Positions 1 through 64,000 of a DNA stretch of 64,000 nucleotides are shown here, in pieces (positions within the stretch are counted from its first letter, which is position 1; each line of letters starts with the position of its first letter). The position numbers and the translations under genes were made by a program. The notes below the pieces were generated by a model. The model did no database searches. It was not told the DNA's origin and saw nothing but the letters and a program-made list of their open reading frames with translations. This DNA is from Gammaproteobacteria bacterium (lineage in GTDB: Bacteria; Pseudomonadota; Gammaproteobacteria; JAADGQ01), in the NCBI GenBank assembly GCA_021648145.1, contig JAKITI010000001.1, positions 124,001-188,000 on the forward strand, read 5' to 3'.

Positions 1-68
1 TTATTTCGTGATCGTTCCTTATGAGTGATTACGATGTACTAAGTTTTTACATAAATCAGGAGTAAAAA

Positions 69-566
69 ATGAATCAGGCAGCAACCACAGCAAATAACAC
101 ACAAAATGCATCAGATGACCTTGTTACTCAATGGGTGACTTTCTGTATGGATGGAGAGACCTACGGTATTAATGTGATGCAAGTGCAGGAGGTGTTGCGT
201 GTTCCGGATATTGCACCCGTTCCAGGCGCGCCTGCCTATGTATTAGGAATTGTTAATTTACGCGGTAATGTTGTCACGGTGCTTGATACACGTCAGCGTT
301 TTGGCTTGATGCAAAAAGAGAATGATGATTCAACACGAATTGTTATTGTGGAGACGGGCAAAAAAGTGGTGGGTATTTTAGTGGACAGTGTTGCAGAGGT
401 GGTTTATCTGCATGCCTCGGATATAGAAAGTACGCCTTCAGTCAGTAATGACGATAGTGCAAAATATATTCAGGGTGTTTGCAACCATGAAAATAAGTTG
501 CTGATTCTGGTTGATCTTGGTAAGTTGCTGACCACAGAAGAGTGGAGTGATATGGCGGATATGTAA
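69..566 (+). CDS. cheW: Chemotaxis coupling protein CheW
   Basis: CheW-fold adaptor of 165 residues that links chemoreceptors to the histidine kinase CheA in the cytoplasmic array. The CheW domain runs from about residue 20 to the end: a WVTF start strand, an INVMQVQEVLRV segment, the hallmark GIVNLRGNVVTVLD at about residues 60-75, then a typical KVVGILVDSVAEV strand. An AGGAG box six bases before the ATG fixes the start. The stop overlaps the next start by one base (TAATG), so the three plus-strand genes here are probably one transcript. An LFRDRSL-stop frame at bases 1-24 may be the tail of the preceding gene but is too short to call. The family assignment is firm; which receptor array it serves is not visible. 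Confidence 0.96.
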   Translation: MNQAATTANNTQNASDDLVTQWVTFCMDGETYGINVMQVQEVLRVPDIAPVPGAPAYVLGIVNLRGNVVTVLDTRQRFGLMQKENDDSTRIVIVETGKKVVGILVDSVAEVVYLHASDIESTPSVSNDDSAKYIQGVCNHENKLLILVDLGKLLTTEEWSDMADM

Positions 567-739
567 TGGCAGGTGAAGTCGATGCTGTGGGGCCTGTATG
601 GCCTAAGCGCCCTGGGCAAAAAACTGGGCCTCGTAAAAAACTGCACGACCGTCCACTTAAAAAACGATCTGGACCCAAGCCTGAAAAAGGCCAAAAGAAA
701 ATCAATAAAAGCAACCATGCTATTGATGAATATGTTTAG
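566..739 (+). CDS. Small basic protein between CheW and DUF2802
   Basis: A 57-residue reading frame, MAGEVDAVGPVWPKRPGQ at the N-terminus and HAIDEYV at the C-terminus. It is very rich in Lys, Arg, Pro and Gly in its middle (residues 14-50). It starts inside the CheW stop codon (TAATG) and ends eight bases before the DUF2802 start, so it fills the gap exactly and is probably translationally coupled. Another frame across the same bases also stays open but overlaps the DUF2802 start and lacks this fit. I do not recognise a domain. The composition suggests a disordered, nucleic-acid- or membrane-binding peptide, but that is inference. The call rests on operon geometry. Confidence 0.6.
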   Translation: MAGEVDAVGPVWPKRPGQKTGPRKKLHDRPLKKRSGPKPEKGQKKINKSNHAIDEYV

Positions 740-747
740 CCTAAATT

Positions 748-1137
748 ATGCATAGTTTTATTTGTATTTTATTCGCTGTATCACTGGCCGTACTTCTGGG
801 AGGACTTTATGTCCAGTGGAAAAAAGGGCAGCGTTTAGAGGAGCGCATAAAGAGTTTACAAAGTGATATGAGCGCTTTGAGTCTGGGAGCGCTCGGCATG
901 AGTCAGCATCTGGATGCTATGTCTCAAAAACAGCAAAAGATCATTGAACAACAAGCGACACAACGTGCCTCTGTTCCTCTTGTTATTGGTGATGTTGAAA
1001 AGCTCTATCAATCTGCAATTGTCCGAGTAAAAGAGGGAGCATCAGTTGATGAGCTGATTTCGCAATGTCACTTGGCCAGAGAAGAGGCAGAGTTAATTAA
1101 AATGATTCATAGTCTGGACCAGAAACAAACCAAGTAA
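748..1137 (+). CDS. DUF2802 domain protein of the chemotaxis/flagellar cluster
   Basis: 129 residues: one N-terminal membrane helix (residues 4-22, ICILFAVSLAVLLGGLYV), a coiled-coil stretch (about 28-75, heptad-like Leu/Ser/Gln), and a C-terminal DUF2802 module with the motif VEKLYQSAIVRVKEGASV followed by CHLAREEAELI. The family is regularly found directly after cheW at the end of polar-flagellum/chemotaxis clusters. It looks like a helix-turn-helix-like tail tethered to the inner membrane, but no function has been shown that I know of. It lies eight bases after the small basic ORF and converges on flgL with a 19-base gap. Confidence 0.85.
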   Translation: MHSFICILFAVSLAVLLGGLYVQWKKGQRLEERIKSLQSDMSALSLGALGMSQHLDAMSQKQQKIIEQQATQRASVPLVIGDVEKLYQSAIVRVKEGASVDELISQCHLAREEAELIKMIHSLDQKQTK

Positions 1138-1156
1138 AACCTATTTCCAAAAGGGG

Positions 1157-2716
1157 CTATCGAATATAGTTAAACAGTGACAGCCCCTGAACTTTTGTGA
1201 ATGATTGGTAAGCCGCTTCAAGCCCTGTCAGTTGTGCTTGAAAGCGCGATATGACCTCAGCATAATCAATATCTTTTAGTTCTGACACCTGAGATTTCAT
1301 ATTGAGCAGAAAATCCTCATTACTGCTTTGCTGATTTTCAACCGTTGAAAGGCGAGTGCCTGTGCTGGTTCGAACCATGCTGATGTTGGTCATGGCTTTA
1401 TCCAGGCTGGTGAGTGCACTGTTAACACCGTTATTCAGTGTTGCACCTTCTGAGCTTTCAAGTGTTGTAATTAACTTGTCAATGGTTGTAAAAATATCTT
1501 GCCTGGAAGATGGATTGATGGTGAATTGGTCACCTGTTTCAGGTTGGCCACTAATTTCTGTTTGAATTCCTGAGAACGATATGGCCTGCCCTGATTGATA
1601 ATCTCCACTTGAAACAACGTTGCCACTACTGCTGGTTACAACATAGCTGTTGGCTTCATTTTCAAAAGTAATTGTATTACTTGCTCCAGATGCCCCTGTG
1701 AGTATTGATCCGAAATAGCCGGTCATGCGATCTGCATCTTCTGGCGCTCCGGCCGTTGTATTGAGTGTTTCACTGAGTTCGATCGGCTCTGAGCGAGGAG
1801 GAATGTTTGAGAGTAGCAACTTGTCATTATCAACATAGGCTCTAACACTCGTGGTGGCACTCTCATCATTAATAAAATCAGCAAGCTCTGATAAATTGCT
1901 CAGTGGGGCAGAGCCTTCATTTTGGCTGTATACAAGCGAGCCATTAATTCGTAGTTCATACTCTAATGTATTGCCGACATTACCGTCAGTAATCGTGCCC
2001 ACTGCGCCATCGGCAGTCGCTGATGCATTGACTGCCATTGTGACTTGATAACGATCACTATCATACGCAGATGAATTGACAACGGTGCCCGGGTCAATGA
2101 TACCGGATCCTTGATTTAATGCCGCAGCACCGACTTCAAAAGTACCATTGCCAGTATCTATGGCACGAAAAACCTCGCTACCACTATGGCCGATTGCAAT
2201 TTGTCGTGTATTGCTGATTTGTAAGAAACGCTGATTTTCATCACCATTATATTTAAATGAGCCATCGGCTTCACGGCTAAAAGGCAGTGTTTGGCTCTTG
2301 AATCCTGAAAACAGGTATTCACCATTGGCTGTTTTACTGTTGGCTAAATCAAGAAGTGCATCAAGGGTTTCGCGAAGCTCTGTTGCAATCATTGCACGCG
2401 TTTCAGGTGTTTGTGTGGCGTTGTTGGCTTGCAACGTCAACTCTTTTACCCGCAGTAAATTATTTCCCACGCTATCAAGCACACTCTCTTCAAATGAAAG
2501 GCGGTTTTTTAAAAGATTTGAGTTGGTTTGATATTGGTTGGTTGACTCAATGGCTTGATTGAGTTTAAGAATACTTGCGGCAGCGATAGGATCATCTGAG
2601 GCTTTCGAAAATTTTTGCCCCGTGCTGAGCTGCATCTGTGTTTGATTTAATGCTGATTGAAGGTCACTGATTGTTCGACCTTGTTGTTGATAAAATTGAG
2701 GGGTAGATATGCGCAT
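1157..2716 (-). CDS. flgL: Flagellar hook-filament junction protein FlgL (HAP3), enlarged
   Basis: FlgL sits between HAP1 and flagellin at the hook-filament junction and is exported by the flagellar type III system. The N-terminal D0/D1 helices (MRISTPQFYQQQG, LSTGQKFSKASDDPIAA) and the C-terminal helix ending SLFNYIR are the flagellin-like ends. I prefer the ATG at 2716 over the upstream GTG at 2725: AGGTGA lies at the right distance and MRIST is the family N-terminus. At 519 residues it is longer than the usual 300-420. The excess is a middle region (about residues 217-403) whose first two thirds resemble a block in FlgK next door. It follows flgK by five bases and ends an flgJ-flgK-flgL run. 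Confidence 0.95.
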   Translation of the reverse strand: MRISTPQFYQQQGRTISDLQSALNQTQMQLSTGQKFSKASDDPIAAASILKLNQAIESTNQYQTNSNLLKNRLSFEESVLDSVGNNLLRVKELTLQANNATQTPETRAMIATELRETLDALLDLANSKTANGEYLFSGFKSQTLPFSREADGSFKYNGDENQRFLQISNTRQIAIGHSGSEVFRAIDTGNGTFEVGAAALNQGSGIIDPGTVVNSSAYDSDRYQVTMAVNASATADGAVGTITDGNVGNTLEYELRINGSLVYSQNEGSAPLSNLSELADFINDESATTSVRAYVDNDKLLLSNIPPRSEPIELSETLNTTAGAPEDADRMTGYFGSILTGASGASNTITFENEANSYVVTSSSGNVVSSGDYQSGQAISFSGIQTEISGQPETGDQFTINPSSRQDIFTTIDKLITTLESSEGATLNNGVNSALTSLDKAMTNISMVRTSTGTRLSTVENQQSSNEDFLLNMKSQVSELKDIDYAEVISRFQAQLTGLEAAYQSFTKVQGLSLFNYIR

Positions 2717-2721
2717 TGCGA

Positions 2722-4983
2722 TCACCTGACTGCATTAAGTAAAGTATCAAACATCGAATTAGCTACGCTGATGACCTGGGCAGAAGCTTGGTAGGCTTGC
2801 TCATAGCGCATCAGGTTTGCCGCCTCCTCATCCAGATTAACACCTGACTTGGCATCTCTGGCTTGCTGGCTTTGAACAAGCAGGGCGGATTGTGTCTCCA
2901 AATTTATATTGGCCTGTTGTGTATTGGAGCCCACTTTACTGGCCATTTGGCCATAAACATCTCCAAAAGTTGTGGTGCCGCTGTTCATCATTTGAAGTGA
3001 TTGCAAGTCTGCCATTTTCATTATATTGCGGTTATCACCTACGCCACTTTGATTGAGGTTTACACTAAAAGTATCTCCCGAATTTGGAAACCCCGTGACA
3101 GATGTTGATATGCCATTGAACGTGATCTCTGATCCCGTTACGTATGCACTGCTTGTGATTGGAGTGTTTGTGTCATCAAATACAATATAACTGTCTGCAT
3201 CTTTGTTGAAAGTCGTAGTGACTTCAGGGTTGCTTTGTCCTGTCAGAGTCGCTCCGAAATAACCTGTGATGGTATCGCCATCTTCAATAGTACCGTTTGT
3301 GGTGGATAAAGTTTCTGTTACGCTGATGGCACGAGGGGAGGGGGGATCATTGGCTAGAAAAAGTTGACCATTATCAACATAAGATTTTACGCCTGTATTG
3401 GCTGTATCAAGATTAATCTCAGCACTGAGTGCACCCAGGTCTGCCAATGCGGTTCCCGCTTCATTTTGAATATAAATGGGAACATCATTAATTTTTAATT
3501 CATACTGTAGATCGCTATCGTTACCATTATCCACAATCGTGCCATGTGTTGCGCCCGCATCTGCAACTGCACCTGAACGAGTGGCCATCTGTACCGTGTA
3601 ATTACCGGCAATAAATGTTGTTGAATCAGCAATGCTTGCATCGCCTGCAACCCCTGCGCCCGTATTTTCAAACGCAGCGGCACTCACTAAAGGTGCCGCC
3701 GCTGCAATATCGTTCACATTAGTGATAGCGACCCCCATAGTCGTCGCTGCATTGCGAGTCGGCTGTATCAACATGCGGTCACCGATCGCCATACCACCCG
3801 AATTGAGACTCAACTCAACGCCATCAATTGTTTCTGGATTGGCAGGAAATTGACTTAGCTTTGTAACTTGCTGATCTGACATACGAGTCAGTTGATAGCC
3901 TTCAGTCGTTCGTTCCAGTGAATAATCACTGCCTGTCAGCTGATTAGGGTCAGAAATTGAAGCATCAATAATTGCGCTGCCTCGGTTGCTTTCATGCGTT
4001 AATACACTGATGCTGGATAGGTCGATTGGTGTGAAAAAATCACCTCCTGCTCGACCGTTCAAGTCAATACCTGCCCGATTTTGTTCATTAAATGCAGAGG
4101 TCACACCTATGGCCATCATACCCAGTGTGTTGCGAGTGTCGTTGAGTACTTGGCTGCGAAAATCAAGGACACCCCCGATCTCTCCGCTGCCTCTCATCAA
4201 GTCAGAGATATTTACTTTTCCGCCTGCAGAATCAATCATAATTTCTGACTGAGATGGATCAAAACCGTTGCGTTCTGTGCTTAAATTAAAAGAATCAAAA
4301 CCAGCCACTACGGCTTGACCGCTGCCGATGAATACATTCATGGCTCCATCTTTTTGTATAACAGTTGTCACCTGAGTCAGTTCTGACAGCTCTTGAATCA
4401 TCTGGTCTCGTTGGTCGAGTAAAGTATTAGGCTCGGAGAGTCCGCTTGCCTGAGTGTTAAAAATTCGTTGATTAATATCAGCAATGCCGCCAGACAAGCT
4501 ATTAATTTTCCCCGTTAAGGTATTTAACTTGCCATTAAGGCCATTGTTAAGTTGATCCAATCGCTCACCAAGCGAGTTAAAATTACCGGCCAGAGTTTCT
4601 GCTTCACTTAATAATGTTTGGCGTGCGGTGGGGGATGCGGGATCATTTGATACGGTTTGTATGGCATTAAAAAATCGCTGCATACCCGGCATAATTCCAG
4701 CCTGTGCATCGGAGAGGTTATTATCAACCTGGCCTGAAAGTTCAGAAAAGCTTTTTAGATAACTGGTGCTTGAAGTATTGCTACGGACTTGGTTGCTGAT
4801 AAAGCTATCATAAGAGCGTCTGGCATTAACCTCCGGCAGCTCGCCTTCCAGAGAAAAGTTAGCACGCTGACGGCTATAGCCTTCAGTATTTACATTTGCA
4901 ATATTATTGCTTGTGATGTCGAGGGCTCGCCGGTTTGCATTTAGCCCCGCAATACCCGCACCAAACATTCCAATGCTCGCCAT
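2722..4983 (-). CDS. flgK: Flagellar hook-associated protein FlgK (HAP1), enlarged
   Basis: First junction protein at the tip of the hook. Residues 1-45 carry the rod/hook-family N-terminus (GIAGLNANRRALDITSNNIA, NTEGYSRQ) and the last 60 the conserved C-terminus (VNLDEEAANLMRYEQAYQAS, MFDTLLNAVR), which pack together in the D0 domain. At 753 residues it is larger than most relatives. Residues about 457-648 form an additional exposed block with YELKINDVPIY, KSYVDNGQLFLAND and ITGYFGATLTG, matching FlgL's YELRINGSLVY, RAYVDNDKLLLSN and MTGYFGSILTG. It lies 18 bases after flgJ and five before flgL. Confidence 0.96.
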   Translation of the reverse strand: MASIGMFGAGIAGLNANRRALDITSNNIANVNTEGYSRQRANFSLEGELPEVNARRSYDSFISNQVRSNTSSTSYLKSFSELSGQVDNNLSDAQAGIMPGMQRFFNAIQTVSNDPASPTARQTLLSEAETLAGNFNSLGERLDQLNNGLNGKLNTLTGKINSLSGGIADINQRIFNTQASGLSEPNTLLDQRDQMIQELSELTQVTTVIQKDGAMNVFIGSGQAVVAGFDSFNLSTERNGFDPSQSEIMIDSAGGKVNISDLMRGSGEIGGVLDFRSQVLNDTRNTLGMMAIGVTSAFNEQNRAGIDLNGRAGGDFFTPIDLSSISVLTHESNRGSAIIDASISDPNQLTGSDYSLERTTEGYQLTRMSDQQVTKLSQFPANPETIDGVELSLNSGGMAIGDRMLIQPTRNAATTMGVAITNVNDIAAAAPLVSAAAFENTGAGVAGDASIADSTTFIAGNYTVQMATRSGAVADAGATHGTIVDNGNDSDLQYELKINDVPIYIQNEAGTALADLGALSAEINLDTANTGVKSYVDNGQLFLANDPPSPRAISVTETLSTTNGTIEDGDTITGYFGATLTGQSNPEVTTTFNKDADSYIVFDDTNTPITSSAYVTGSEITFNGISTSVTGFPNSGDTFSVNLNQSGVGDNRNIMKMADLQSLQMMNSGTTTFGDVYGQMASKVGSNTQQANINLETQSALLVQSQQARDAKSGVNLDEEAANLMRYEQAYQASAQVISVANSMFDTLLNAVR

Positions 4984-5001
4984 ACATCTGACCCCACTAT
5001 A

Positions 5002-5910
5002 TTATAAAACTGCAGAAAACGCGCTGTTTTTCATGACTGCCATAATTTTTTGGGCATAGGCTGGGTCAGTGGCATAACCGGACTCCTGCAACGCAGTCGC
5101 AAAACTTTGTGAGCTGCGTCCCACTTTTAATACTTCGGCATATCGAGGGTTTTCTTTTAAAAATTTTGCATAGTCGTCAAAACTTTCGTTATACGACGAA
5201 TAGGAACGAAACTGTGCTCGTTCACGCTCGGCGATGCCATCCTTATATTCCAGCGTTGAAACAGTGGCTCTCTCTCCTTGCCATGAAGCATTGGCCTTGA
5301 TGCCAAATAAATTAAAGCTGTTACTGCCATCTGAATGCTTGATAACCGATTTTCCCCAGCCTGTTTCTAAAGCGGCTTGTGCCAAAATTGCTTGTGGTGA
5401 AATGTTTAGCTTCTCTCCTGCTTGCTGGGCTAATGGCCATAAATCACGAACAAATTCTGCGGGCGACTCAAAGGCCGCTGTTGTGATTTTAGATGCAGGG
5501 GCAGGGGCAGGTTTAGATTGATCGATGGGTGTGACTGAAGCTGGAGGCCGCTGTGGGGGTTTAAGCTCATGTGTTGAATTTGGTGATACCTGTGTATCGA
5601 AACCCGCAGTCACTGAGAGTTGTCTGATTAATATCTCAGCCAACCCCAGATTGTAACCACTATTCGATGATGAACTGAGTTGCTGGTCGAGCATTCCCTG
5701 AAAAAGTTTGCTCTGATCAGTATCAAAAATTCCATCCCCCAAACTTGCAGATCTCATGCTCTTCAGCATCATATTCATGAATATGGATTCAAACTGTTTA
5801 GCGGCTGCTTTAAGTGTTTCAGGGGTTTGTTCTTTTGCGTTGCTCTGCCTTAATTGTTGCAAACCTTTAGGGTCGGTCGCAAGGCTTGATATATCGAATT
5901 CTTTTATCAT
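5002..5910 (-). CDS. flgJ: Flagellar rod-capping and peptidoglycan hydrolase FlgJ
   Basis: Bifunctional periplasmic protein of 302 residues that caps the growing rod and opens the peptidoglycan. The N-terminal rod-binding domain is at about residues 30-100 (AAKQFESIFMNMMLKSMR; LFQGMLDQQLS). A Pro/Ala-rich linker (110-145) leads to a glucosaminidase domain (about 148-300) with the catalytic Glu in QAALETGWGKS (E182) and FNLFGIKA. It is the first gene of the flgJKL run. Upstream there is no flgI or other rod/ring gene but a divergent lipoprotein, so the usual flgB-to-flgL order is interrupted here. I see no convincing sigma-28 or sigma-54 site in the 240 bases ahead of it. Confidence 0.95.
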   Translation of the reverse strand: MIKEFDISSLATDPKGLQQLRQSNAKEQTPETLKAAAKQFESIFMNMMLKSMRSASLGDGIFDTDQSKLFQGMLDQQLSSSSNSGYNLGLAEILIRQLSVTAGFDTQVSPNSTHELKPPQRPPASVTPIDQSKPAPAPASKITTAAFESPAEFVRDLWPLAQQAGEKLNISPQAILAQAALETGWGKSVIKHSDGSNSFNLFGIKANASWQGERATVSTLEYKDGIAERERAQFRSYSSYNESFDDYAKFLKENPRYAEVLKVGRSSQSFATALQESGYATDPAYAQKIMAVMKNSAFSAVL

Positions 5911-6151
5911 GAATATGAGTAACTCGTTATAGTTCTATACTCAAACTTAGAAAAAATCGTAATAGTGAAGTCTGTCCCACACTGTTTTTTTCATAACTGA
6001 TACACTCCTTTTTGATTGTTTCATCTGAACTTAATACTTTGATATCGACCTGAAAAAATAAGTGTTTAATATTCTTACTCTGGAATTCATAGCAACAAAG
6101 CTATTTTTCAGCTATCTTAAAGGCAATACTTCCAATGAAAACGAGAAAGTT

Positions 6152-6916
6152 ATGTTGAAAAATCGATCAATAATGAATCATTTTATGGCACGAGTGATAA
6201 CAATGTTGGTAACAGCGTTTTTAACTCTCTCTTGTGCGAGTACTCCGCAGAACAAATTAGCGGAGCCCAATAATTTTACCTTTGAAAACTATGACTTTTT
6301 AGTTGTAAAAAAGAGTACATCACTATCTGATATTGATATTGAGTTTGGTGACTTGATGAAAATTTACAATATGAAAGTTATCACTGTAAATGAATATGAA
6401 AATATGGTGTCGGAAAACCAAAAAAGAACACTTTTTACGAAAATTTATTTAGATAATAAAACAGAAAAAAGTCAGTTAATTGTTTTATTTAAAGATTCTG
6501 TTACAGGAGAAGAGAAAAGAAGTTTTAGCGGGCACGCTGAAGGTGATATGTACAACAGCAAGGATCGGTCAAAAGCACTTCAAACGGTCTCAAATAAAGT
6601 TATCAAAGAACTCAAAGAAGATAAAGGATTATTGGCTAATAAAAGCAATATGTTAGCCGAAGAACGTGAAGCTATTTTACCTGGTGTAAAATCAAACAAG
6701 ACAGATTTTTTAACAAAAAGTTATATCGTTACAGCAGACACATTGAATGTCAGAAAAGCTCCGGTAGTAGGACTTGATATCATTGAAAAAGTAAAAAAAG
6801 GTCACATTTTAACAAAGATATCCTCACTGTTAGGTTGGGTTAAAGTAGAACTTCCTTCTGGAAATATCGGGTGGGTGTCTATGAAGTATTTGCAACCGAT
6901 TGATGAATCCCAGTAG
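6152..6916 (+). CDS. Putative envelope protein with C-terminal SH3 domain
   Basis: 254 residues. An N-terminal hydrophobic signal (ARVITMLVTAFLTLSCAS) ends in a possible lipobox, although the minus-3 residue is Thr rather than Leu, so lipidation is uncertain. Residues about 35-190 are charged, Lys/Glu-rich and match nothing I recognise. The last 60 form a bacterial SH3 domain (ADTLNVRKAPVVGLDIIEKV, LGWVKVELPSGNIGWVSMKY), a fold that binds cell wall or protein ligands. I chose the ATG at 6152, preceded by GAGAAAG, over the far-upstream GTG at 6062. The gene is visibly AT-richer than its neighbours, stands alone between divergent flgJ and the next gene, and may be acquired. Confidence 0.75.
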   Translation: MLKNRSIMNHFMARVITMLVTAFLTLSCASTPQNKLAEPNNFTFENYDFLVVKKSTSLSDIDIEFGDLMKIYNMKVITVNEYENMVSENQKRTLFTKIYLDNKTEKSQLIVLFKDSVTGEEKRSFSGHAEGDMYNSKDRSKALQTVSNKVIKELKEDKGLLANKSNMLAEEREAILPGVKSNKTDFLTKSYIVTADTLNVRKAPVVGLDIIEKVKKGHILTKISSLLGWVKVELPSGNIGWVSMKYLQPIDESQ

Positions 6917-7151
6917 GTCGATACTCCGCCGCTGATCTTGATCTTAAATATATAAAGAAAAACTAAAATCAGCCGACTTTAGCTCCATAGCTTTACCTCT
7001 TTCAATATGAATATTCGCTGACCAGAATATGAATAATGTATTTTTGAAATTTGTGAGGGCATACACATAATTTTTAGTATTCCATAGTTATAGTTATTCA
7101 TAGTTACATAATTAGTTGTGTAGATGGTTAAATTATTAATAAAGGAATCAC

Positions 7152-8798
7152 ATGCGCATTAAATATTTGTTTGTCAGCCTTTTACCTTTAGCTGTATTGA
7201 TGTCCGGCTGTGAAGTAGAGCTTCCTAGCAAGGTTTTGCAAGAGGAGTTTCAGATCGTCGGTTATGCCACTCCGCTTTCTGATCAGGAGTTTTCCAGTCT
7301 TGATGCCGAAGAGCAATATCGGGTGGCTAATAAATTACTGGGCACCATGTATCGTGGTGTTGCTGTTGCTGATTTTTTTGATATTTCCAAAGGGATGGGT
7401 ACATTGGCGCTGAAGGAGGAACGTGGTTTTATATCTTCCACAAAAACAGCGCTATCCGAACCTTTAGAAGAGGATGTTAAAAAGCAGCAAGACATGCTGA
7501 TCAATGGTGATAACGAGGCTGGAATAGAAGCACGATTCAATTTTAGCAGGAATAGAGAAGCTAAGGAACGTCCGTTAGCTCAGATATATCAGTACCCCCT
7601 GAGTAAGGATATGTTCGATCACTGGATTGCCTGGCACCTTGCTAACACGATATTGTTCTCTCCGGCGGAGGAAATTGAGAGTGCTGGTATTAATGATGTT
7701 AAAAAAGTCTATGACAAACTGATCTATGACCTGCGCAATGATGTCACAATTCGGCAGACTATTTTACGCCATCAGCTCACACAGGAAAACTGGCGTCGTT
7801 TCCGTTCGCCGGAAGATAATACCCGTGAAATGATTGAGATTTATCTGGGATTGTTCGACCGGGATGAAGATGTTGCACGGGCTTCTATTGCTTGCCAAGA
7901 TTGGTATCTTACAGATGAAGCTAACAACTATGAACTGCAGCTCACAGGTGACCCCAATACCGAACCCCAGTTAGTGCTTGATTCCTATTATGTGACCAGC
8001 TGTAAAGATTTTTATAGTGTGATTGCAAATCACCCATTAGTGATTGGGCGGGTGATCACTGTTCTGGTGGAGTATTTCTTTGCAGGGCGCAGCAATGCGG
8101 ATCGCTTACAAATAGTGAAGTCCATTGCTGATGCTAATCCTGTGACGTTCCAGCAAATTTTCATGGGAATACTGTTTTCTCGTGAATACCTATTGAATAC
8201 GGAGCGCCCTAAATCATTTGAAGAGAATTTTTTCGGTACTGCGCACCGACTTAAATGGAATCCACACATAAATATATTTCGAGGGATGGTATCAGCTCAA
8301 GCAGGAGAGTTTGTGAGTAATACTTATTTGAATGAAATGAGCTGGCCTACTATGTCGTTAAAGCTGGGTCGGTTGTTTGGTATTCCGATGGATTCACTGA
8401 GTTTTTCCAACCATCACAAAGGATACAGGGAGACGCTGCTTACTTCTGAAATAGGGCGTTGGAATAAAGGGTTGGGGGTTGTTGCCGTAGGTGAGCGGGA
8501 TGACAGTGCAACAACTGAAGAGCAGCTTCAGTACGAAAAAACACAAAAAATGTTTGCCATTGTAGAGGGCATGAGCATCAATGAGTATATTGATTATCTG
8601 TTTTTAACTGTGGCTTCACGCCGAGCAAGTAGTGCTGAACAGACTGCATTGACCAATATTGCCCGTGATGCCGAGTATCTAATCATGGAGAATGGTAATG
8701 AGGCATTTAAAAGTTGGGCTATTGATGATTTTGCCAGACTGACTTTTGATTACATTTCCAGACTGCCTGAATCCTATTATTTCAAAGTGATTAACTAA
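7152..8798 (+). CDS. Large lipoprotein paired with DUF1501 protein
   Basis: 548 residues. A clear lipoprotein signal (LLPLAVLMSGCEVELP, Cys at residue 20) predicts export and membrane anchoring. The rest is soluble, alpha-helical in appearance and acidic. It includes a Cys-bearing stretch near residues 245-285 (ASIACQDWYL, VTSCKDFYS) and a passage reading TFQQIFMGILFSREYLL that resembles the end of the DUF1800 family, whose members are usually paired with DUF1501 proteins as here. I cannot confirm that homology by eye, and no catalytic residues are obvious. It is ten bases upstream of the DUF1501 gene, so they surely form an operon and probably act together in the envelope. Confidence 0.7.
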   Translation: MRIKYLFVSLLPLAVLMSGCEVELPSKVLQEEFQIVGYATPLSDQEFSSLDAEEQYRVANKLLGTMYRGVAVADFFDISKGMGTLALKEERGFISSTKTALSEPLEEDVKKQQDMLINGDNEAGIEARFNFSRNREAKERPLAQIYQYPLSKDMFDHWIAWHLANTILFSPAEEIESAGINDVKKVYDKLIYDLRNDVTIRQTILRHQLTQENWRRFRSPEDNTREMIEIYLGLFDRDEDVARASIACQDWYLTDEANNYELQLTGDPNTEPQLVLDSYYVTSCKDFYSVIANHPLVIGRVITVLVEYFFAGRSNADRLQIVKSIADANPVTFQQIFMGILFSREYLLNTERPKSFEENFFGTAHRLKWNPHINIFRGMVSAQAGEFVSNTYLNEMSWPTMSLKLGRLFGIPMDSLSFSNHHKGYRETLLTSEIGRWNKGLGVVAVGERDDSATTEEQLQYEKTQKMFAIVEGMSINEYIDYLFLTVASRRASSAEQTALTNIARDAEYLIMENGNEAFKSWAIDDFARLTFDYISRLPESYYFKVIN

Positions 8799-8808
8799 GG
8801 ACACCCCC

Positions 8809-10278
8809 ATGAGAAGAAGAAACTTTATTAAATCAATGGGTGCATTGGGTGCGACTGCCAGTCTGCCTGCAATGTTTTTCAATGACTCATTCATCAAACG
8901 AGCAGCGGCAGCACCGATGCTTGATGAGGTCAACTTTTTAGCCCCAGCTGTTATGCCACAGGTTATTAATATCTTTCTTTATGGAGGGGCTTCCGAACTG
9001 GCAGGTAATTTGACCAATATTGAAGATATTGATGCTAACTCACAGAACCGTTACCCGAGCAGATTATTAGAGCCGACAACGGATGAAGTGAGGGGAATAA
9101 CGCGTAATGGACTGTGGAGTGATGCAGGGGGTGATGCCATGGAAGATATGTTGGCCTCAGAAGATATGTCAATTTACCGAACTGTTTATCGCCGTAAAAA
9201 TAATACTCGCTCACACCGACCCAGCATTTTTTCCTGTCTTACGGGAAATCTGGATATCAATAATAGCCCAGGTATGGGCACTACCCTCGCCGCAGTTTTG
9301 TACAAAAATCGCGACAATTTGCTTAATAAACCAATAGATGAGTATAGGTTGCCATTTGTTTCATTTGAGGGGGCTTCGACCGCTTTTATGAGCGATAAAA
9401 ACAACCCACTGCCATTGGCAATGCGTTATATCAGCTTGAACCAAAGGTTTGATAACCCCTATAGTCGTGATACTCGTTATAATCGAAATAATTTTGATGC
9501 TGAGCTGGAAAGTCTGGTTTCACAGATGAACATTGAGGGTATTAACAAGCGCTACTCTAAAGCATTTGATGGCTTCAAAACACGCAGGGATATGGAAGAA
9601 CTTATTGGAGAGTTTGCCACAGCGCTTAATGATACGCCGCTTCCGGGGCTTCCCGAGGGGGATGTTGATGCGGGAGAAGACGGGGTTTTGCAATACCCTG
9701 ATACCCCCCATAGAGATAGGGTGAAAGCGGCTGTCACATTGGCTATTGCTAACCCTGATAGTTTGTTTATTACAGTGGGTGGTGGCTTGGGGGGGTGGGA
9801 TGATCATGACTCTGCCATTGATGAGTATACCGACCGAATGGAGTCTTTAATGACAACCCTGCGCGCTGCAACCAAACATATTAAATACGCAACTCGTCCT
9901 GATGGCACCAGCACAGGAAACATTATTATCAATGTATTCGGTGATTTTGGTCGTAATGTTAACTTGAACAATTCCAGGGGTTGGGATCATGGCAATAATC
10001 AAAACCTTTATACCTTTGGTGGTAAGGATATTCGTCCGGGTACGTTAGGTAAAATTGTTGGAAAAACAGAGCGTTTTGGTGATTCAAAACAGAACCGCCA
10101 GTTTACCAGGCCGACTGAAGATAGTTATGATTTTGAACCGACTGCCATTGCTGCAACGATGTACTCATATTTTGGTGTGCAGAATCCTAAAGTATTGACT
10201 CGAGATGATGAACATTATCCTGATGGAGTGAATAAAATTGACGAAAACGTTGCTGGAGAGGATCCAATGTTTTCTTAA
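8809..10278 (+). CDS. Tat-exported DUF1501 family protein
   Basis: 489 residues with a twin-arginine signal at the very start (MRRRNFIKSMGALGATAS, cleavage probably near AAAAP at residue 35), so it is folded, possibly with metal, before export to the periplasm. The mature part has DUF1501 features: QVINIFLYGGAS near the N-terminus, NNTRSHRPSIFS, TVGGGLGGWDDHDSAIDEY with a His/Asp cluster typical of this alkaline-phosphatase/sulfatase-like superfamily, NVFGDFGRNVNLN, and GWDHGNNQNLYTFGG with a conserved Asp-His. The biochemical role of the family is not established. It is co-transcribed with the lipoprotein just upstream. Its stop overlaps the converging apbE stop by four bases. Confidence 0.88.
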   Translation: MRRRNFIKSMGALGATASLPAMFFNDSFIKRAAAAPMLDEVNFLAPAVMPQVINIFLYGGASELAGNLTNIEDIDANSQNRYPSRLLEPTTDEVRGITRNGLWSDAGGDAMEDMLASEDMSIYRTVYRRKNNTRSHRPSIFSCLTGNLDINNSPGMGTTLAAVLYKNRDNLLNKPIDEYRLPFVSFEGASTAFMSDKNNPLPLAMRYISLNQRFDNPYSRDTRYNRNNFDAELESLVSQMNIEGINKRYSKAFDGFKTRRDMEELIGEFATALNDTPLPGLPEGDVDAGEDGVLQYPDTPHRDRVKAAVTLAIANPDSLFITVGGGLGGWDDHDSAIDEYTDRMESLMTTLRAATKHIKYATRPDGTSTGNIIINVFGDFGRNVNLNNSRGWDHGNNQNLYTFGGKDIRPGTLGKIVGKTERFGDSKQNRQFTRPTEDSYDFEPTAIAATMYSYFGVQNPKVLTRDDEHYPDGVNKIDENVAGEDPMFS

Positions 10279-11159
10279 AGGCACCAAAAATCAACCTCCT
10301 GAGCTTCAAGAAAACTACGAGCTTGGCTGCCCTGCAACATCGCCATGGTTGAGAGCATTCCAGCTTCCAAGCAGGTATTAGCAATAACGGTAATGGCTTT
10401 GGGGGTATCCGGAGCCGGCCAGCCAGTCGTTGGATCCAGAATATGACTGTAACGAACACCCTCTTTAAGCAAGTAGCGCCGTGCATCACCGCTGGTTGCC
10501 AGTCCGCCTTTTGATAGATTGACTGCGCCAATTTGCTTGACTCCGGTTGCTTCTGGATCATCAACTCCTACGCCCCATGGCTCTCCATTTTGTTGTGGGC
10601 CCAGAGCGTATAAATCCCCGCCATAGTTGATGAGTACTCCCGTCTTTAGTCTCTTGAAGATCAATTTGGCCGTCTGATCGACAGCGTATTCCTTACCAAT
10701 ACCACCCAGGTCAATTTCCATTCCAGTGGGGAGGGTGATTGTTGATTCAAACCATTTGACCTTACTCCAACCGATACGTGGCAAGATGGCTTCAACAGCG
10801 GTTGAGTCGGGAATATTGTCACTGCCATCAAACGTCCAGACTTCACGCAGCACCCCAGATGTGATATCAAACTTGTGTTCACTGAGTTGATAACATTGCT
10901 CGGCAAAATTGAGTAAATGGGCAGTCTCTTTATCCACTAAAACGGGGGTGCCGTTACTTTGATTTATTTGGTAAATACAGTTGTCTGCACGGTAGCGACT
11001 GAATTTTTTTTCGATGCGTTTTGCTTCGGTATAGCTTTGTTGTAAAAGCTCTCTGGCTAGAGAGCGATTTTCAGTTGCGAACAGGATTTCACAGGGGCTG
11101 GCCATGGCGTGGAAAAATCCGCGCCAGTAACCTTTTTCTTTAGTCAGTCTAGGAGGCAA
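10275..11159 (-). CDS. apbE: FAD:protein FMN transferase (ApbE family), apparently without signal peptide
   Basis: ApbE enzymes split FAD and attach FMN covalently to a Thr or Ser of a target protein, Mg-dependent. Family blocks are all present in the 294 residues: AMASPCEI near residue 19-26, EIDLGGIGKEYAVDQTAKLI, VLINYGGDLYALG, GGLATSGDARRYL, YSHILDPTTGWPAP and CLEAGMLSTMAM. The frame opens with TTG at 11159, eight bases after the DUF3570 stop with AGAGAGAG ahead; an ATG at 11105 would cut into the conserved N-terminus. No signal peptide or lipobox is visible, which is odd because many relatives are periplasmic. It is last in the tlpA-DUF4266-DUF3570-apbE operon, which points to a substrate encoded alongside. 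Confidence 0.93.
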   Translation of the reverse strand: MPPRLTKEKGYWRGFFHAMASPCEILFATENRSLARELLQQSYTEAKRIEKKFSRYRADNCIYQINQSNGTPVLVDKETAHLLNFAEQCYQLSEHKFDITSGVLREVWTFDGSDNIPDSTAVEAILPRIGWSKVKWFESTITLPTGMEIDLGGIGKEYAVDQTAKLIFKRLKTGVLINYGGDLYALGPQQNGEPWGVGVDDPEATGVKQIGAVNLSKGGLATSGDARRYLLKEGVRYSHILDPTTGWPAPDTPKAITVIANTCLEAGMLSTMAMLQGSQARSFLEAQEVDFWCL

Positions 11160-11167
11160 GACTCTCT

Positions 11168-12376
11168 CTAATTAAATTCTTTCTTGTAACTGGCCTGAAA
11201 AATTACCGCCTTGTTAGTATTAAATTCCGCCTCAGCAAATGATTGATAGAGATATTCCAGACGGAATCTCAGAGTGCCTCCCCAGGCTGGCATGCCAAAT
11301 TTAGTTCCCAGAGTTACGCTGTTGATTTCATCTAGGCGATAGTCGGCGCTCGCATATTCTGGTAACGGTTGATTATTATCCAGGCTGCTCTGGAATATGT
11401 CAGCAGCCGTCTGAGTATAGAGGCGTATATGAGGCTCCAGATAGTAATTTTTGGTGAATTTTATACGATGCTTATAGTCAAAAGTATGAGAGGTAATATC
11501 CCAATCATCCAGGTAAAAACGATAGGATAAGTGGATAGTGTTTTTATTTTTCAGTTGATGCACCAAGGCGCTGTACAGCGTCTGTTGCAGACGGTTTTCA
11601 GGTCGACTTTCGTAATAACGTTTCTCTTCAACACCACCACTATCTGTCATACTGATTAATTTATAAGGGTCCGTCATATAGCCTTCTGTGGAACTGATGG
11701 TGTAGTTTAGTTGTGTTACGGTGCGACGATTGGTGATTGAAGAGATGCCCAGCAGTGCCTCATAACTACGTTTATTTCCCTTTCCAAAAAATTCTGGGTT
11801 GCCCGAATTTTCCTGGACATCACCCATCGGTTTGGGGGTTTGCCCTGAACGCTGGGAAATGGTGTCATAGGCGCCTGCAATACCGGCGCTGAAGGTGAGG
11901 TTGCGGTTAGATGTTTCTTTATCAAATATGAGGCTACCACCGTAAGATTCATAGTCACTCTCAAGAGACACGCTGGCACCGTAGTTCATTTTGAATGTTC
12001 TGCTGTGGCGATGCACCCAGCCTACGTCAATGCCTACACGAGTATCATTAAACTCAACCAGATCAGGTGTGCCGGCGGCTGTTTTGAAACCACTGCCTCC
12101 AGAAGAGGGGGTGGTGACCGACACGGTGCTCACTGATTTAACAGCTCCCGTGGGCGTGGCTCCGGTCACAGTATCGTAAACAGCTTCCAGCGATATTACG
12201 TCATTATCTCCCAGAGGTGTTTTGGTTTTGGTGATGATTTTATTAACGGTGACTCGATCATCAGCTTCACTATAAAAAAGATAAGATGTATCTATTTCAG
12301 TAGCATTTGCCTGTTGCGCACCTTGGGATAATACCGTACAAGCGGCGATGGCCAGTTTATTACGAATTGATTTCAT
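11168..12376 (-). CDS. DUF3570 outer-membrane beta-barrel-like protein with a flavinylation-type motif
   Basis: 402 residues with a Sec signal (residues 1-25, cleaved near ANA). Alternating strand-like segments follow (RVGIDVGWVHRHSRTFKMNY, SYRFYLDDWDITSHTFDYKH), ending in aromatic-rich LEYLYQSFAEAEF and a short tail, as in outer-membrane barrels. Near the N-terminus lies D68-TVTGAT, a match to the DxxTGA(T/S) consensus on which ApbE places FMN; the acceptor would be Thr74 (codon 12155-12157). A second TGA follows (PTGAV). The family has no established function that I know. It sits between the DUF4266 lipoprotein and apbE. That the motif is modified is inference. Confidence 0.85.
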   Translation of the reverse strand: MKSIRNKLAIAACTVLSQGAQQANATEIDTSYLFYSEADDRVTVNKIITKTKTPLGDNDVISLEAVYDTVTGATPTGAVKSVSTVSVTTPSSGGSGFKTAAGTPDLVEFNDTRVGIDVGWVHRHSRTFKMNYGASVSLESDYESYGGSLIFDKETSNRNLTFSAGIAGAYDTISQRSGQTPKPMGDVQENSGNPEFFGKGNKRSYEALLGISSITNRRTVTQLNYTISSTEGYMTDPYKLISMTDSGGVEEKRYYESRPENRLQQTLYSALVHQLKNKNTIHLSYRFYLDDWDITSHTFDYKHRIKFTKNYYLEPHIRLYTQTAADIFQSSLDNNQPLPEYASADYRLDEINSVTLGTKFGMPAWGGTLRFRLEYLYQSFAEAEFNTNKAVIFQASYKKEFN

Positions 12377-12397
12377 GATTATTTTTAACAGTCCTTG

Positions 12398-12631
12398 TTA
12401 ATTACACCCACAGCCACCACCGCCGATACCTCTGCCGCCAGTAGAAGCCTCTTTGCTGAAATAAATATGATCATCAACATAACTCTCAATAGGGTCGGCA
12501 TCCAGCTGCATGGCTTCTTCAGTCAGCACTCCTTTTTGCCATGGTTTTACAGATTCAGTTTGAAACGCCGCACAGGCTTGCAATGTTGTCAGCAGCATGC
12601 CTGCCAAAGTAATTCTAAATATATTCATCAT
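12398..12631 (-). CDS. DUF4266 small lipoprotein with Gly/Cys-rich C-terminus
   Basis: 77 residues. The signal with lipobox LQAC puts the lipidated Cys at residue 20. The mature peptide of under 60 residues contains VKPWQKGVL and DDHIYFSKEAS, and ends in a Gly-rich tail with two cysteines, GGRGIGGGGCGCN. That ending is, as far as I recall, characteristic of DUF4266 and travels with DUF3570 proteins. Its start overlaps the tlpA stop by one base (TAATG), so it is translationally coupled to a thioredoxin that could act on the CGC pair. Function is unknown: it could be a redox carrier, a metal ligand or a substrate for modification. Confidence 0.85.
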   Translation of the reverse strand: MMNIFRITLAGMLLTTLQACAAFQTESVKPWQKGVLTEEAMQLDADPIESYVDDHIYFSKEASTGGRGIGGGGCGCN

Positions 12632-13125
12632 TATTCTGCCACCAATTTTTCAATGGTGGCCTCAATTTCTCTCTGGTACTTTTTAGGTGAACCCTGATAG
12701 GTTTTTATGATAAAACCTTTTTTGTCAATCAGGTACGAGGTGGGCATTACTTTGACTCCATAAGCTTCGGCAGATTTCCCTTCCCGATCAAACCCAATGG
12801 TAAAATTAGCTGAGTATGTCTCTAGGAATGCAATCGCATCTCTAGGAGACTCATCAAGGGCAATGGCAATAACCTCCAGCCCTTTATCTTTGTAACGAGC
12901 TTGAAGTGTATTCATCCAGGGAAATGACTTGCGACACGGTATACACCATGATGCCCAGAAATCGAGATAGACAACTTTGCCATGAAAATTGGCTAAATCT
13001 ACAGTCCCTTCGGTTCCAGGCATCTGAAAGCGAAGAGCCTTGTTAGCTGAAGATACAGTGGATGAATAAAAAAAGAGAGACAACAGAATTGATATTACAA
13101 TGGTGGTCGCCGTTTTTTTAAGCAT
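12631..13125 (-). CDS. TlpA/ResA-like exported thioredoxin
   Basis: 164 residues from the ATG at 13125 (AAGGA eight bases before it; an in-frame GTG lies two codons upstream). An uncleaved or cleaved N-terminal hydrophobic signal (residues 8-26) exports the thioredoxin fold. The active site is WASWCIPCRKSF with cysteines at about 61 and 64, followed by the conserved cis-Pro region MPTSYLID. TlpA/ResA proteins reduce disulfides in specific periplasmic partners, for example cytochrome maturation factors. Here it leads an operon with DUF4266 (which has a CGC tail), DUF3570 and apbE, so that local partner is the likeliest substrate (inference). Confidence 0.9.
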   Translation of the reverse strand: MLKKTATTIVISILLSLFFYSSTVSSANKALRFQMPGTEGTVDLANFHGKVVYLDFWASWCIPCRKSFPWMNTLQARYKDKGLEVIAIALDESPRDAIAFLETYSANFTIGFDREGKSAEAYGVKVMPTSYLIDKKGFIIKTYQGSPKKYQREIEATIEKLVAE

Positions 13126-13152
13126 GATCACATTCCTTGGTGCATAGTTTAA

Positions 13153-13175
13153 TTACCCTGATTATATCAGGGTAA
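13153..13175 (-). promoter_or_regulatory. Palindromic operator with extended -10 ahead of tlpA operon
   Basis: A perfect inverted repeat, arms TTACCCTGAT and ATCAGGGTAA around three bases. Read on the minus strand its centre forms TGATATAAT, an extended -10 hexamer (13161-13166). Transcription would start about 25 bases before the tlpA ATG. A dyad over a -10 is the usual arrangement for a repressor site. It could instead be a hairpin ending the upstream DUF58 transcript, but no U-run follows. The regulator is not identifiable from the sequence. Confidence 0.6.
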
Positions 13176-13245
13176 ACCTTGCTTAGTGTGATATACGTCT
13201 GAAATATTTAACCTGAATAAATTTGTTGGGAATTATGGGTTAAAT

Positions 13246-14208
13246 TCAGGCATTAAGTTTTCGACGCAAAGTTTCAAAAACATCTTCGTGAGTTGAAAGC
13301 TCAATTAAACGCGCACGATGTTTTCGAAAAATACGCTTAACAGAGTCATGTTTATCTTGAAAGTAAGTACGATATTTCTCTTGAAGGTTTTTATTGCTGG
13401 TATCAAACACAGATATATTTTGGCCATTGCTGATACTGTAACAATTGGGCGGAGGGGGGCTCATTTCCAGTGGGTCACGTATTAATATGCCAACAATATC
13501 ATTATGCCGAGACAGGTCGCTGAAATGACGTTCAGCATCTTCATTGAGATGATAAAAATCACTCAAAATAAAGATCAAACTGCCAGGGTGGGTAATTTTT
13601 CTTAACCGGTTGAGTGCTTTGGTTAAGTTTTGTGTTTGTATAGCTGATGAGTCGTTGTCTGTGGTTGAGTCTAGTTTTTCCAGCGTTTTCAGTAAACATA
13701 ATACGCCATGCTGTCGAGCTTTTGGAGGCAACTCAATGTGTTGCTCATCTGTAAAAATAACACCTCCAACACGATCACCATGATCTGCGGCTGCCCATGC
13801 TAATAAAGCGGTAGCCTGTGCTGCAATCACTGACTTAAATGATCCGCGTGTTGCAAAGTGCATGGAGGCACTGAGGTCTGTAACAAAAAAAACGGGGCGT
13901 TCACGCTCTTCTTTGAATATTTTGGTGTGTGGCTTACCTGTGCGAGCAGTCACACGCCAGTCCATGCTGCGAATATCATCCCCTGGCTGATAAATACGTG
14001 TTTCATCGAAATCCATGCCACGCCCTTTAAATGAAGAAGCGTAGTTTCCTGATAATGAACTACTGACTTTTCGACGAGTACCAAGCGATAAAAACCGTGC
14101 TTGATGGCTTAGTTTAATCAATGGTTTAAGAGAGATTTTTACACTGTTTTCTCTATTTATTTTAATCCTTTTCTGGTTGTCCGTTTTCTTGAACAGTCTA
14201 TTTAACAT
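13246..14208 (-). CDS. DUF58 domain protein (von Willebrand A-like)
   Basis: 320 residues. DUF58 proteins have a vWA-like fold and usually work with MoxR-type AAA ATPases in assembling or maturing protein complexes. The hallmark block DETRIYQPGDDIRSMDWRV followed by KPHTKIFKEERER is at about residues 68-100. FVTDLSASMHF is the degenerate MIDAS (DxSxS) motif, with FILSDFYHL later. No membrane segment is seen. Its ATG lies inside the last codons of the phosphoesterase gene upstream (7-base overlap), so they are co-translated, yet no moxR gene is present in the window. The partner ATPase, if any, is elsewhere. Confidence 0.88.
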   Translation of the reverse strand: MLNRLFKKTDNQKRIKINRENSVKISLKPLIKLSHQARFLSLGTRRKVSSSLSGNYASSFKGRGMDFDETRIYQPGDDIRSMDWRVTARTGKPHTKIFKEERERPVFFVTDLSASMHFATRGSFKSVIAAQATALLAWAAADHGDRVGGVIFTDEQHIELPPKARQHGVLCLLKTLEKLDSTTDNDSSAIQTQNLTKALNRLRKITHPGSLIFILSDFYHLNEDAERHFSDLSRHNDIVGILIRDPLEMSPPPPNCYSISNGQNISVFDTSNKNLQEKYRTYFQDKHDSVKRIFRKHRARLIELSTHEDVFETLRRKLNA

Positions 14209-14678
14209 GGCAGCAACTCGAGAATTTGAGCTTTTAAACCTGTGGGTGTGATCTCAATATGCCCGACTGAAACGGGTAGGTCAAAGCGCCGAGGGCCACA
14301 GCTTCCAGGGTTGATGTAAAGCACAGTATCTTTATATTCAATCTGTGGTGTATGAGTATGCCCGCTGATCACAACATCAAAACCGGCCGCGGCAGGGTCA
14401 ACATCAATTTCTCTTAGAATATGAATGGCATAAAAATAAAAATTCTCATATTGAATGACATCAACTTCAGGAGCATGTTGATGTGACCAAGAGCAGCAGT
14501 CCGTATTTCCACGTACATACATCATGGGCGCCACTTCTGAGAATTGCTGAATAATATTTTCTCCACCAATATCTCCAGCATGAATAATCAGCTCAGCCCC
14601 TTGCATGGCCGAAATGGCTTCAGGCCTAACGAGGCCATGGGTATCAGATATAACACCGATAAATTTATTTTTTTTCAT
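14202..14678 (-). CDS. Metallophosphoesterase, YfcE/MJ0936 family
   Basis: 158 residues, a compact calcineurin-like phosphoesterase. The metal-binding motifs are in order: SDTHG (residues 11-15), HAGDIGG, RGNTDCC and SGHTHTPQ, with the closing NPGSCGPRR. YfcE-type enzymes hydrolyse phosphodiester bonds with Mn, and their physiological substrate is not settled. It is expressed with DUF58 (overlap ATGTTAA). The 190-base gap to divergent hemN must hold promoters for both. Confidence 0.9.
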   Translation of the reverse strand: MKKNKFIGVISDTHGLVRPEAISAMQGAELIIHAGDIGGENIIQQFSEVAPMMYVRGNTDCCSWSHQHAPEVDVIQYENFYFYAIHILREIDVDPAAAGFDVVISGHTHTPQIEYKDTVLYINPGSCGPRRFDLPVSVGHIEITPTGLKAQILELLPC

Positions 14679-14868
14679 GACCCTATGTTGTTTTTAGCTG
14701 AGATTTAAATTTTAAGTGTAACAAAAATCAGGCTGGGGAGTGAGTAGCTTACGAAGTATATATATACGGTGATTGAGTGAATTGTGTTTGATCTCTGGAC
14801 AGGTGAATATTCATTTTGCTGTGGTATAGTTCTGTTTTTTTAGCTAGTTTTAAGCAGGGCGTATAACA

Positions 14869-16257
14869 ATGGACCAATCACTTGTTTTTGATTTGGAATT
14901 GATTCGTCGTTACGACAAATCGGGGCCGCGTTACACTTCATATCCAACAGCAATCGAATTTCATAAAAGGTTTGGTGAGTCTGAGTACCTTGCTTGTATT
15001 GAAAAAACAAATAATGAAACGACACTCCGTCCTTTATCACTCTACTTTCATATTCCATTTTGCGACACGATCTGTTTTTTTTGTGGTTGTAATAAAATAG
15101 CCACGAAAGATCGTTCCAAAGCAGCTCCATACCTGGAGTACCTGCATAAAGAGATTGCTATGCAAGGGAAACTGTTTGATCGTTCACGCCGAGTTACCCA
15201 GCTACACTGGGGCGGTGGTACACCGACTTTTATCAGTCATGATGAAATGCGTGAGTTAATGCGCGTGACGGGGGAGCACTTTAATCTATGTGATGATGAC
15301 AGTGGGGAGTACTCTATTGAAATTGATCCTAGAGAAGTTCGGCACGATACCATGGCTTTGTTGCGTGAAATCGGCTTTAACCGGATGAGTCTGGGGGTGC
15401 AGGATTTTGTTCCTCAGGTACAAAAAGCAGTGAATCGTATTCAGCCGACCAGTCAAACGTTAAGCACCTTGAAAGAAGCACGTCGTCTAGGTTATAAATC
15501 GATCAGTTTTGATTTGATATATGGCCTTCCTTTTCAATCAGTTAAAAGCTTTTCTTCAACGATTGATCAAGCAATTGATCTGAACCCCGACAGAATGTCG
15601 GTATTTAATTATGCTCACATGCCTGAACTTTTCAAACCTCAGCGTCGTATCAATGAAGCTGACCTGCCATCCGCTGCTGAAAAACTGGATATATTGCAGA
15701 TGGTTAATGAGCGCCTGACAGCGGCAGGGTATGTTTATATTGGTATGGATCACTTTGCCAAGCCGGATGATGAGTTAGCCATTGCGCAACGCGAAGGTAC
15801 GCTTTATAGAAATTTCCAAGGTTACTCAACACATGCCGATTGTGATCTTATTGGTTTAGGTGTGACTTCTATTGGTATGGTTGGAAATACTTACAGCCAA
15901 AATGAAAAAGATATCGAAAGCTATTATCAAAAAATTGATGCGAACCAACTACCCATATTTCGCGGCATGGAGCTCTCTGATGATGACCAGTTACGTCGTG
16001 ATGTCATTACTCAATTAATTTGTTTGTTCAGCTTGAATATAACTGCGCTCGAAAAACAGTATTCAATCCAGTTTAAAGAGTACTTTTCAATTGAACAAAA
16101 TGAACTTGCTCAATTAGAAAAAGACGGTTTAATTCAATATGATGAACAAGAAATCACAGTGCTTCCAGCCGGACGTTTTCTTATTCGCAATATCTGTATG
16201 ACATTTGATAAATATATGCGTAATAAAAAAGATGTACGCTTTTCTAAAGTGATCTAA
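14869..16257 (+). CDS. hemN: Oxygen-independent coproporphyrinogen III dehydrogenase (HemN)
   Basis: Radical-SAM enzyme of 462 residues that oxidatively decarboxylates coproporphyrinogen III to protoporphyrinogen IX without oxygen, a step in haem synthesis. The iron-sulfur ligands are C65, C69 and C72 in HIPFCDTICFFCGC. RYTSYPTAIEF at the start, LHWGGGTPTF and FNRMSLGVQDF are family blocks, and a HemN C-terminal domain follows (HADCDLIGLGVTSIG). Length matches true HemN rather than the shorter HemW. The region upstream has one half of an FNR-like site (TTGAT, 14788-14792), which is not enough to claim anaerobic control. Confidence 0.96.
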   Translation: MDQSLVFDLELIRRYDKSGPRYTSYPTAIEFHKRFGESEYLACIEKTNNETTLRPLSLYFHIPFCDTICFFCGCNKIATKDRSKAAPYLEYLHKEIAMQGKLFDRSRRVTQLHWGGGTPTFISHDEMRELMRVTGEHFNLCDDDSGEYSIEIDPREVRHDTMALLREIGFNRMSLGVQDFVPQVQKAVNRIQPTSQTLSTLKEARRLGYKSISFDLIYGLPFQSVKSFSSTIDQAIDLNPDRMSVFNYAHMPELFKPQRRINEADLPSAAEKLDILQMVNERLTAAGYVYIGMDHFAKPDDELAIAQREGTLYRNFQGYSTHADCDLIGLGVTSIGMVGNTYSQNEKDIESYYQKIDANQLPIFRGMELSDDDQLRRDVITQLICLFSLNITALEKQYSIQFKEYFSIEQNELAQLEKDGLIQYDEQEITVLPAGRFLIRNICMTFDKYMRNKKDVRFSKVI

Positions 16258-16299
16258 GCACAACTATTTAGTTCAGGCAGTTTAGAGCATAAAAAGGGA

Positions 16300-16328
16300 T
16301 TGCAAGCGATCGGGTTCTGGTTTAATCT
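16300..16328 (+). promoter_or_regulatory. Sigma-70 promoter of tRNA-Ser
   Basis: TTGCAA at 16300-16305 and TAATCT at 16323-16328 are separated by exactly 17 bases, followed by a GC-rich discriminator (GCGCCC). That combination is usual for stable-RNA promoters under stringent control. The tRNA begins 12 bases after the -10. Confidence 0.65.
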
Positions 16329-16340
16329 TGCGCCCTTGCT

Positions 16341-16430
16341 GGAGAAGTGTCCGAGTGGCTTAAGGAGCACGCTTGGAAAGCGTGTGTACGTTAATCCGTA
16401 CCGAGGGTTCGAATCCCTCCTTCTCCGCCA
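16341..16430 (+). tRNA. tRNA-Ser (anticodon GGA)
   Basis: A 90-base class II tRNA with encoded CCA end. The acceptor stem GGAGAAG pairs with CTTCTCC, followed by discriminator G. The anticodon stem CACGC/GCGTG holds loop TTGGAAA with anticodon GGA at 16375-16377, a long serine-type variable arm (GTACG...CGTAC), and the T arm GAGGG-TTCGAAT-CCCTC. It reads UCC and UCU codons. Confidence 0.98.
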
Positions 16431-16470
16431 TTTTGTGACAGTGACTTAACTTATTAAATTTTATTAATTT

Positions 16471-17637
16471 ATGAAAATTACCGTAGTGGGAACAGGTTAT
16501 GTCGGGCTTTCAAATGCAATGTTGTTGGCGCAACATAACGAGGTGGTCGCTCTAGATATAATAAAAGAGAAAATTGAAGATTTAAAAGCTGGAAAATCAC
16601 CCATTGCTGATACAGAAGTCGAAGAATTTCTCAGAAATAAAAACCTCAATTTTAAGGCAACTTTAGATAAACACGAAGCCTACCAATCAGCTGACTTTGT
16701 TATTATTGCCACGCCAACAGATTATGACTCGAAAAAAAATAACTTTAATACTCGCTCAGTAGAGGCTGTAATTAAAGATGTGATGGCAATTAATCCCGAT
16801 GCTGTAATGATTATTAAATCAACGGTTCCAGTGGGTTATACAAAAAATATCAAGCAAAAACTCAACTGTAAAAATATTATATTCTCACCTGAATTTCTTC
16901 GTGAAGGTAAAGCGCTTCACGATAACCTCTATCCTTCACGTATCATCGTAGGTGAACGTTCAGAGCGTGCCAAAGTATTTGCTAATTTGCTGCTCGAAGG
17001 TGCACATAAAAAAAATATTGAAGTACTGTTTACAGATTCAACGGAAGCAGAGGCCATCAAGCTTTTTTCTAATACCTACCTGGCGATGCGTGTTGCCTAT
17101 TTTAATGAACTGGATAGCTATGCACAGATCCATAACCTGGATACACGTCAGATTATAGAGGGCGTTGGCCTTGATCCGCGTATTGGTAATCATTATAACA
17201 ACCCTTCGTTTGGTTATGGTGGATATTGTCTGCCTAAAGATACCAAGCAGTTATTAGCGAACTATCAGGATGTGCCAAACAGCTTGATTGAAGCCATCGT
17301 GCAAGCCAATAGAACTCGAAAAGATTTTATCTCTGATTCTATTATAAAACTTGCCCCTAAAGTGGTGGGTATTTATAGATTAATTATGAAAAGTGGGTCA
17401 GATAACTTTAGATCCTCATCAATTCAAGGGATCATGAAAAGAGTTAAAGCCAAAGGGATTGAGGTCATTATTTATGAGCCAGAGCTGCATGAAAAAGATT
17501 TTTTTAATTCTCGTGTCATTCGGAGTCTAAAAGAGTTTAAGGAAATGTCAGATATTATTGTCACAAACCGGGTGGCAGATGATATTAAAGACGTTCAAGA
17601 TAAAGTATATACGCGTGATTTGTTTGGTGATGATTAA
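16471..17637 (+). CDS. ugd: UDP-glucose 6-dehydrogenase
   Basis: Oxidises UDP-glucose to UDP-glucuronate with two NAD, feeding exopolysaccharide or lipid A sugar synthesis. 388 residues, the short bacterial form. The Rossmann start is [17 protein letters not shown], then KSTVPVGYT and [20 protein letters not shown]. The catalytic Cys is in [15 protein letters not shown], and a C-terminal substrate/NAD domain follows. No Shine-Dalgarno is visible before the ATG (TTATTAATTT), and it begins only 40 bases after the tRNA with no terminator between. No capsule genes flank it. Confidence 0.95.
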
Positions 17638-17649
17638 ATTGGAACGTTG

Positions 17650-17679
17650 TTAGGAGGCTCCTCTCGGGCAGCCTCCTAA
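17650..17679. terminator. Hairpin between convergent ugd and yihY
   Basis: Arms TTAGGAGGCT and AGCCTCCTAA around a ten-base loop lie between the two converging stops. The stem is strong, but no T-run follows on either strand, so termination may be only partial or need Rho. Confidence 0.5.
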
Positions 17680-17699
17680 AAATCATTGCCAAACAACTT

Positions 17700-19058
17700 T
17701 TACATTTTTTTGATTGCTTTTGAACTGGTATTTTTCAAAGCCAAATCTTTAAGTGTATAGTTTTCAAATGTGCTATTTCGGCACGACTCTACTTGTTCTA
17801 ACAATGCACTGATGGCGGGTTGCTCTGGTAGCCGTTTGGGGCTGAGTAGATGGCCTTCACCGGCACTGCGTACGGCTTTCAATGCATCCAGAACCAATGT
17901 GGTATCCAATGGTTGTGAAGGTAGATAAATAGGTTCATCGTCACAGTTTTGTGTGAGTAAACCATTCTCTTCTAAAGCATCCAGCACTTGTGAAATTCGA
18001 TCCATCGGCATATTCAGCTTTTCAGCAAGGTGTGTCGCCGACCACCCTTGCTGGTTGGCATAATATTTTTTACCAATCAAATACATAATTCTTAATGCAA
18101 GCTGTTCTTTCATGCGAGCGCTGAGATGAAGTTTTTGTCGTTCTATTGTCAAAAATGTAGGGTTCTGGCAATAAAAAGCAATGCTTGATCCGACCAATAG
18201 AATCAGCCACACAAGGTAGAGCCAGATCATAAAGAGTATCAGAGTTGCAAAAGCAGAGTAGATGGCCGTGTATTGGGTGGAGGAGACGACAAATGTGGCA
18301 AATGCCCAATGGGTACTTTGCCATAGAATACCCGCTACGAATGCACCAATGAGAGCGGGTTTAATTTTTACTTTGGTGTTTGGAATAAAACTGTAAACAA
18401 AGGTGAATGCCAGAATAATGAGCAGGTAGGGGACTAGCCTAGTACTGATTCTAATTAAATCACCCAGCGGCTGGATTTCTGCCATTTGTTGTACGACAGA
18501 GTGGCTCATCACTGTTGCAGTAATGCCTAGCGCACTAAAAACTAAAACTGGGCCAACGATAACAACGCTGAGATAGGTGCTGAAGCGTTGCGAGAAGGGG
18601 CGGTTTTTTTGAACGTGCCATGTGTAGTTGAATGCACTTTCAATTTTTTGCATCAATGCGACAACGGTATAAAAAAGCAAACCTAAACCGACGGCACCCA
18701 TCACACCCACTTTTATATTATCAACAAATTCGATAATTTTATCTGTAATCTCAAGGCCTTTATCACCCAGTGGGGCGAGTAAATTGAGCAACGCAGGTTC
18801 GATTTGATTGTGAACACCAAAGCCTTTGAGTACAGAAAAGCTGACGGCGAGTAGGGGAACCAGAGAGAGCAGTGTGGTGTAGACCAGGCTCATGGCGCGA
18901 AAGTTAAGCTGTCCATCCACAACATCACGGCCTACAGCTAAAACTATGCGCAGGGCATTAAATAAAACTGCTTTCCACTTGGGTAGTTGGGTTAAATCAA
19001 GTCGCCAGAGGGTTTTTTGGAAAAACAGGAAAAATTGCTTTATCTTTATCTTAATCAT
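17700..19058 (-). CDS. YihY/BrkB family inner-membrane protein with C-terminal winged helix
   Basis: 452 residues from the ATG at 19058, which lies in the last bases of purN (GACCATGATTAA); an upstream ATG at 19106 lacks a ribosome site. The YihY core has about six membrane helices, starting with NFRAMSLVYTTLLSLVPLLA and including AVGLGLLFYTVVALMQKI and the conserved YSFIPNTKVKIKPALIGAF. About 160 residues follow, including a predicted winged helix (SATHLAEKLNMPMDRISQVL, DALEENGLL). The family was once mis-assigned as RNase BN and its role is unknown. It is probably co-transcribed with purMN. Confidence 0.88.
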   Translation of the reverse strand: MIKIKIKQFFLFFQKTLWRLDLTQLPKWKAVLFNALRIVLAVGRDVVDGQLNFRAMSLVYTTLLSLVPLLAVSFSVLKGFGVHNQIEPALLNLLAPLGDKGLEITDKIIEFVDNIKVGVMGAVGLGLLFYTVVALMQKIESAFNYTWHVQKNRPFSQRFSTYLSVVIVGPVLVFSALGITATVMSHSVVQQMAEIQPLGDLIRISTRLVPYLLIILAFTFVYSFIPNTKVKIKPALIGAFVAGILWQSTHWAFATFVVSSTQYTAIYSAFATLILFMIWLYLVWLILLVGSSIAFYCQNPTFLTIERQKLHLSARMKEQLALRIMYLIGKKYYANQQGWSATHLAEKLNMPMDRISQVLDALEENGLLTQNCDDEPIYLPSQPLDTTLVLDALKAVRSAGEGHLLSPKRLPEQPAISALLEQVESCRNSTFENYTLKDLALKNTSSKAIKKM

Positions 19059-19716
19059 GGTCGGGTGAGTCCGAATATTCAATGGGGTTTTCAAGAATTT
19101 TTCCATTCAAAACGGCTTGGCCGTCTTTCATTATGAGCTGTTTTTGTGCGAACCATTTAATTGCTAACGGGTAAATTTTGTGTTCTTTTTCTAAAACGCG
19201 TGCGGCCAAGGTTTCTGGAGTATCTTCTTCGTTGACAGGGATACGTGCTTGGATGATTAATGGCCCACCATCCAGCTCATTGGTGACAAAGTGCACACTC
19301 GCTCCATGTTCTATAGCGTTTGCCTTCAATGCACGCTGATGGGTGTGAAGGCCGTTGAACTCGGGCAACAATGATGGATGGATATTGAGCACTCTTCCCA
19401 TGTAATGATTAACAAAGGTTTCAGGTAATATACGCATAAATCCGGCGAGTACCACGAGCCCGGGTTCAAACTGGTCAATCAATCTCTGTAACGCAAGACT
19501 GTAACTCTCTCTGTCGGGAAAATTTTTATGGTTAAGGGTATGGGCTGGAATGTTGGCGATACGCGCACGGTCAAGCCCATAAGCTGTTTCATGATTGCTT
19601 ATGACGGCACGAATTTCAAAAGGCAAGTCATATTTTTGCATTTCGTCAAGAATGGCTTGCAGATTACTGCCACTGCCTGAAATCAACACAACAACGGATA
19701 GTTTTTTTTGTTTCAT
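19051..19716 (-). CDS. purN: Phosphoribosylglycinamide formyltransferase 1
   Basis: Third step of purine synthesis: transfers formyl from 10-formyltetrahydrofolate to GAR. 221 residues. LISGSGSNLQAI at the start binds the phosphate. The catalytic Asn/His/Asp appear in LNIHPSLLPEFNGLHTHQRA and VHFVTNELDGGPLIIQ. It is 40 bases after purM on the same strand, the usual purM-purN pair in gammaproteobacteria, and its end overlaps the yihY start. Confidence 0.96.
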   Translation of the reverse strand: MKQKKLSVVVLISGSGSNLQAILDEMQKYDLPFEIRAVISNHETAYGLDRARIANIPAHTLNHKNFPDRESYSLALQRLIDQFEPGLVVLAGFMRILPETFVNHYMGRVLNIHPSLLPEFNGLHTHQRALKANAIEHGASVHFVTNELDGGPLIIQARIPVNEEDTPETLAARVLEKEHKIYPLAIKWFAQKQLIMKDGQAVLNGKILENPIEYSDSPDHD

Positions 19717-19756
19717 TTTAGAATATACTCAACAACAGCTCTAAACCTTTGAAAAG

Positions 19757-20827
19757 CTAATAGGTGAGTATCGTGCGCTCTTGGTCAGCTTGTGTCGGGA
19801 TGATTGTTCCAATAATAGTTGCATGCTCTCCTTGTTGGTTCAAAATTCTTAGAGCATCATCTGCATTTTCCTGGGAAACACAGATGACCATGCCTATTCC
19901 ACAATTGAAGGTTCGGTGCATTTCGTTGTTAGTCACTTGGCCCTGTTCTTGTAACCAATCAAAAATAGCGGGGCGTTGCCAAGCCTGTGTGTCAATATTG
20001 GCGCAGCAATCTTGGGGTAGAACACGGGGTAGATTTTCAAGTAAGCCACCGCCTGTAATATGTGAAATGGTATGAACTTTGATCTGCTCCAGAAGTTTAA
20101 GCAGGGGTTTTACATAAATACGGGTGGGTGTCAGCAGTATTTCGCCGAGTGTTGATCCTTCAAAAGGTGTTTCTAACGTTGCGCCGCTGACCTCAATAAT
20201 TTTACGAATCAAAGAGTAGCCGTTAGAGTGTGGACCAGATGAGGCTAGGCCGATCAGCACATCACCTGGGCGTGTTTTACTGCCATCAATAATTTTTGAT
20301 TTTTCAACGATACCGACACAAAATCCAGCAGCGTCATAGTCATTTTTTTGATACAAACCCGGCATTTCAGCCGTTTCACCTCCGATGAGGGCCGCACCTG
20401 CTTGTTCACAACCTGTGGCAATACCCTTGATGACATCACTGGCAATATCAATATTGAGGTGGCCTGTGGCAAAATAATCAAGGAAAAACAGGGGCTCTGC
20501 CCCTTGCACAATAATATCGTTAACGCACATGGCTACAAGATCAATACCAATAGTGTCGTGTTTATTGGTATCAATGGCGAGCTTGAGTTTTGTACCAATA
20601 CCATCTGTGCCCGAGACAAGAATCGGCTGTTTATAGCGATCGATTGGCAATTCAAATAGGGCACCAAACCCGCCAAGACCATCCATGACACCTGGCCGTT
20701 TGGTGCGAGCAGCATGAGGTTTTATTCTTTCAATGAGCTGATTTCCAGCGTCAATATCGACACCTGCATCACGATAGCTTAAAGAGGTATTTTGGGTCGT
20801 TTTTGATGGTTTGGAGTTTGAGGTCAT
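19757..20827 (-). CDS. purM: Phosphoribosylformylglycinamidine cyclo-ligase (AIR synthetase)
   Basis: ATP-dependent closure of FGAM to aminoimidazole ribotide, step five of purine synthesis. 356 residues. Typical blocks: [73 protein letters not shown] and [13 protein letters not shown]. First gene of purM-purN-yihY. The 239-base gap upstream is shared with the divergent phosphatidyltransferase-hda operon. I saw no convincing PurR operator. Confidence 0.97.
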
Positions 20828-20931
20828 AGCGTGTGTCTTGTATTTTTAGTAATAGGATGATGTTATCTGCGCGAAATAGTATCCTGTACACTGTTGCTGC
20901 CGCAACTGAAACAAGCAAGGAGGCCAAAAAA

Positions 20932-20967
20932 ATGTTGATTTTTTTTTTGATAATATGCGTATTATGA
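20932..20967 (+). other. Possible 11-residue leader ORF with strong ribosome site
   Basis: A full AAGGAGG (20917-20923) stands eight bases before an ATG opening MLIFFLIICVL and a TGA. It lies in the gap before the phosphatidyltransferase gene. The spacing and strength of the site are better than those of many real genes nearby, but an 11-codon frame can arise by chance. Just inside it, ATAATA and TATTAT form a small dyad. Confidence 0.25.
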
Positions 20968-21066
20968 TTACTACTTTCACTTTTTGCGGTAGAGCTGGAA
21001 GGGTTGTATAGTGAAAATATACGGGTGTAAGGGCAGTGTGGATCGACTTAATCAGGGGCTCCTTAA

Positions 21067-21629
21067 GTGACACGAAGCGATATTCCCAACATTATTAGTG
21101 TACTTCGTATATGTCTTGTGCCTATTTTGGTCTGGCAGGTTTTAGAGGCACAGTATGCGAATGTTTTAGTGCTGTTTTTTATTGCGGGCTTTTCTGATGG
21201 GTTAGATGGTTTTCTGGCAAAGCGTTATGGCTGGGTTTCACGTTTAGGCTCGATTCTTGACCCAATTGCAGATAAATTCCTGTTGGTCTCATCTTTTTTA
21301 GCACTGGGGTGGATGGGAGAGATTCCTCTATGGTTGGTGGTTGCTGTGATTGTGCGTGATGTAGTGATTGTGGCAGGTGCGTATGCTTACCACCGTATTA
21401 TTGGTGAGTATGAATTAAAGCCTAGCTATTTAAGTAAATTGAATACGGTCAGTCAAATTTCTCTTGTATTGGTTGTGGTATCTGCACTGAGTATCGTGGA
21501 TATTGACTCTCTACTGATTCAATACACTTTTTATTTTGTGATGATCACCACGTTGTTGAGTGGTTTTGACTATATCTATCATTGGGGTATACGTGCCTGG
21601 AGGCATCGGTCTGTTTCAGGACGTTTTAA

Positions 21630-21633
<4 letters not shown>
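21067..21633 (+). CDS. CDP-alcohol phosphatidyltransferase family protein
   Basis: 188-residue integral membrane enzyme. The family signature (DGxxAR-like) reads SDGLDGFLAKRYGWVSRLGS followed by ILDPIADK, which supplies the metal- and CDP-binding aspartates. About five membrane helices are visible. It exchanges CMP of a CDP-linked lipid for an alcohol; glycerol 3-phosphate is likely by similarity to PgsA, but the alcohol cannot be read from sequence. The start is GTG at 21067 with AGGGG upstream. It overlaps hda by ATGA, the common pairing in gammaproteobacteria. Confidence 0.9.
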
Positions 21634-25312
<3,679 letters not shown>

Positions 25313-25526
25313 CCACTGATATTCACCTGATATTTAATTTTTATTGCTTTAGGTGATTTGTTGTTGTCAAAATTAATACATCTTCCCTGCGAGAAGTTCA
25401 TGAAATCACTCTCGCTTAAGCCAATGACAATTACTTTTTCATTGACAGAGTTAAATATCGACGATTATCGAAAAATTCTTAATTTTTATGATGATGGCTT
25501 ATGTCCGAATGAAAAGAACGTGGAGA

Positions 25527-25838
25527 TTAAAAGCGATAGGGCTCTAGTTCAATACTGTGAAGTTTAAACCCCTTGAATATGATCTCTCCTTGATAACGTG
25601 CATCACCGATAGTGGCAAATTCAAAATGAAAAACTCTTAATAGAGATATTTGACCATTGGTTAAACGCTTTAATCGGATACGCCGCAACACGATACTGTC
25701 ATCCAGAAACTGGACTTCCATTTCACCACAATGGCGTTTGGCCAAGCGATATGCGATTTGTTTGATTTCATGGGTACGCCACCAAAGCAGAGCAATGATA
25801 GCAAAAATAATAAACCAGAAAAAATGGCTGAAGGTCAC
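25527..25838 (-). CDS. DUF3301 membrane protein
   Basis: 103 residues: one N-terminal membrane helix (FFWFIIFAIIALLWW) and a cytoplasmic domain with LAKRHCGEMEVQFLDDSIVL and RRIRLKRLTNGQISLLRVFHFEF, the DUF3301 pattern. Function unknown. It is 15 bases after ubiB and probably the last gene of that operon. Confidence 0.85.
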   Translation of the reverse strand: MTFSHFFWFIIFAIIALLWWRTHEIKQIAYRLAKRHCGEMEVQFLDDSIVLRRIRLKRLTNGQISLLRVFHFEFATIGDARYQGEIIFKGFKLHSIELEPYRF

Positions 25839-25853
25839 AAGTGTCTCCGTATA

Positions 25854-27506
25854 TTATTTCGAACGACGACCATTTAACAAAACTATGATGCCAACACCAG
25901 CCAGTAACCAGCTTAGTACGGGCATGGAGCCTAACATAGCGAGTGTGAAACCATTGAGAGCTAACAGTATTGTGGCGGATATGATTAAACTTCCACCGAC
26001 AATTGCAGAAAAGGTTCGCCGATTGCCTAATTTTATCTCTTGATGAATCTTTTTCAGTTCATCAGATTTCCAGTTAACTTGCAGTTTTCCTTTGTTGATC
26101 TGTTCCAATGTGTCGTAGGCGAGCATAGGCAACTTGGGGAACGCTTCCATCCAGCGGGGCGCATTGTTTTTTAGCTCTTTAAAAGCAGCACTGGGTCCAA
26201 TTTGATCACGCATCCATTTTTCTAAAAATGGCTTTGCAGTTTCCCATAAGTTAAGTTCTGGATTGAGCTGTCGCCCCAACCCTTCAATATTTAATAGTGT
26301 TTTCTGCAAGAGAACCAGTTGGGGTTGTATCTGCATATCAAAGCGGCGTGCGGTTTGAAACAGGCGTAACAGCAGGTGCCCAAATGAAATATCTTTTAAT
26401 GGTTTTTCAAAAATAGGTTCACAGACGCTACGAATTGCGGACTCGAATTCATCAACTCGTGTTTCAGGCGATATCCAGCCTGACTGCACATGCAGCTCGG
26501 CAACACGTTGGTAATCACGGTTAAAAAATGCGAGAAAGTTTCCAGCAAGGTAGTGTTGATCCTCAAAACTCAGTGAGCCGACGATACCGAAATCCACCGC
26601 AATGTATTGGCCATCATCAGCCACAAAGATATTGCCAGGGTGCATATCTGCATGGAAAAAATTATGACTGAAAACTTGTGTGAAGAAAATTTCGACTCCT
26701 CGTGATGAAAGAGCTTTAAGGTTAATGTTTTTCTCTTTAAGTTGCTCAACATCATCCACTGGAATGCCATAAATTCTCTCCATAACCAGAATATTTTTAC
26801 GAGCGTATGGCCAAAATACTTCAGGAATATAGAGTAGGTCAGATTTTTTGAAATTACGGTGCAGTTGTGATGCGTTCGCGGCTTCGCGCATCAGGTCAAG
26901 CTCATCAAAAATAGTTTTTTCATACTCTTGAACAATTTCTACAGGGCGCAGGCGGTGAGCATCTTTCCAGTAGCGTGTCGCCAAGTGAGCCAAAGTATAG
27001 AGCAGGTCGATATCGTGACGAATGGTTTTTTCAATACCTGGGCGCAGTACTTTCACAATGACATCTTCACCGCTATGTAAACGTGCGGTATGAACCTGGG
27101 AGATGGAGGCGGCGGCTAAGGTGTCAGAGTTGAACTCAGAGAAAATTTCACTGATGGGCTTGCCGTAGGCTTCTTCAATAATTGCTCGGGATTTTTCGCT
27201 GGAAAAGGGAGGTACACGATCTTGAAGTTTGGCGAGCTCATCTGCAAGATCATCGGGTAACAGGTCGCGGCGAGTGGAGAGGATTTGGCCAAATTTTACA
27301 AAAATTGGGCCTAAATCTTCAAGGGCACGACGAATACGTACCGCATGAGGGGGGTGATCTCGTTTGATCCAGTTCCAAGGAAGTACATACCGTAGGAATC
27401 GCAGTGGACGAAACAGGTGGGTGGCGAGTAAAACTTCGTCAAGGCCGTGCTTAATTAATACTCTATTAATTTCAAACAGGCGTAAAAGCTGTTTTGGGTG
27501 AGCCAT
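25854..27506 (-). CDS. ubiB: Ubiquinone biosynthesis atypical kinase/ATPase UbiB
   Basis: ADCK/COQ8-type protein needed for ubiquinone synthesis; it binds lipid precursors and hydrolyses ATP rather than phosphorylating proteins. 550 residues. [19 protein letters not shown] holds the KxGQ motif that replaces the kinase Gly-rich loop. [14 protein letters not shown] and [10 protein letters not shown] provide the ATP Ala-rich loop and Lys. [12 protein letters not shown] and [10 protein letters not shown] give the catalytic loop and DFG. Two membrane helices end the protein. Its start shares one base with the ubiJ stop. Confidence 0.96.
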
Positions 27507-28120
27507 TATTTGTTATTCTGTAAACGATGAATGCGTGCTTCAAGGCGATCTATATCCATGCGTAGCTGATCGACATCACTTAGAAACGTGTTGACTTCAA
27601 TGGGGTGGGGGAGGTCACGGCTCTCTTCTTGTAAATATTCTGTGGTATTTTGCTTTAATGTGCCGAATGTTTGTTTCGCCCAATCTTGCAATGTTCGAGC
27701 CGCACTTCCTGCTTGATGAGCAATCACATCGCCAGTGTAATGTGAGAGCTGCTCTTCCCAGTCAATGTCGATTTCTTGAAGCATTTTCTGGAATTGTTTT
27801 CCAAGCTCAGTATCGCCTTGAATTTCAATATTGCTCGAAAAAATAGAAGCACTGCTCGGTTTTTCTAATCCTATTTTTGCCAGTGAAAACAGGCTGCCTT
27901 TTATAATGGTATTCGCTGATTCAGGCTCAGTTAGTGTGAGAGTGATTTCTACGTGTTGGTCTGTAAAAGTAAAGTAGAGTGTTTGACTAGCATCGGTCAG
28001 TTCAACCGCGATAATTTTATTGTCGAGTTGGGTAAGTTTTTCAGGTGTTAACGGGTCAAGGCTTAAATAGTGATTAAAAGCCTTTTCCAGCAAGTTAATT
28101 AATGTGTTTGGTAAGGTCAC
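27506..28120 (-). CDS. ubiJ: Ubiquinone biosynthesis accessory factor UbiJ
   Basis: 204 residues. An N-terminal SCP2 lipid-binding domain (about 1-115) contains [19 protein letters not shown] and [20 protein letters not shown]-terminal coiled coil follows ([19 protein letters not shown]). UbiJ scaffolds the soluble Ubi complex and holds the hydrophobic intermediates. It lies in the ubiE-RDD-ubiJ-ubiB run with four-base and one-base overlaps, which supports the call. Confidence 0.93.
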
Positions 28121-28623
28121 AATAGTTTATTTTCTAGAGTTTCAAGTGAATCTTCAGTATCTTCACTGCCTTTTACTACCACTGTTTTGGCAATTTTATC
28201 ATGAAAACATTGATTGCGTTTATCCCAAAACATCCAAAAGAACCCTAAGAATAGCGGAAGTGCTGAAATAAAATAACCAATATAGCGAAGGATGGCTTGA
28301 AGTACTGTAATATTTCCCCCTGTTCTTGCGTCAACAACATAACAATCCAGTAACATTTTTCCAGGCGTTGCCATGAATTTGACCCACATAAAAATCACGA
28401 AAATAGCAGGCAGAATATTGTTGATAAAAAGCTCAATAAAATAACTGTTGGGGTGCTCATCGAGCGCTTCGGGAGTTGCCTGAATATGGAAATAATCAAG
28501 ACCAAAAATCGCAGCTAATAGTCCAAAAGTAAAAAGAGCAATAATAATAAGGTCAAGAACTTGAGCAGTTAAACGTCGACCAAAACCAGCGTATTCAATA
28601 TTTTCATCTTCACTGAAACTCAT
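28117..28623 (-). CDS. RDD family membrane protein
   Basis: 168 residues with about four membrane segments. The RDD domain opens with [20 protein letters not shown] (Arg and Asp conserved) and contains [18 protein letters not shown]. Some relatives are sodium/proton antiporters, but the role of most is unknown. Inserted between ubiE and ubiJ with four-base overlaps on both sides, so it is tightly co-translated with ubiquinone genes; whether it takes part in that pathway is open. Confidence 0.88.
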
Positions 28624-29390
28624 AGTTTATAACCTCGGTGTATCGCAACAATGCCGGCACTCATATTGATATAATCACAGCGTTCAAAGTCGGCTTCTTG
28701 CATCATTGTTTTTAATGTTTCCTGATCGGGGTGCATACGGATTGATTCAGCCAGGTAGCGATAACTCTCCGCATCATTAGCGATTAACTTGCCCAGAGTG
28801 GGGAGTATCTTGAAAGAGTAAAAATCATAAAATGACTTCAATGGGGGCACAGTTACTTCAGAAAACTCTAGTACCACCAGGCGACCACCAGGCTTTAGTA
28901 CGCGATACATTTCAGCGAGTGCCACTGATTTATTAGTGACATTACGCAGGCCAAAAGCAATCGTGATACAGTTAAAATGATTGTTTGGAAAAGGCAAGAA
29001 TTCAGCATTAGCTTGTGCGTAATTAACGTTGCCAATAATACCGAGGTCGATTAATCGACGACGGCCATTGGCGAGCATATTACGATTAATATCACTGGAG
29101 ACCACCTGCCCGGTCGAACCGACCTGTTTGGCTTGTTGTTTGGTGAGATCGCCCGTTCCGGCGGCTAGATCTAATACTCGATGGCCACGGCGCAGACCAC
29201 AATACTCAATCGCTACACGCTTCCAGATTCGGTGAACACCTAATGACATTAGATCATTCATAACATCATATTGATCAGCAACAGAATCAAATACGCCTGC
29301 GACTTTACGTACCTTATCGTTTGTTGCTACTTGCTCAAACCCAAAGTGCGTGGTGGATTCTTGCTTTGTATTGGACTGCTGCTGGCTCAT
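28620..29390 (-). CDS. ubiE: Ubiquinone/menaquinone methyltransferase UbiE
   Basis: SAM-dependent C-methyltransferase of quinone synthesis. 256 residues. The UbiE pattern: [33 protein letters not shown] (SAM motif I), [12 protein letters not shown] and [13 protein letters not shown], then [14 protein letters not shown]. An additional 15-20 residue polar N-terminus precedes the core. Its ATG overlaps the hslU stop by one base. Confidence 0.97.
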
Positions 29391-30721
29391 TATAAAATAT
29401 AGCGCCCTAAATCTTCATCTTTAACAAGTTCGCCCAAGCGATCGTCTACATATTTTGCATCAATGCGGACATTTTCGCCTTGCCGGTCAGATGCTTCAAA
29501 AGAGAGATCTTCCAGAAGACGTTCCATGACAGTATGCAAACGACGTGCGCCAATATTTTCGGTGCGCTCATTCACTTCCCAGGCCACTTCAGCCAGTTTG
29601 TCGACGCCATCTTCGGTAATATCCAGCGTCACACCTTCGGTGGCGAGCAGAGCCTTATATTGCGTGACTAATGAGGCATCTGGTTCGGTCAGGATTCGGG
29701 TGAAATCTTTTGCGTTCAGAGCTTGCAACTCCACTCGAATAGGCAGGCGGCCTTGCAGCTCTGGGATTAAATCAGAGGGTTTAGATAGGTGGAATGCGCC
29801 TGAGGAGATAAACAGAATATGGTCGGTTTTGATCATGCCAAATTTGGTGGTGACGGTACAGCCTTCGACCAATGGTAACAGGTCACGTTGCACACCTTCA
29901 CGAGAAACATCGCCGCTGCTGCGTTCGCTGCTTTTGCAAATTTTGTCGATTTCATCAAGAAATACAATGCCATTTTGTTCGGCGCTTTGTACGGCTCTTG
30001 TTTTGATCTCGTCATCATTCATCATTTTTGAAGCTTCATCATCAACGAGTACTTTATAAGCATCCTTGATAGGCAGGCGGCGTGATTTTGTTTTTGAGCT
30101 GGACATATTTTGAAACATGCTTTGCAACTGATTAGTCATATCTTCCATGCCAGGGGGTGCCATGATTTCAACGCCCATCGCAGGCATGTTGATTTCAATG
30201 TCAATATCACGGTCATCAAGCTTGCCTTCACGCAACATTTTACGAAAACGCTGGCGTGTTGAGGACTCATCGTCTGTACTCTCTTCACCGCGTGCCGGTG
30301 GCAATAAAATATCGAGAATGCGCTCTTCCGCAGCATCTTCCGCCCGACGTTTGACCTTACGCATTTCGGTTTCGCGTGTCTGCTTTATCGCGATATCAAC
30401 CAGATCGCGGATGATTGATTCAACATCACGTCCGACATAACCGACTTCCGTAAATTTGCTGGCTTCTACTTTAATAAAAGGCGCATCGGCAATATTGGCA
30501 ACACGGCGGGCAATTTCAGTTTTACCAACACCAGTTGGGCCAATCATCAGAATATTCTTGGGTGTGATCTCATTACGAAGTGCTTCATCGACTTGTGAAC
30601 GTCTCCAGCGATTACGCAATGCGATCGCGACAGCGCGCTTGGCATCGGCTTGGCCGATGATGTGTTTGTCCAATTCCTGGACGATCTCTCTTGGGGTCAT
30701 ACTTTGATTGATGTTAGACAT
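29390..30721 (-). CDS. hslU: ATP-dependent protease ATPase subunit HslU
   Basis: AAA+ unfoldase that feeds proteins to HslV. 443 residues. [20 protein letters not shown] begins the protein. Walker A is [14 protein letters not shown], the pore GYVG motif is [11 protein letters not shown], the intermediate domain is Glu/Arg-rich, Walker B is [11 protein letters not shown], and arginine-finger and sensor regions ([24 protein letters not shown]) follow. The C-terminal GRYIL matches the HslV-activating tail. It follows hslV by three bases. Confidence 0.97.
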
Positions 30722-30724
30722 AAT

Positions 30725-31267
30725 TTATTCGTTGGTCAGTGTTTCGATGGTAGTGTTGTTATTGGTGTAAACACAGATATTAGCAGCGATAGCCAATCCT
30801 TTCTCGACAATGCTGCGAGCATCCAGTTCCGTATTTTCCAGAAGTGCTTGAGCCGCTGATTGAGCAAACGCACCACCGGAACCGATGGCCATCAAGCTAT
30901 TTTCTGGCTCAATAACATCACCGTTACCTGTGATAATAAGAGAAGTTTCATGGTCGGCAACCGCTAGCAGCGCTTCAAGGCGGCGCAACATACGGTCAGT
31001 CCGCCAGTCTTTAGCCAGTTCGACTGCTGAGCGAGTTAAATTGCCTGAATGTTTTTCCAGCTTACCTTCAAAGCGTTCGAACAGTGTGAATGCATCGGCA
31101 GTACCGCCCGCAAAACCAGCAATGACTTTGTCATGGTATAAACGCCGTACTTTGCGAGCGTTGCCTTTCATGATGGTATTGCCGAGTGAAACCTGACCGT
31201 CGCCACCAATCACGACCTGATTACCTCGTCGTACCGATAAAATTGTGGTGCCTCTATATTGTTCCAA
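30725..31267 (-). CDS. hslV: ATP-dependent protease peptidase subunit HslV
   Basis: Threonine peptidase forming a double hexameric ring. 180 residues. The frame starts at TTG (31267) with AAGGAG ahead. MEQYRG precedes [19 protein letters not shown], so a short leader must be removed to free the catalytic Thr. [16 protein letters not shown] and [19 protein letters not shown] are family blocks. I see no sigma-32 site immediately upstream, unlike grpE in this window; it may be transcribed from the xerC side, 66 bases away. Confidence 0.96.
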
Positions 31268-31333
31268 TGAGAACTCCTTACTTTTTAAAAGTTACCTTTT
31301 ATAAATATATTTATGGCGGAGGATTGTACACCA

Positions 31334-32230
31334 TCATGAATTCGTTTTCTTTTTTTTGGCGCGTGGATGTGTTTTGTCGTAGACCGATGCTAAGTGTTGA
31401 AAATCGAGGTGGGTATAAATTTGTGTGGATGAAAGGTCCGCATGGCCGAGCAGTTCTTGTACGGCTCGAATTTGACCGCTGGATTCCAGCAGGTGGCTGG
31501 CAAAGGAGTGGCGTAGCATATGAGGGTGTAGCGGAACATTGAGTTGCTGTTTAATACCCCACTCTTTAAGTCGCAGTTGTACGGCGCGTGTTGTAAGACG
31601 AGTGCCTCTACGACCCACAAAAAATGCTATTTCATCTTTTTTAATTAAAGTGCTGCGGACGATAAGCCAGCTCTGAATCGCTTTACGTGCAAAACGACCG
31701 ATAGGGACGACGCGTATTTTCCCACCTTTACCAGTGACGCGCACTGTGGCATCAATAAGGTCAACATCTTCGAAATCTAATTGAGTTAACTCTGCGACAC
31801 GCAGACCTGAAGAGTAGAGCAGCTCCATGATGGCGAAATCACGAATGCTTAAATTATCCGTAGGTTCTTTATCTAGTAGTTGCGTGGTTTGTTCAGTATT
31901 GAGCACTTTGGGTAGTTTACGCGCTGCTTTTGGGGCTTTAATACCGATTGCAGGGTTGCTTTCAAGTTCGCCATTTTTTAGCAGATAGTTAAAAAAGGTG
32001 CGAAGCGCAGAAAGTTGTCGCTGCAAGCTTCGTCCATTTAAGCCTTTGCTGTGCAGTGTGATAACCAAGTGGCGTATGTGTGGCGGTGTGATTTCACTCC
32101 ATTGTGTGATTGATTGCTGCTTACAAAAATCAAATGCTTTTAATAGGTCGCGTCGATAATTACTGATAGTGTGAGGTGATAAGTAACGACCTTCGAGGTG
32201 TGATATAAATTTGTTAATCCAGTCTTGCAT
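31334..32230 (-). CDS. xerC: Tyrosine recombinase XerC
   Basis: Site-specific recombinase that with XerD resolves chromosome dimers at dif. 298 residues from the ATG at 32230 (MQDWINKFISHLEGRYLSPH); a GTG at 32254 overlapping the upstream stop is the alternative. The N-terminal SAM-like core-binding domain is followed by the catalytic residues Arg in SSGLRVAELTQL, Lys in GKGGKIRVVP, His-x-x-Arg in HPHMLRHSFASHLL, His in ELLGHADLSS and Tyr in TQIYTHLDF. XerC rather than an integrase, by length and core context next to hslVU. Confidence 0.93.
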   Translation of the reverse strand: MQDWINKFISHLEGRYLSPHTISNYRRDLLKAFDFCKQQSITQWSEITPPHIRHLVITLHSKGLNGRSLQRQLSALRTFFNYLLKNGELESNPAIGIKAPKAARKLPKVLNTEQTTQLLDKEPTDNLSIRDFAIMELLYSSGLRVAELTQLDFEDVDLIDATVRVTGKGGKIRVVPIGRFARKAIQSWLIVRSTLIKKDEIAFFVGRRGTRLTTRAVQLRLKEWGIKQQLNVPLHPHMLRHSFASHLLESSGQIRAVQELLGHADLSSTQIYTHLDFQHLASVYDKTHPRAKKKKTNS

Positions 32231-32250
32231 TTGAAGATTGTTTCTTTGAA

Positions 32251-33453
32251 TCACTCTTTGAAATAGCTCAGTAGCTTGGCTGCTTCTGTCGCTGAGTTGA
32301 ACTCTTGATCAATGACGTGTCGCGCCTGTTGACCCATTTTGATTCGATCGTTGTGAGATAGTTTGGCAAACTTAGCAATCGCTTGAGCCATTCCCTTAGC
32401 ATCTTTTTGTTCAACCAGCTTTCCAACTTGATCATTGATCAGTTCAGGTATACCCGATACACGTGTGGAAATGACGGGTACACCAACAGCCATGGCTTCC
32501 ATGAGTGCTACTGGAATTCCATCCATCGTACCGTCATGCGTGACGACGCAAGGTATCGCAAATAGGTCTGCTTCCAGCAGCAGATCTTTAACGGTGCTGT
32601 GTTCCATTGCACCCAATAGATGAACAGTGCCTCTTAGTTTTTGTTGTTCAATGATCTCTTCCAGCTCGGCTCTATCAACTCCTTCACCAATGATGTTGCA
32701 GGTAAAGTCGAGCCCTATTTCATTTTTGAGTATGCCGCACGCTTCAACCAGATAGCGAAAACCTTTTTGCTCAACCAATCGGCCTGTTGATAAAATATTT
32801 AATGTGTCTCGTTCTTTGTAGTCTCGTAAAGGAAAGTGATCCATTTCGATGCCGCAGTGTACGAACCTGAACCGGTCAGGGTTCACCTCTGGGTAGTGTT
32901 CCATCACGTAACGCTTATTGAATCTAGATATAGACGCTACAAATTTGGCACGATTGAATTTGTCCACCAAAGTTTCGGCATGTTTTTTAAGGAAAATATC
33001 ATGGGCATGAATGGTGAAGCTGTAGGGTGTGCCTGTGAGTGCAGAGATCAGCATGGCATACTTTGAACCATCAAGAGCAAAATGGGCATGAATGTGTGTG
33101 ATGCCTGTTTTTTTGAACTGATCAATAAAATAGGCCCCCCAGAAAAACTCACCCATTGTCTTTCTACCGTATTTACGGGCTAATGCCAATGCTGAAAGGT
33201 AGCGTTTTGGATGACCTAAAAATAGCTTGACATGTGACAGTAGAATTTTTGGTCTATGGCTTTTGTCTTTTCTGGGAAGGTAGTGGGTATCTGTCACTAA
33301 CTCTTCAACAAAGCTATGAGTGAGTTCATGATCTCGTTGGTGTAGGGAATAGATCGATAAATCAACCCCCAGTTTGCGCAACTCAAGCATTTCTCGTACA
33401 ACAAATGTTTCAGATAAAACGGGAAATACATCCAGAATATACGCGACTTTCAT
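32251..33453 (-). CDS. Group 4 glycosyltransferase, WcaL/colanic-acid type
   Basis: 400 residues, GT-B fold. The N-terminal domain begins KVAYILDVFPVLSETFVVRE, characteristic of the WcaL/AmsK group. ITHIHAHFALDGSKYAML and YSFTIHAHDIFLKK follow. The C-terminal donor domain has LSTGRLVEQKGFRYLVEACG and the E-x7-E block DGIPVALMEAMAVGVPVIST. It probably adds a sugar to a surface polysaccharide. No other polysaccharide gene is near except ugd 15 kb away, and it directly precedes xerC, an unusual partner. Confidence 0.9.
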   Translation of the reverse strand: MKVAYILDVFPVLSETFVVREMLELRKLGVDLSIYSLHQRDHELTHSFVEELVTDTHYLPRKDKSHRPKILLSHVKLFLGHPKRYLSALALARKYGRKTMGEFFWGAYFIDQFKKTGITHIHAHFALDGSKYAMLISALTGTPYSFTIHAHDIFLKKHAETLVDKFNRAKFVASISRFNKRYVMEHYPEVNPDRFRFVHCGIEMDHFPLRDYKERDTLNILSTGRLVEQKGFRYLVEACGILKNEIGLDFTCNIIGEGVDRAELEEIIEQQKLRGTVHLLGAMEHSTVKDLLLEADLFAIPCVVTHDGTMDGIPVALMEAMAVGVPVISTRVSGIPELINDQVGKLVEQKDAKGMAQAIAKFAKLSHNDRIKMGQQARHVIDQEFNSATEAAKLLSYFKE

Positions 33454-33530
33454 TCACAATGACCTTTGTTTTTCTATAAAAAATAATTTCGACAGTTTAA
33501 CTCTTTTTTATTTATAAAGTCGGTGCTTTA

Positions 33531-35312
33531 TCACTCACTTTTAAACGGTGGGGAAACACGAAATACCTCTTCTAATGTTGACTGTCCCGCCAACACTTTT
33601 TTAAGCCCTGAAATACGCAGCGGTTGCATGCCATCAAGAAGTGCCTGTTGGCGTATTTTCTCAATATCACAATGGTTTTGAATGAGCTTACCTAAAGCAG
33701 AGCTCATGGGAAGTATCTCATAAATGCCAATGCGGCCGGAATAACCTGTATTTCTGCACTCCAGACAACCTTTGGCGATTGATATTGTTTTAGGTGTAGC
33801 AATATTCCATTGCTGCTTGAGTGTATCCCATAGCGCTTGATCCAGAGGTGCTTCTATTTTGCAATGTGTACATAGTGTGCGAATCAGTCGCTGAGCGAGA
33901 ATCCCAAGTAGTGTCGAGCTGATCAAGTAGGATGGAATTCCGATATCAAGCAAGCGGGTTAAGGTGGATGCTGCATCATTGGTATGAAGTGTCGATAAAA
34001 CTAAATGTCCTGTGAGAGCGGCTTGAATTGCCATCTCCGCCGTTTCTTGATCTCGAATTTCTCCAACCATAATAATATCAGGATCCTGACGCAGCAATGC
34101 ACGTACACCATCAGAAAAATTCAAATCAATATTGCTCTGCACTTGCATCTGGTTGAATTCAGGCACAACCATTTCTATCGGGTCTTCAACCGTGCAGATA
34201 TTAATATCGGGTGAAGATATATGTTTGAGTGTTGAATAAAGTGTTGTAGTTTTACCAGAACCCGTCGGACCCGTCACCAAAATAATGCCATTGGGTTGCT
34301 TGATAATAGACTCCCAAGATTTAAGGTCATCATCAACCAGACCTAAGCTGTTAAAATTTTTGACCAGAATTTCAGGATCAAAAATACGCATCACTAATTT
34401 TTCACCAAATGCAGTGGGTAGGGTGGCGAGCCGTAATTCAATTTCACTGCCATCCTGACTTTTTGTTTTAAGCCTGCCATCCAGAGGGCGACGCTTTTCT
34501 GCTAGATCCATTCGTCCGAGAATTTTTATGCGGCTGACAACAGCGGCCATGACGGGGGTTGGCATTTGGTAAACCAGATGTAAAACACCATCAATGCGAA
34601 AGCGAATATTGCCCTGTTCCCTGCGTGGTTCAACATGAATATCACTGGCGCGTTGCTCAAAAGCAAATTGTAATAACCAATCTACAATGCTGATGACATG
34701 CTGATCGTTCGCATCAAGCTGGCCTTTTTTGCCCAGTTCAAGCATTTGCTCCAGATTGGTGATTTCATTTTGAGATGCTTTTTTTGAGTCGTTCGTTGCA
34801 CCAATAATAGATTTTGAAACGGTGTAAAATTCAACAATATAGCGGCTAATGTCAATGGGATTAGCGATAACTCGGGTAATTTTTTTATTTAAAATATGAG
34901 TGATTTCACTTTGCCAATGTGTGACATAAGGTTCTGCTGTTGCAATGATGACCTCATCTTTTTTGATCGCAAGCGGTAAAACTTTATTTCGCTCAGCGTA
35001 GGCATGTGACATGACAGAGGTTGCACTGGCGGCATCAATCTTTAATGGGTCGATACGTTCATAAGGCAATTTGGACCACTTTGCGAGCCAGACAGTTAAT
35101 GTCTCCAGAGTTAACTGTCTGTGAGGTGGTTTTGCGCATTGCAGGTTTTGATTGGCTATCACCACCAACGGGTGAAATTTAAATCGCTCTTGGCTGCGTG
35201 TTTTCAGAATAAGTCGCTCAAGGTCTGTGCTTTTAATCAAGCCGTCACCGAATAGTGCTTTGATTATTTCACTCAACTCTAAATGATGGTCGTGTTGATT
35301 ATCTTTTTTCAA
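33531..35312 (-). CDS. GspE/PilB family secretion ATPase (orphan)
   Basis: 593 residues. The C-terminal GspE ATPase core has Walker A GPTGSGKTTTLYSTL, an Asp box (CTVEDPIEM), Walker B (LRQDPDIIMVGEIRDQETAE), a His box (TGHLVLSTLHTNDA), and the four-Cys zinc element (CTHC and CLECRNTGYSGRIG). The N-terminal domain (to about residue 150) is a GspE-N-like module with LPYERIDPLKIDAASATS. Such hexamers power type II secretion or type IV pilus assembly. No other pilus or secretion gene lies in the window, so its machine is unknown. Divergent from nagZ. Confidence 0.9.
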   Translation of the reverse strand: MKKDNQHDHHLELSEIIKALFGDGLIKSTDLERLILKTRSQERFKFHPLVVIANQNLQCAKPPHRQLTLETLTVWLAKWSKLPYERIDPLKIDAASATSVMSHAYAERNKVLPLAIKKDEVIIATAEPYVTHWQSEITHILNKKITRVIANPIDISRYIVEFYTVSKSIIGATNDSKKASQNEITNLEQMLELGKKGQLDANDQHVISIVDWLLQFAFEQRASDIHVEPRREQGNIRFRIDGVLHLVYQMPTPVMAAVVSRIKILGRMDLAEKRRPLDGRLKTKSQDGSEIELRLATLPTAFGEKLVMRIFDPEILVKNFNSLGLVDDDLKSWESIIKQPNGIILVTGPTGSGKTTTLYSTLKHISSPDINICTVEDPIEMVVPEFNQMQVQSNIDLNFSDGVRALLRQDPDIIMVGEIRDQETAEMAIQAALTGHLVLSTLHTNDAASTLTRLLDIGIPSYLISSTLLGILAQRLIRTLCTHCKIEAPLDQALWDTLKQQWNIATPKTISIAKGCLECRNTGYSGRIGIYEILPMSSALGKLIQNHCDIEKIRQQALLDGMQPLRISGLKKVLAGQSTLEEVFRVSPPFKSE

Positions 35313-35383
35313 AGCTCGAACACCTCAATTCGGTTAAAATCCATTTTACTTATTAACGTCACGCGGCAGCATTAAGGTGAATT

Positions 35384-36403
35384 ATGTCTTTAGGGTCATT
35401 AATGGTTGGAATCTCGGGGTTAGAGTTAACCTCGATTGAGAAAGAAATATTGCTCCACCCATTGATTGGAGGAGTGATTTTATTCAGTCGTAACTACTCT
35501 TCTATCAATCAATTAAAAGAATTAACCACAAATATCCATCAGCTACGTGAACCTCATTTATTGATTGCTGTTGACCAGGAAGGTGGGCGTGTACAGCGTT
35601 TTAAAGAAGGTTTCAGCTCATTGCCACCGGTACGATGCTTGGGTGAGCTGTACGATTTAGATGCAAAACGTGCCAAACGGCTGGCAAACACGATGGGTTG
35701 GCTGATGGCCGCTGAACTGCGCAGTGTGGGTGTGGATTTGAGTTTTGCACCGATTCTGGATCTGGATCACGGTGTGAGTCAGGTGATTGGTGATCGTGCT
35801 TTTCATTCCAATGCTTCTGTGGTTTCCAATCTGACTCATGCTTATATGAGCGGCATGCAAAAAGCAGGAATGGCGGCTACAGGTAAACATTTTCCCGGCC
35901 ATGGTTCAGTGGTGAATGATACCCATACTTCTATTGCAACGGATGAGCGTTGCTTTGAAGATATTGCTCAAAAAGATATGGTCGCTTTTGAACGCATGAT
36001 TCACTATGGAATGGCCGCTGTGATGGCGGCGCATGTGATTTATCCTCAGATTGATTCTAAACCCGCGGGTTTTTCATCCGTCTGGTTGCAAAAAATATTA
36101 CGCCAGAACCTGAGTTTTCAAGGAGTTATTTTCAGTGATGATTTGGGGATGGAAGCGGCAGGGTATGCTGGATCAATTCAAGACCGAGCGCAGGCTGCCA
36201 TTGAGGCGGGCTGTGATATGGTTCTTGTGTGCAATACGTTAGATATTATTCCCGAACTGCTGGATAATTTACCCGATTACAATGACCCCGCTTCCCACCT
36301 GCGACTCGCGCGTCTGCATGGGCGAAAAGGTATGGAACACAATGAACTGTGCAGCAGCGCTCTGTGGAAGCAAGCCGTTGCTGCGGTTTCTACTCTTTCT
36401 TAA
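35384..36403 (+). CDS. nagZ: Beta-N-acetylhexosaminidase NagZ
   Basis: Cytoplasmic glycoside hydrolase family 3 enzyme that removes GlcNAc from anhydro-muropeptides during wall recycling. 339 residues. AVDQEGGRVQRFKEGF near residue 65, the NagZ signature AATGKHFPGHGSVVNDTH with the catalytic His, IFSDDLGMEAA with the nucleophile Asp, and IEAGCDMVLVCN. Its 3-prime end overlaps the converging lpdA end by 14 bases. Confidence 0.95.
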   Translation: MSLGSLMVGISGLELTSIEKEILLHPLIGGVILFSRNYSSINQLKELTTNIHQLREPHLLIAVDQEGGRVQRFKEGFSSLPPVRCLGELYDLDAKRAKRLANTMGWLMAAELRSVGVDLSFAPILDLDHGVSQVIGDRAFHSNASVVSNLTHAYMSGMQKAGMAATGKHFPGHGSVVNDTHTSIATDERCFEDIAQKDMVAFERMIHYGMAAVMAAHVIYPQIDSKPAGFSSVWLQKILRQNLSFQGVIFSDDLGMEAAGYAGSIQDRAQAAIEAGCDMVLVCNTLDIIPELLDNLPDYNDPASHLRLARLHGRKGMEHNELCSSALWKQAVAAVSTLS

Positions 36404-37835
36404 TAGCCTTATTAACTTGGTGCAATGCTCGGTTATCCACGGCCAATGCCGCTTCATGCATGGCTTCTGATAACGTTGGATGTGCATGGATTGTGTGAAT
36501 AAGATCTTCAGCACTGGCAGAAAACTCCATGGCTAATGTCGCTTCTGCGATAAGCTCTGATGCATGGGGGCCCAAAATGTGAACACCCAAAATACGATCG
36601 GTGTCTGCATGGGTTATGATTTTAACCAGTCCATTCGCATCCCCCATTGCTCGTGCTCTTCCATTGGCTGCAAATGGAAAGGTTCCAATTTTTATGTTCT
36701 CTTCAGAAGCGCGAAGTGTCTGTTCGGTGCGACCGACCCAGGCGACTTCAGGTTGAGTGTAAATGACTGCGGGCATGATGTCGTAATTCACTTGTCGATG
36801 AAGTCCGGCGATGGTTTCTGCCACAGCGACACCTTCTTCTGATCCTTTGTGTGCCAACATGGAGCCACGTACAACATCACCAATGGCATAAACACCTGGG
36901 AGATTGGTTTTACAGCGTTCATTAACGTGAATAAATCCCCCTTCATTCACTAATAAACCTGACTCTGATGCATAGATATTTTCACTGTTGGGGCGACGAC
37001 CCACCGCAACAACAAGCTTATCCACCTTGAGTGTCGACTCACCTTTGGAATCACGGTAGGTGATCGTGACTGTTTGAGCATGTGTTTTGGTAGCAGTCAC
37101 ACAGGCACCTAAGCGAATGTCCAGCCCCTGATTTTTATATTGTTTAAGTGCCATGCGGCTGATCTGTTCATCAACGGTGGATAAAAAACTATCTTGGGCT
37201 TCCAGTATGACCACTTCAGCGCCGAGTCGTCGCCAGATAGTGCCGACTTCAAGGCCAATGGCTCCCGCACCAATGATGCCGAGCCGTTTAGGCACGGTTT
37301 GAAAAGCAAGTGCCCCTGTGGAATCTACAATTTTTTCATCATCTTGCTCAGCGGCTGCAATTTTTACTGGGCGTGATCCCGGTGCGAGAATGATGTGCTC
37401 AGCACTGATCGTTGTTTTTTTACCTTTTTCTGAAGGTACAATTTCAACGTTTTTATTGGCTAATAATCGCCCATGACCACTGATTTTTTTTATTTTATTG
37501 GCTTTAAAAAGTGCAGAGATACCACCGGTCAGTTCATCGACAATTTTCTGCTTCCGCTTTTGCATAGTAGAAATATCAATAGAGATATTCTCGGCGTGAA
37601 TGCCGTGATTGCTATACTGGTTTAATAGCTGGTCATAATGCTCTGAGGATTCCAGCAATGCTTTTGATGGAATGCAGCCTACATTGAGGCAGGTTCCACC
37701 GAGGCTGGATTTTCCACTTTCATTAAGCCAGTTGTCGATACAAACGGTATTCAAACCAAGTTGAGCGCAACGAATGGCAGCCACATAACCAGCAGGGCCT
37801 GCACCAATGACAATAACATCGTAAGATTTAGACAT
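36390..37835 (-). CDS. lpdA: Dihydrolipoyl dehydrogenase (E3)
   Basis: FAD disulfide oxidoreductase that reoxidises lipoamide of the 2-oxoglutarate dehydrogenase complex with NAD. The FAD motif VIGAGPAGYVAAIRCAQLG begins near residue 8, the redox pair is in GGTCLNVGCIPSKALL, the NAD motif is GIIGAGAIGLEVGTIWRRLG, and the C-terminal His-Glu pair is in HAHPTLSEAMHEA. The ATG at 37835 has GAGG seven bases ahead; the open frame reaches further only through a TTG inside sucB. Last of sucA-sucB-lpdA. Confidence 0.96.
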   Translation of the reverse strand: MSKSYDVIVIGAGPAGYVAAIRCAQLGLNTVCIDNWLNESGKSSLGGTCLNVGCIPSKALLESSEHYDQLLNQYSNHGIHAENISIDISTMQKRKQKIVDELTGGISALFKANKIKKISGHGRLLANKNVEIVPSEKGKKTTISAEHIILAPGSRPVKIAAAEQDDEKIVDSTGALAFQTVPKRLGIIGAGAIGLEVGTIWRRLGAEVVILEAQDSFLSTVDEQISRMALKQYKNQGLDIRLGACVTATKTHAQTVTITYRDSKGESTLKVDKLVVAVGRRPNSENIYASESGLLVNEGGFIHVNERCKTNLPGVYAIGDVVRGSMLAHKGSEEGVAVAETIAGLHRQVNYDIMPAVIYTQPEVAWVGRTEQTLRASEENIKIGTFPFAANGRARAMGDANGLVKIITHADTDRILGVHILGPHASELIAEATLAMEFSASAEDLIHTIHAHPTLSEAMHEAALAVDNRALHQVNKAIKKE

Positions 37836-37845
37836 GATATTTACC

Positions 37846-39078
37846 TCAAACCTCAAGCAAAAGTCGGGTAGGGTCTTCCAGTGATGCTTTCACTGAGACC
37901 AAAAATTGTACGGCATCACGCCCATCAATAATACGATGGTCATAGGAGAGCGCCAGATACATCATGGGTCTGATCACGACCTCTCCATTTTCAGCCATGG
38001 GGCGCTCCTGAATTTTGTGCATACCCAAAATTGCGCTTTGTGGTGGATTAATAATGGGGGTGGACATCAGCGAGCCAAATACGCCGCCATTGGTGATGGT
38101 GAACGTACCGCCACTGAGATCATCCATCGTGAGTGTGCCTTCGCGTGATTTGATAGCAAGGCCACTAATATTTTTCTCAATATCTGCCAAGCTCATGGTT
38201 TCAGCGTTGCGTAGAATAGGCACGACTAAACCACGCGGTGAGGAGACGGCGATTCCGATATCGCTGTAGTTGTGGTAAATGATCTCTTGGGCATCGACAG
38301 AGGCATTGACCACGGGATATTGTTTGAGTGCCGCCGTGCAAGCTTTTACAAAAAAGGACATGAATCCCAACTTAATGCCATGCTCTTTTTCAAAAGGCTC
38401 TTTGTATTCTTGCCTCAGTGACATGATGCGTTGCATGTTGACTTCGTTAAAGGTTGTTAAGATGGCCGCGTTTTGTTGTGCTTCTACCAGACGTTCGGCA
38501 ATCCGTGCGCGTAACCGTGTCATGGGAACACGTTTTTCAGCACGTTCAGTGATTTTTTGGTTTGTGAGTGTAGCTTCTTCAGGTGGTGGTGATTTTTCTT
38601 CTGTTACTTGAGATATTGGGGTCGCTTCTGTTTTTTGTTTTTTTAAATAATTGAGCACATCTTCTTTTATAATATGGCCTCGATTACCTGTGGCTTCAAT
38701 TTTTGCTGGATCGAGTCTGTTTTTCTTAATTAAGCTTTGTGCAGCTGGTGAAATTCGCAGTAAATCAAAGGGGTCAGAGTCGATTGATTTATGTTCGTTG
38801 GAGCTGTTTGCCGAAGGGGAAGAATCAATCGACTCTGACCCCTTTGATTGTAGCAGTGCGATCAATTCATCTTCAGAGACATCAGCGCCATCCTGAATTT
38901 TAATCTGTTGCAAAACTCCGTCAGCAGGCGCGGGTATTTCCAGAACAACCTTGTCGGTTTCGATATCCACAAGGCTCTCATTGCGCTTTATGGTATCCCC
39001 CTCTTTTTTGTGCCATTTGAGCAGTACGGCATCAGAGACTGATTCTGGTAGTGTCGGGACACGAATTTCAATTTCCAT
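37846..39078 (-). CDS. sucB: Dihydrolipoyllysine succinyltransferase (E2 of OGDH), with REP-like linker insertion
   Basis: Core of the 2-oxoglutarate dehydrogenase complex; transfers succinyl from lipoyl-Lys to CoA. 410 residues. Lipoyl domain 1-78 with Lys in [14 protein letters not shown]; peripheral-subunit binding domain about 107-145 ([20 protein letters not shown]); catalytic domain from about 180, ending with [16 protein letters not shown] (active His-Asp). The first linker (about residues 76-106) is encoded by two inverted 27-base copies plus spacer, 87 bases and so in frame, giving SESID and KSIDSDPFD repeats. Overlaps sucA by 11 bases. Confidence 0.97.
38763..38849. repeat. Inverted REP-like pair inside sucB
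   Basis: Two perfect 27-base copies in opposite orientation (38763-38789 and 38823-38849; core GGGGTCAGAGTCGATTGA) are separated by 33 bases. They can fold into a long hairpin. The size and GGGGTCAGA core resemble the REP palindromes spread by RAYT (REP-associated tyrosine transposase) proteins, from memory of the family. The unit is 87 bases, so it keeps the frame, and it falls in a flexible inter-domain linker. I noticed no other copy in this window. Confidence 0.85.
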
Positions 39079-41890
39079 TTTTAGTTACCTTCAAAGCGTC
39101 ATCAATCAATTTTTTCTGTATTTGCAAGTGTAATTTAAAGCGACCTGCGGCGGGTGAGGCGGATGCATCTGGCCCTGCATAAAAAAGTGTCTGCTCAGGG
39201 CGCATAAATTCTTGAATATTATGCTGCGTTTGATACCACGCGCCCTGATTTTTTGGCTCTTCCTGACACCAGACAATCTCTTTTGCCTTTGGATACTGTT
39301 TGAGCAACTTTGTCAGTTCATCATGTGGAAAAGGGTAGAGTTGCTCGATGCGTATGAGTGCAATATTGTCAATCTCGCGGGTTTTTCGTGCTTCCAATAA
39401 TTCGTAGTAAATTTTTCCGCTGCAAAATACGATGCGTCGCACTTGTTTTTTTGTCTGGGTTTCATGCTCTGGAATAATCGTTTGAAACGCTCCTTGCGAG
39501 AGATCATCGAGCGTCGATGTTGCAAGCTTGTGGCGCAACAGGCTTTTGGGTGTAAATACAATCAATGGCTTGCGGTAGGGGCGAATCATCTGCCGACGTA
39601 GCATATGAAACATCTGCGCTGGAGTGGTCGGATTACAGACTTGTATATTGTGATCCGCGCATAGTTGCAGGTAACGCTCTATTCGCGCGGATGAGTGTTC
39701 TGGGCCTTGCCCCTCGTAGCCATGCGGGAGAAATAGTACCAACCCACATAAACGCCGCCACTTGGCTTCGCCCGATGTGATGAACTGGTCGATAACAACT
39801 TGTGCGCCATTGGCAAAATCACCGAACTGGGCTTCCCAGATGGTGAGTGAGTTAGGATCCGTTGTGCTGTAGCCGTATTCAAAACCCAAAACAGCTTCTT
39901 CAGAAAGCAATGAGTCAATGACAATAAATTGCGCTTGCTCTTCATTCAGGTGTTGCAGTGGGGTGTAAGACTCACCATTTTTTTGGTTGTGAAGAACGGC
40001 GTGGCGATGAAAAAAAGTACCGCGTCCACTGTCTTGTCCTGAAAGTCGTATTGGATAACCTTCCGTCAAGAGTGAAGCATAGGCGATGGTTTCAGCAAAG
40101 CCCCAGTCAATCAGTTTGGCACCGACAGCCATTTTGTTTCTATTGATTAAGATATTTTCAACGCGAGGGTGAAGTTCAAAGCCATCAGGAATTTTATTGA
40201 GGTTGCTGGCCAGTTGTTTGATTTTTTCCAGACTGAGCGTGGTATCTGTTGCGTGATCCCACTCTACTTGTCTGTAAGGATCCCAGTTCACCATTTTGTT
40301 ATCAGGGTGAGGCAAAATATTTCGAGCAACAACATCACCTTGATCCAGCGCATCCCGGTATTGGATCGACATCTTTTCAACATCCGTTAAAGAGAGAATA
40401 TTTTCACGAATCAGTTGCTCTGCATACAACGTGGCTGTTGTCGGGTGCGCTTTGATTTTTTGATACATCATTGGCTGCGTTGCGGCCGGTTCGTCCGCTT
40501 CGTTATGGCCATGTCGTCGATAACAGATCATATCAATGACAACATCCTTACGAAATTTCATGCGAAATTCCAGAGCGATTTTGGTAATAAATGCGACCGC
40601 TTCAGGGTCATCACCATTGACGTGGAAAATGGGGGCTTGAACCATTTTAGCCACATCACTGCAATAGACGGTTGAGCGCATATCGAGTGGATTGCTGGTG
40701 GTAAAGCCGATCTGATTATTAACGATGATATGTACTGTTCCCCCCACGGTATAACCTTGGGCTTGTGACATATTCAGGGTTTCCATGACGACTCCCTGCG
40801 CGGCAAAAGCAGAATCACCATGAATTAAAATGGGCAACACTTGATCGCCATTATGGTCGTTACGGCGACGCTGGCGTGCACGCACCGAGCCAATGGCAAC
40901 GGGGTCAATAATCTCAAGATGAGATGGGTTGAATGAGAGTGCCAGATGCATACTGCCATCGGATGTTTCTATGTTGGATGAAAAGCCTTGATGGTATTTG
41001 ACATCGCCAGGGCGGTTATCATCGGGTTCTTGTTTTGAGCCTTCAAATTCTTGATAGAGTTCTCGTGGAGATTTTCCGAGTATATTGACCAATACGTTTA
41101 AACGTCCTCGGTGAGCCATGCCAATGACGGTCTCTTCAACCTTTATTCCAGCCGCATGTTGAAGCAGTTCATCGAGTATTATAATCAGGCTTTCGCCACC
41201 TTCTAAGGAGAAACGTTTTTGCCCGACATATTTTGTGTGAAGGTACTTTTCAATGCCTTCGGCGGCGATGATTCTCTCCAGTAACTGGCGTTTTTTTTCA
41301 GGCATAAATTCAGGGTGAGTTGGGAATGTTTCAAATCGTTCTTGAATCCAGCGCTTTTGTATCGAGCTGGCAATATGCATGTATTCAACGCCGAAATTTC
41401 CGCAATAGGCTTGTTTTAGATAGAGCAAAATTTCAGATAGAGAGAGCTGCTCTGGGCCTGTCGGAAAACTGGTGTTAAAATTTTGTGACATATCGCTGCT
41501 GGATAAGCCATGAAAACTTGGATCCAGTGCTGCAACCGGAGGGCGCTGATGGAACTCCAGTGGGTTGAGCGTTGCTTGCTGATGTCCACGTGAGCGATAG
41601 GTTTCAATCAAGGCAGCGACAGCCAGCTGTTTTTGAGCGGAGGTACAAGTGGTGGGCGAGGGGAGCCGTTGCGAATCATGCTCTTGACGGTATGATACAA
41701 AAGTTTTTATAGCATCTTTGTGGGATATGTCTTGAACACTGTTTTCCTGGATTTGGTCAAAATATTTACGCCACTCATGACTGACTTCATCTGGGCTTTC
41801 AAGATAGCGTTCATACAGTGTTTCAATGAAATCTGCATTGCCACCGTAAAGATAAGAATTTCCCTGAAACTTTTTTAGCACATTATCCAT
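39068..41890 (-). CDS. sucA: 2-oxoglutarate dehydrogenase E1
   Basis: Thiamine-diphosphate enzyme that decarboxylates 2-oxoglutarate and succinylates E2. 940 residues. The N-terminal docking segment contains [73 protein letters not shown], the ThDP/Mg block [48 protein letters not shown] and [15 protein letters not shown] are all typical. First gene of the operon; a short AT-rich gap separates it from divergent copA. Confidence 0.98.
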
Positions 41891-41973
41891 TCATATTTAT
41901 CCTGGTATTCATTAGGATTTTCGGACGGTTATAACAATTTCTTTAGGTGCGGGTATATTTATTTAGTTCATAA

Positions 41974-42011
41974 TTGGTGTGTTTTCAACAGAAAACTAAT
42001 ATTCTGTTGAA
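41974..42011 (+). promoter_or_regulatory. Candidate copA promoter with palindromic operator
   Basis: TTGGTG (41974-41979) and TAATAT (41997-42002) are 17 bases apart. A perfect dyad with arms TTCAACAGA (41984-41992) and TCTGTTGAA (42003-42011), ten bases apart, spans the -10. CueR-type activators use a 19-20 base promoter spacer, so this layout fits a repressor better. The 28-base dyad could also fold in the leader RNA. Confidence 0.55.
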
Positions 42012-42032
42012 TATTATTGTATGAGGAATATT

Positions 42033-44264
42033 ATGGAATCGGTCATCAAAAACTCTTACCCAGTAACAGGTATGTCATGTGCTTCATGTGCTGGGAGTGT
42101 CGAAAATATTCTCAAAGCTCAGGATGGTGTTGTTAATGCTCAGGTGAATTTTGCAAGTGCTTCTGTTCTTGTTGAATATCAGTCAAGCGAGGTCAGCGCT
42201 GAGGCGTTAAAAACGGCACTGAATGGTGTCGGTTTTGACTTGATGATTGAAGATGACCAAGACGATGTTCGTCAAAAGCTTGAGCGGCAAAAAATAGGTG
42301 AATTGAATGAGCTTAAAAGCCATGTCATTCAATCGTCTATTTTTACTTTTCCGATTATGATCATTGCCATGTTTTATATGGACTTGCCTTATGCCAACTG
42401 GATCATGCTGGGTTTGTCTGTTCCTGTGATATTTATCTATGGGCGACGCTTTTTTATCAGCGCTTATCAACAGGTAAAAATTCATAAGACCAATATGGAT
42501 ACTCTGGTTTCACTGAGTACGGGGATCGCTTTTATTTTTAGCTTGTTTAATACCTTGTTTCCTGAATATTGGACTCATAAAGGGTTGGAAGCCCATGTCT
42601 ATTATGAAGCTGCAACAGCAATTATTACGTTTATTCTTTTGGGTAAGTTTTTAGAAGAAAAAGCAAAATTGAATACATCGTCGGCGATTAAAAAGCTGAT
42701 CGGTATGCAGCCAAAGACTGTAATAAAAGTCGCACAGGATGGTTCGGAGCAACAAATTCCTATTAAAAACGTCATGAAAGGTGACCTGTTGTTGGTTAAA
42801 CCGGGTGAGAAAATTCCGGTGGATGGCCGCGTTCAGGATGGTTCATCCTTTGTGGATGAAAGCATGATCAGCGGCGAGCCTGTGCCCGTCGAAGCGGTAG
42901 CCGGTCACGCGGTATTTGCTGGCACTATTAACCAAAAAGGTAGCTTTCGTTTTGTCGCTGAAAAAGTGGGCAGTGAGACGGTATTGTCTCAAATCATAAA
43001 AATGGTACAGGAGGCGCAAGGAAGTAAAGCACCTGTGCAAAAACTGGTCGATAAAATTGCTGGAATCTTTGTCCCCATTGTGATTGGAATTGCAATTTTT
43101 ACCTCTATTGTCTGGTTGATTTTTGGTGGTGAAGAGGCAGGAACGATGGCGATGCTGGCTTCAATTACCGTTTTGATTATCGCTTGCCCTTGTGCTTTGG
43201 GGCTGGCAACACCGACGGCTATTATGGTGGGTGTGGGTCGAGGCGCTGAAAATAATATTTTGATAAAAGATGCTGAAAGCCTTGAATTAGCGCATAAAAT
43301 TAATGCCCTTGTGTTAGATAAAACCGGAACAATCACAGAGGGGAAACCTGTTGTCACTGACGTGATCTGGCTCTCTGATAAAGAGGAAGAAGTGACTCTG
43401 AAACAGATTCTATACTCAATAGAAAAACGTTCTGAACACCCGCTTGCAGGCGCAGTGATCAACAAGCTGGAAAATGAAAAAATTGAAGCAGTGGAAATAG
43501 ATGGTTTTGAAAGCATTACTGGAAGAGGTGTTTCTGCAACAGTCAATAATGTGAGCTATTTTGTTGGCAATCAAGCTTTGTTAAAAGAGCAATATGCATC
43601 ACTGAGTGAAGGTTTAAAAACTAAAATTAACGCATTGCAAGATAATGCAAAAACAGTGATTTATTTTACAGACAATAAACAGGTTTTAGCACTCTTTGCG
43701 ATTACAGATAAAATAAAAGACACTTCAAAGCAGGCCATACACACCTTGAGAGAGCAGGGCATTGATGTGTACATGCTGACGGGTGATAACGAACAAACGG
43801 CCAAAGTGGTTGCTGATCAGGTGGACATTTTGCATTATAAAGCGAATATGATGCCTGATGAAAAAGCAAAGTTTGTAGAAGAGTTGCAGAAAAAAGGTTT
43901 GATTGTGGGAATGGTGGGGGATGGGATCAATGATTCTCATGCACTGGCACAAGCCGATGTTAGCATCGCGATGGGGAAAGGGTCTGATATTGCGATTGAT
44001 GTTGCTAAAATTGCGTTGATTACTTCAGATCTTAATTTGATCCCAAAAGCTTTGCGTCTCTCAAAGCAGACGGTCAGAACAGTCAAACAGAATTTGTTCT
44101 GGGCATTTATCTATAACTTGATCGGAATTCCACTTGCAGCCGGTGTGCTTTATGCGTTTAATGGCTTTATGCTGAATCCGATGCTTGCAGCGGCTGCGAT
44201 GGCGTTTAGCTCAGTTTCGGTGGTATCGAACAGTCTTAGATTGAAATGGCAATCAATTAATTAA
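42033..44264 (+). CDS. copA: Copper(I)-exporting P-type ATPase
   Basis: P1B-type ATPase of 743 residues that pumps Cu(I) out of the cytoplasm. One N-terminal metal-binding domain ([15 protein letters not shown]), eight membrane helices with the transport motif CPC (C385, C387 in [13 protein letters not shown]), TGE-type loop [11 protein letters not shown], phosphorylation Asp429 in [12 protein letters not shown], the HP motif [10 protein letters not shown], hinge [15 protein letters not shown]. The ATG at 42033 is preceded by GAGGAATATT; an ATG four codons upstream contains that ribosome site and is unlikely. A palindromic operator lies just ahead, and a small CxxC protein follows. Confidence 0.96.
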
Positions 44265-44285
44265 AAAACTTAAAAGGTCACAAAA

Positions 44286-44510
44286 GTGGAAACAGTATTA
44301 AAATTCAAAACAAGCATTAACTGTGGCAGTTGTGTCGCAAAAGTTTCACCACGACTGAATGATTCTAATTTTATCGAAAGCTGGGACGTTGATACAAAAA
44401 ACCCGGATAAAATATTAACGGTTCACCTGAACGCTGCAAACCCTGACGCTTCTTCTGATGCAGTTCAGGCATTAATAAAGGGCACAGGGTTTAGTATTGA
44501 AAGCTGCTAG
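44286..44510 (+). CDS. Small heavy-metal-associated protein (CopZ-like)
   Basis: 74 residues. The ferredoxin-like HMA pattern is TSINCGSCVAKVSPRLND, with the metal Cys pair at residues 13 and 16, and an additional terminal Cys (SIESC). The start is GTG with AAAAGG ahead, 21 bases after copA, so co-expressed. It probably shuttles Cu(I) to the pump, as CopZ does. The MxCxxC Met is replaced (INCGSC), which may change affinity. Confidence 0.82.
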   Translation: METVLKFKTSINCGSCVAKVSPRLNDSNFIESWDVDTKNPDKILTVHLNAANPDASSDAVQALIKGTGFSIESC

Positions 44511-44519
44511 TGTTTGTTC

Positions 44520-45533
44520 CTAATAATGTAAATTCTCAGTAATCTCTTTAACCAATTCAGGGCCTTTGTAAATAAGGCCTGAATATATTTGTACTAATTT
44601 TGCACCCGCATCAAGCTTGGTTTGAGCGTCAGTAGAGTTCATGATGCCACCGGCTGCGATAATCGGTAATTTATCGCCAACACACGCATAAAGTTGTTTC
44701 ACTGTTTCAGTGGAATTTTGTGTCAGAGGTGCGCCACTCAGCCCGCCTTGTTCATCCCCATTCGCCATATTTTCAACACCAGAGCGAGAGAGGGTGGTGT
44801 TGGTGGCAATCACGCCGTCCATCTCATAAGAGAGCAGTGCTTTGGCTACAGCTTCAATTTCATCTTCACTCATATCGGGTGCAATTTTTACAACGATAGG
44901 AACATAACGTCCGTGCTCTTTATTTAAGATGAGTTGCTCTTGCTTGAGTTTTTCTAATAGACCACCAATTTGATCTGCTTGTTGCAGTTCTCTTAGGTTA
45001 GCGGTATTGGGTGAAGAGATATTCACAGCAACATAGCTGGCATACGGATAGACTTTGCGCAGCCCGATGAGATAATCATCAGCCGCCTTTTCAATGGGTG
45101 TATCAACATTTTTTCCAATATTAATTCCCAAAACCCCCTTAAATTTTGCAGCTTTAATATTGGCAATAAGATGATCTACACCCTCATTATTAAACCCCAT
45201 GCGGTTAATGATTGCTTGCGCTTGTGGAATACGAAACAGACGTGGTTTGGGGTTGCCAGGTTGTGGACGAGGCGTTACCGTTCCTATTTCAAGAAAACCA
45301 AATCCCAGTGCAGCCAATGCATTGATATGAGTCCCATTTTTATCCAGACCTGCGGCTAATCCGAGTGGCGTTGGAAATTCCAAACCCATGACTTTCACGG
45401 GTTTAACATCTGGTGTGTATTGAGTGAGACCCAGTTTGCCACCCAGTTCCAGGGCAAAAAAAGTTAGGCCGTGAGCCGTTTCAGGGTCAAACTTGAATAA
45501 TAAAGGTCGTATCAGTGGGTAGAGATTTGGCAT
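44520..45533 (-). CDS. pyrD: Dihydroorotate dehydrogenase (quinone), class 2
   Basis: Membrane-associated FMN enzyme that oxidises dihydroorotate to orotate using ubiquinone, step four of pyrimidine synthesis. The N-terminal quinone-tunnel helices are [20 protein letters not shown], the marker of class 2. [40 protein letters not shown] (catalytic Ser), [10 protein letters not shown] and [13 protein letters not shown] follow. I start at the ATG 45533 (337 residues); the frame extends upstream only via TTG. A long hairpin separates it from rne upstream. Confidence 0.95.
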
Positions 45534-45568
45534 TAGATGCTTCTTAGCAGTAAGGTTTGGTGTTAAAT

Positions 45569-45604
45569 TTAAATCTTGCAAGCACGGTCACTTGCAAGAT
45601 TTAA
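45569..45604 (-). terminator. Long hairpin between rne and pyrD
   Basis: Arms TTAAATCTTGCAAG and CTTGCAAGATTTAA, perfectly paired over 14 bases with an eight-base loop, lie 20 bases after the rne stop and 36 before the pyrD start. An AT-rich but broken U-tract (ATTTAA) follows on the minus strand. The ten-mer ACGGTCACTT occurs in the loop/arm and again 24 bases on. Termination of rne is the likeliest role. Confidence 0.6.
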
Positions 45605-45623
45605 GGAACGGTCACTTTAAAAC

Positions 45624-48071
45624 TTACTTGTCATCATTTGCTGTGCTCGGTGGAGCAGTGGGTGTCTCTTTTTCAGTCTTAGTAGACTTAGGTGTTTTAT
45701 TTGTTTCATTTCTTGGTTGTGAAATAGACGGCGCAGGCTTCTTAACCTCGCGTTTTGCTTTTGCTGGGGTACGACGCTTAGGTGTCGCTGTCACGTCTGA
45801 TTTTTTTTTCGTCACTGAGTTTGAAGCCGGTTCAGATTTTTTTTCTTTTTCCTTTGGTGTCGATTTTTTGGGTGCGACTTTCTGTTTTTCTTGAACAGCA
45901 ACAGGCTTCTTCGAAGTCTCTTTCGGTGGTTCTATCTTGGTGGCGGGTGCCATTTTCTGAGCACTGTCAGTTTCCACTGAGTTTGCTACAGTTTTTGTGG
46001 GCGACTCCTGTTCACTATTTGTTGTATTAGTTTTATCGGTTGATGGGTTGCGACGACGGCGACCACCACCACCACGACGACCTCTGCGATTATAGCCTGT
46101 ACGACTCTCTTCATTCGTACCAGACTCTGGCTGAGCAGACTTATTTTGAATCTCTTTTTTCACACTTTCAGACGTTTGTGTTTCTTTTTCTTTTTCAGTC
46201 TGTTGGCCACGCTCAGTGGTTGCTCTATTTGAGGGTCTTTTTTGTTGTGTACCTTTATTTCTATTTGTATTACGTCGCTGACTATTTCCTGTTCGCCCTC
46301 GATTGCGTTGATTAGGGCGAGCCGTTGCTTTTCTCTCTGTAGATTCTGCCTCAGATGCCTTGGTTGTATCTTCCTGCTTACTATTACCATCTCCACTAAA
46401 TAGACCAAAACCAGAAAAAATACGTTTTAAAATCCCTGAGCTTGTACCTTGTGTGGGAGCGGGTCCACTTGGTTTGATTCGACCCACAGCAGGCTTTTCG
46501 ATTGTGGGTTTTGCAGCAAATGCGCTTGTAATGAGCTCATTTTCTGCAGGTTTAGCGATTTCGTAGCTGGGCATATGAGTTGCGTTTACTGAAGAGCCAT
46601 CTTGTTTGACTCGGCTCACTTCATAATGGGGTGTTTCCATCGCAGTATTAGGCACCAGAACAACATGTATTTTTTGCCTGGATTCAATGGCTTGAATATC
46701 CAGACGCTTTTCATTTAGCAGAAAAGTTGCAACATTGACGGGAACCTGAGTAATAATTTTGGCCGTTCCACCCTTCATCGCCTCTTCTTCAATAACGCGT
46801 AATATAGACAACGCTAATGACTCTACATTGCGTACATGGCCACGTCCGGTACAGCGAGGACAAATACTTTGACTATATTCAGCCAGTGAAGAGCGTAGCC
46901 GTTGACGAGACATCTCCAGCAATCCAAAGCGGGAGATTCTTCCCACCTGGATTCGCGCACGATCTGGGCGAAGTGCTTCTTTAATACAGCTTTCAACCTC
47001 ACGTTGATTACGAGCAGGAGTCATATCTATAAAATCAATAACGACTAATCCACCTAAGTCACGGAGGCGTAATTGACGAGCAATTTCTACTGCGGCTTCC
47101 ATATTGGTTTTAAGAGCCGTTTCTTCAATGTCGCTGCCTTGGGTTGCGCGTCCAGAGTTTATGTCGATTGCGATCAGTGCTTCGGTGTGATCAATAACGA
47201 TTGCTCCACCAGAAGGCAGTCTAACTTCTGGCTGGAAAACACCTTCAATCTGGCTTTCGATTTGATATCGGGTGAACAGGGGAACTTCATCTGTGTAAAA
47301 CTTTAATTTGCTCAGGTTTTGCGGCATCACTTGCTGCATAAAGTCACATGCCTCTTGATGAAGTGTTTCATCATCAATCAGAATTTCACCGACATCTTTA
47401 CTGAGATAGTCTCGAATGGCACGAATAATCAGCTTACTTTCCTGGTAGACCAGAAAAGGGGCGGGGCGGTCTTGTGTGGCGGCTTTAATGGCAGCCCATA
47501 CACTCACTAGATAATCGAGATCCCATTGAAGTTCTTCTCCACTCTTCCCAACTCCAGCCGTTCTGACGATGAGCCCCATGTCTTCAGGAACAGTCAGTGA
47601 ACTCAAAACTTCACGCAATTCGTTGCGCTCTTCTCCTGCAATACGACGTGAGACACCGCCCGCTCCTGGATTATTTGGCATTAAGACAAGATAACGACCT
47701 GCCAGACTAATATAAGTGGTTAACGCGGCTCCTTTATTGCCTCGCTCTTCTTTATCAATCTGAATGATGATCTCTTGCCCTTCTTGTAGGACATCTTTGA
47801 TGTGAGGGCGTTTATTATCACCTTGAGGTTCATTGATATAATAGGCAGGAGCCACCTCCTTGATAGGAAGAAAGCCATGACGATCTGCGCCATAATCAAC
47901 AAAAGCGGCTTCCAGACTAGGCTCTATATGGGTGATTTTGCCCTTGTATATATTAGATTTTTTACGTTCTTTAGCGGGTGTTTCAACATCAAGGTCCGTT
48001 AAATGTTGGCCGTCAGCAATTGCAACACGCAACTCTTCTGGCTGAGTCGCGTTTATCAGCATTCTTTTCAT
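45624..48071 (-). CDS. rne: Ribonuclease E
   Basis: Essential endoribonuclease that starts mRNA decay and matures rRNA and tRNA, and scaffolds the degradosome. 815 residues from [17 protein letters not shown] (ATG 48071; GAGAG upstream). S1 domain about 35-125 ([20 protein letters not shown]), 5-prime sensor, and DNase I-like catalytic domain with [20 protein letters not shown]. The zinc-link is CPRCTGRG. After about residue 520 the tail is Lys/Arg/Glu/Thr/Pro-rich and disordered, with an Arg/Gly box ([13 protein letters not shown]). Degradosome partner sites cannot be named by eye. Confidence 0.97.
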
Positions 48072-48618
48072 TTTAATTTTATCTCTCAATCAAGCGCTCA
48101 ACCGACTAATTAAATGATTAACGGGAGCGCAGTCTATTTAATATTATATTTATATTGATTCATCAGGGAGAGTATTCACCCTGAAAGTAACTAAACCAAT
48201 AAATCCCTTTAGTTTAAATTTATCTGTGTGCTCTAAAGAATTTAATTTTTGAAGCTGTCACACCAAACTACTTGGCGCTTTCTAGGCAATAATATTTGGT
48301 TTTTTGTTTGCTTTATAATGCCTGCTATAGGAACGTTATTTCGTACACATTCCTTTATATTAGTTTTTCACCGGCTTCTTGTCGTCTGTTCTTAAAGAGG
48401 TACACTTCCTGATAAATTGTCAGTTAACGAAAACGTCGTTCAAACTGCATTCTGTCTATCGAGCAATCTTACATATATAATGGTGCTGCTCAATTACAGA
48501 ATATGGAGCGCATTTTTACCTTTTCAAGCATATATTGCAATAAAAATACAGTATTTTTTATTGATTTATTTTATTTCAGATGAAGTATATTCTATAACAT
48601 GATGAATTTATTAGATAA
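48072..48618. other. Intergenic region between divergent rne and rluC
   Basis: About 550 AT-rich bases without a convincing gene. The rne side probably holds a long 5-prime leader; in enterics such a leader mediates RNase E autoregulation, and this is inferred here from position only. A small hairpin (TCAGGG / CCCTGA, 48163-48184) lies about 90 bases before the rne start. A TATAAT at 48314-48319 on the plus strand has no good -35. I could not fix either promoter. Confidence 0.5.
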
Positions 48619-49587
48619 ATGATCTCAGAAAAAGTATTTAATAATGTGCAGTACATTGAGGTTGGAGAGAAGCATCAGGGACAGCGTATTGACAATTTTC
48701 TTTTATGCCAGTTAAAGGGGGTTCCTAAAACGCATATTTATAAAATAGTGCGCAAAGGTGAGGTCAGAGTTAATAAAGGTCGGATCAAGCATGTTTATAA
48801 ACTTAAACTAGGCGATGTTGTACGAATCCCTCCTGTTCGACACCAAGTCGTCGCTAATAAAAATATTAAACCCAATCAGCATATCTCTGAACAAGTATTG
48901 AAAAGTGTGATTTACGAAGATGGTAATTTGCTCGTTTTGAATAAACCGGCTGGAATTGCTGTTCATGGGGGCAGTGGAGTTCAATACGGTATTATTGAAA
49001 TACTTCGCTCCATTTTTCCTGATGCTCCTTTTTTAGAACTTGTTCATAGGTTGGATCGAGCAACATCCGGTTGTTTAATTATTGCTAAAAATAGGTTGGT
49101 TCTTGTCGAGTTACATGAACTATTAAAAGACAATCATGGAATTGAGAAGTGCTACCAGGCTTTGGTTAAAGGGCGTTGGAATCGTGATGAATGCCTTATT
49201 GATATTCCGTTAATCAATGATGAGAAGCAACAAGGTGTTCGAGCAGCAAAAAAAGGCGAGAAGGGGAGTAAAGAAGCAAAAACTTCCGTCAAACTGAATA
49301 AAAAATTCCGAGAAATGGCGCTGCTGGATATATCGCTTTTAACGGGTCGTACGCACCAAATCCGAGTGCATACCGCATCACTTGGATTCCCTGTTGTTGG
49401 GGATGAAAAATATGGAAATTTTTCATTTAACAAGCGTGTTCGAAAAAATGGATTGAAACGAATGTTTTTACATGCTTACTCATTAAAATTCAAGTTGAAA
49501 CAGACGGAAAAACATTATCACATCGTCGCTCAGTTACCCAAAGAGTTAAAAAATTACTTAACACAACTGAAAAATGAAGAAATTTAA
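48619..49587 (+). CDS. rluC: 23S rRNA pseudouridine synthase RluC
   Basis: 322 residues. The S4-like RNA-binding domain (about 18-85: GQRIDNFLL, IVRKGEVRVNKGRIKHVYKL) precedes the RluA-type catalytic domain with the Asp in LVHRLDRATSGCLIIAK, and LLTGRTHQIRVHTASLGFPV, GDEKYG, LHAYSLKF. RluC makes pseudouridines 955, 2504 and 2580 in E. coli 23S rRNA. Placement beside rne and before sppA is the common gammaproteobacterial order, which favours RluC over RluD. The ribosome site before the ATG is poor. Confidence 0.93.
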   Translation: MISEKVFNNVQYIEVGEKHQGQRIDNFLLCQLKGVPKTHIYKIVRKGEVRVNKGRIKHVYKLKLGDVVRIPPVRHQVVANKNIKPNQHISEQVLKSVIYEDGNLLVLNKPAGIAVHGGSGVQYGIIEILRSIFPDAPFLELVHRLDRATSGCLIIAKNRLVLVELHELLKDNHGIEKCYQALVKGRWNRDECLIDIPLINDEKQQGVRAAKKGEKGSKEAKTSVKLNKKFREMALLDISLLTGRTHQIRVHTASLGFPVVGDEKYGNFSFNKRVRKNGLKRMFLHAYSLKFKLKQTEKHYHIVAQLPKELKNYLTQLKNEEI

Positions 49588-49691
49588 ACAATTAGTTTTG
49601 ACTGAAATGGTACACTAAACGTTTTTACCGTATAACCCTGTAGGTTGTGTTAAATAATGTGACAGGCTAACTCTATATAAAATAAATAAAA

Positions 49692-50747
49692 ATGACTGAC
49701 AAAATTCCACCACCAACACAAAAAATAGAACCCCCTTGGAATGCAACAGAGAGCAAAGCAAAGCCTGTTGAAAAAAATGGGGTGAAAGTTGATAAAACTG
49801 CTAAAAAAGAAGAGCTTTGGGAACGCAATTTGATTAGTCGAGTTGCATTGGCCTCACTTCAAGAGCAGCGACGGGCAAGGCGCTGGGGTATTTTCTTCAA
49901 GTCTTTAATGTTTATTTATCTGGCTATAGTACTCATGATATTTGCTTTATCAGGTAAGTTTGGTGGGGGCGGGGGAATCAGTCCAGGCCAACATACTGCG
50001 CTTATAGAGGTACGCGGTGTTATTGCTGACAATGCTGAAGCCAGCGCTGATAATTTGATCACAAGTCTGCGATCAGCGTTTGAGAATGAAAACACTGCTG
50101 GTATCATTCTACGAATTAACAGCCCTGGTGGCAGCCCAGTACAAGCGGGTTATATCAGTGATGAAATATACCGTCTTCGTGAATTATATCCAGATATCCC
50201 TGTGTACGCAGTTATTACCGATATGTGTGCATCGGGAGGTTATTATATTGCCGCCGCTGCAGATAAAATCTATGCAGATAAAGCCAGTATTGTTGGATCC
50301 ATAGGTGTCTTGATGGATAGTTTTGGCTTTACTGGAGCGATGGAAAAACTAGGGGTTGAACGTCGATTATTAACTGCAGGCGACAACAAAGGGTTTATGG
50401 ATCCATTCTCACCCGCACGGCCTGAAGATAAGCGACACATAGAAGGTTTGTTAAATAATATTCACCAGCAGTTTATTGATACAGTGAAAAAAGGGCGTGG
50501 AGATCGTTTGCAAGAAGGTAATGAAGAACTGTTTAGTGGGCTTGTCTGGACGGGTGAAAAAAGTATAGAGCTTGGCTTAGTTGATGGCTTGGGTAGCAGC
50601 AGTTACGTTGCGCGCGAATTGATTGGTGTAGAGCGTATCGAAGATTTTACAAGACATCCAGACTATTTTGAGCAGTTAGCCGAACGCATTGGTGTTTCAA
50701 TCGCAGAGGTATTAACCGAAACTTATTCAGGATTTCAGCTTAAATAG
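49692..50747 (+). CDS. sppA: Signal peptide peptidase SppA (S49 family)
   Basis: Membrane-anchored serine protease that degrades released signal peptides. 351 residues, the short single-domain form. Cytoplasmic N-terminus about 65 residues, one membrane helix (LMFIYLAIVLMIFALSG), then the S49 domain: INSPGGSPVQAG, nucleophile Ser181 in CASGGYYIAA, and general-base Lys233 in GDNKGFMDPFSP, 52 residues apart as in other short SppA enzymes. Followed immediately by a strong terminator. Confidence 0.93.
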   Translation: MTDKIPPPTQKIEPPWNATESKAKPVEKNGVKVDKTAKKEELWERNLISRVALASLQEQRRARRWGIFFKSLMFIYLAIVLMIFALSGKFGGGGGISPGQHTALIEVRGVIADNAEASADNLITSLRSAFENENTAGIILRINSPGGSPVQAGYISDEIYRLRELYPDIPVYAVITDMCASGGYYIAAAADKIYADKASIVGSIGVLMDSFGFTGAMEKLGVERRLLTAGDNKGFMDPFSPARPEDKRHIEGLLNNIHQQFIDTVKKGRGDRLQEGNEELFSGLVWTGEKSIELGLVDGLGSSSYVARELIGVERIEDFTRHPDYFEQLAERIGVSIAEVLTETYSGFQLK

Positions 50748-50757
50748 AAAAGGAGAG

Positions 50758-50784
50758 GCCGATTTAATTAAATCGGCTTTTTTT
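50758..50784 (+). terminator. Rho-independent terminator after sppA
   Basis: Perfect stem GCCGATTT / AAATCGGC with AATT loop, followed by seven T residues, starting ten bases after the sppA stop. Confidence 0.92.
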
Positions 50785-50832
50785 ACATGCACTCTACTTC
50801 GCATAATGTATATTATGTCAAATATAGACGAT

Positions 50833-51639
<807 letters not shown>

Positions 51640-52773
51640 TTATGATTTCATCTCTTCAAAAAATTGTTTTACATTATCAAACCAAGACCCCGCTTTAGGG
51701 CTATGTTTTCCTCGGCTTCCACCCATGCTCTCTTCAAGATTTTCAAGTAGCTCTTTTTGAGCTTTGTTTAAATTAACTGGTGTTTCTATTGTGACCTTAC
51801 ACAGTAAGTCACCTAGGCGATTATTGTGTACTGACTTAACACCCTTACCTCTCAGCCTGAAAACTTTACCTGTTTGAGTTTCTGAGGGTATTTTCAGTTT
51901 TACACGGCCATCCAGTGTCGGTACATCCAGACTCCCGCCTAATGTTGCACTTGAAAAGCTGATCGGCACTTCGCAATAGAGGTCATTCTCTTCGCGAGTA
52001 AATATCGGATGCTGGCGTACCCGAATTTGTACATACAGATCCCCAGATGGTGCCCCTGCTCCGCCACCCGCTTCACCTTCGCCAGATAAACGAATACGAT
52101 CACCCGTATCAACACCTGCCGGTACTTTTACAGAGAGCGTTTTTTGCTTGCTAACACGACCTTGTCCGTAACATGTACCACAAGGATCCGTAATAACTGT
52201 GCCTTCACCATGACACTTAGGGCAGGCTTGCTGAATAGAGAAAAAACCTTGTTGCACTCGAACCTGGCCTACCCCACCACATGTCGTACATTTTTTTGGT
52301 TTGCTGCCTTTCTTTGCACCGGAACCATTGCAAGTTGAGCAGGGAATCTTTGTAGGGATATTGATTTTGACTGTATTACCGTGAACAGCCTCTTCCAGAC
52401 TGAGTTCCAAGTTGTAAGCAAGATCCGCTCCGCGTTGCGGCCCTCCTCTGTGTGAATGCCCTCCCCCAGTGCCGCCAAATACATCATCAAAAATATCACT
52501 AAAACTAAAGCCTCCTCCCTGAAAGCCACCACCCCCGCCTGCAGATTGATCAACACCCGCATGCCCAAACTGATCATAGGCCGCACGCTTTTGTGCATTA
52601 TTTAAAATTTCGTAAGCTTCTTTAGCTTCTTTAAATTTTTCTTCCGCCGATTTGTCATCGGGGTTACGGTCAGGGTGGTATTTCATTGCCAAGCGACGAT
52701 ATGCTTTTTTCAGCTCAGCTTCACTGGCATTTCTCTGGACACCAAGAACTTCGTAATAATCCTTTTTTGACAT
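51640..52773 (-). CDS. dnaJ: Co-chaperone DnaJ
   Basis: Stimulates DnaK ATPase and delivers unfolded clients. 377 residues. J domain 1-70 with YHPDRNPDD, Gly/Phe-rich stretch ([20 protein letters not shown]), four CxxCxGxG zinc repeats ([40 protein letters not shown]), and the C-terminal beta domains. Type I DnaJ. A hairpin in the 95-base gap separates it from dnaK. Confidence 0.98.
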
Positions 52774-52809
52774 GAGTGATACTTTATTGGTTGGCTATAA
52801 ACAAGTATA

Positions 52810-52836
52810 GCCCGAGCGCTAATTTAGCACTCGAGC
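52810..52836 (-). terminator. Imperfect hairpin between dnaK and dnaJ
   Basis: An imperfect stem (GGCTCGAGTGCTAA against TTAGCGCTCGGGC on the minus strand, with two mismatches) lies 30 bases after dnaK. No U-run follows, so it may act as a partial terminator or an RNA-processing or stability element rather than a full stop. Confidence 0.45.
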
Positions 52837-52868
52837 CATCCCCAAGTTCAGACTTTCAGGTGCGAGAT

Positions 52869-54800
52869 CTATTTTTTATTCTCTTTCACTTCTTCAAATT
52901 CAGCGTCAACAACGCTGTCATCCGATTTAGCTTTTTCCTTAGAGCCCTCTACATCACCCTCAGCTCCAGAATCGGGTGTTTTCTGGCTATAAAGGCGCTC
53001 TGCCATTTTGGCCGAAGCTTCTGTTAAATCACGAGTTTTTTCCTCAATCTCAGCTTTGTCATCACCTTTCATGGCTTCTTCTAAAGCCTCAATTGCAGTC
53101 TCAATACTCTGTTTTTCATCGCCTTCAAGTTTATCTTCACCCAGCTCTTTCATCGATTTTTGTGTTGCGTGAATCATGGTGTCAGCTTGATTCCTTGCAT
53201 CAACAAGCTCATGTAATTTTCGATCTTCCTCTGCATGGGCTTCGGCATCTTTCACCATTTTTTCAACTTCTTCATCAGAAAGCCCACTGGAAGCCTTTAT
53301 GATGATGGATTGCTCTTTGCCAGTCGCTTTATCTTTCGCTGATACATTCAGAATTCCATTAGCATCAATATCGAAAGTCACTTCAACTTGTGGTGTACCA
53401 CGTGCCGCAGGTGGAATATCAGCTAAATCAAAACGCCCCAGTGACTTATTGCCAGAGACCATTTCACGTTCACCTTGCAGTACATGAACCGTCACAGCGG
53501 TCTGGTTATCTTCTGCTGTAGAAAATACTTGTGATGCTTTAGTCGGAATCGTCGTATTTTTTTCAATGAGCTTGGTCATCACGCCACCCATTGTTTCGAT
53601 ACCTAACGATAATGGTGTGACATCCAGCAACAACACATCTTTAACTTCACCGCCAAGTACTCCACCCTGAATGGCTGCGCCCATGGCAACGGCTTCGTCT
53701 GGATTTACATCTTTTCTAGGCTCTTTACCAAAGAATTCTGCAACCGCTTCTTGAACTTTAGGCATACGGGTTTGGCCACCGACCAAAATAACCTCATCAA
53801 TTTCTGATGTACTTAACCCAGCATCTTTCAGAGCAATCTGGCATGGTTCAATGGTACGAGCCACTAACTCTTCAACCAATGACTCAAGTTTGGCTCGAGT
53901 CAATTTGATGTTCAAATGTTTCGGGCCTGAAGCATCCGCCGTAATATAAGGTAAATTAACATCAGTTTGCTGCGTTGAAGAGAGTTCAATTTTGGCTTTT
54001 TCCGCCGCTTCTTTTAAGCGTTGCAGTGCAAGTGGGTCATTGTGCAGGTCAATACCACTATCTTTTTTGAATTCACCAGAGAGGTATTCAATCAAGCGTA
54101 AATCAAAATCTTCACCCCCTAGAAAAGTATCACCATTGGTTGCAAGGACTTCAAACGTATGCTCACCATCAATCTCAGCAATTTCAATGATTGAAACGTC
54201 AAATGTACCACCACCCAAATCATAAATAGCAACAGTAGCGTTACCATGCTTTTTATCCATTCCATAAGCTAATGCTGCAGCGGTGGGTTCGTTTATAATG
54301 CGTTTGACATCAAGACCTGCAATTTTACCCGCATCTTTGGTGGCTTGGCGCTGTGAGTCATTGAAGTAAGCGGGCACAGTGACGACCGCTTCAGTCACCT
54401 CTTCACCGAGATAGTCTTCTGCTGTTTTTTTCATTTTCTGCAAAATACGAGCAGAAATTTCTTGAGGGGCTATTTTTTTACCTTGCACTTCAATCCAAGC
54501 ATCACCATTATCGGCAGCAACGATAGTGTAAGGCACCATTTTAATATCACGCTGAACAACATCATCTTTAAATTTACGACCAATCAGACGTTTAATCGCA
54601 AACAGAGTATTTTTAGGGTTGGTAACAGATTGGCGTTTTGCCGATTGTCCAACCAACACTTCACCATCATCTGCAAATGCGACAATTGATGGTGTGGTGC
54701 GATCACCTTCACTATTTTCGATGACTTTGCTTTTACCATCTTCCATTACAGATACGCAGGAATTTGTTGTTCCTAAGTCAATACCAATAATTTTACCCAT
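52869..54800 (-). CDS. dnaK: Chaperone DnaK (Hsp70)
   Basis: 643 residues. Nucleotide-binding domain with [55 protein letters not shown] and [11 protein letters not shown]; linker [18 protein letters not shown]; substrate domain; helical lid with a charged tail ending [10 protein letters not shown]. The complete grpE-dnaK-dnaJ set is here, so the folding cycle is encoded in one operon. Confidence 0.99.
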
Positions 54801-54848
54801 TGTTTTTTCTCCGTTCGTTCGTGCTTTATTTTGGAAAATAAATTAAAT

Positions 54849-54882
54849 TCAGGATCGTGATTTTTATAACCTCTGATCCTGA
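54849..54882 (-). other. Hairpin between grpE and dnaK
   Basis: Eight-base arms TCAGGATC / GATCCTGA with an 18-base AT-rich loop in the 121-base gap. It could be an attenuator, or a processing or stability element that adjusts the DnaK to GrpE ratio; sequence alone does not decide. Confidence 0.35.
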
Positions 54883-54921
54883 TTCGTGTTGAATTGAATA
54901 ATTGGGGCGTTTGAAATTTTT

Positions 54922-55554
54922 TCAAGCCATTTCATCAATTTCTGTGTTTTCTTTATTGTCAGGAACTTTTTGTGATACCACCACCATGGCAGGTCGTAGT
55001 AACCGACGATTTAGCAAGTACCCTTTTTGAAACACATTGAGCACGGTGTTCGGTTCAACATCAGCACTTGGTTGCATTGACATTGCTTGATGGTGCTCAG
55101 GGTTAAATTTTTCCCCTACAGCATCAACCTCTTCAATTTTGAATTTTTTAAATGCTGAATCCAGTATATTCAAAGTTAGAGCGATACCGTCCTGTATTTT
55201 TTTGAGCGTTTCATCTGCATCGCTGTCAGTGGCGGCCGCAGCGCCTAACTCCAGACTATCTTTAACGGGAAGTAGTTCCAGTGCGAATTTTTCCAGAGCA
55301 AATTTATGAGCGCTCTCCAGATCACGAGCCGTACGGCGTTTAATATTTTCCTGATCAGCTTGTGAGCGAAGTAATTTATTCCAGTTTTCTTCAGCTTTGC
55401 TTTCGGCTTTTTCCAGCTTTTCTTGTAAAATATCAAGTTCACTGCCACCCTCGCTTGAACACTCTTCTGGCAAAAATTCATCTGCAGCATGATTTTCGAT
55501 TTCAGCAGATTTTTCTGTTGAATTATTCGAAGAGTTCTTATCTTCGTTGTTCAT
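54922..55554 (-). CDS. grpE: Nucleotide exchange factor GrpE
   Basis: Dimeric exchange factor that releases ADP from DnaK. 210 residues. Acidic disordered N-terminus, long coiled coil (about 40-100, [20 protein letters not shown]), and the C-terminal beta wing with [14 protein letters not shown] and [20 protein letters not shown]. First gene behind the sigma-32 promoter. Confidence 0.97.
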
Positions 55555-55596
55555 CTTTATCTATCTCCAATCAATTAACTAAAATCACACCATCAC

Positions 55597-55623
55597 TATG
55601 GGGGAAGGTTGGCAAATTTCAAG
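55597..55623 (-). promoter_or_regulatory. Sigma-32 heat-shock promoter for grpE-dnaK-dnaJ-dapB
   Basis: On the minus strand CTTGAAA (55617-55623), a 13-base spacer and CCCCATA (55597-55603) match the RpoH consensus at every key base. The -10 ends 42 bases before the grpE start. Confidence 0.9.
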
Positions 55624-55673
55624 GTGCTATGGTAAGTTTGGCAGGCTCCTAGAAGCAACTAGAACGGGAAAAC

Positions 55674-56546
55674 ATGAAACGCTCGGCATTTGACATTATT
55701 GGCCTGATAGGCAAAAGAAACGATCCTAAAGTACAGGAAACTGCCCAGCTACTTGGGGCTTTTTTAAAAGAACAAAACCTCCATATTCTAGTGGATGAAA
55801 CAATTGCTGAAATCTCTTCAGCGTTGAATGTTGACTCTGTTTCGCGAGAGACCATTGGTGAACAAAGTGATCTGATTGTTGTTATTGGAGGGGATGGCAC
55901 GCTGCTTTGCGCTGCGCGCGCATTGATTGATTACAATATTCCTATCGTAGGAATTAATCTTGGGCGACTTGGCTTTTTGGTTGATATTTCATCAACCGAA
56001 GTGATTGCTGGCATAAAAGAGATTCTTCAAGGTAACTATTTTGAGGAGGCGCGTTGTGCATTGCAGTTTTCTGTTTATCGAGATGAAAAAATTCTCTGTG
56101 AAGGTGTTGCACTCAATGATGTCGTCATTCACAAATGGAACATGGCTCGAATGATTGAGCTGGAAACTCTTATTGATGGACGCTATGTTAATACCCAGCG
56201 CTCTGACGGTTTGATTATTTCCACGCCGACTGGGTCAACCGCTTATGCATTATCGGGCGGCGGCCCCATTCTTTATCCGACGCTTAACGCAATGGCTTTA
56301 GTACCAATTTGTCCGCATACTCTGAGCAACCGCCCTATTGTTATTTCGGGTGACAGTAATATTGAGATTATAGTGACACCTGAAGATCAAGAGCATGTCC
56401 AGATCACATGGGATGGGCAAAACAGCTACAATTTAAAATCTAACGATCGAGTTAACATTCGAAAATACTTGCATGGCATCAAACTTATTCACCCAGAAGA
56501 ACATGATCATTACGAAGTGCTCCGAGCAAAATTGCGTTGGGGGTAA
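55674..56546 (+). CDS. nadK: NAD kinase
   Basis: Phosphorylates NAD to NADP with ATP. 290 residues. The catalytic GGDGTLL motif is in VVIGGDGTLLCAARAL, followed by GINLGRLGFLVDI, the NE/D-type LNDVVIHKWN, and the Gly-rich TPTGSTAYALSGGGPI. The divergent grpE promoter shares the 119-base gap. recN follows directly, the usual nadK-recN pairing opposite grpE. Confidence 0.97.
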   Translation: MKRSAFDIIGLIGKRNDPKVQETAQLLGAFLKEQNLHILVDETIAEISSALNVDSVSRETIGEQSDLIVVIGGDGTLLCAARALIDYNIPIVGINLGRLGFLVDISSTEVIAGIKEILQGNYFEEARCALQFSVYRDEKILCEGVALNDVVIHKWNMARMIELETLIDGRYVNTQRSDGLIISTPTGSTAYALSGGGPILYPTLNAMALVPICPHTLSNRPIVISGDSNIEIIVTPEDQEHVQITWDGQNSYNLKSNDRVNIRKYLHGIKLIHPEEHDHYEVLRAKLRWG

Positions 56547-58232
56547 ATGCAGAATATGTTAGAACATATTCAAATTCGTGATTTCACAATCATTAATCAA
56601 CTGGAGCTGTCATTCAAAGAAGGTTTGACAGTCATGACGGGGGAAACCGGTGCCGGAAAATCAATACTCATTGATGCGCTCGGGTTGATTCTGGGTGACC
56701 GTGCCGATCCAGGTATGATTCGTCATGGCTGCCAACGCGCAGAAATTTGTGCAGAATTTTCTATTGCTTCAGATTCAGCACCCGCTGAGTGGCTTTCTCA
56801 ATATGAATTTGACCAGTCGGGTGAATGTTTGATTCGTCGCATCTTATCAAAAACAGCACGATCAAAAGCTTATATAAATGGTCGGATGATCCCTCTTAAC
56901 CAGCTCAGGGAGTTTGGCAGTTTGCTTGTCGATATTCATGGTCAACATGAACATCAATCACTGATGCAGCTCGAAAAACAAGGGGACATTCTTGATACTT
57001 ATGCAGGTAATAGTGATCTGGTCAAGAAACTTATATTGACCTGTAAACACTGGAACTCACTACAGCAACAGCTCGAATCATTACGCCAAAAAAATGAAGA
57101 GCGTAATGCAAAATTTGAACTGTTGAGTTATCAGGTCAAAGAGCTTGATGATCTTGATTTAGCCCCCAATGAACTTCAGAAACTTGACGAGCAACATAAG
57201 CGCTTAGCCAATGCAAACCGTTTGCGTCTTGGTGTTCAAACGCTTTTGGAGCAATTACATGACAGCGATGAGCATTCAATCACTCAGCAGTTATCGCAGC
57301 ATGTAACCTCACTTGGGCAGCTCACAGAGATGGATAATAAACTGACAGTGGCTAATGAACAGCTAAGTAGCATATCACTGCAACTGCAAGAGATGACGAA
57401 TGATCTTCGACACTACCTAGATGGATTAGAGATTAATCCCGAAGAGTTACAGTCAATTGAACAACGTTTGGCTGATATTTTTGATATTGCACGCAAACAC
57501 CATGTTCCCACACAAAAGTTAGTCGAGCTGCATCAAACTTTAAAGCAAGAGCTCTTTGAGCTTGGTGACCTGGAAAGCCAAGCAGAGAAAATTGAAGGTG
57601 AAATAAAAGCAGCTAAAACAGAGTATCATCAACATGCATTAAAATTAAGTGAAAATCGCAAAAAATCTGCTGAAACACTGGTTTTTCATGTGAACAAAAA
57701 AATGCAGCAACTTGGAATGCCACACGGCTATATTGAAATCTGTTTTACCTCTATTGAAAAACAGCCCTCCCCTTCTGGTTTAGAAAAAATTGAATTTTTT
57801 GTTGTAACAAATCCGGGGCAGCCATTAAAACCATTAACAAAAGTAGTTTCTGGTGGTGAGCTATCTCGTATTAGCCTGGCCATTCAGGTATCGCTTTCAA
57901 ATAATGCCAGTGTTGAGACGATGATTTTCGATGAAGTTGACGTGGGGATTGGTGGTGGCGTGGCTGAAGTGGTGGGTCAACAATTGCGTGCGCTGGGTAA
58001 GAACCGGCAGATTCTGTGTGTGACACACCTACCGCAAGTAGCCGCATTAGGAGAGAATCATTTTCAAGTTAATAAAACATCCGAATCAGACAGCACCCAT
58101 ACCACTATTATTGAGCTGAAAAATGAATCCCGCATTGAAGAAATTTCACGCATGCTGGGGGGTATCACGATTACTGGGCAAACACTCGCCCATGCCGAAG
58201 AGATGATTGCGACTGCACAGCGTATAAAATAG
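56547..58232 (+). CDS. recN: DNA repair protein RecN
   Basis: SMC-like ATPase acting early at double-strand breaks. 561 residues. Walker A TGETGAGKSILIDALGLILG, DIHGQHEHQSLM, two coiled-coil arms (about 160-345) without a hinge as large as SMC, ABC signature VVSGGELSRISLAIQ, Walker B TMIFDEVDVGIGGG, and VTHLPQVAALG. The start abuts the nadK stop with GGGGG ahead; an ATG three codons in is the alternative. A LexA box was not recognised upstream. Confidence 0.97.
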   Translation: MQNMLEHIQIRDFTIINQLELSFKEGLTVMTGETGAGKSILIDALGLILGDRADPGMIRHGCQRAEICAEFSIASDSAPAEWLSQYEFDQSGECLIRRILSKTARSKAYINGRMIPLNQLREFGSLLVDIHGQHEHQSLMQLEKQGDILDTYAGNSDLVKKLILTCKHWNSLQQQLESLRQKNEERNAKFELLSYQVKELDDLDLAPNELQKLDEQHKRLANANRLRLGVQTLLEQLHDSDEHSITQQLSQHVTSLGQLTEMDNKLTVANEQLSSISLQLQEMTNDLRHYLDGLEINPEELQSIEQRLADIFDIARKHHVPTQKLVELHQTLKQELFELGDLESQAEKIEGEIKAAKTEYHQHALKLSENRKKSAETLVFHVNKKMQQLGMPHGYIEICFTSIEKQPSPSGLEKIEFFVVTNPGQPLKPLTKVVSGGELSRISLAIQVSLSNNASVETMIFDEVDVGIGGGVAEVVGQQLRALGKNRQILCVTHLPQVAALGENHFQVNKTSESDSTHTTIIELKNESRIEEISRMLGGITITGQTLAHAEEMIATAQRIK

Positions 58233-58409
58233 GCGTTGGCCTTCAAATGATGTGCATGTTAAGCTCCGCCGCCTTGTAGGCCACTGAATTCTATTTTTGT
58301 GATGGATCAGACTAAAATGACTCTCTTTTGAGACGCTATAGGGGGAGTATCTGCCTTGATGAGCAGAATCTCTCAGTAGAGTTTATTAAAAAGAAAGGTT
58401 ATTAAAATT

Positions 58410-58748
58410 ATGCTAGCGACAGCAAGAAGAGTAGATGATGTAGTCCGTAATGGTAAAAGAGATTCTATACCTGTAATGTCAAAAAAATACAATCAAATCA
58501 TTATTGAAGGTGTCAGGGAGGATGGTAGCAAATTTCGTCCCAGCGACTGGGCTGAAAGATTATCTACCACTCTTGCACAGTTTGGTTCAGATCATCGCTT
58601 GCACTATGCCAAAGGGGTTCAACCCGTTATAAGGAATGGAATTAAATGTATTGTGATTGATGCTGATCTGGAAACAAACAATCCATCGGCCTATCGTTAC
58701 ATTATTGAGTTTTCTAACGCCAATAATTTACGAAAATATGAAAAATAA
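58410..58748 (+). CDS. DUF3579 domain protein
   Basis: 112 residues. Core from about residue 28: QIIIEGVREDGSKFRPSDWA, a run of Arg/Leu, then VQPVIRNGIKCIVIDADLE and a C-terminal YIIEFSNANNLR. This matches DUF3579, a small family most often met in beta- and gammaproteobacteria with unknown function. The first 22 residues may be outside the domain, and an ATG at 58476 is the alternative start. Alone between recN and dksA, with its own hairpin terminator. Confidence 0.82.
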   Translation: MLATARRVDDVVRNGKRDSIPVMSKKYNQIIIEGVREDGSKFRPSDWAERLSTTLAQFGSDHRLHYAKGVQPVIRNGIKCIVIDADLETNNPSAYRYIIEFSNANNLRKYEK

Positions 58749-58761
58749 GTGCCATTAAAGA

Positions 58762-58786
58762 CCCCTTGGTATGCTTTACCAAGGGG
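58762..58786. terminator. Hairpin between convergent DUF3579 and dksA
   Basis: Perfect ten-base stem CCCCTTGGTA / TACCAAGGGG with a five-base loop in the 63-base gap. TCTTTAA follows on the minus strand and ATAATTTTTAG, a little distant, on the plus strand. Probably bidirectional. Confidence 0.72.
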
Positions 58787-58811
58787 AGTTACTATAATTT
58801 TTAGATTGATC

Positions 58812-59240
58812 TCAACCTCTTAGCTGTTTTTCTCGAATCTCATCCAAAACTTTGCAATCAATACATTTTTCAGCTGTAGGGCGTGCCTCTAAACGGCGAA
58901 TACCAATGTCCTCGCCACATGACTCGCAAAACCCATAATCACCACTGTCCAGAGAGTTGAGTGCGCTATCAATTTTTTTAATTAATTTTCGTTCACGATC
59001 ACGAGTACGCAGCTCCATGGAAAACTCTGCCTCTTGAGAGGCTCGATCATTTGGGTCTGGAAAATTTGCAGCCACATCTTGCATATGATGAACTGTACGG
59101 TCAACTTCTTCCATGAGCTCTTGACGCCATGCTTCTAGAATTTCACGAAAATGTTGAACCTGACGGCTCTCCATATACTCTTCGTGACTCTCCTCTTGAT
59201 AGGGTACAAACCCTTTAAAATCAGTCAACGCTGAAGCCAT
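58812..59240 (-). CDS. dksA: RNA polymerase-binding transcription factor DksA
   Basis: Binds the RNA polymerase secondary channel and with ppGpp mediates the stringent response. 142 residues. The coiled coil carries the tip Asp motif (DPNDRASQEAE), and a four-Cys zinc finger reads CESCGEDIGIRRLEARPT then CIDC. Length and motifs match canonical DksA rather than the Cys-less paralogues. Confidence 0.97.
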   Translation of the reverse strand: MASALTDFKGFVPYQEESHEEYMESRQVQHFREILEAWRQELMEEVDRTVHHMQDVAANFPDPNDRASQEAEFSMELRTRDRERKLIKKIDSALNSLDSGDYGFCESCGEDIGIRRLEARPTAEKCIDCKVLDEIREKQLRG

Positions 59241-59367
59241 TATAGATGTTCCTCTTAACTCTAATTAAGGTTATCTTGAAATCAGGGCGGCACTTATACC
59301 AAAAATATTTACTAATCGCAAACCCTATATACTTTTTATTTATCGTATTGTTATCGAATAGAGTTGA

Positions 59368-61674
<2,307 letters not shown>

Positions 61675-61703
61675 TGAGGAGTTTTCTAGCTCCCTAATCC
61701 CGA

Positions 61704-64000
61704 TTAACCTTCAATCATATCTAATGCTTCATTCACATCAACAGCAACGAGGCGTGATACACCGGGCTCATGCATTGTGACCCCCATTAAGTGCTCTGCA
61801 ATTTCCATGGTGATTTTATTGTGCGAGATAAATATAAACTGAACTTGCTCTGACATCTCTTTCACGACCTTGCAAAAGCGACCCACATTAGCATCATCCA
61901 GTGGTGCATCGACTTCGTCCAGCATGCAAAAAGGAGATGGGTTAATTTCAAATATTGCAAAAACCAATGCCACAGCCGTCAGCGCTTTTTCACCCCCAGA
62001 GAGCAGATGAATTGTACTGTTTCGTTTGCCGGGTGGACGCGCCATAATGGTCACACCGGTACTCAACAAATCTTCACCTGTTAATTCCAGATAGGCTTCT
62101 CCCCCACCGAATAGTCGAGGAAAAAATGACTTTAGACCGTGGTCAACCTTATCGTACGTCTCTTTGAAGCGAACTCGTGTTTCGCGGTCAATTTTATGAA
62201 TCGCACTTTCAAGGGTATCCAGTGCAGTATTCAGATCATTTTGCTGGTCAACAAGATATTGCCAACGTATCGTTTGCTCTTTACATTCATCAATGGCTGC
62301 AAGATTTACTACGCCTAATTTATTAATAGACGCAGTCACTTGATCAATACTTGTTTTCCAGACAGATTCCTGAGCATCTTCTGGCATCGTATCGCTGAGC
62401 ATTTCCATATCAAAGTGGCTCTCTCCCACCTGCTCAACCAAAGTCTGACAACGTACACTTAAAGCTTGCCAATCCATACGTAATTTTTCAAGATCGCTAC
62501 GTACTTTCTGAGATTTTTGTTCTACAACTTGTCGCTGTTTTTCGGTTTCACGAACCTCATGCTCTAGTTTTTCTTTTAAGATGCGCGCTGATTGCAGGCG
62601 AGTTTCAATATCGAGCTGTTTTTTGAGTGAATTTTCAAGCTGCTCTTTTAGCTCTAAACCGGATTCTTCATTCCCTAAAAAATTCTTAAGCTCCTTGCAA
62701 CGTAGCTCTAGTCGTACCAACTGAGACTGCATTCGATCCAGGCTATTTTGTGTTGATTGTTGTTGTGTGTTGAGTGACTGTATTTGTAACGCAACTTTAT
62801 GTACAACATCTTTATGGGCGCGTGCCTGGTGTCGATGCTGATCCAGATTTTGTTTGAGTCTGTCGCGTTGTGATTCCAGTTCAGCGCGTTTTTCAGTGTG
62901 ATGCTCTGTCAGCACAAGGGTTTGATTTAAACGCGTTGTAACTGAACTGGTCTCTTCTGTTTCATTAGAGAGTTGCTCATGAAGTTCTTCCAGCTCCTGA
63001 ATCGCTTGAACTTGTTGCACTTTCATCTGGGCTGAACGTGCCTGTTTTGCGCTCAGTTGTGCATCTAATTGACCTTGACGCATCTGAATATTTTGTAAGG
63101 TAGCCTGAGCACTTTCCCGCTCATCTTCATACTTTTTTAGTGCTTTATTGCTTTGCTTCAGTCTGTATTGGTACTTTTCTACCAACACTTTAAGTTCAGA
63201 TATTTGTTGGTAAAGCGCCTTGAGCTCTTGCTCCCTGATGAGCACCCCACTTTTCTCATCACTCTCTTTTGAAATTCGCAACCAATCCACGCCTAACCAG
63301 ATGCCCGACTGAGTGATGATGGATTCCCCCGCATTTAACTCAGAGCGCAAAGTGAGTGCATCTTCAAGTGAATCGACAGCATAAACTCCTGTGAGTAATC
63401 CATCCAAAGGCCAATTTGCTTGTATTTTTCCTAATAACGGTGTTGATAACGTAGCAGTCTCACTCTTTTGTTGCGTGGTCGTGTTTGTTTCAAACAGTCC
63501 GAGCACACCTGTTTTCAGTGCGTCAAGATAAGGAGTCAATTTCTCAAACTCATCCACGCAGACCGCTTCCAGATGTATGCCGAGAACAGTTTCTAATGCA
63601 GATTCCCAGCCACTTTCAATTTCAATACCTTCAGCCAGTCGAGTTGCGTTTTGCAGATTTTTTTGCTCTAACCAATGGCGGGTTGTACCTTCACCATTGC
63701 TCTTATTCTTACCGAGTGCAGCTTGTTGTAACGCTTCCAGAGAGGAGATGCGCCCTTGTGCACTTTGTAGTGCGATACGCTCTTCATCAAGTTGCAGGCC
63801 GAATTGTTGACTATATTCACGCTGAACTACAATCTGCTCACGATGTGATTGTAGCCGCTCTTTGTGCTGAACAATCTCATCATCAAGCAACAATTTTTCC
63901 TGTTGCAACAGTCCAATATCATGCTCCAGACTGTCAGGAACCAGATTCAATAACACCTCTTCCAGCCGGGTTTTTCGAAGTTTTGATTGTGTGATTTGTT
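61704..64000 (-). CDS. smc: Chromosome segregation protein SMC, C-terminal part (cut by window edge)
   Basis: The frame is open to the last base of the window, so the N-terminus (Walker A) lies beyond. Visible are the end of the first coiled coil, a hinge (about 63300-63660; ESGWESALETVLGIHLEAVC, LDALKTGVLGLF), a long returning coiled coil, and the C-terminal head with ABC signature LSGGEKALTAVALVFAI, Walker B CMLDEVDAPLDD and FIFISHNKITMEIAEHLMGV. SMC with ScpA/B compacts and separates chromosomes; its presence argues against an enteric host. Converges on icd with a 29-base gap. Confidence 0.96.
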   Translation of the reverse strand, partial: QITQSKLRKTRLEEVLLNLVPDSLEHDIGLLQQEKLLLDDEIVQHKERLQSHREQIVVQREYSQQFGLQLDEERIALQSAQGRISSLEALQQAALGKNKSNGEGTTRHWLEQKNLQNATRLAEGIEIESGWESALETVLGIHLEAVCVDEFEKLTPYLDALKTGVLGLFETNTTTQQKSETATLSTPLLGKIQANWPLDGLLTGVYAVDSLEDALTLRSELNAGESIITQSGIWLGVDWLRISKESDEKSGVLIREQELKALYQQISELKVLVEKYQYRLKQSNKALKKYEDERESAQATLQNIQMRQGQLDAQLSAKQARSAQMKVQQVQAIQELEELHEQLSNETEETSSVTTRLNQTLVLTEHHTEKRAELESQRDRLKQNLDQHRHQARAHKDVVHKVALQIQSLNTQQQSTQNSLDRMQSQLVRLELRCKELKNFLGNEESGLELKEQLENSLKKQLDIETRLQSARILKEKLEHEVRETEKQRQVVEQKSQKVRSDLEKLRMDWQALSVRCQTLVEQVGESHFDMEMLSDTMPEDAQESVWKTSIDQVTASINKLGVVNLAAIDECKEQTIRWQYLVDQQNDLNTALDTLESAIHKIDRETRVRFKETYDKVDHGLKSFFPRLFGGGEAYLELTGEDLLSTGVTIMARPPGKRNSTIHLLSGGEKALTAVALVFAIFEINPSPFCMLDEVDAPLDDANVGRFCKVVKEMSEQVQFIFISHNKITMEIAEHLMGVTMHEPGVSRLVAVDVNEALDMIEG

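Follow-up and report, generated by a model that had tools for sequence, protein, structure and literature searches.

Organization of the locus

The window (the whole stretch of DNA analyzed, 64,000 nucleotides of contig JAKITI010000001.1 of a gammaproteobacterium) contains on its minus strand a cluster of genes in the order redoxin/thioredoxin, DUF4266 lipoprotein, DUF3570, and apbE (Table 1). That a thioredoxin and a lipoprotein accompany DUF3570, and that apbE is the next gene, had been recognized from the sequence alone; the family matches bear this out, with the thioredoxin and DUF4266 genes preceding DUF3570 and apbE following it after an 8-base gap. At their 3′ ends, apbE and a convergently oriented DUF1501 gene share four bases (window positions 10275–10278). 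The absence of a classical ApbE substrate from the window, likewise claimed before, was confirmed, as no FMN_bind protein was found among the 28 window proteins scanned; one is encoded outside the window, elsewhere in the genome. An Rfam scan of the window returned a tRNA alone.

Table 1. Features of the DUF3570 cluster (positions within the window).
Feature	Position	Strand	Evidence
Redoxin/thioredoxin-like protein, exported, with WCIPC	12631..13131	−	PF08534 3.2e-23, PF00578 1.3e-22; hydrophobic N-terminus
DUF4266 small lipoprotein, C-terminal GGGGCGCN tail	12398..12631	−	PF14086 2.8e-21; CGC in 99/99 relatives
DUF3570 protein, 402 aa, predicted 16-strand outer-membrane β-barrel, N-terminal signal sequence	11168..12376	−	PF12094 E 3.3e-93
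Flavinylation motif codons D68-T-V-T-G-A-T74	12155..12175	−	Translation
apbE, cytosolic-type (without signal peptide), TTG start as listed	10275..11159	−	PF02424 E 7.9e-69

This combination of genes is already on record. In Meheust et al (2021) (eLife; PMC8238504), DUF3570 is named as an ApbE substrate, and clusters of ApbE, DUF3570, thioredoxin, and DUF4266, sometimes with DsbD, are described; the apbE, thioredoxin-like, and DUF4266 genes by which such clusters are recognized are all present here. According to the same study, the DUF3570 protein of Chlorobium luteolum is flavinylated by its cognate ApbE, and the modification is lost only when both motif serines are replaced. The locus shares with those clusters the four families and the motif, but it lacks a DsbD gene and its DUF3570 has one [S/T]GA[S/T] site, whereas two are modified in C. 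luteolum. Within this published system, the locus is unremarkable. The sequence-only reading, which had suggested that the DUF3570 protein may carry covalent FMN, was right in its main idea, but not in calling the system one not known to be characterized, because it had been described in 2021.

Two features are absent from the discussion in the passages of that paper that were consulted, namely a flavin site facing the lumen of a barrel and a dedicated ApbE without signal peptide. Neither the barrel nature of DUF3570 nor a signal-less ApbE is stated there; the text uses “outer membrane” a single time, for something else, and never “cytosolic ApbE” or “cytoplasm”.

The flavinylation motif

Residues 68–74 of the DUF3570 protein read D68-T-V-T-G-A-T, and their codons lie within the segment (12134–12178) for which a flavinylation consensus had been proposed. 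Across all window reading frames of at least 150 aa (20,594 aa), D-x-x-[ST]-G-A-[ST] occurs only once, and it arises in 0.4% of shuffles of the DUF3570 protein. An alignment of DUF3570 homologs, suggested earlier as a check, showed the motif to be conserved, D68 and G72 being unchanged in all of 54 close relatives. A chance motif is ruled out by this invariance together with the uniqueness in the window. At the position of the second C. luteolum site, the protein reads TTPS; a subgroup of DUF3570 proteins with two sites does exist (L075, L092, L093, L096, and L098).

In NqrC and RnfG, FMN_bind proteins sharing the DxxTGAT motif, the last Thr carries the covalent FMN. DUF3570 differs from them in lacking the FMN_bind domain PF04205 (only DUF3570 was matched) and in being a predicted β-barrel instead. 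In DUF3570, FMN would be expected on Thr74. The flavinylation reading is well supported by motif conservation, by co-occurrence with a dedicated apbE (see below), and by the experimentally flavinylated homolog described in PMC8238504.

A signal-less ApbE subfamily that tracks type-A DUF3570

The profile of the ApbE domain encoded next to DUF3570 also matched solved ApbE structures. Its Ser223 and His239 align with the triad residues Ser241 and His257 of Vibrio cholerae ApbE; Asp285 of the latter, part of the proposed catalytic triad/metal site (PMC12052999), aligns with Gly267, which is invariant in 20/20 aligned relatives. Hydropathy and inspection, by which the absence of signal peptides was judged throughout, revealed neither a signal peptide nor a lipobox in this ApbE; such sequences are typical, but not universal, in ApbEs. 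Two other ApbEs of this genome carry signal sequences.

In a class-wide sample of about 100 DUF3570 loci, two types were distinguished. Type A aligns over the entire Pfam model, and nearly all its members have D/E-x-x-[ST]-G-[AS]-[ST]; G72 is kept in 53/53 single-site and 7/7 two-site proteins. Type B reads DSISSAS, Ser replacing Gly in 31/35 members, the class calls resting on the aligned letters of MAFFT alignments in which some motif-region columns of divergent members are uncertain. It departs from type A also at E37, P75, G77, D236, R258, and R347; R113, E139, D141, P259, R286, D290, W292, R318, and Q322 are common to both. Three frames that match DUF3570 and read DTWSGAT at the motif (L040, L051, and L063) are 904–920 aa long, the usual length being 400–450 aa.

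The ApbEs beside type A have in common a core close to FxAMASPCEVL and lack a hydrophobic N-terminal segment. Maximal 11-residue hydropathy upstream of this core had medians of 0.53 (43 proteins) and 0.59 (56 proteins) in two sets drawn from overlapping genome groups; the same measure was 2.24–3.05 in ApbEs with evident signal sequences, among them the two others of this genome. Not one convincing signal peptide was found in these 99 cytosolic-type ApbEs. By bit score, the subfamily is sharply set apart, with 52 matches at 231 or above and the rest at 206 or below in 369 genomes of the class. Type-A DUF3570 is encoded in 49 of these genomes, the cytosolic-type ApbE in 51, and both in 48 (Fisher 2e-55). 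Within the 18 families comprising genomes of both sorts, one is found where the other is and missing where the other is missing, apart from a single exception. The correlation extends to Acidobacteriota, where the same 4 genomes have both and 0 others of 247 do. A further Acidobacteriota group (seven genomes) has DUF3570 with the motif DxxSGASPxG and a more distant ApbE next door. The cytosolic type was also reached, through loci, in two Manganitrophus-type genomes and a Gemmatimonadetes genome. At one locus (L060, 7263–7968), apbE is split into two overlapping frames, which reflects a frameshift in the gene or the assembly.

Few genomes depart from this pattern. Three have the cytosolic-type ApbE without type-A DUF3570 (G034, G056, and G193), and no DxxSGAS reading frame lies within about 6 kb of their apbE genes (L221, L219, and L220, respectively). 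Only G052 has type-A DUF3570 without this ApbE. A damaged motif was considered as the reason, one copy reading DVMTGPS, but this was dropped in view of a second, truncated copy with DTMSGSS. The adjacent ApbE belongs, as sequence comparison has it, to a distinct subfamily dedicated to type-A DUF3570. Because it lacks a signal peptide and co-occurs across genomes with its exported partner, flavin attachment probably takes place in the cytosol, ahead of export.

Type B behaves differently with respect to apbE. Thioredoxin and DUF4266 are retained in both types, in type B at nearly every locus, but type B usually lacks apbE, and the few ApbEs adjoining it are of the signal-bearing kind. An apbE gene lies within 1.5 kb in 33/54 loci with the motif Gly versus 5/36 others (P 9e-6, with loci taken as independent of kinship). 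The genome studied here itself encodes a second DUF3570, of type B (L039; G000:C3:130836-143351, ORF 5833–7104, minus strand), in a cluster with thioredoxin and DUF4266, without apbE, and with the motif DSISSAS. Type B provides a built-in control: it shares the thiol partners, but its motif is broken and apbE is usually missing. To take its loss of the Gly as proof that it carries no flavin would be unsafe: a Gly-to-Ala exchange in another system cuts flavinylation only by about half (PMC12052999), and type-B loci of Acidobacteriota sometimes adjoin a signal-bearing ApbE. At L255, L284, and other Acidobacteriota loci, a type-B-like DUF3570 reading DNVSSASID...DNVSGAS adjoins such an ApbE; periplasmic flavinylation at the second site is possible there. 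Both the lack of a signal peptide in ApbE and the sister type without intact motif, usually without apbE, had been overlooked when the locus was read from its letters alone.

A predicted outer-membrane barrel with thiol partners

An AlphaFold model of DUF3570 (54 sequences) is a 16-strand barrel with a pLDDT of 88.5 and a pTM of 0.84. Its best fold matches are solved outer-membrane barrels (e.g., BcsC, BamA, CdiB, CymA, and OmpG), and MtrB is among the structural matches. The C-terminus (...KKEFN) has the aromatic residue expected of outer-membrane barrels; the signal sequence is modest by hydropathy. As a rule, both chain ends of outer-membrane barrels are periplasmic. The long loops of the model all follow odd strands and, provided that both ends are indeed periplasmic, would lie on the extracellular side. 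The model has Thr74 where strand 3 reaches its outer end and, by strand parity, on the lumen side. The strands hold 40 strongly conserved residues; 35 face the lumen, 32 of them in the outer (upper) two-thirds of the barrel. DUF3570 is hence modeled as an outer-membrane barrel with T74 predicted to face the lumen near the extracellular end, where conserved residues cluster. Model confidence and fold matches lend weight to the earlier guess of a barrel-like protein; of that interpretation as a whole, the barrel and the flavinylation are supported, and the supposed novelty is not. A search of the open-access literature found no paper linking flavinylated proteins to outer-membrane barrels of the DUF3570 kind.

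A similar task has been proposed for MtrB-type porin–cytochrome conduits, in which an outer-membrane barrel passes electrons. Unlike these, the DUF3570 barrel has 16 strands and its cluster encodes no heme proteins (CxxCH, indicative of a multiheme cytochrome partner, is missing from all four cluster proteins), but flavin and thiols instead. The CGC tail end of DUF4266 is universal among the relatives (Table 1), and WCxxC is present in nearly all cluster thioredoxins. No membrane electron donor is encoded in the DUF3570 cluster; DsbD, which could act as one, is encoded elsewhere in the genome. We infer that electrons flow from the thioredoxin to the DUF4266 CGC and on to FMN. That the DUF4266 tail might reach into the barrel from the periplasmic side is no more than an idea.

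Proposed mechanism and alternatives

Starting from what was observed (the motif and its conservation, the order of the genes and their co-occurrence, and an ApbE without export signal), we favor, with moderate confidence, a four-gene envelope flavin/thiol redox module with cytosolic FMN loading, export, a barrel, and thioredoxin/DUF4266 feeding the flavin. With FAD as the source, the dedicated ApbE would transfer FMN to Thr74 of the preprotein while this is, presumably, still in the cytosol. The flavinylated chain would then be exported and inserted into the outer membrane as the modeled 16-strand barrel, and the FMN would sit in its lumen, close to the extracellular mouth. Reducing equivalents would probably reach the FMN from the periplasmic thioredoxin-like protein via the CGC tail of DUF4266, and the FMN may hand electrons to an acceptor located either outside or within the lumen. 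The Sec machinery can translocate chains that bear added groups, as is also indicated by a title cited in PMC6028853. The specific notion that a Sec-exported preprotein crosses the inner membrane with FMN attached, loaded by a cytosolic ApbE lacking the canonical Asp, and ends up with this FMN in the lumen of the barrel, close to the cell surface, seems slightly more probable than its opposite.

If DUF3570 were flavinylated only after export, the adjacent ApbE would have to reach the periplasm unconventionally, or one of the two signal-bearing ApbEs of the genome would have to do the work. The latter are at hand, and a review (PMC12052999) describes the ApbEs that serve secreted targets as periplasmic, membrane-anchored enzymes, but type-A DUF3570 tracks the signal-less subfamily in 48/49 genomes and none of 99 such ApbEs has a convincing signal peptide, which makes this route rather improbable. 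Less easily dismissed, albeit still unlikely, is that the barrel carries FMN while thioredoxin and DUF4266 serve folding or maturation, the FMN acting in an enzyme or sensor at the surface that is driven from outside. Type B, keeping both thiol partners although apbE and the motif Gly are mostly missing, fits this, as does the outward-facing position predicted for the FMN; against it stand the redox motifs kept throughout (DUF4266 CGC and thioredoxin CxxC) and a DUF3570–DsbD linkage in 227 clusters, reported in PMC8238504.

Cytosolic ApbEs with cytosolic substrates are known, for example that of Klebsiella pneumoniae for soluble fumarate reductase (PMC12052999). Like the ApbE studied here, it has no signal peptide and is dedicated to one substrate; its fumarate reductase, however, stays cytosolic, whereas DUF3570 has a signal sequence and is predicted in the outer membrane. 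That the DUF3570 motif is incidental and another cytosolic protein is modified would suit the three genomes with this ApbE but without type-A DUF3570, and yet it is hardly credible given motif conservation, operon linkage, co-occurrence in two phyla, and the DUF3570 homolog reported in PMC8238504 to be directly flavinylated. A catalytically dead ApbE and a barrel without flavin, conceivable because Gly267 replaces the triad Asp invariantly, are very improbable as well: the triad Ser and His are kept, and the family has been retained with its substrate over many lineages.

As flavinylation of DUF3570 was known already, it is the geography that matters. Where ApbEs modify exported proteins, the reaction is understood to be periplasmic, but in this case the genomes that have a signal-less ApbE are those with an exported substrate, one predicted to form an outer-membrane barrel. 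If the favored module is true, a covalent flavin would be installed before translocation, and at the cell surface the barrel would be an alternative to cytochrome conduits that relies on flavin.
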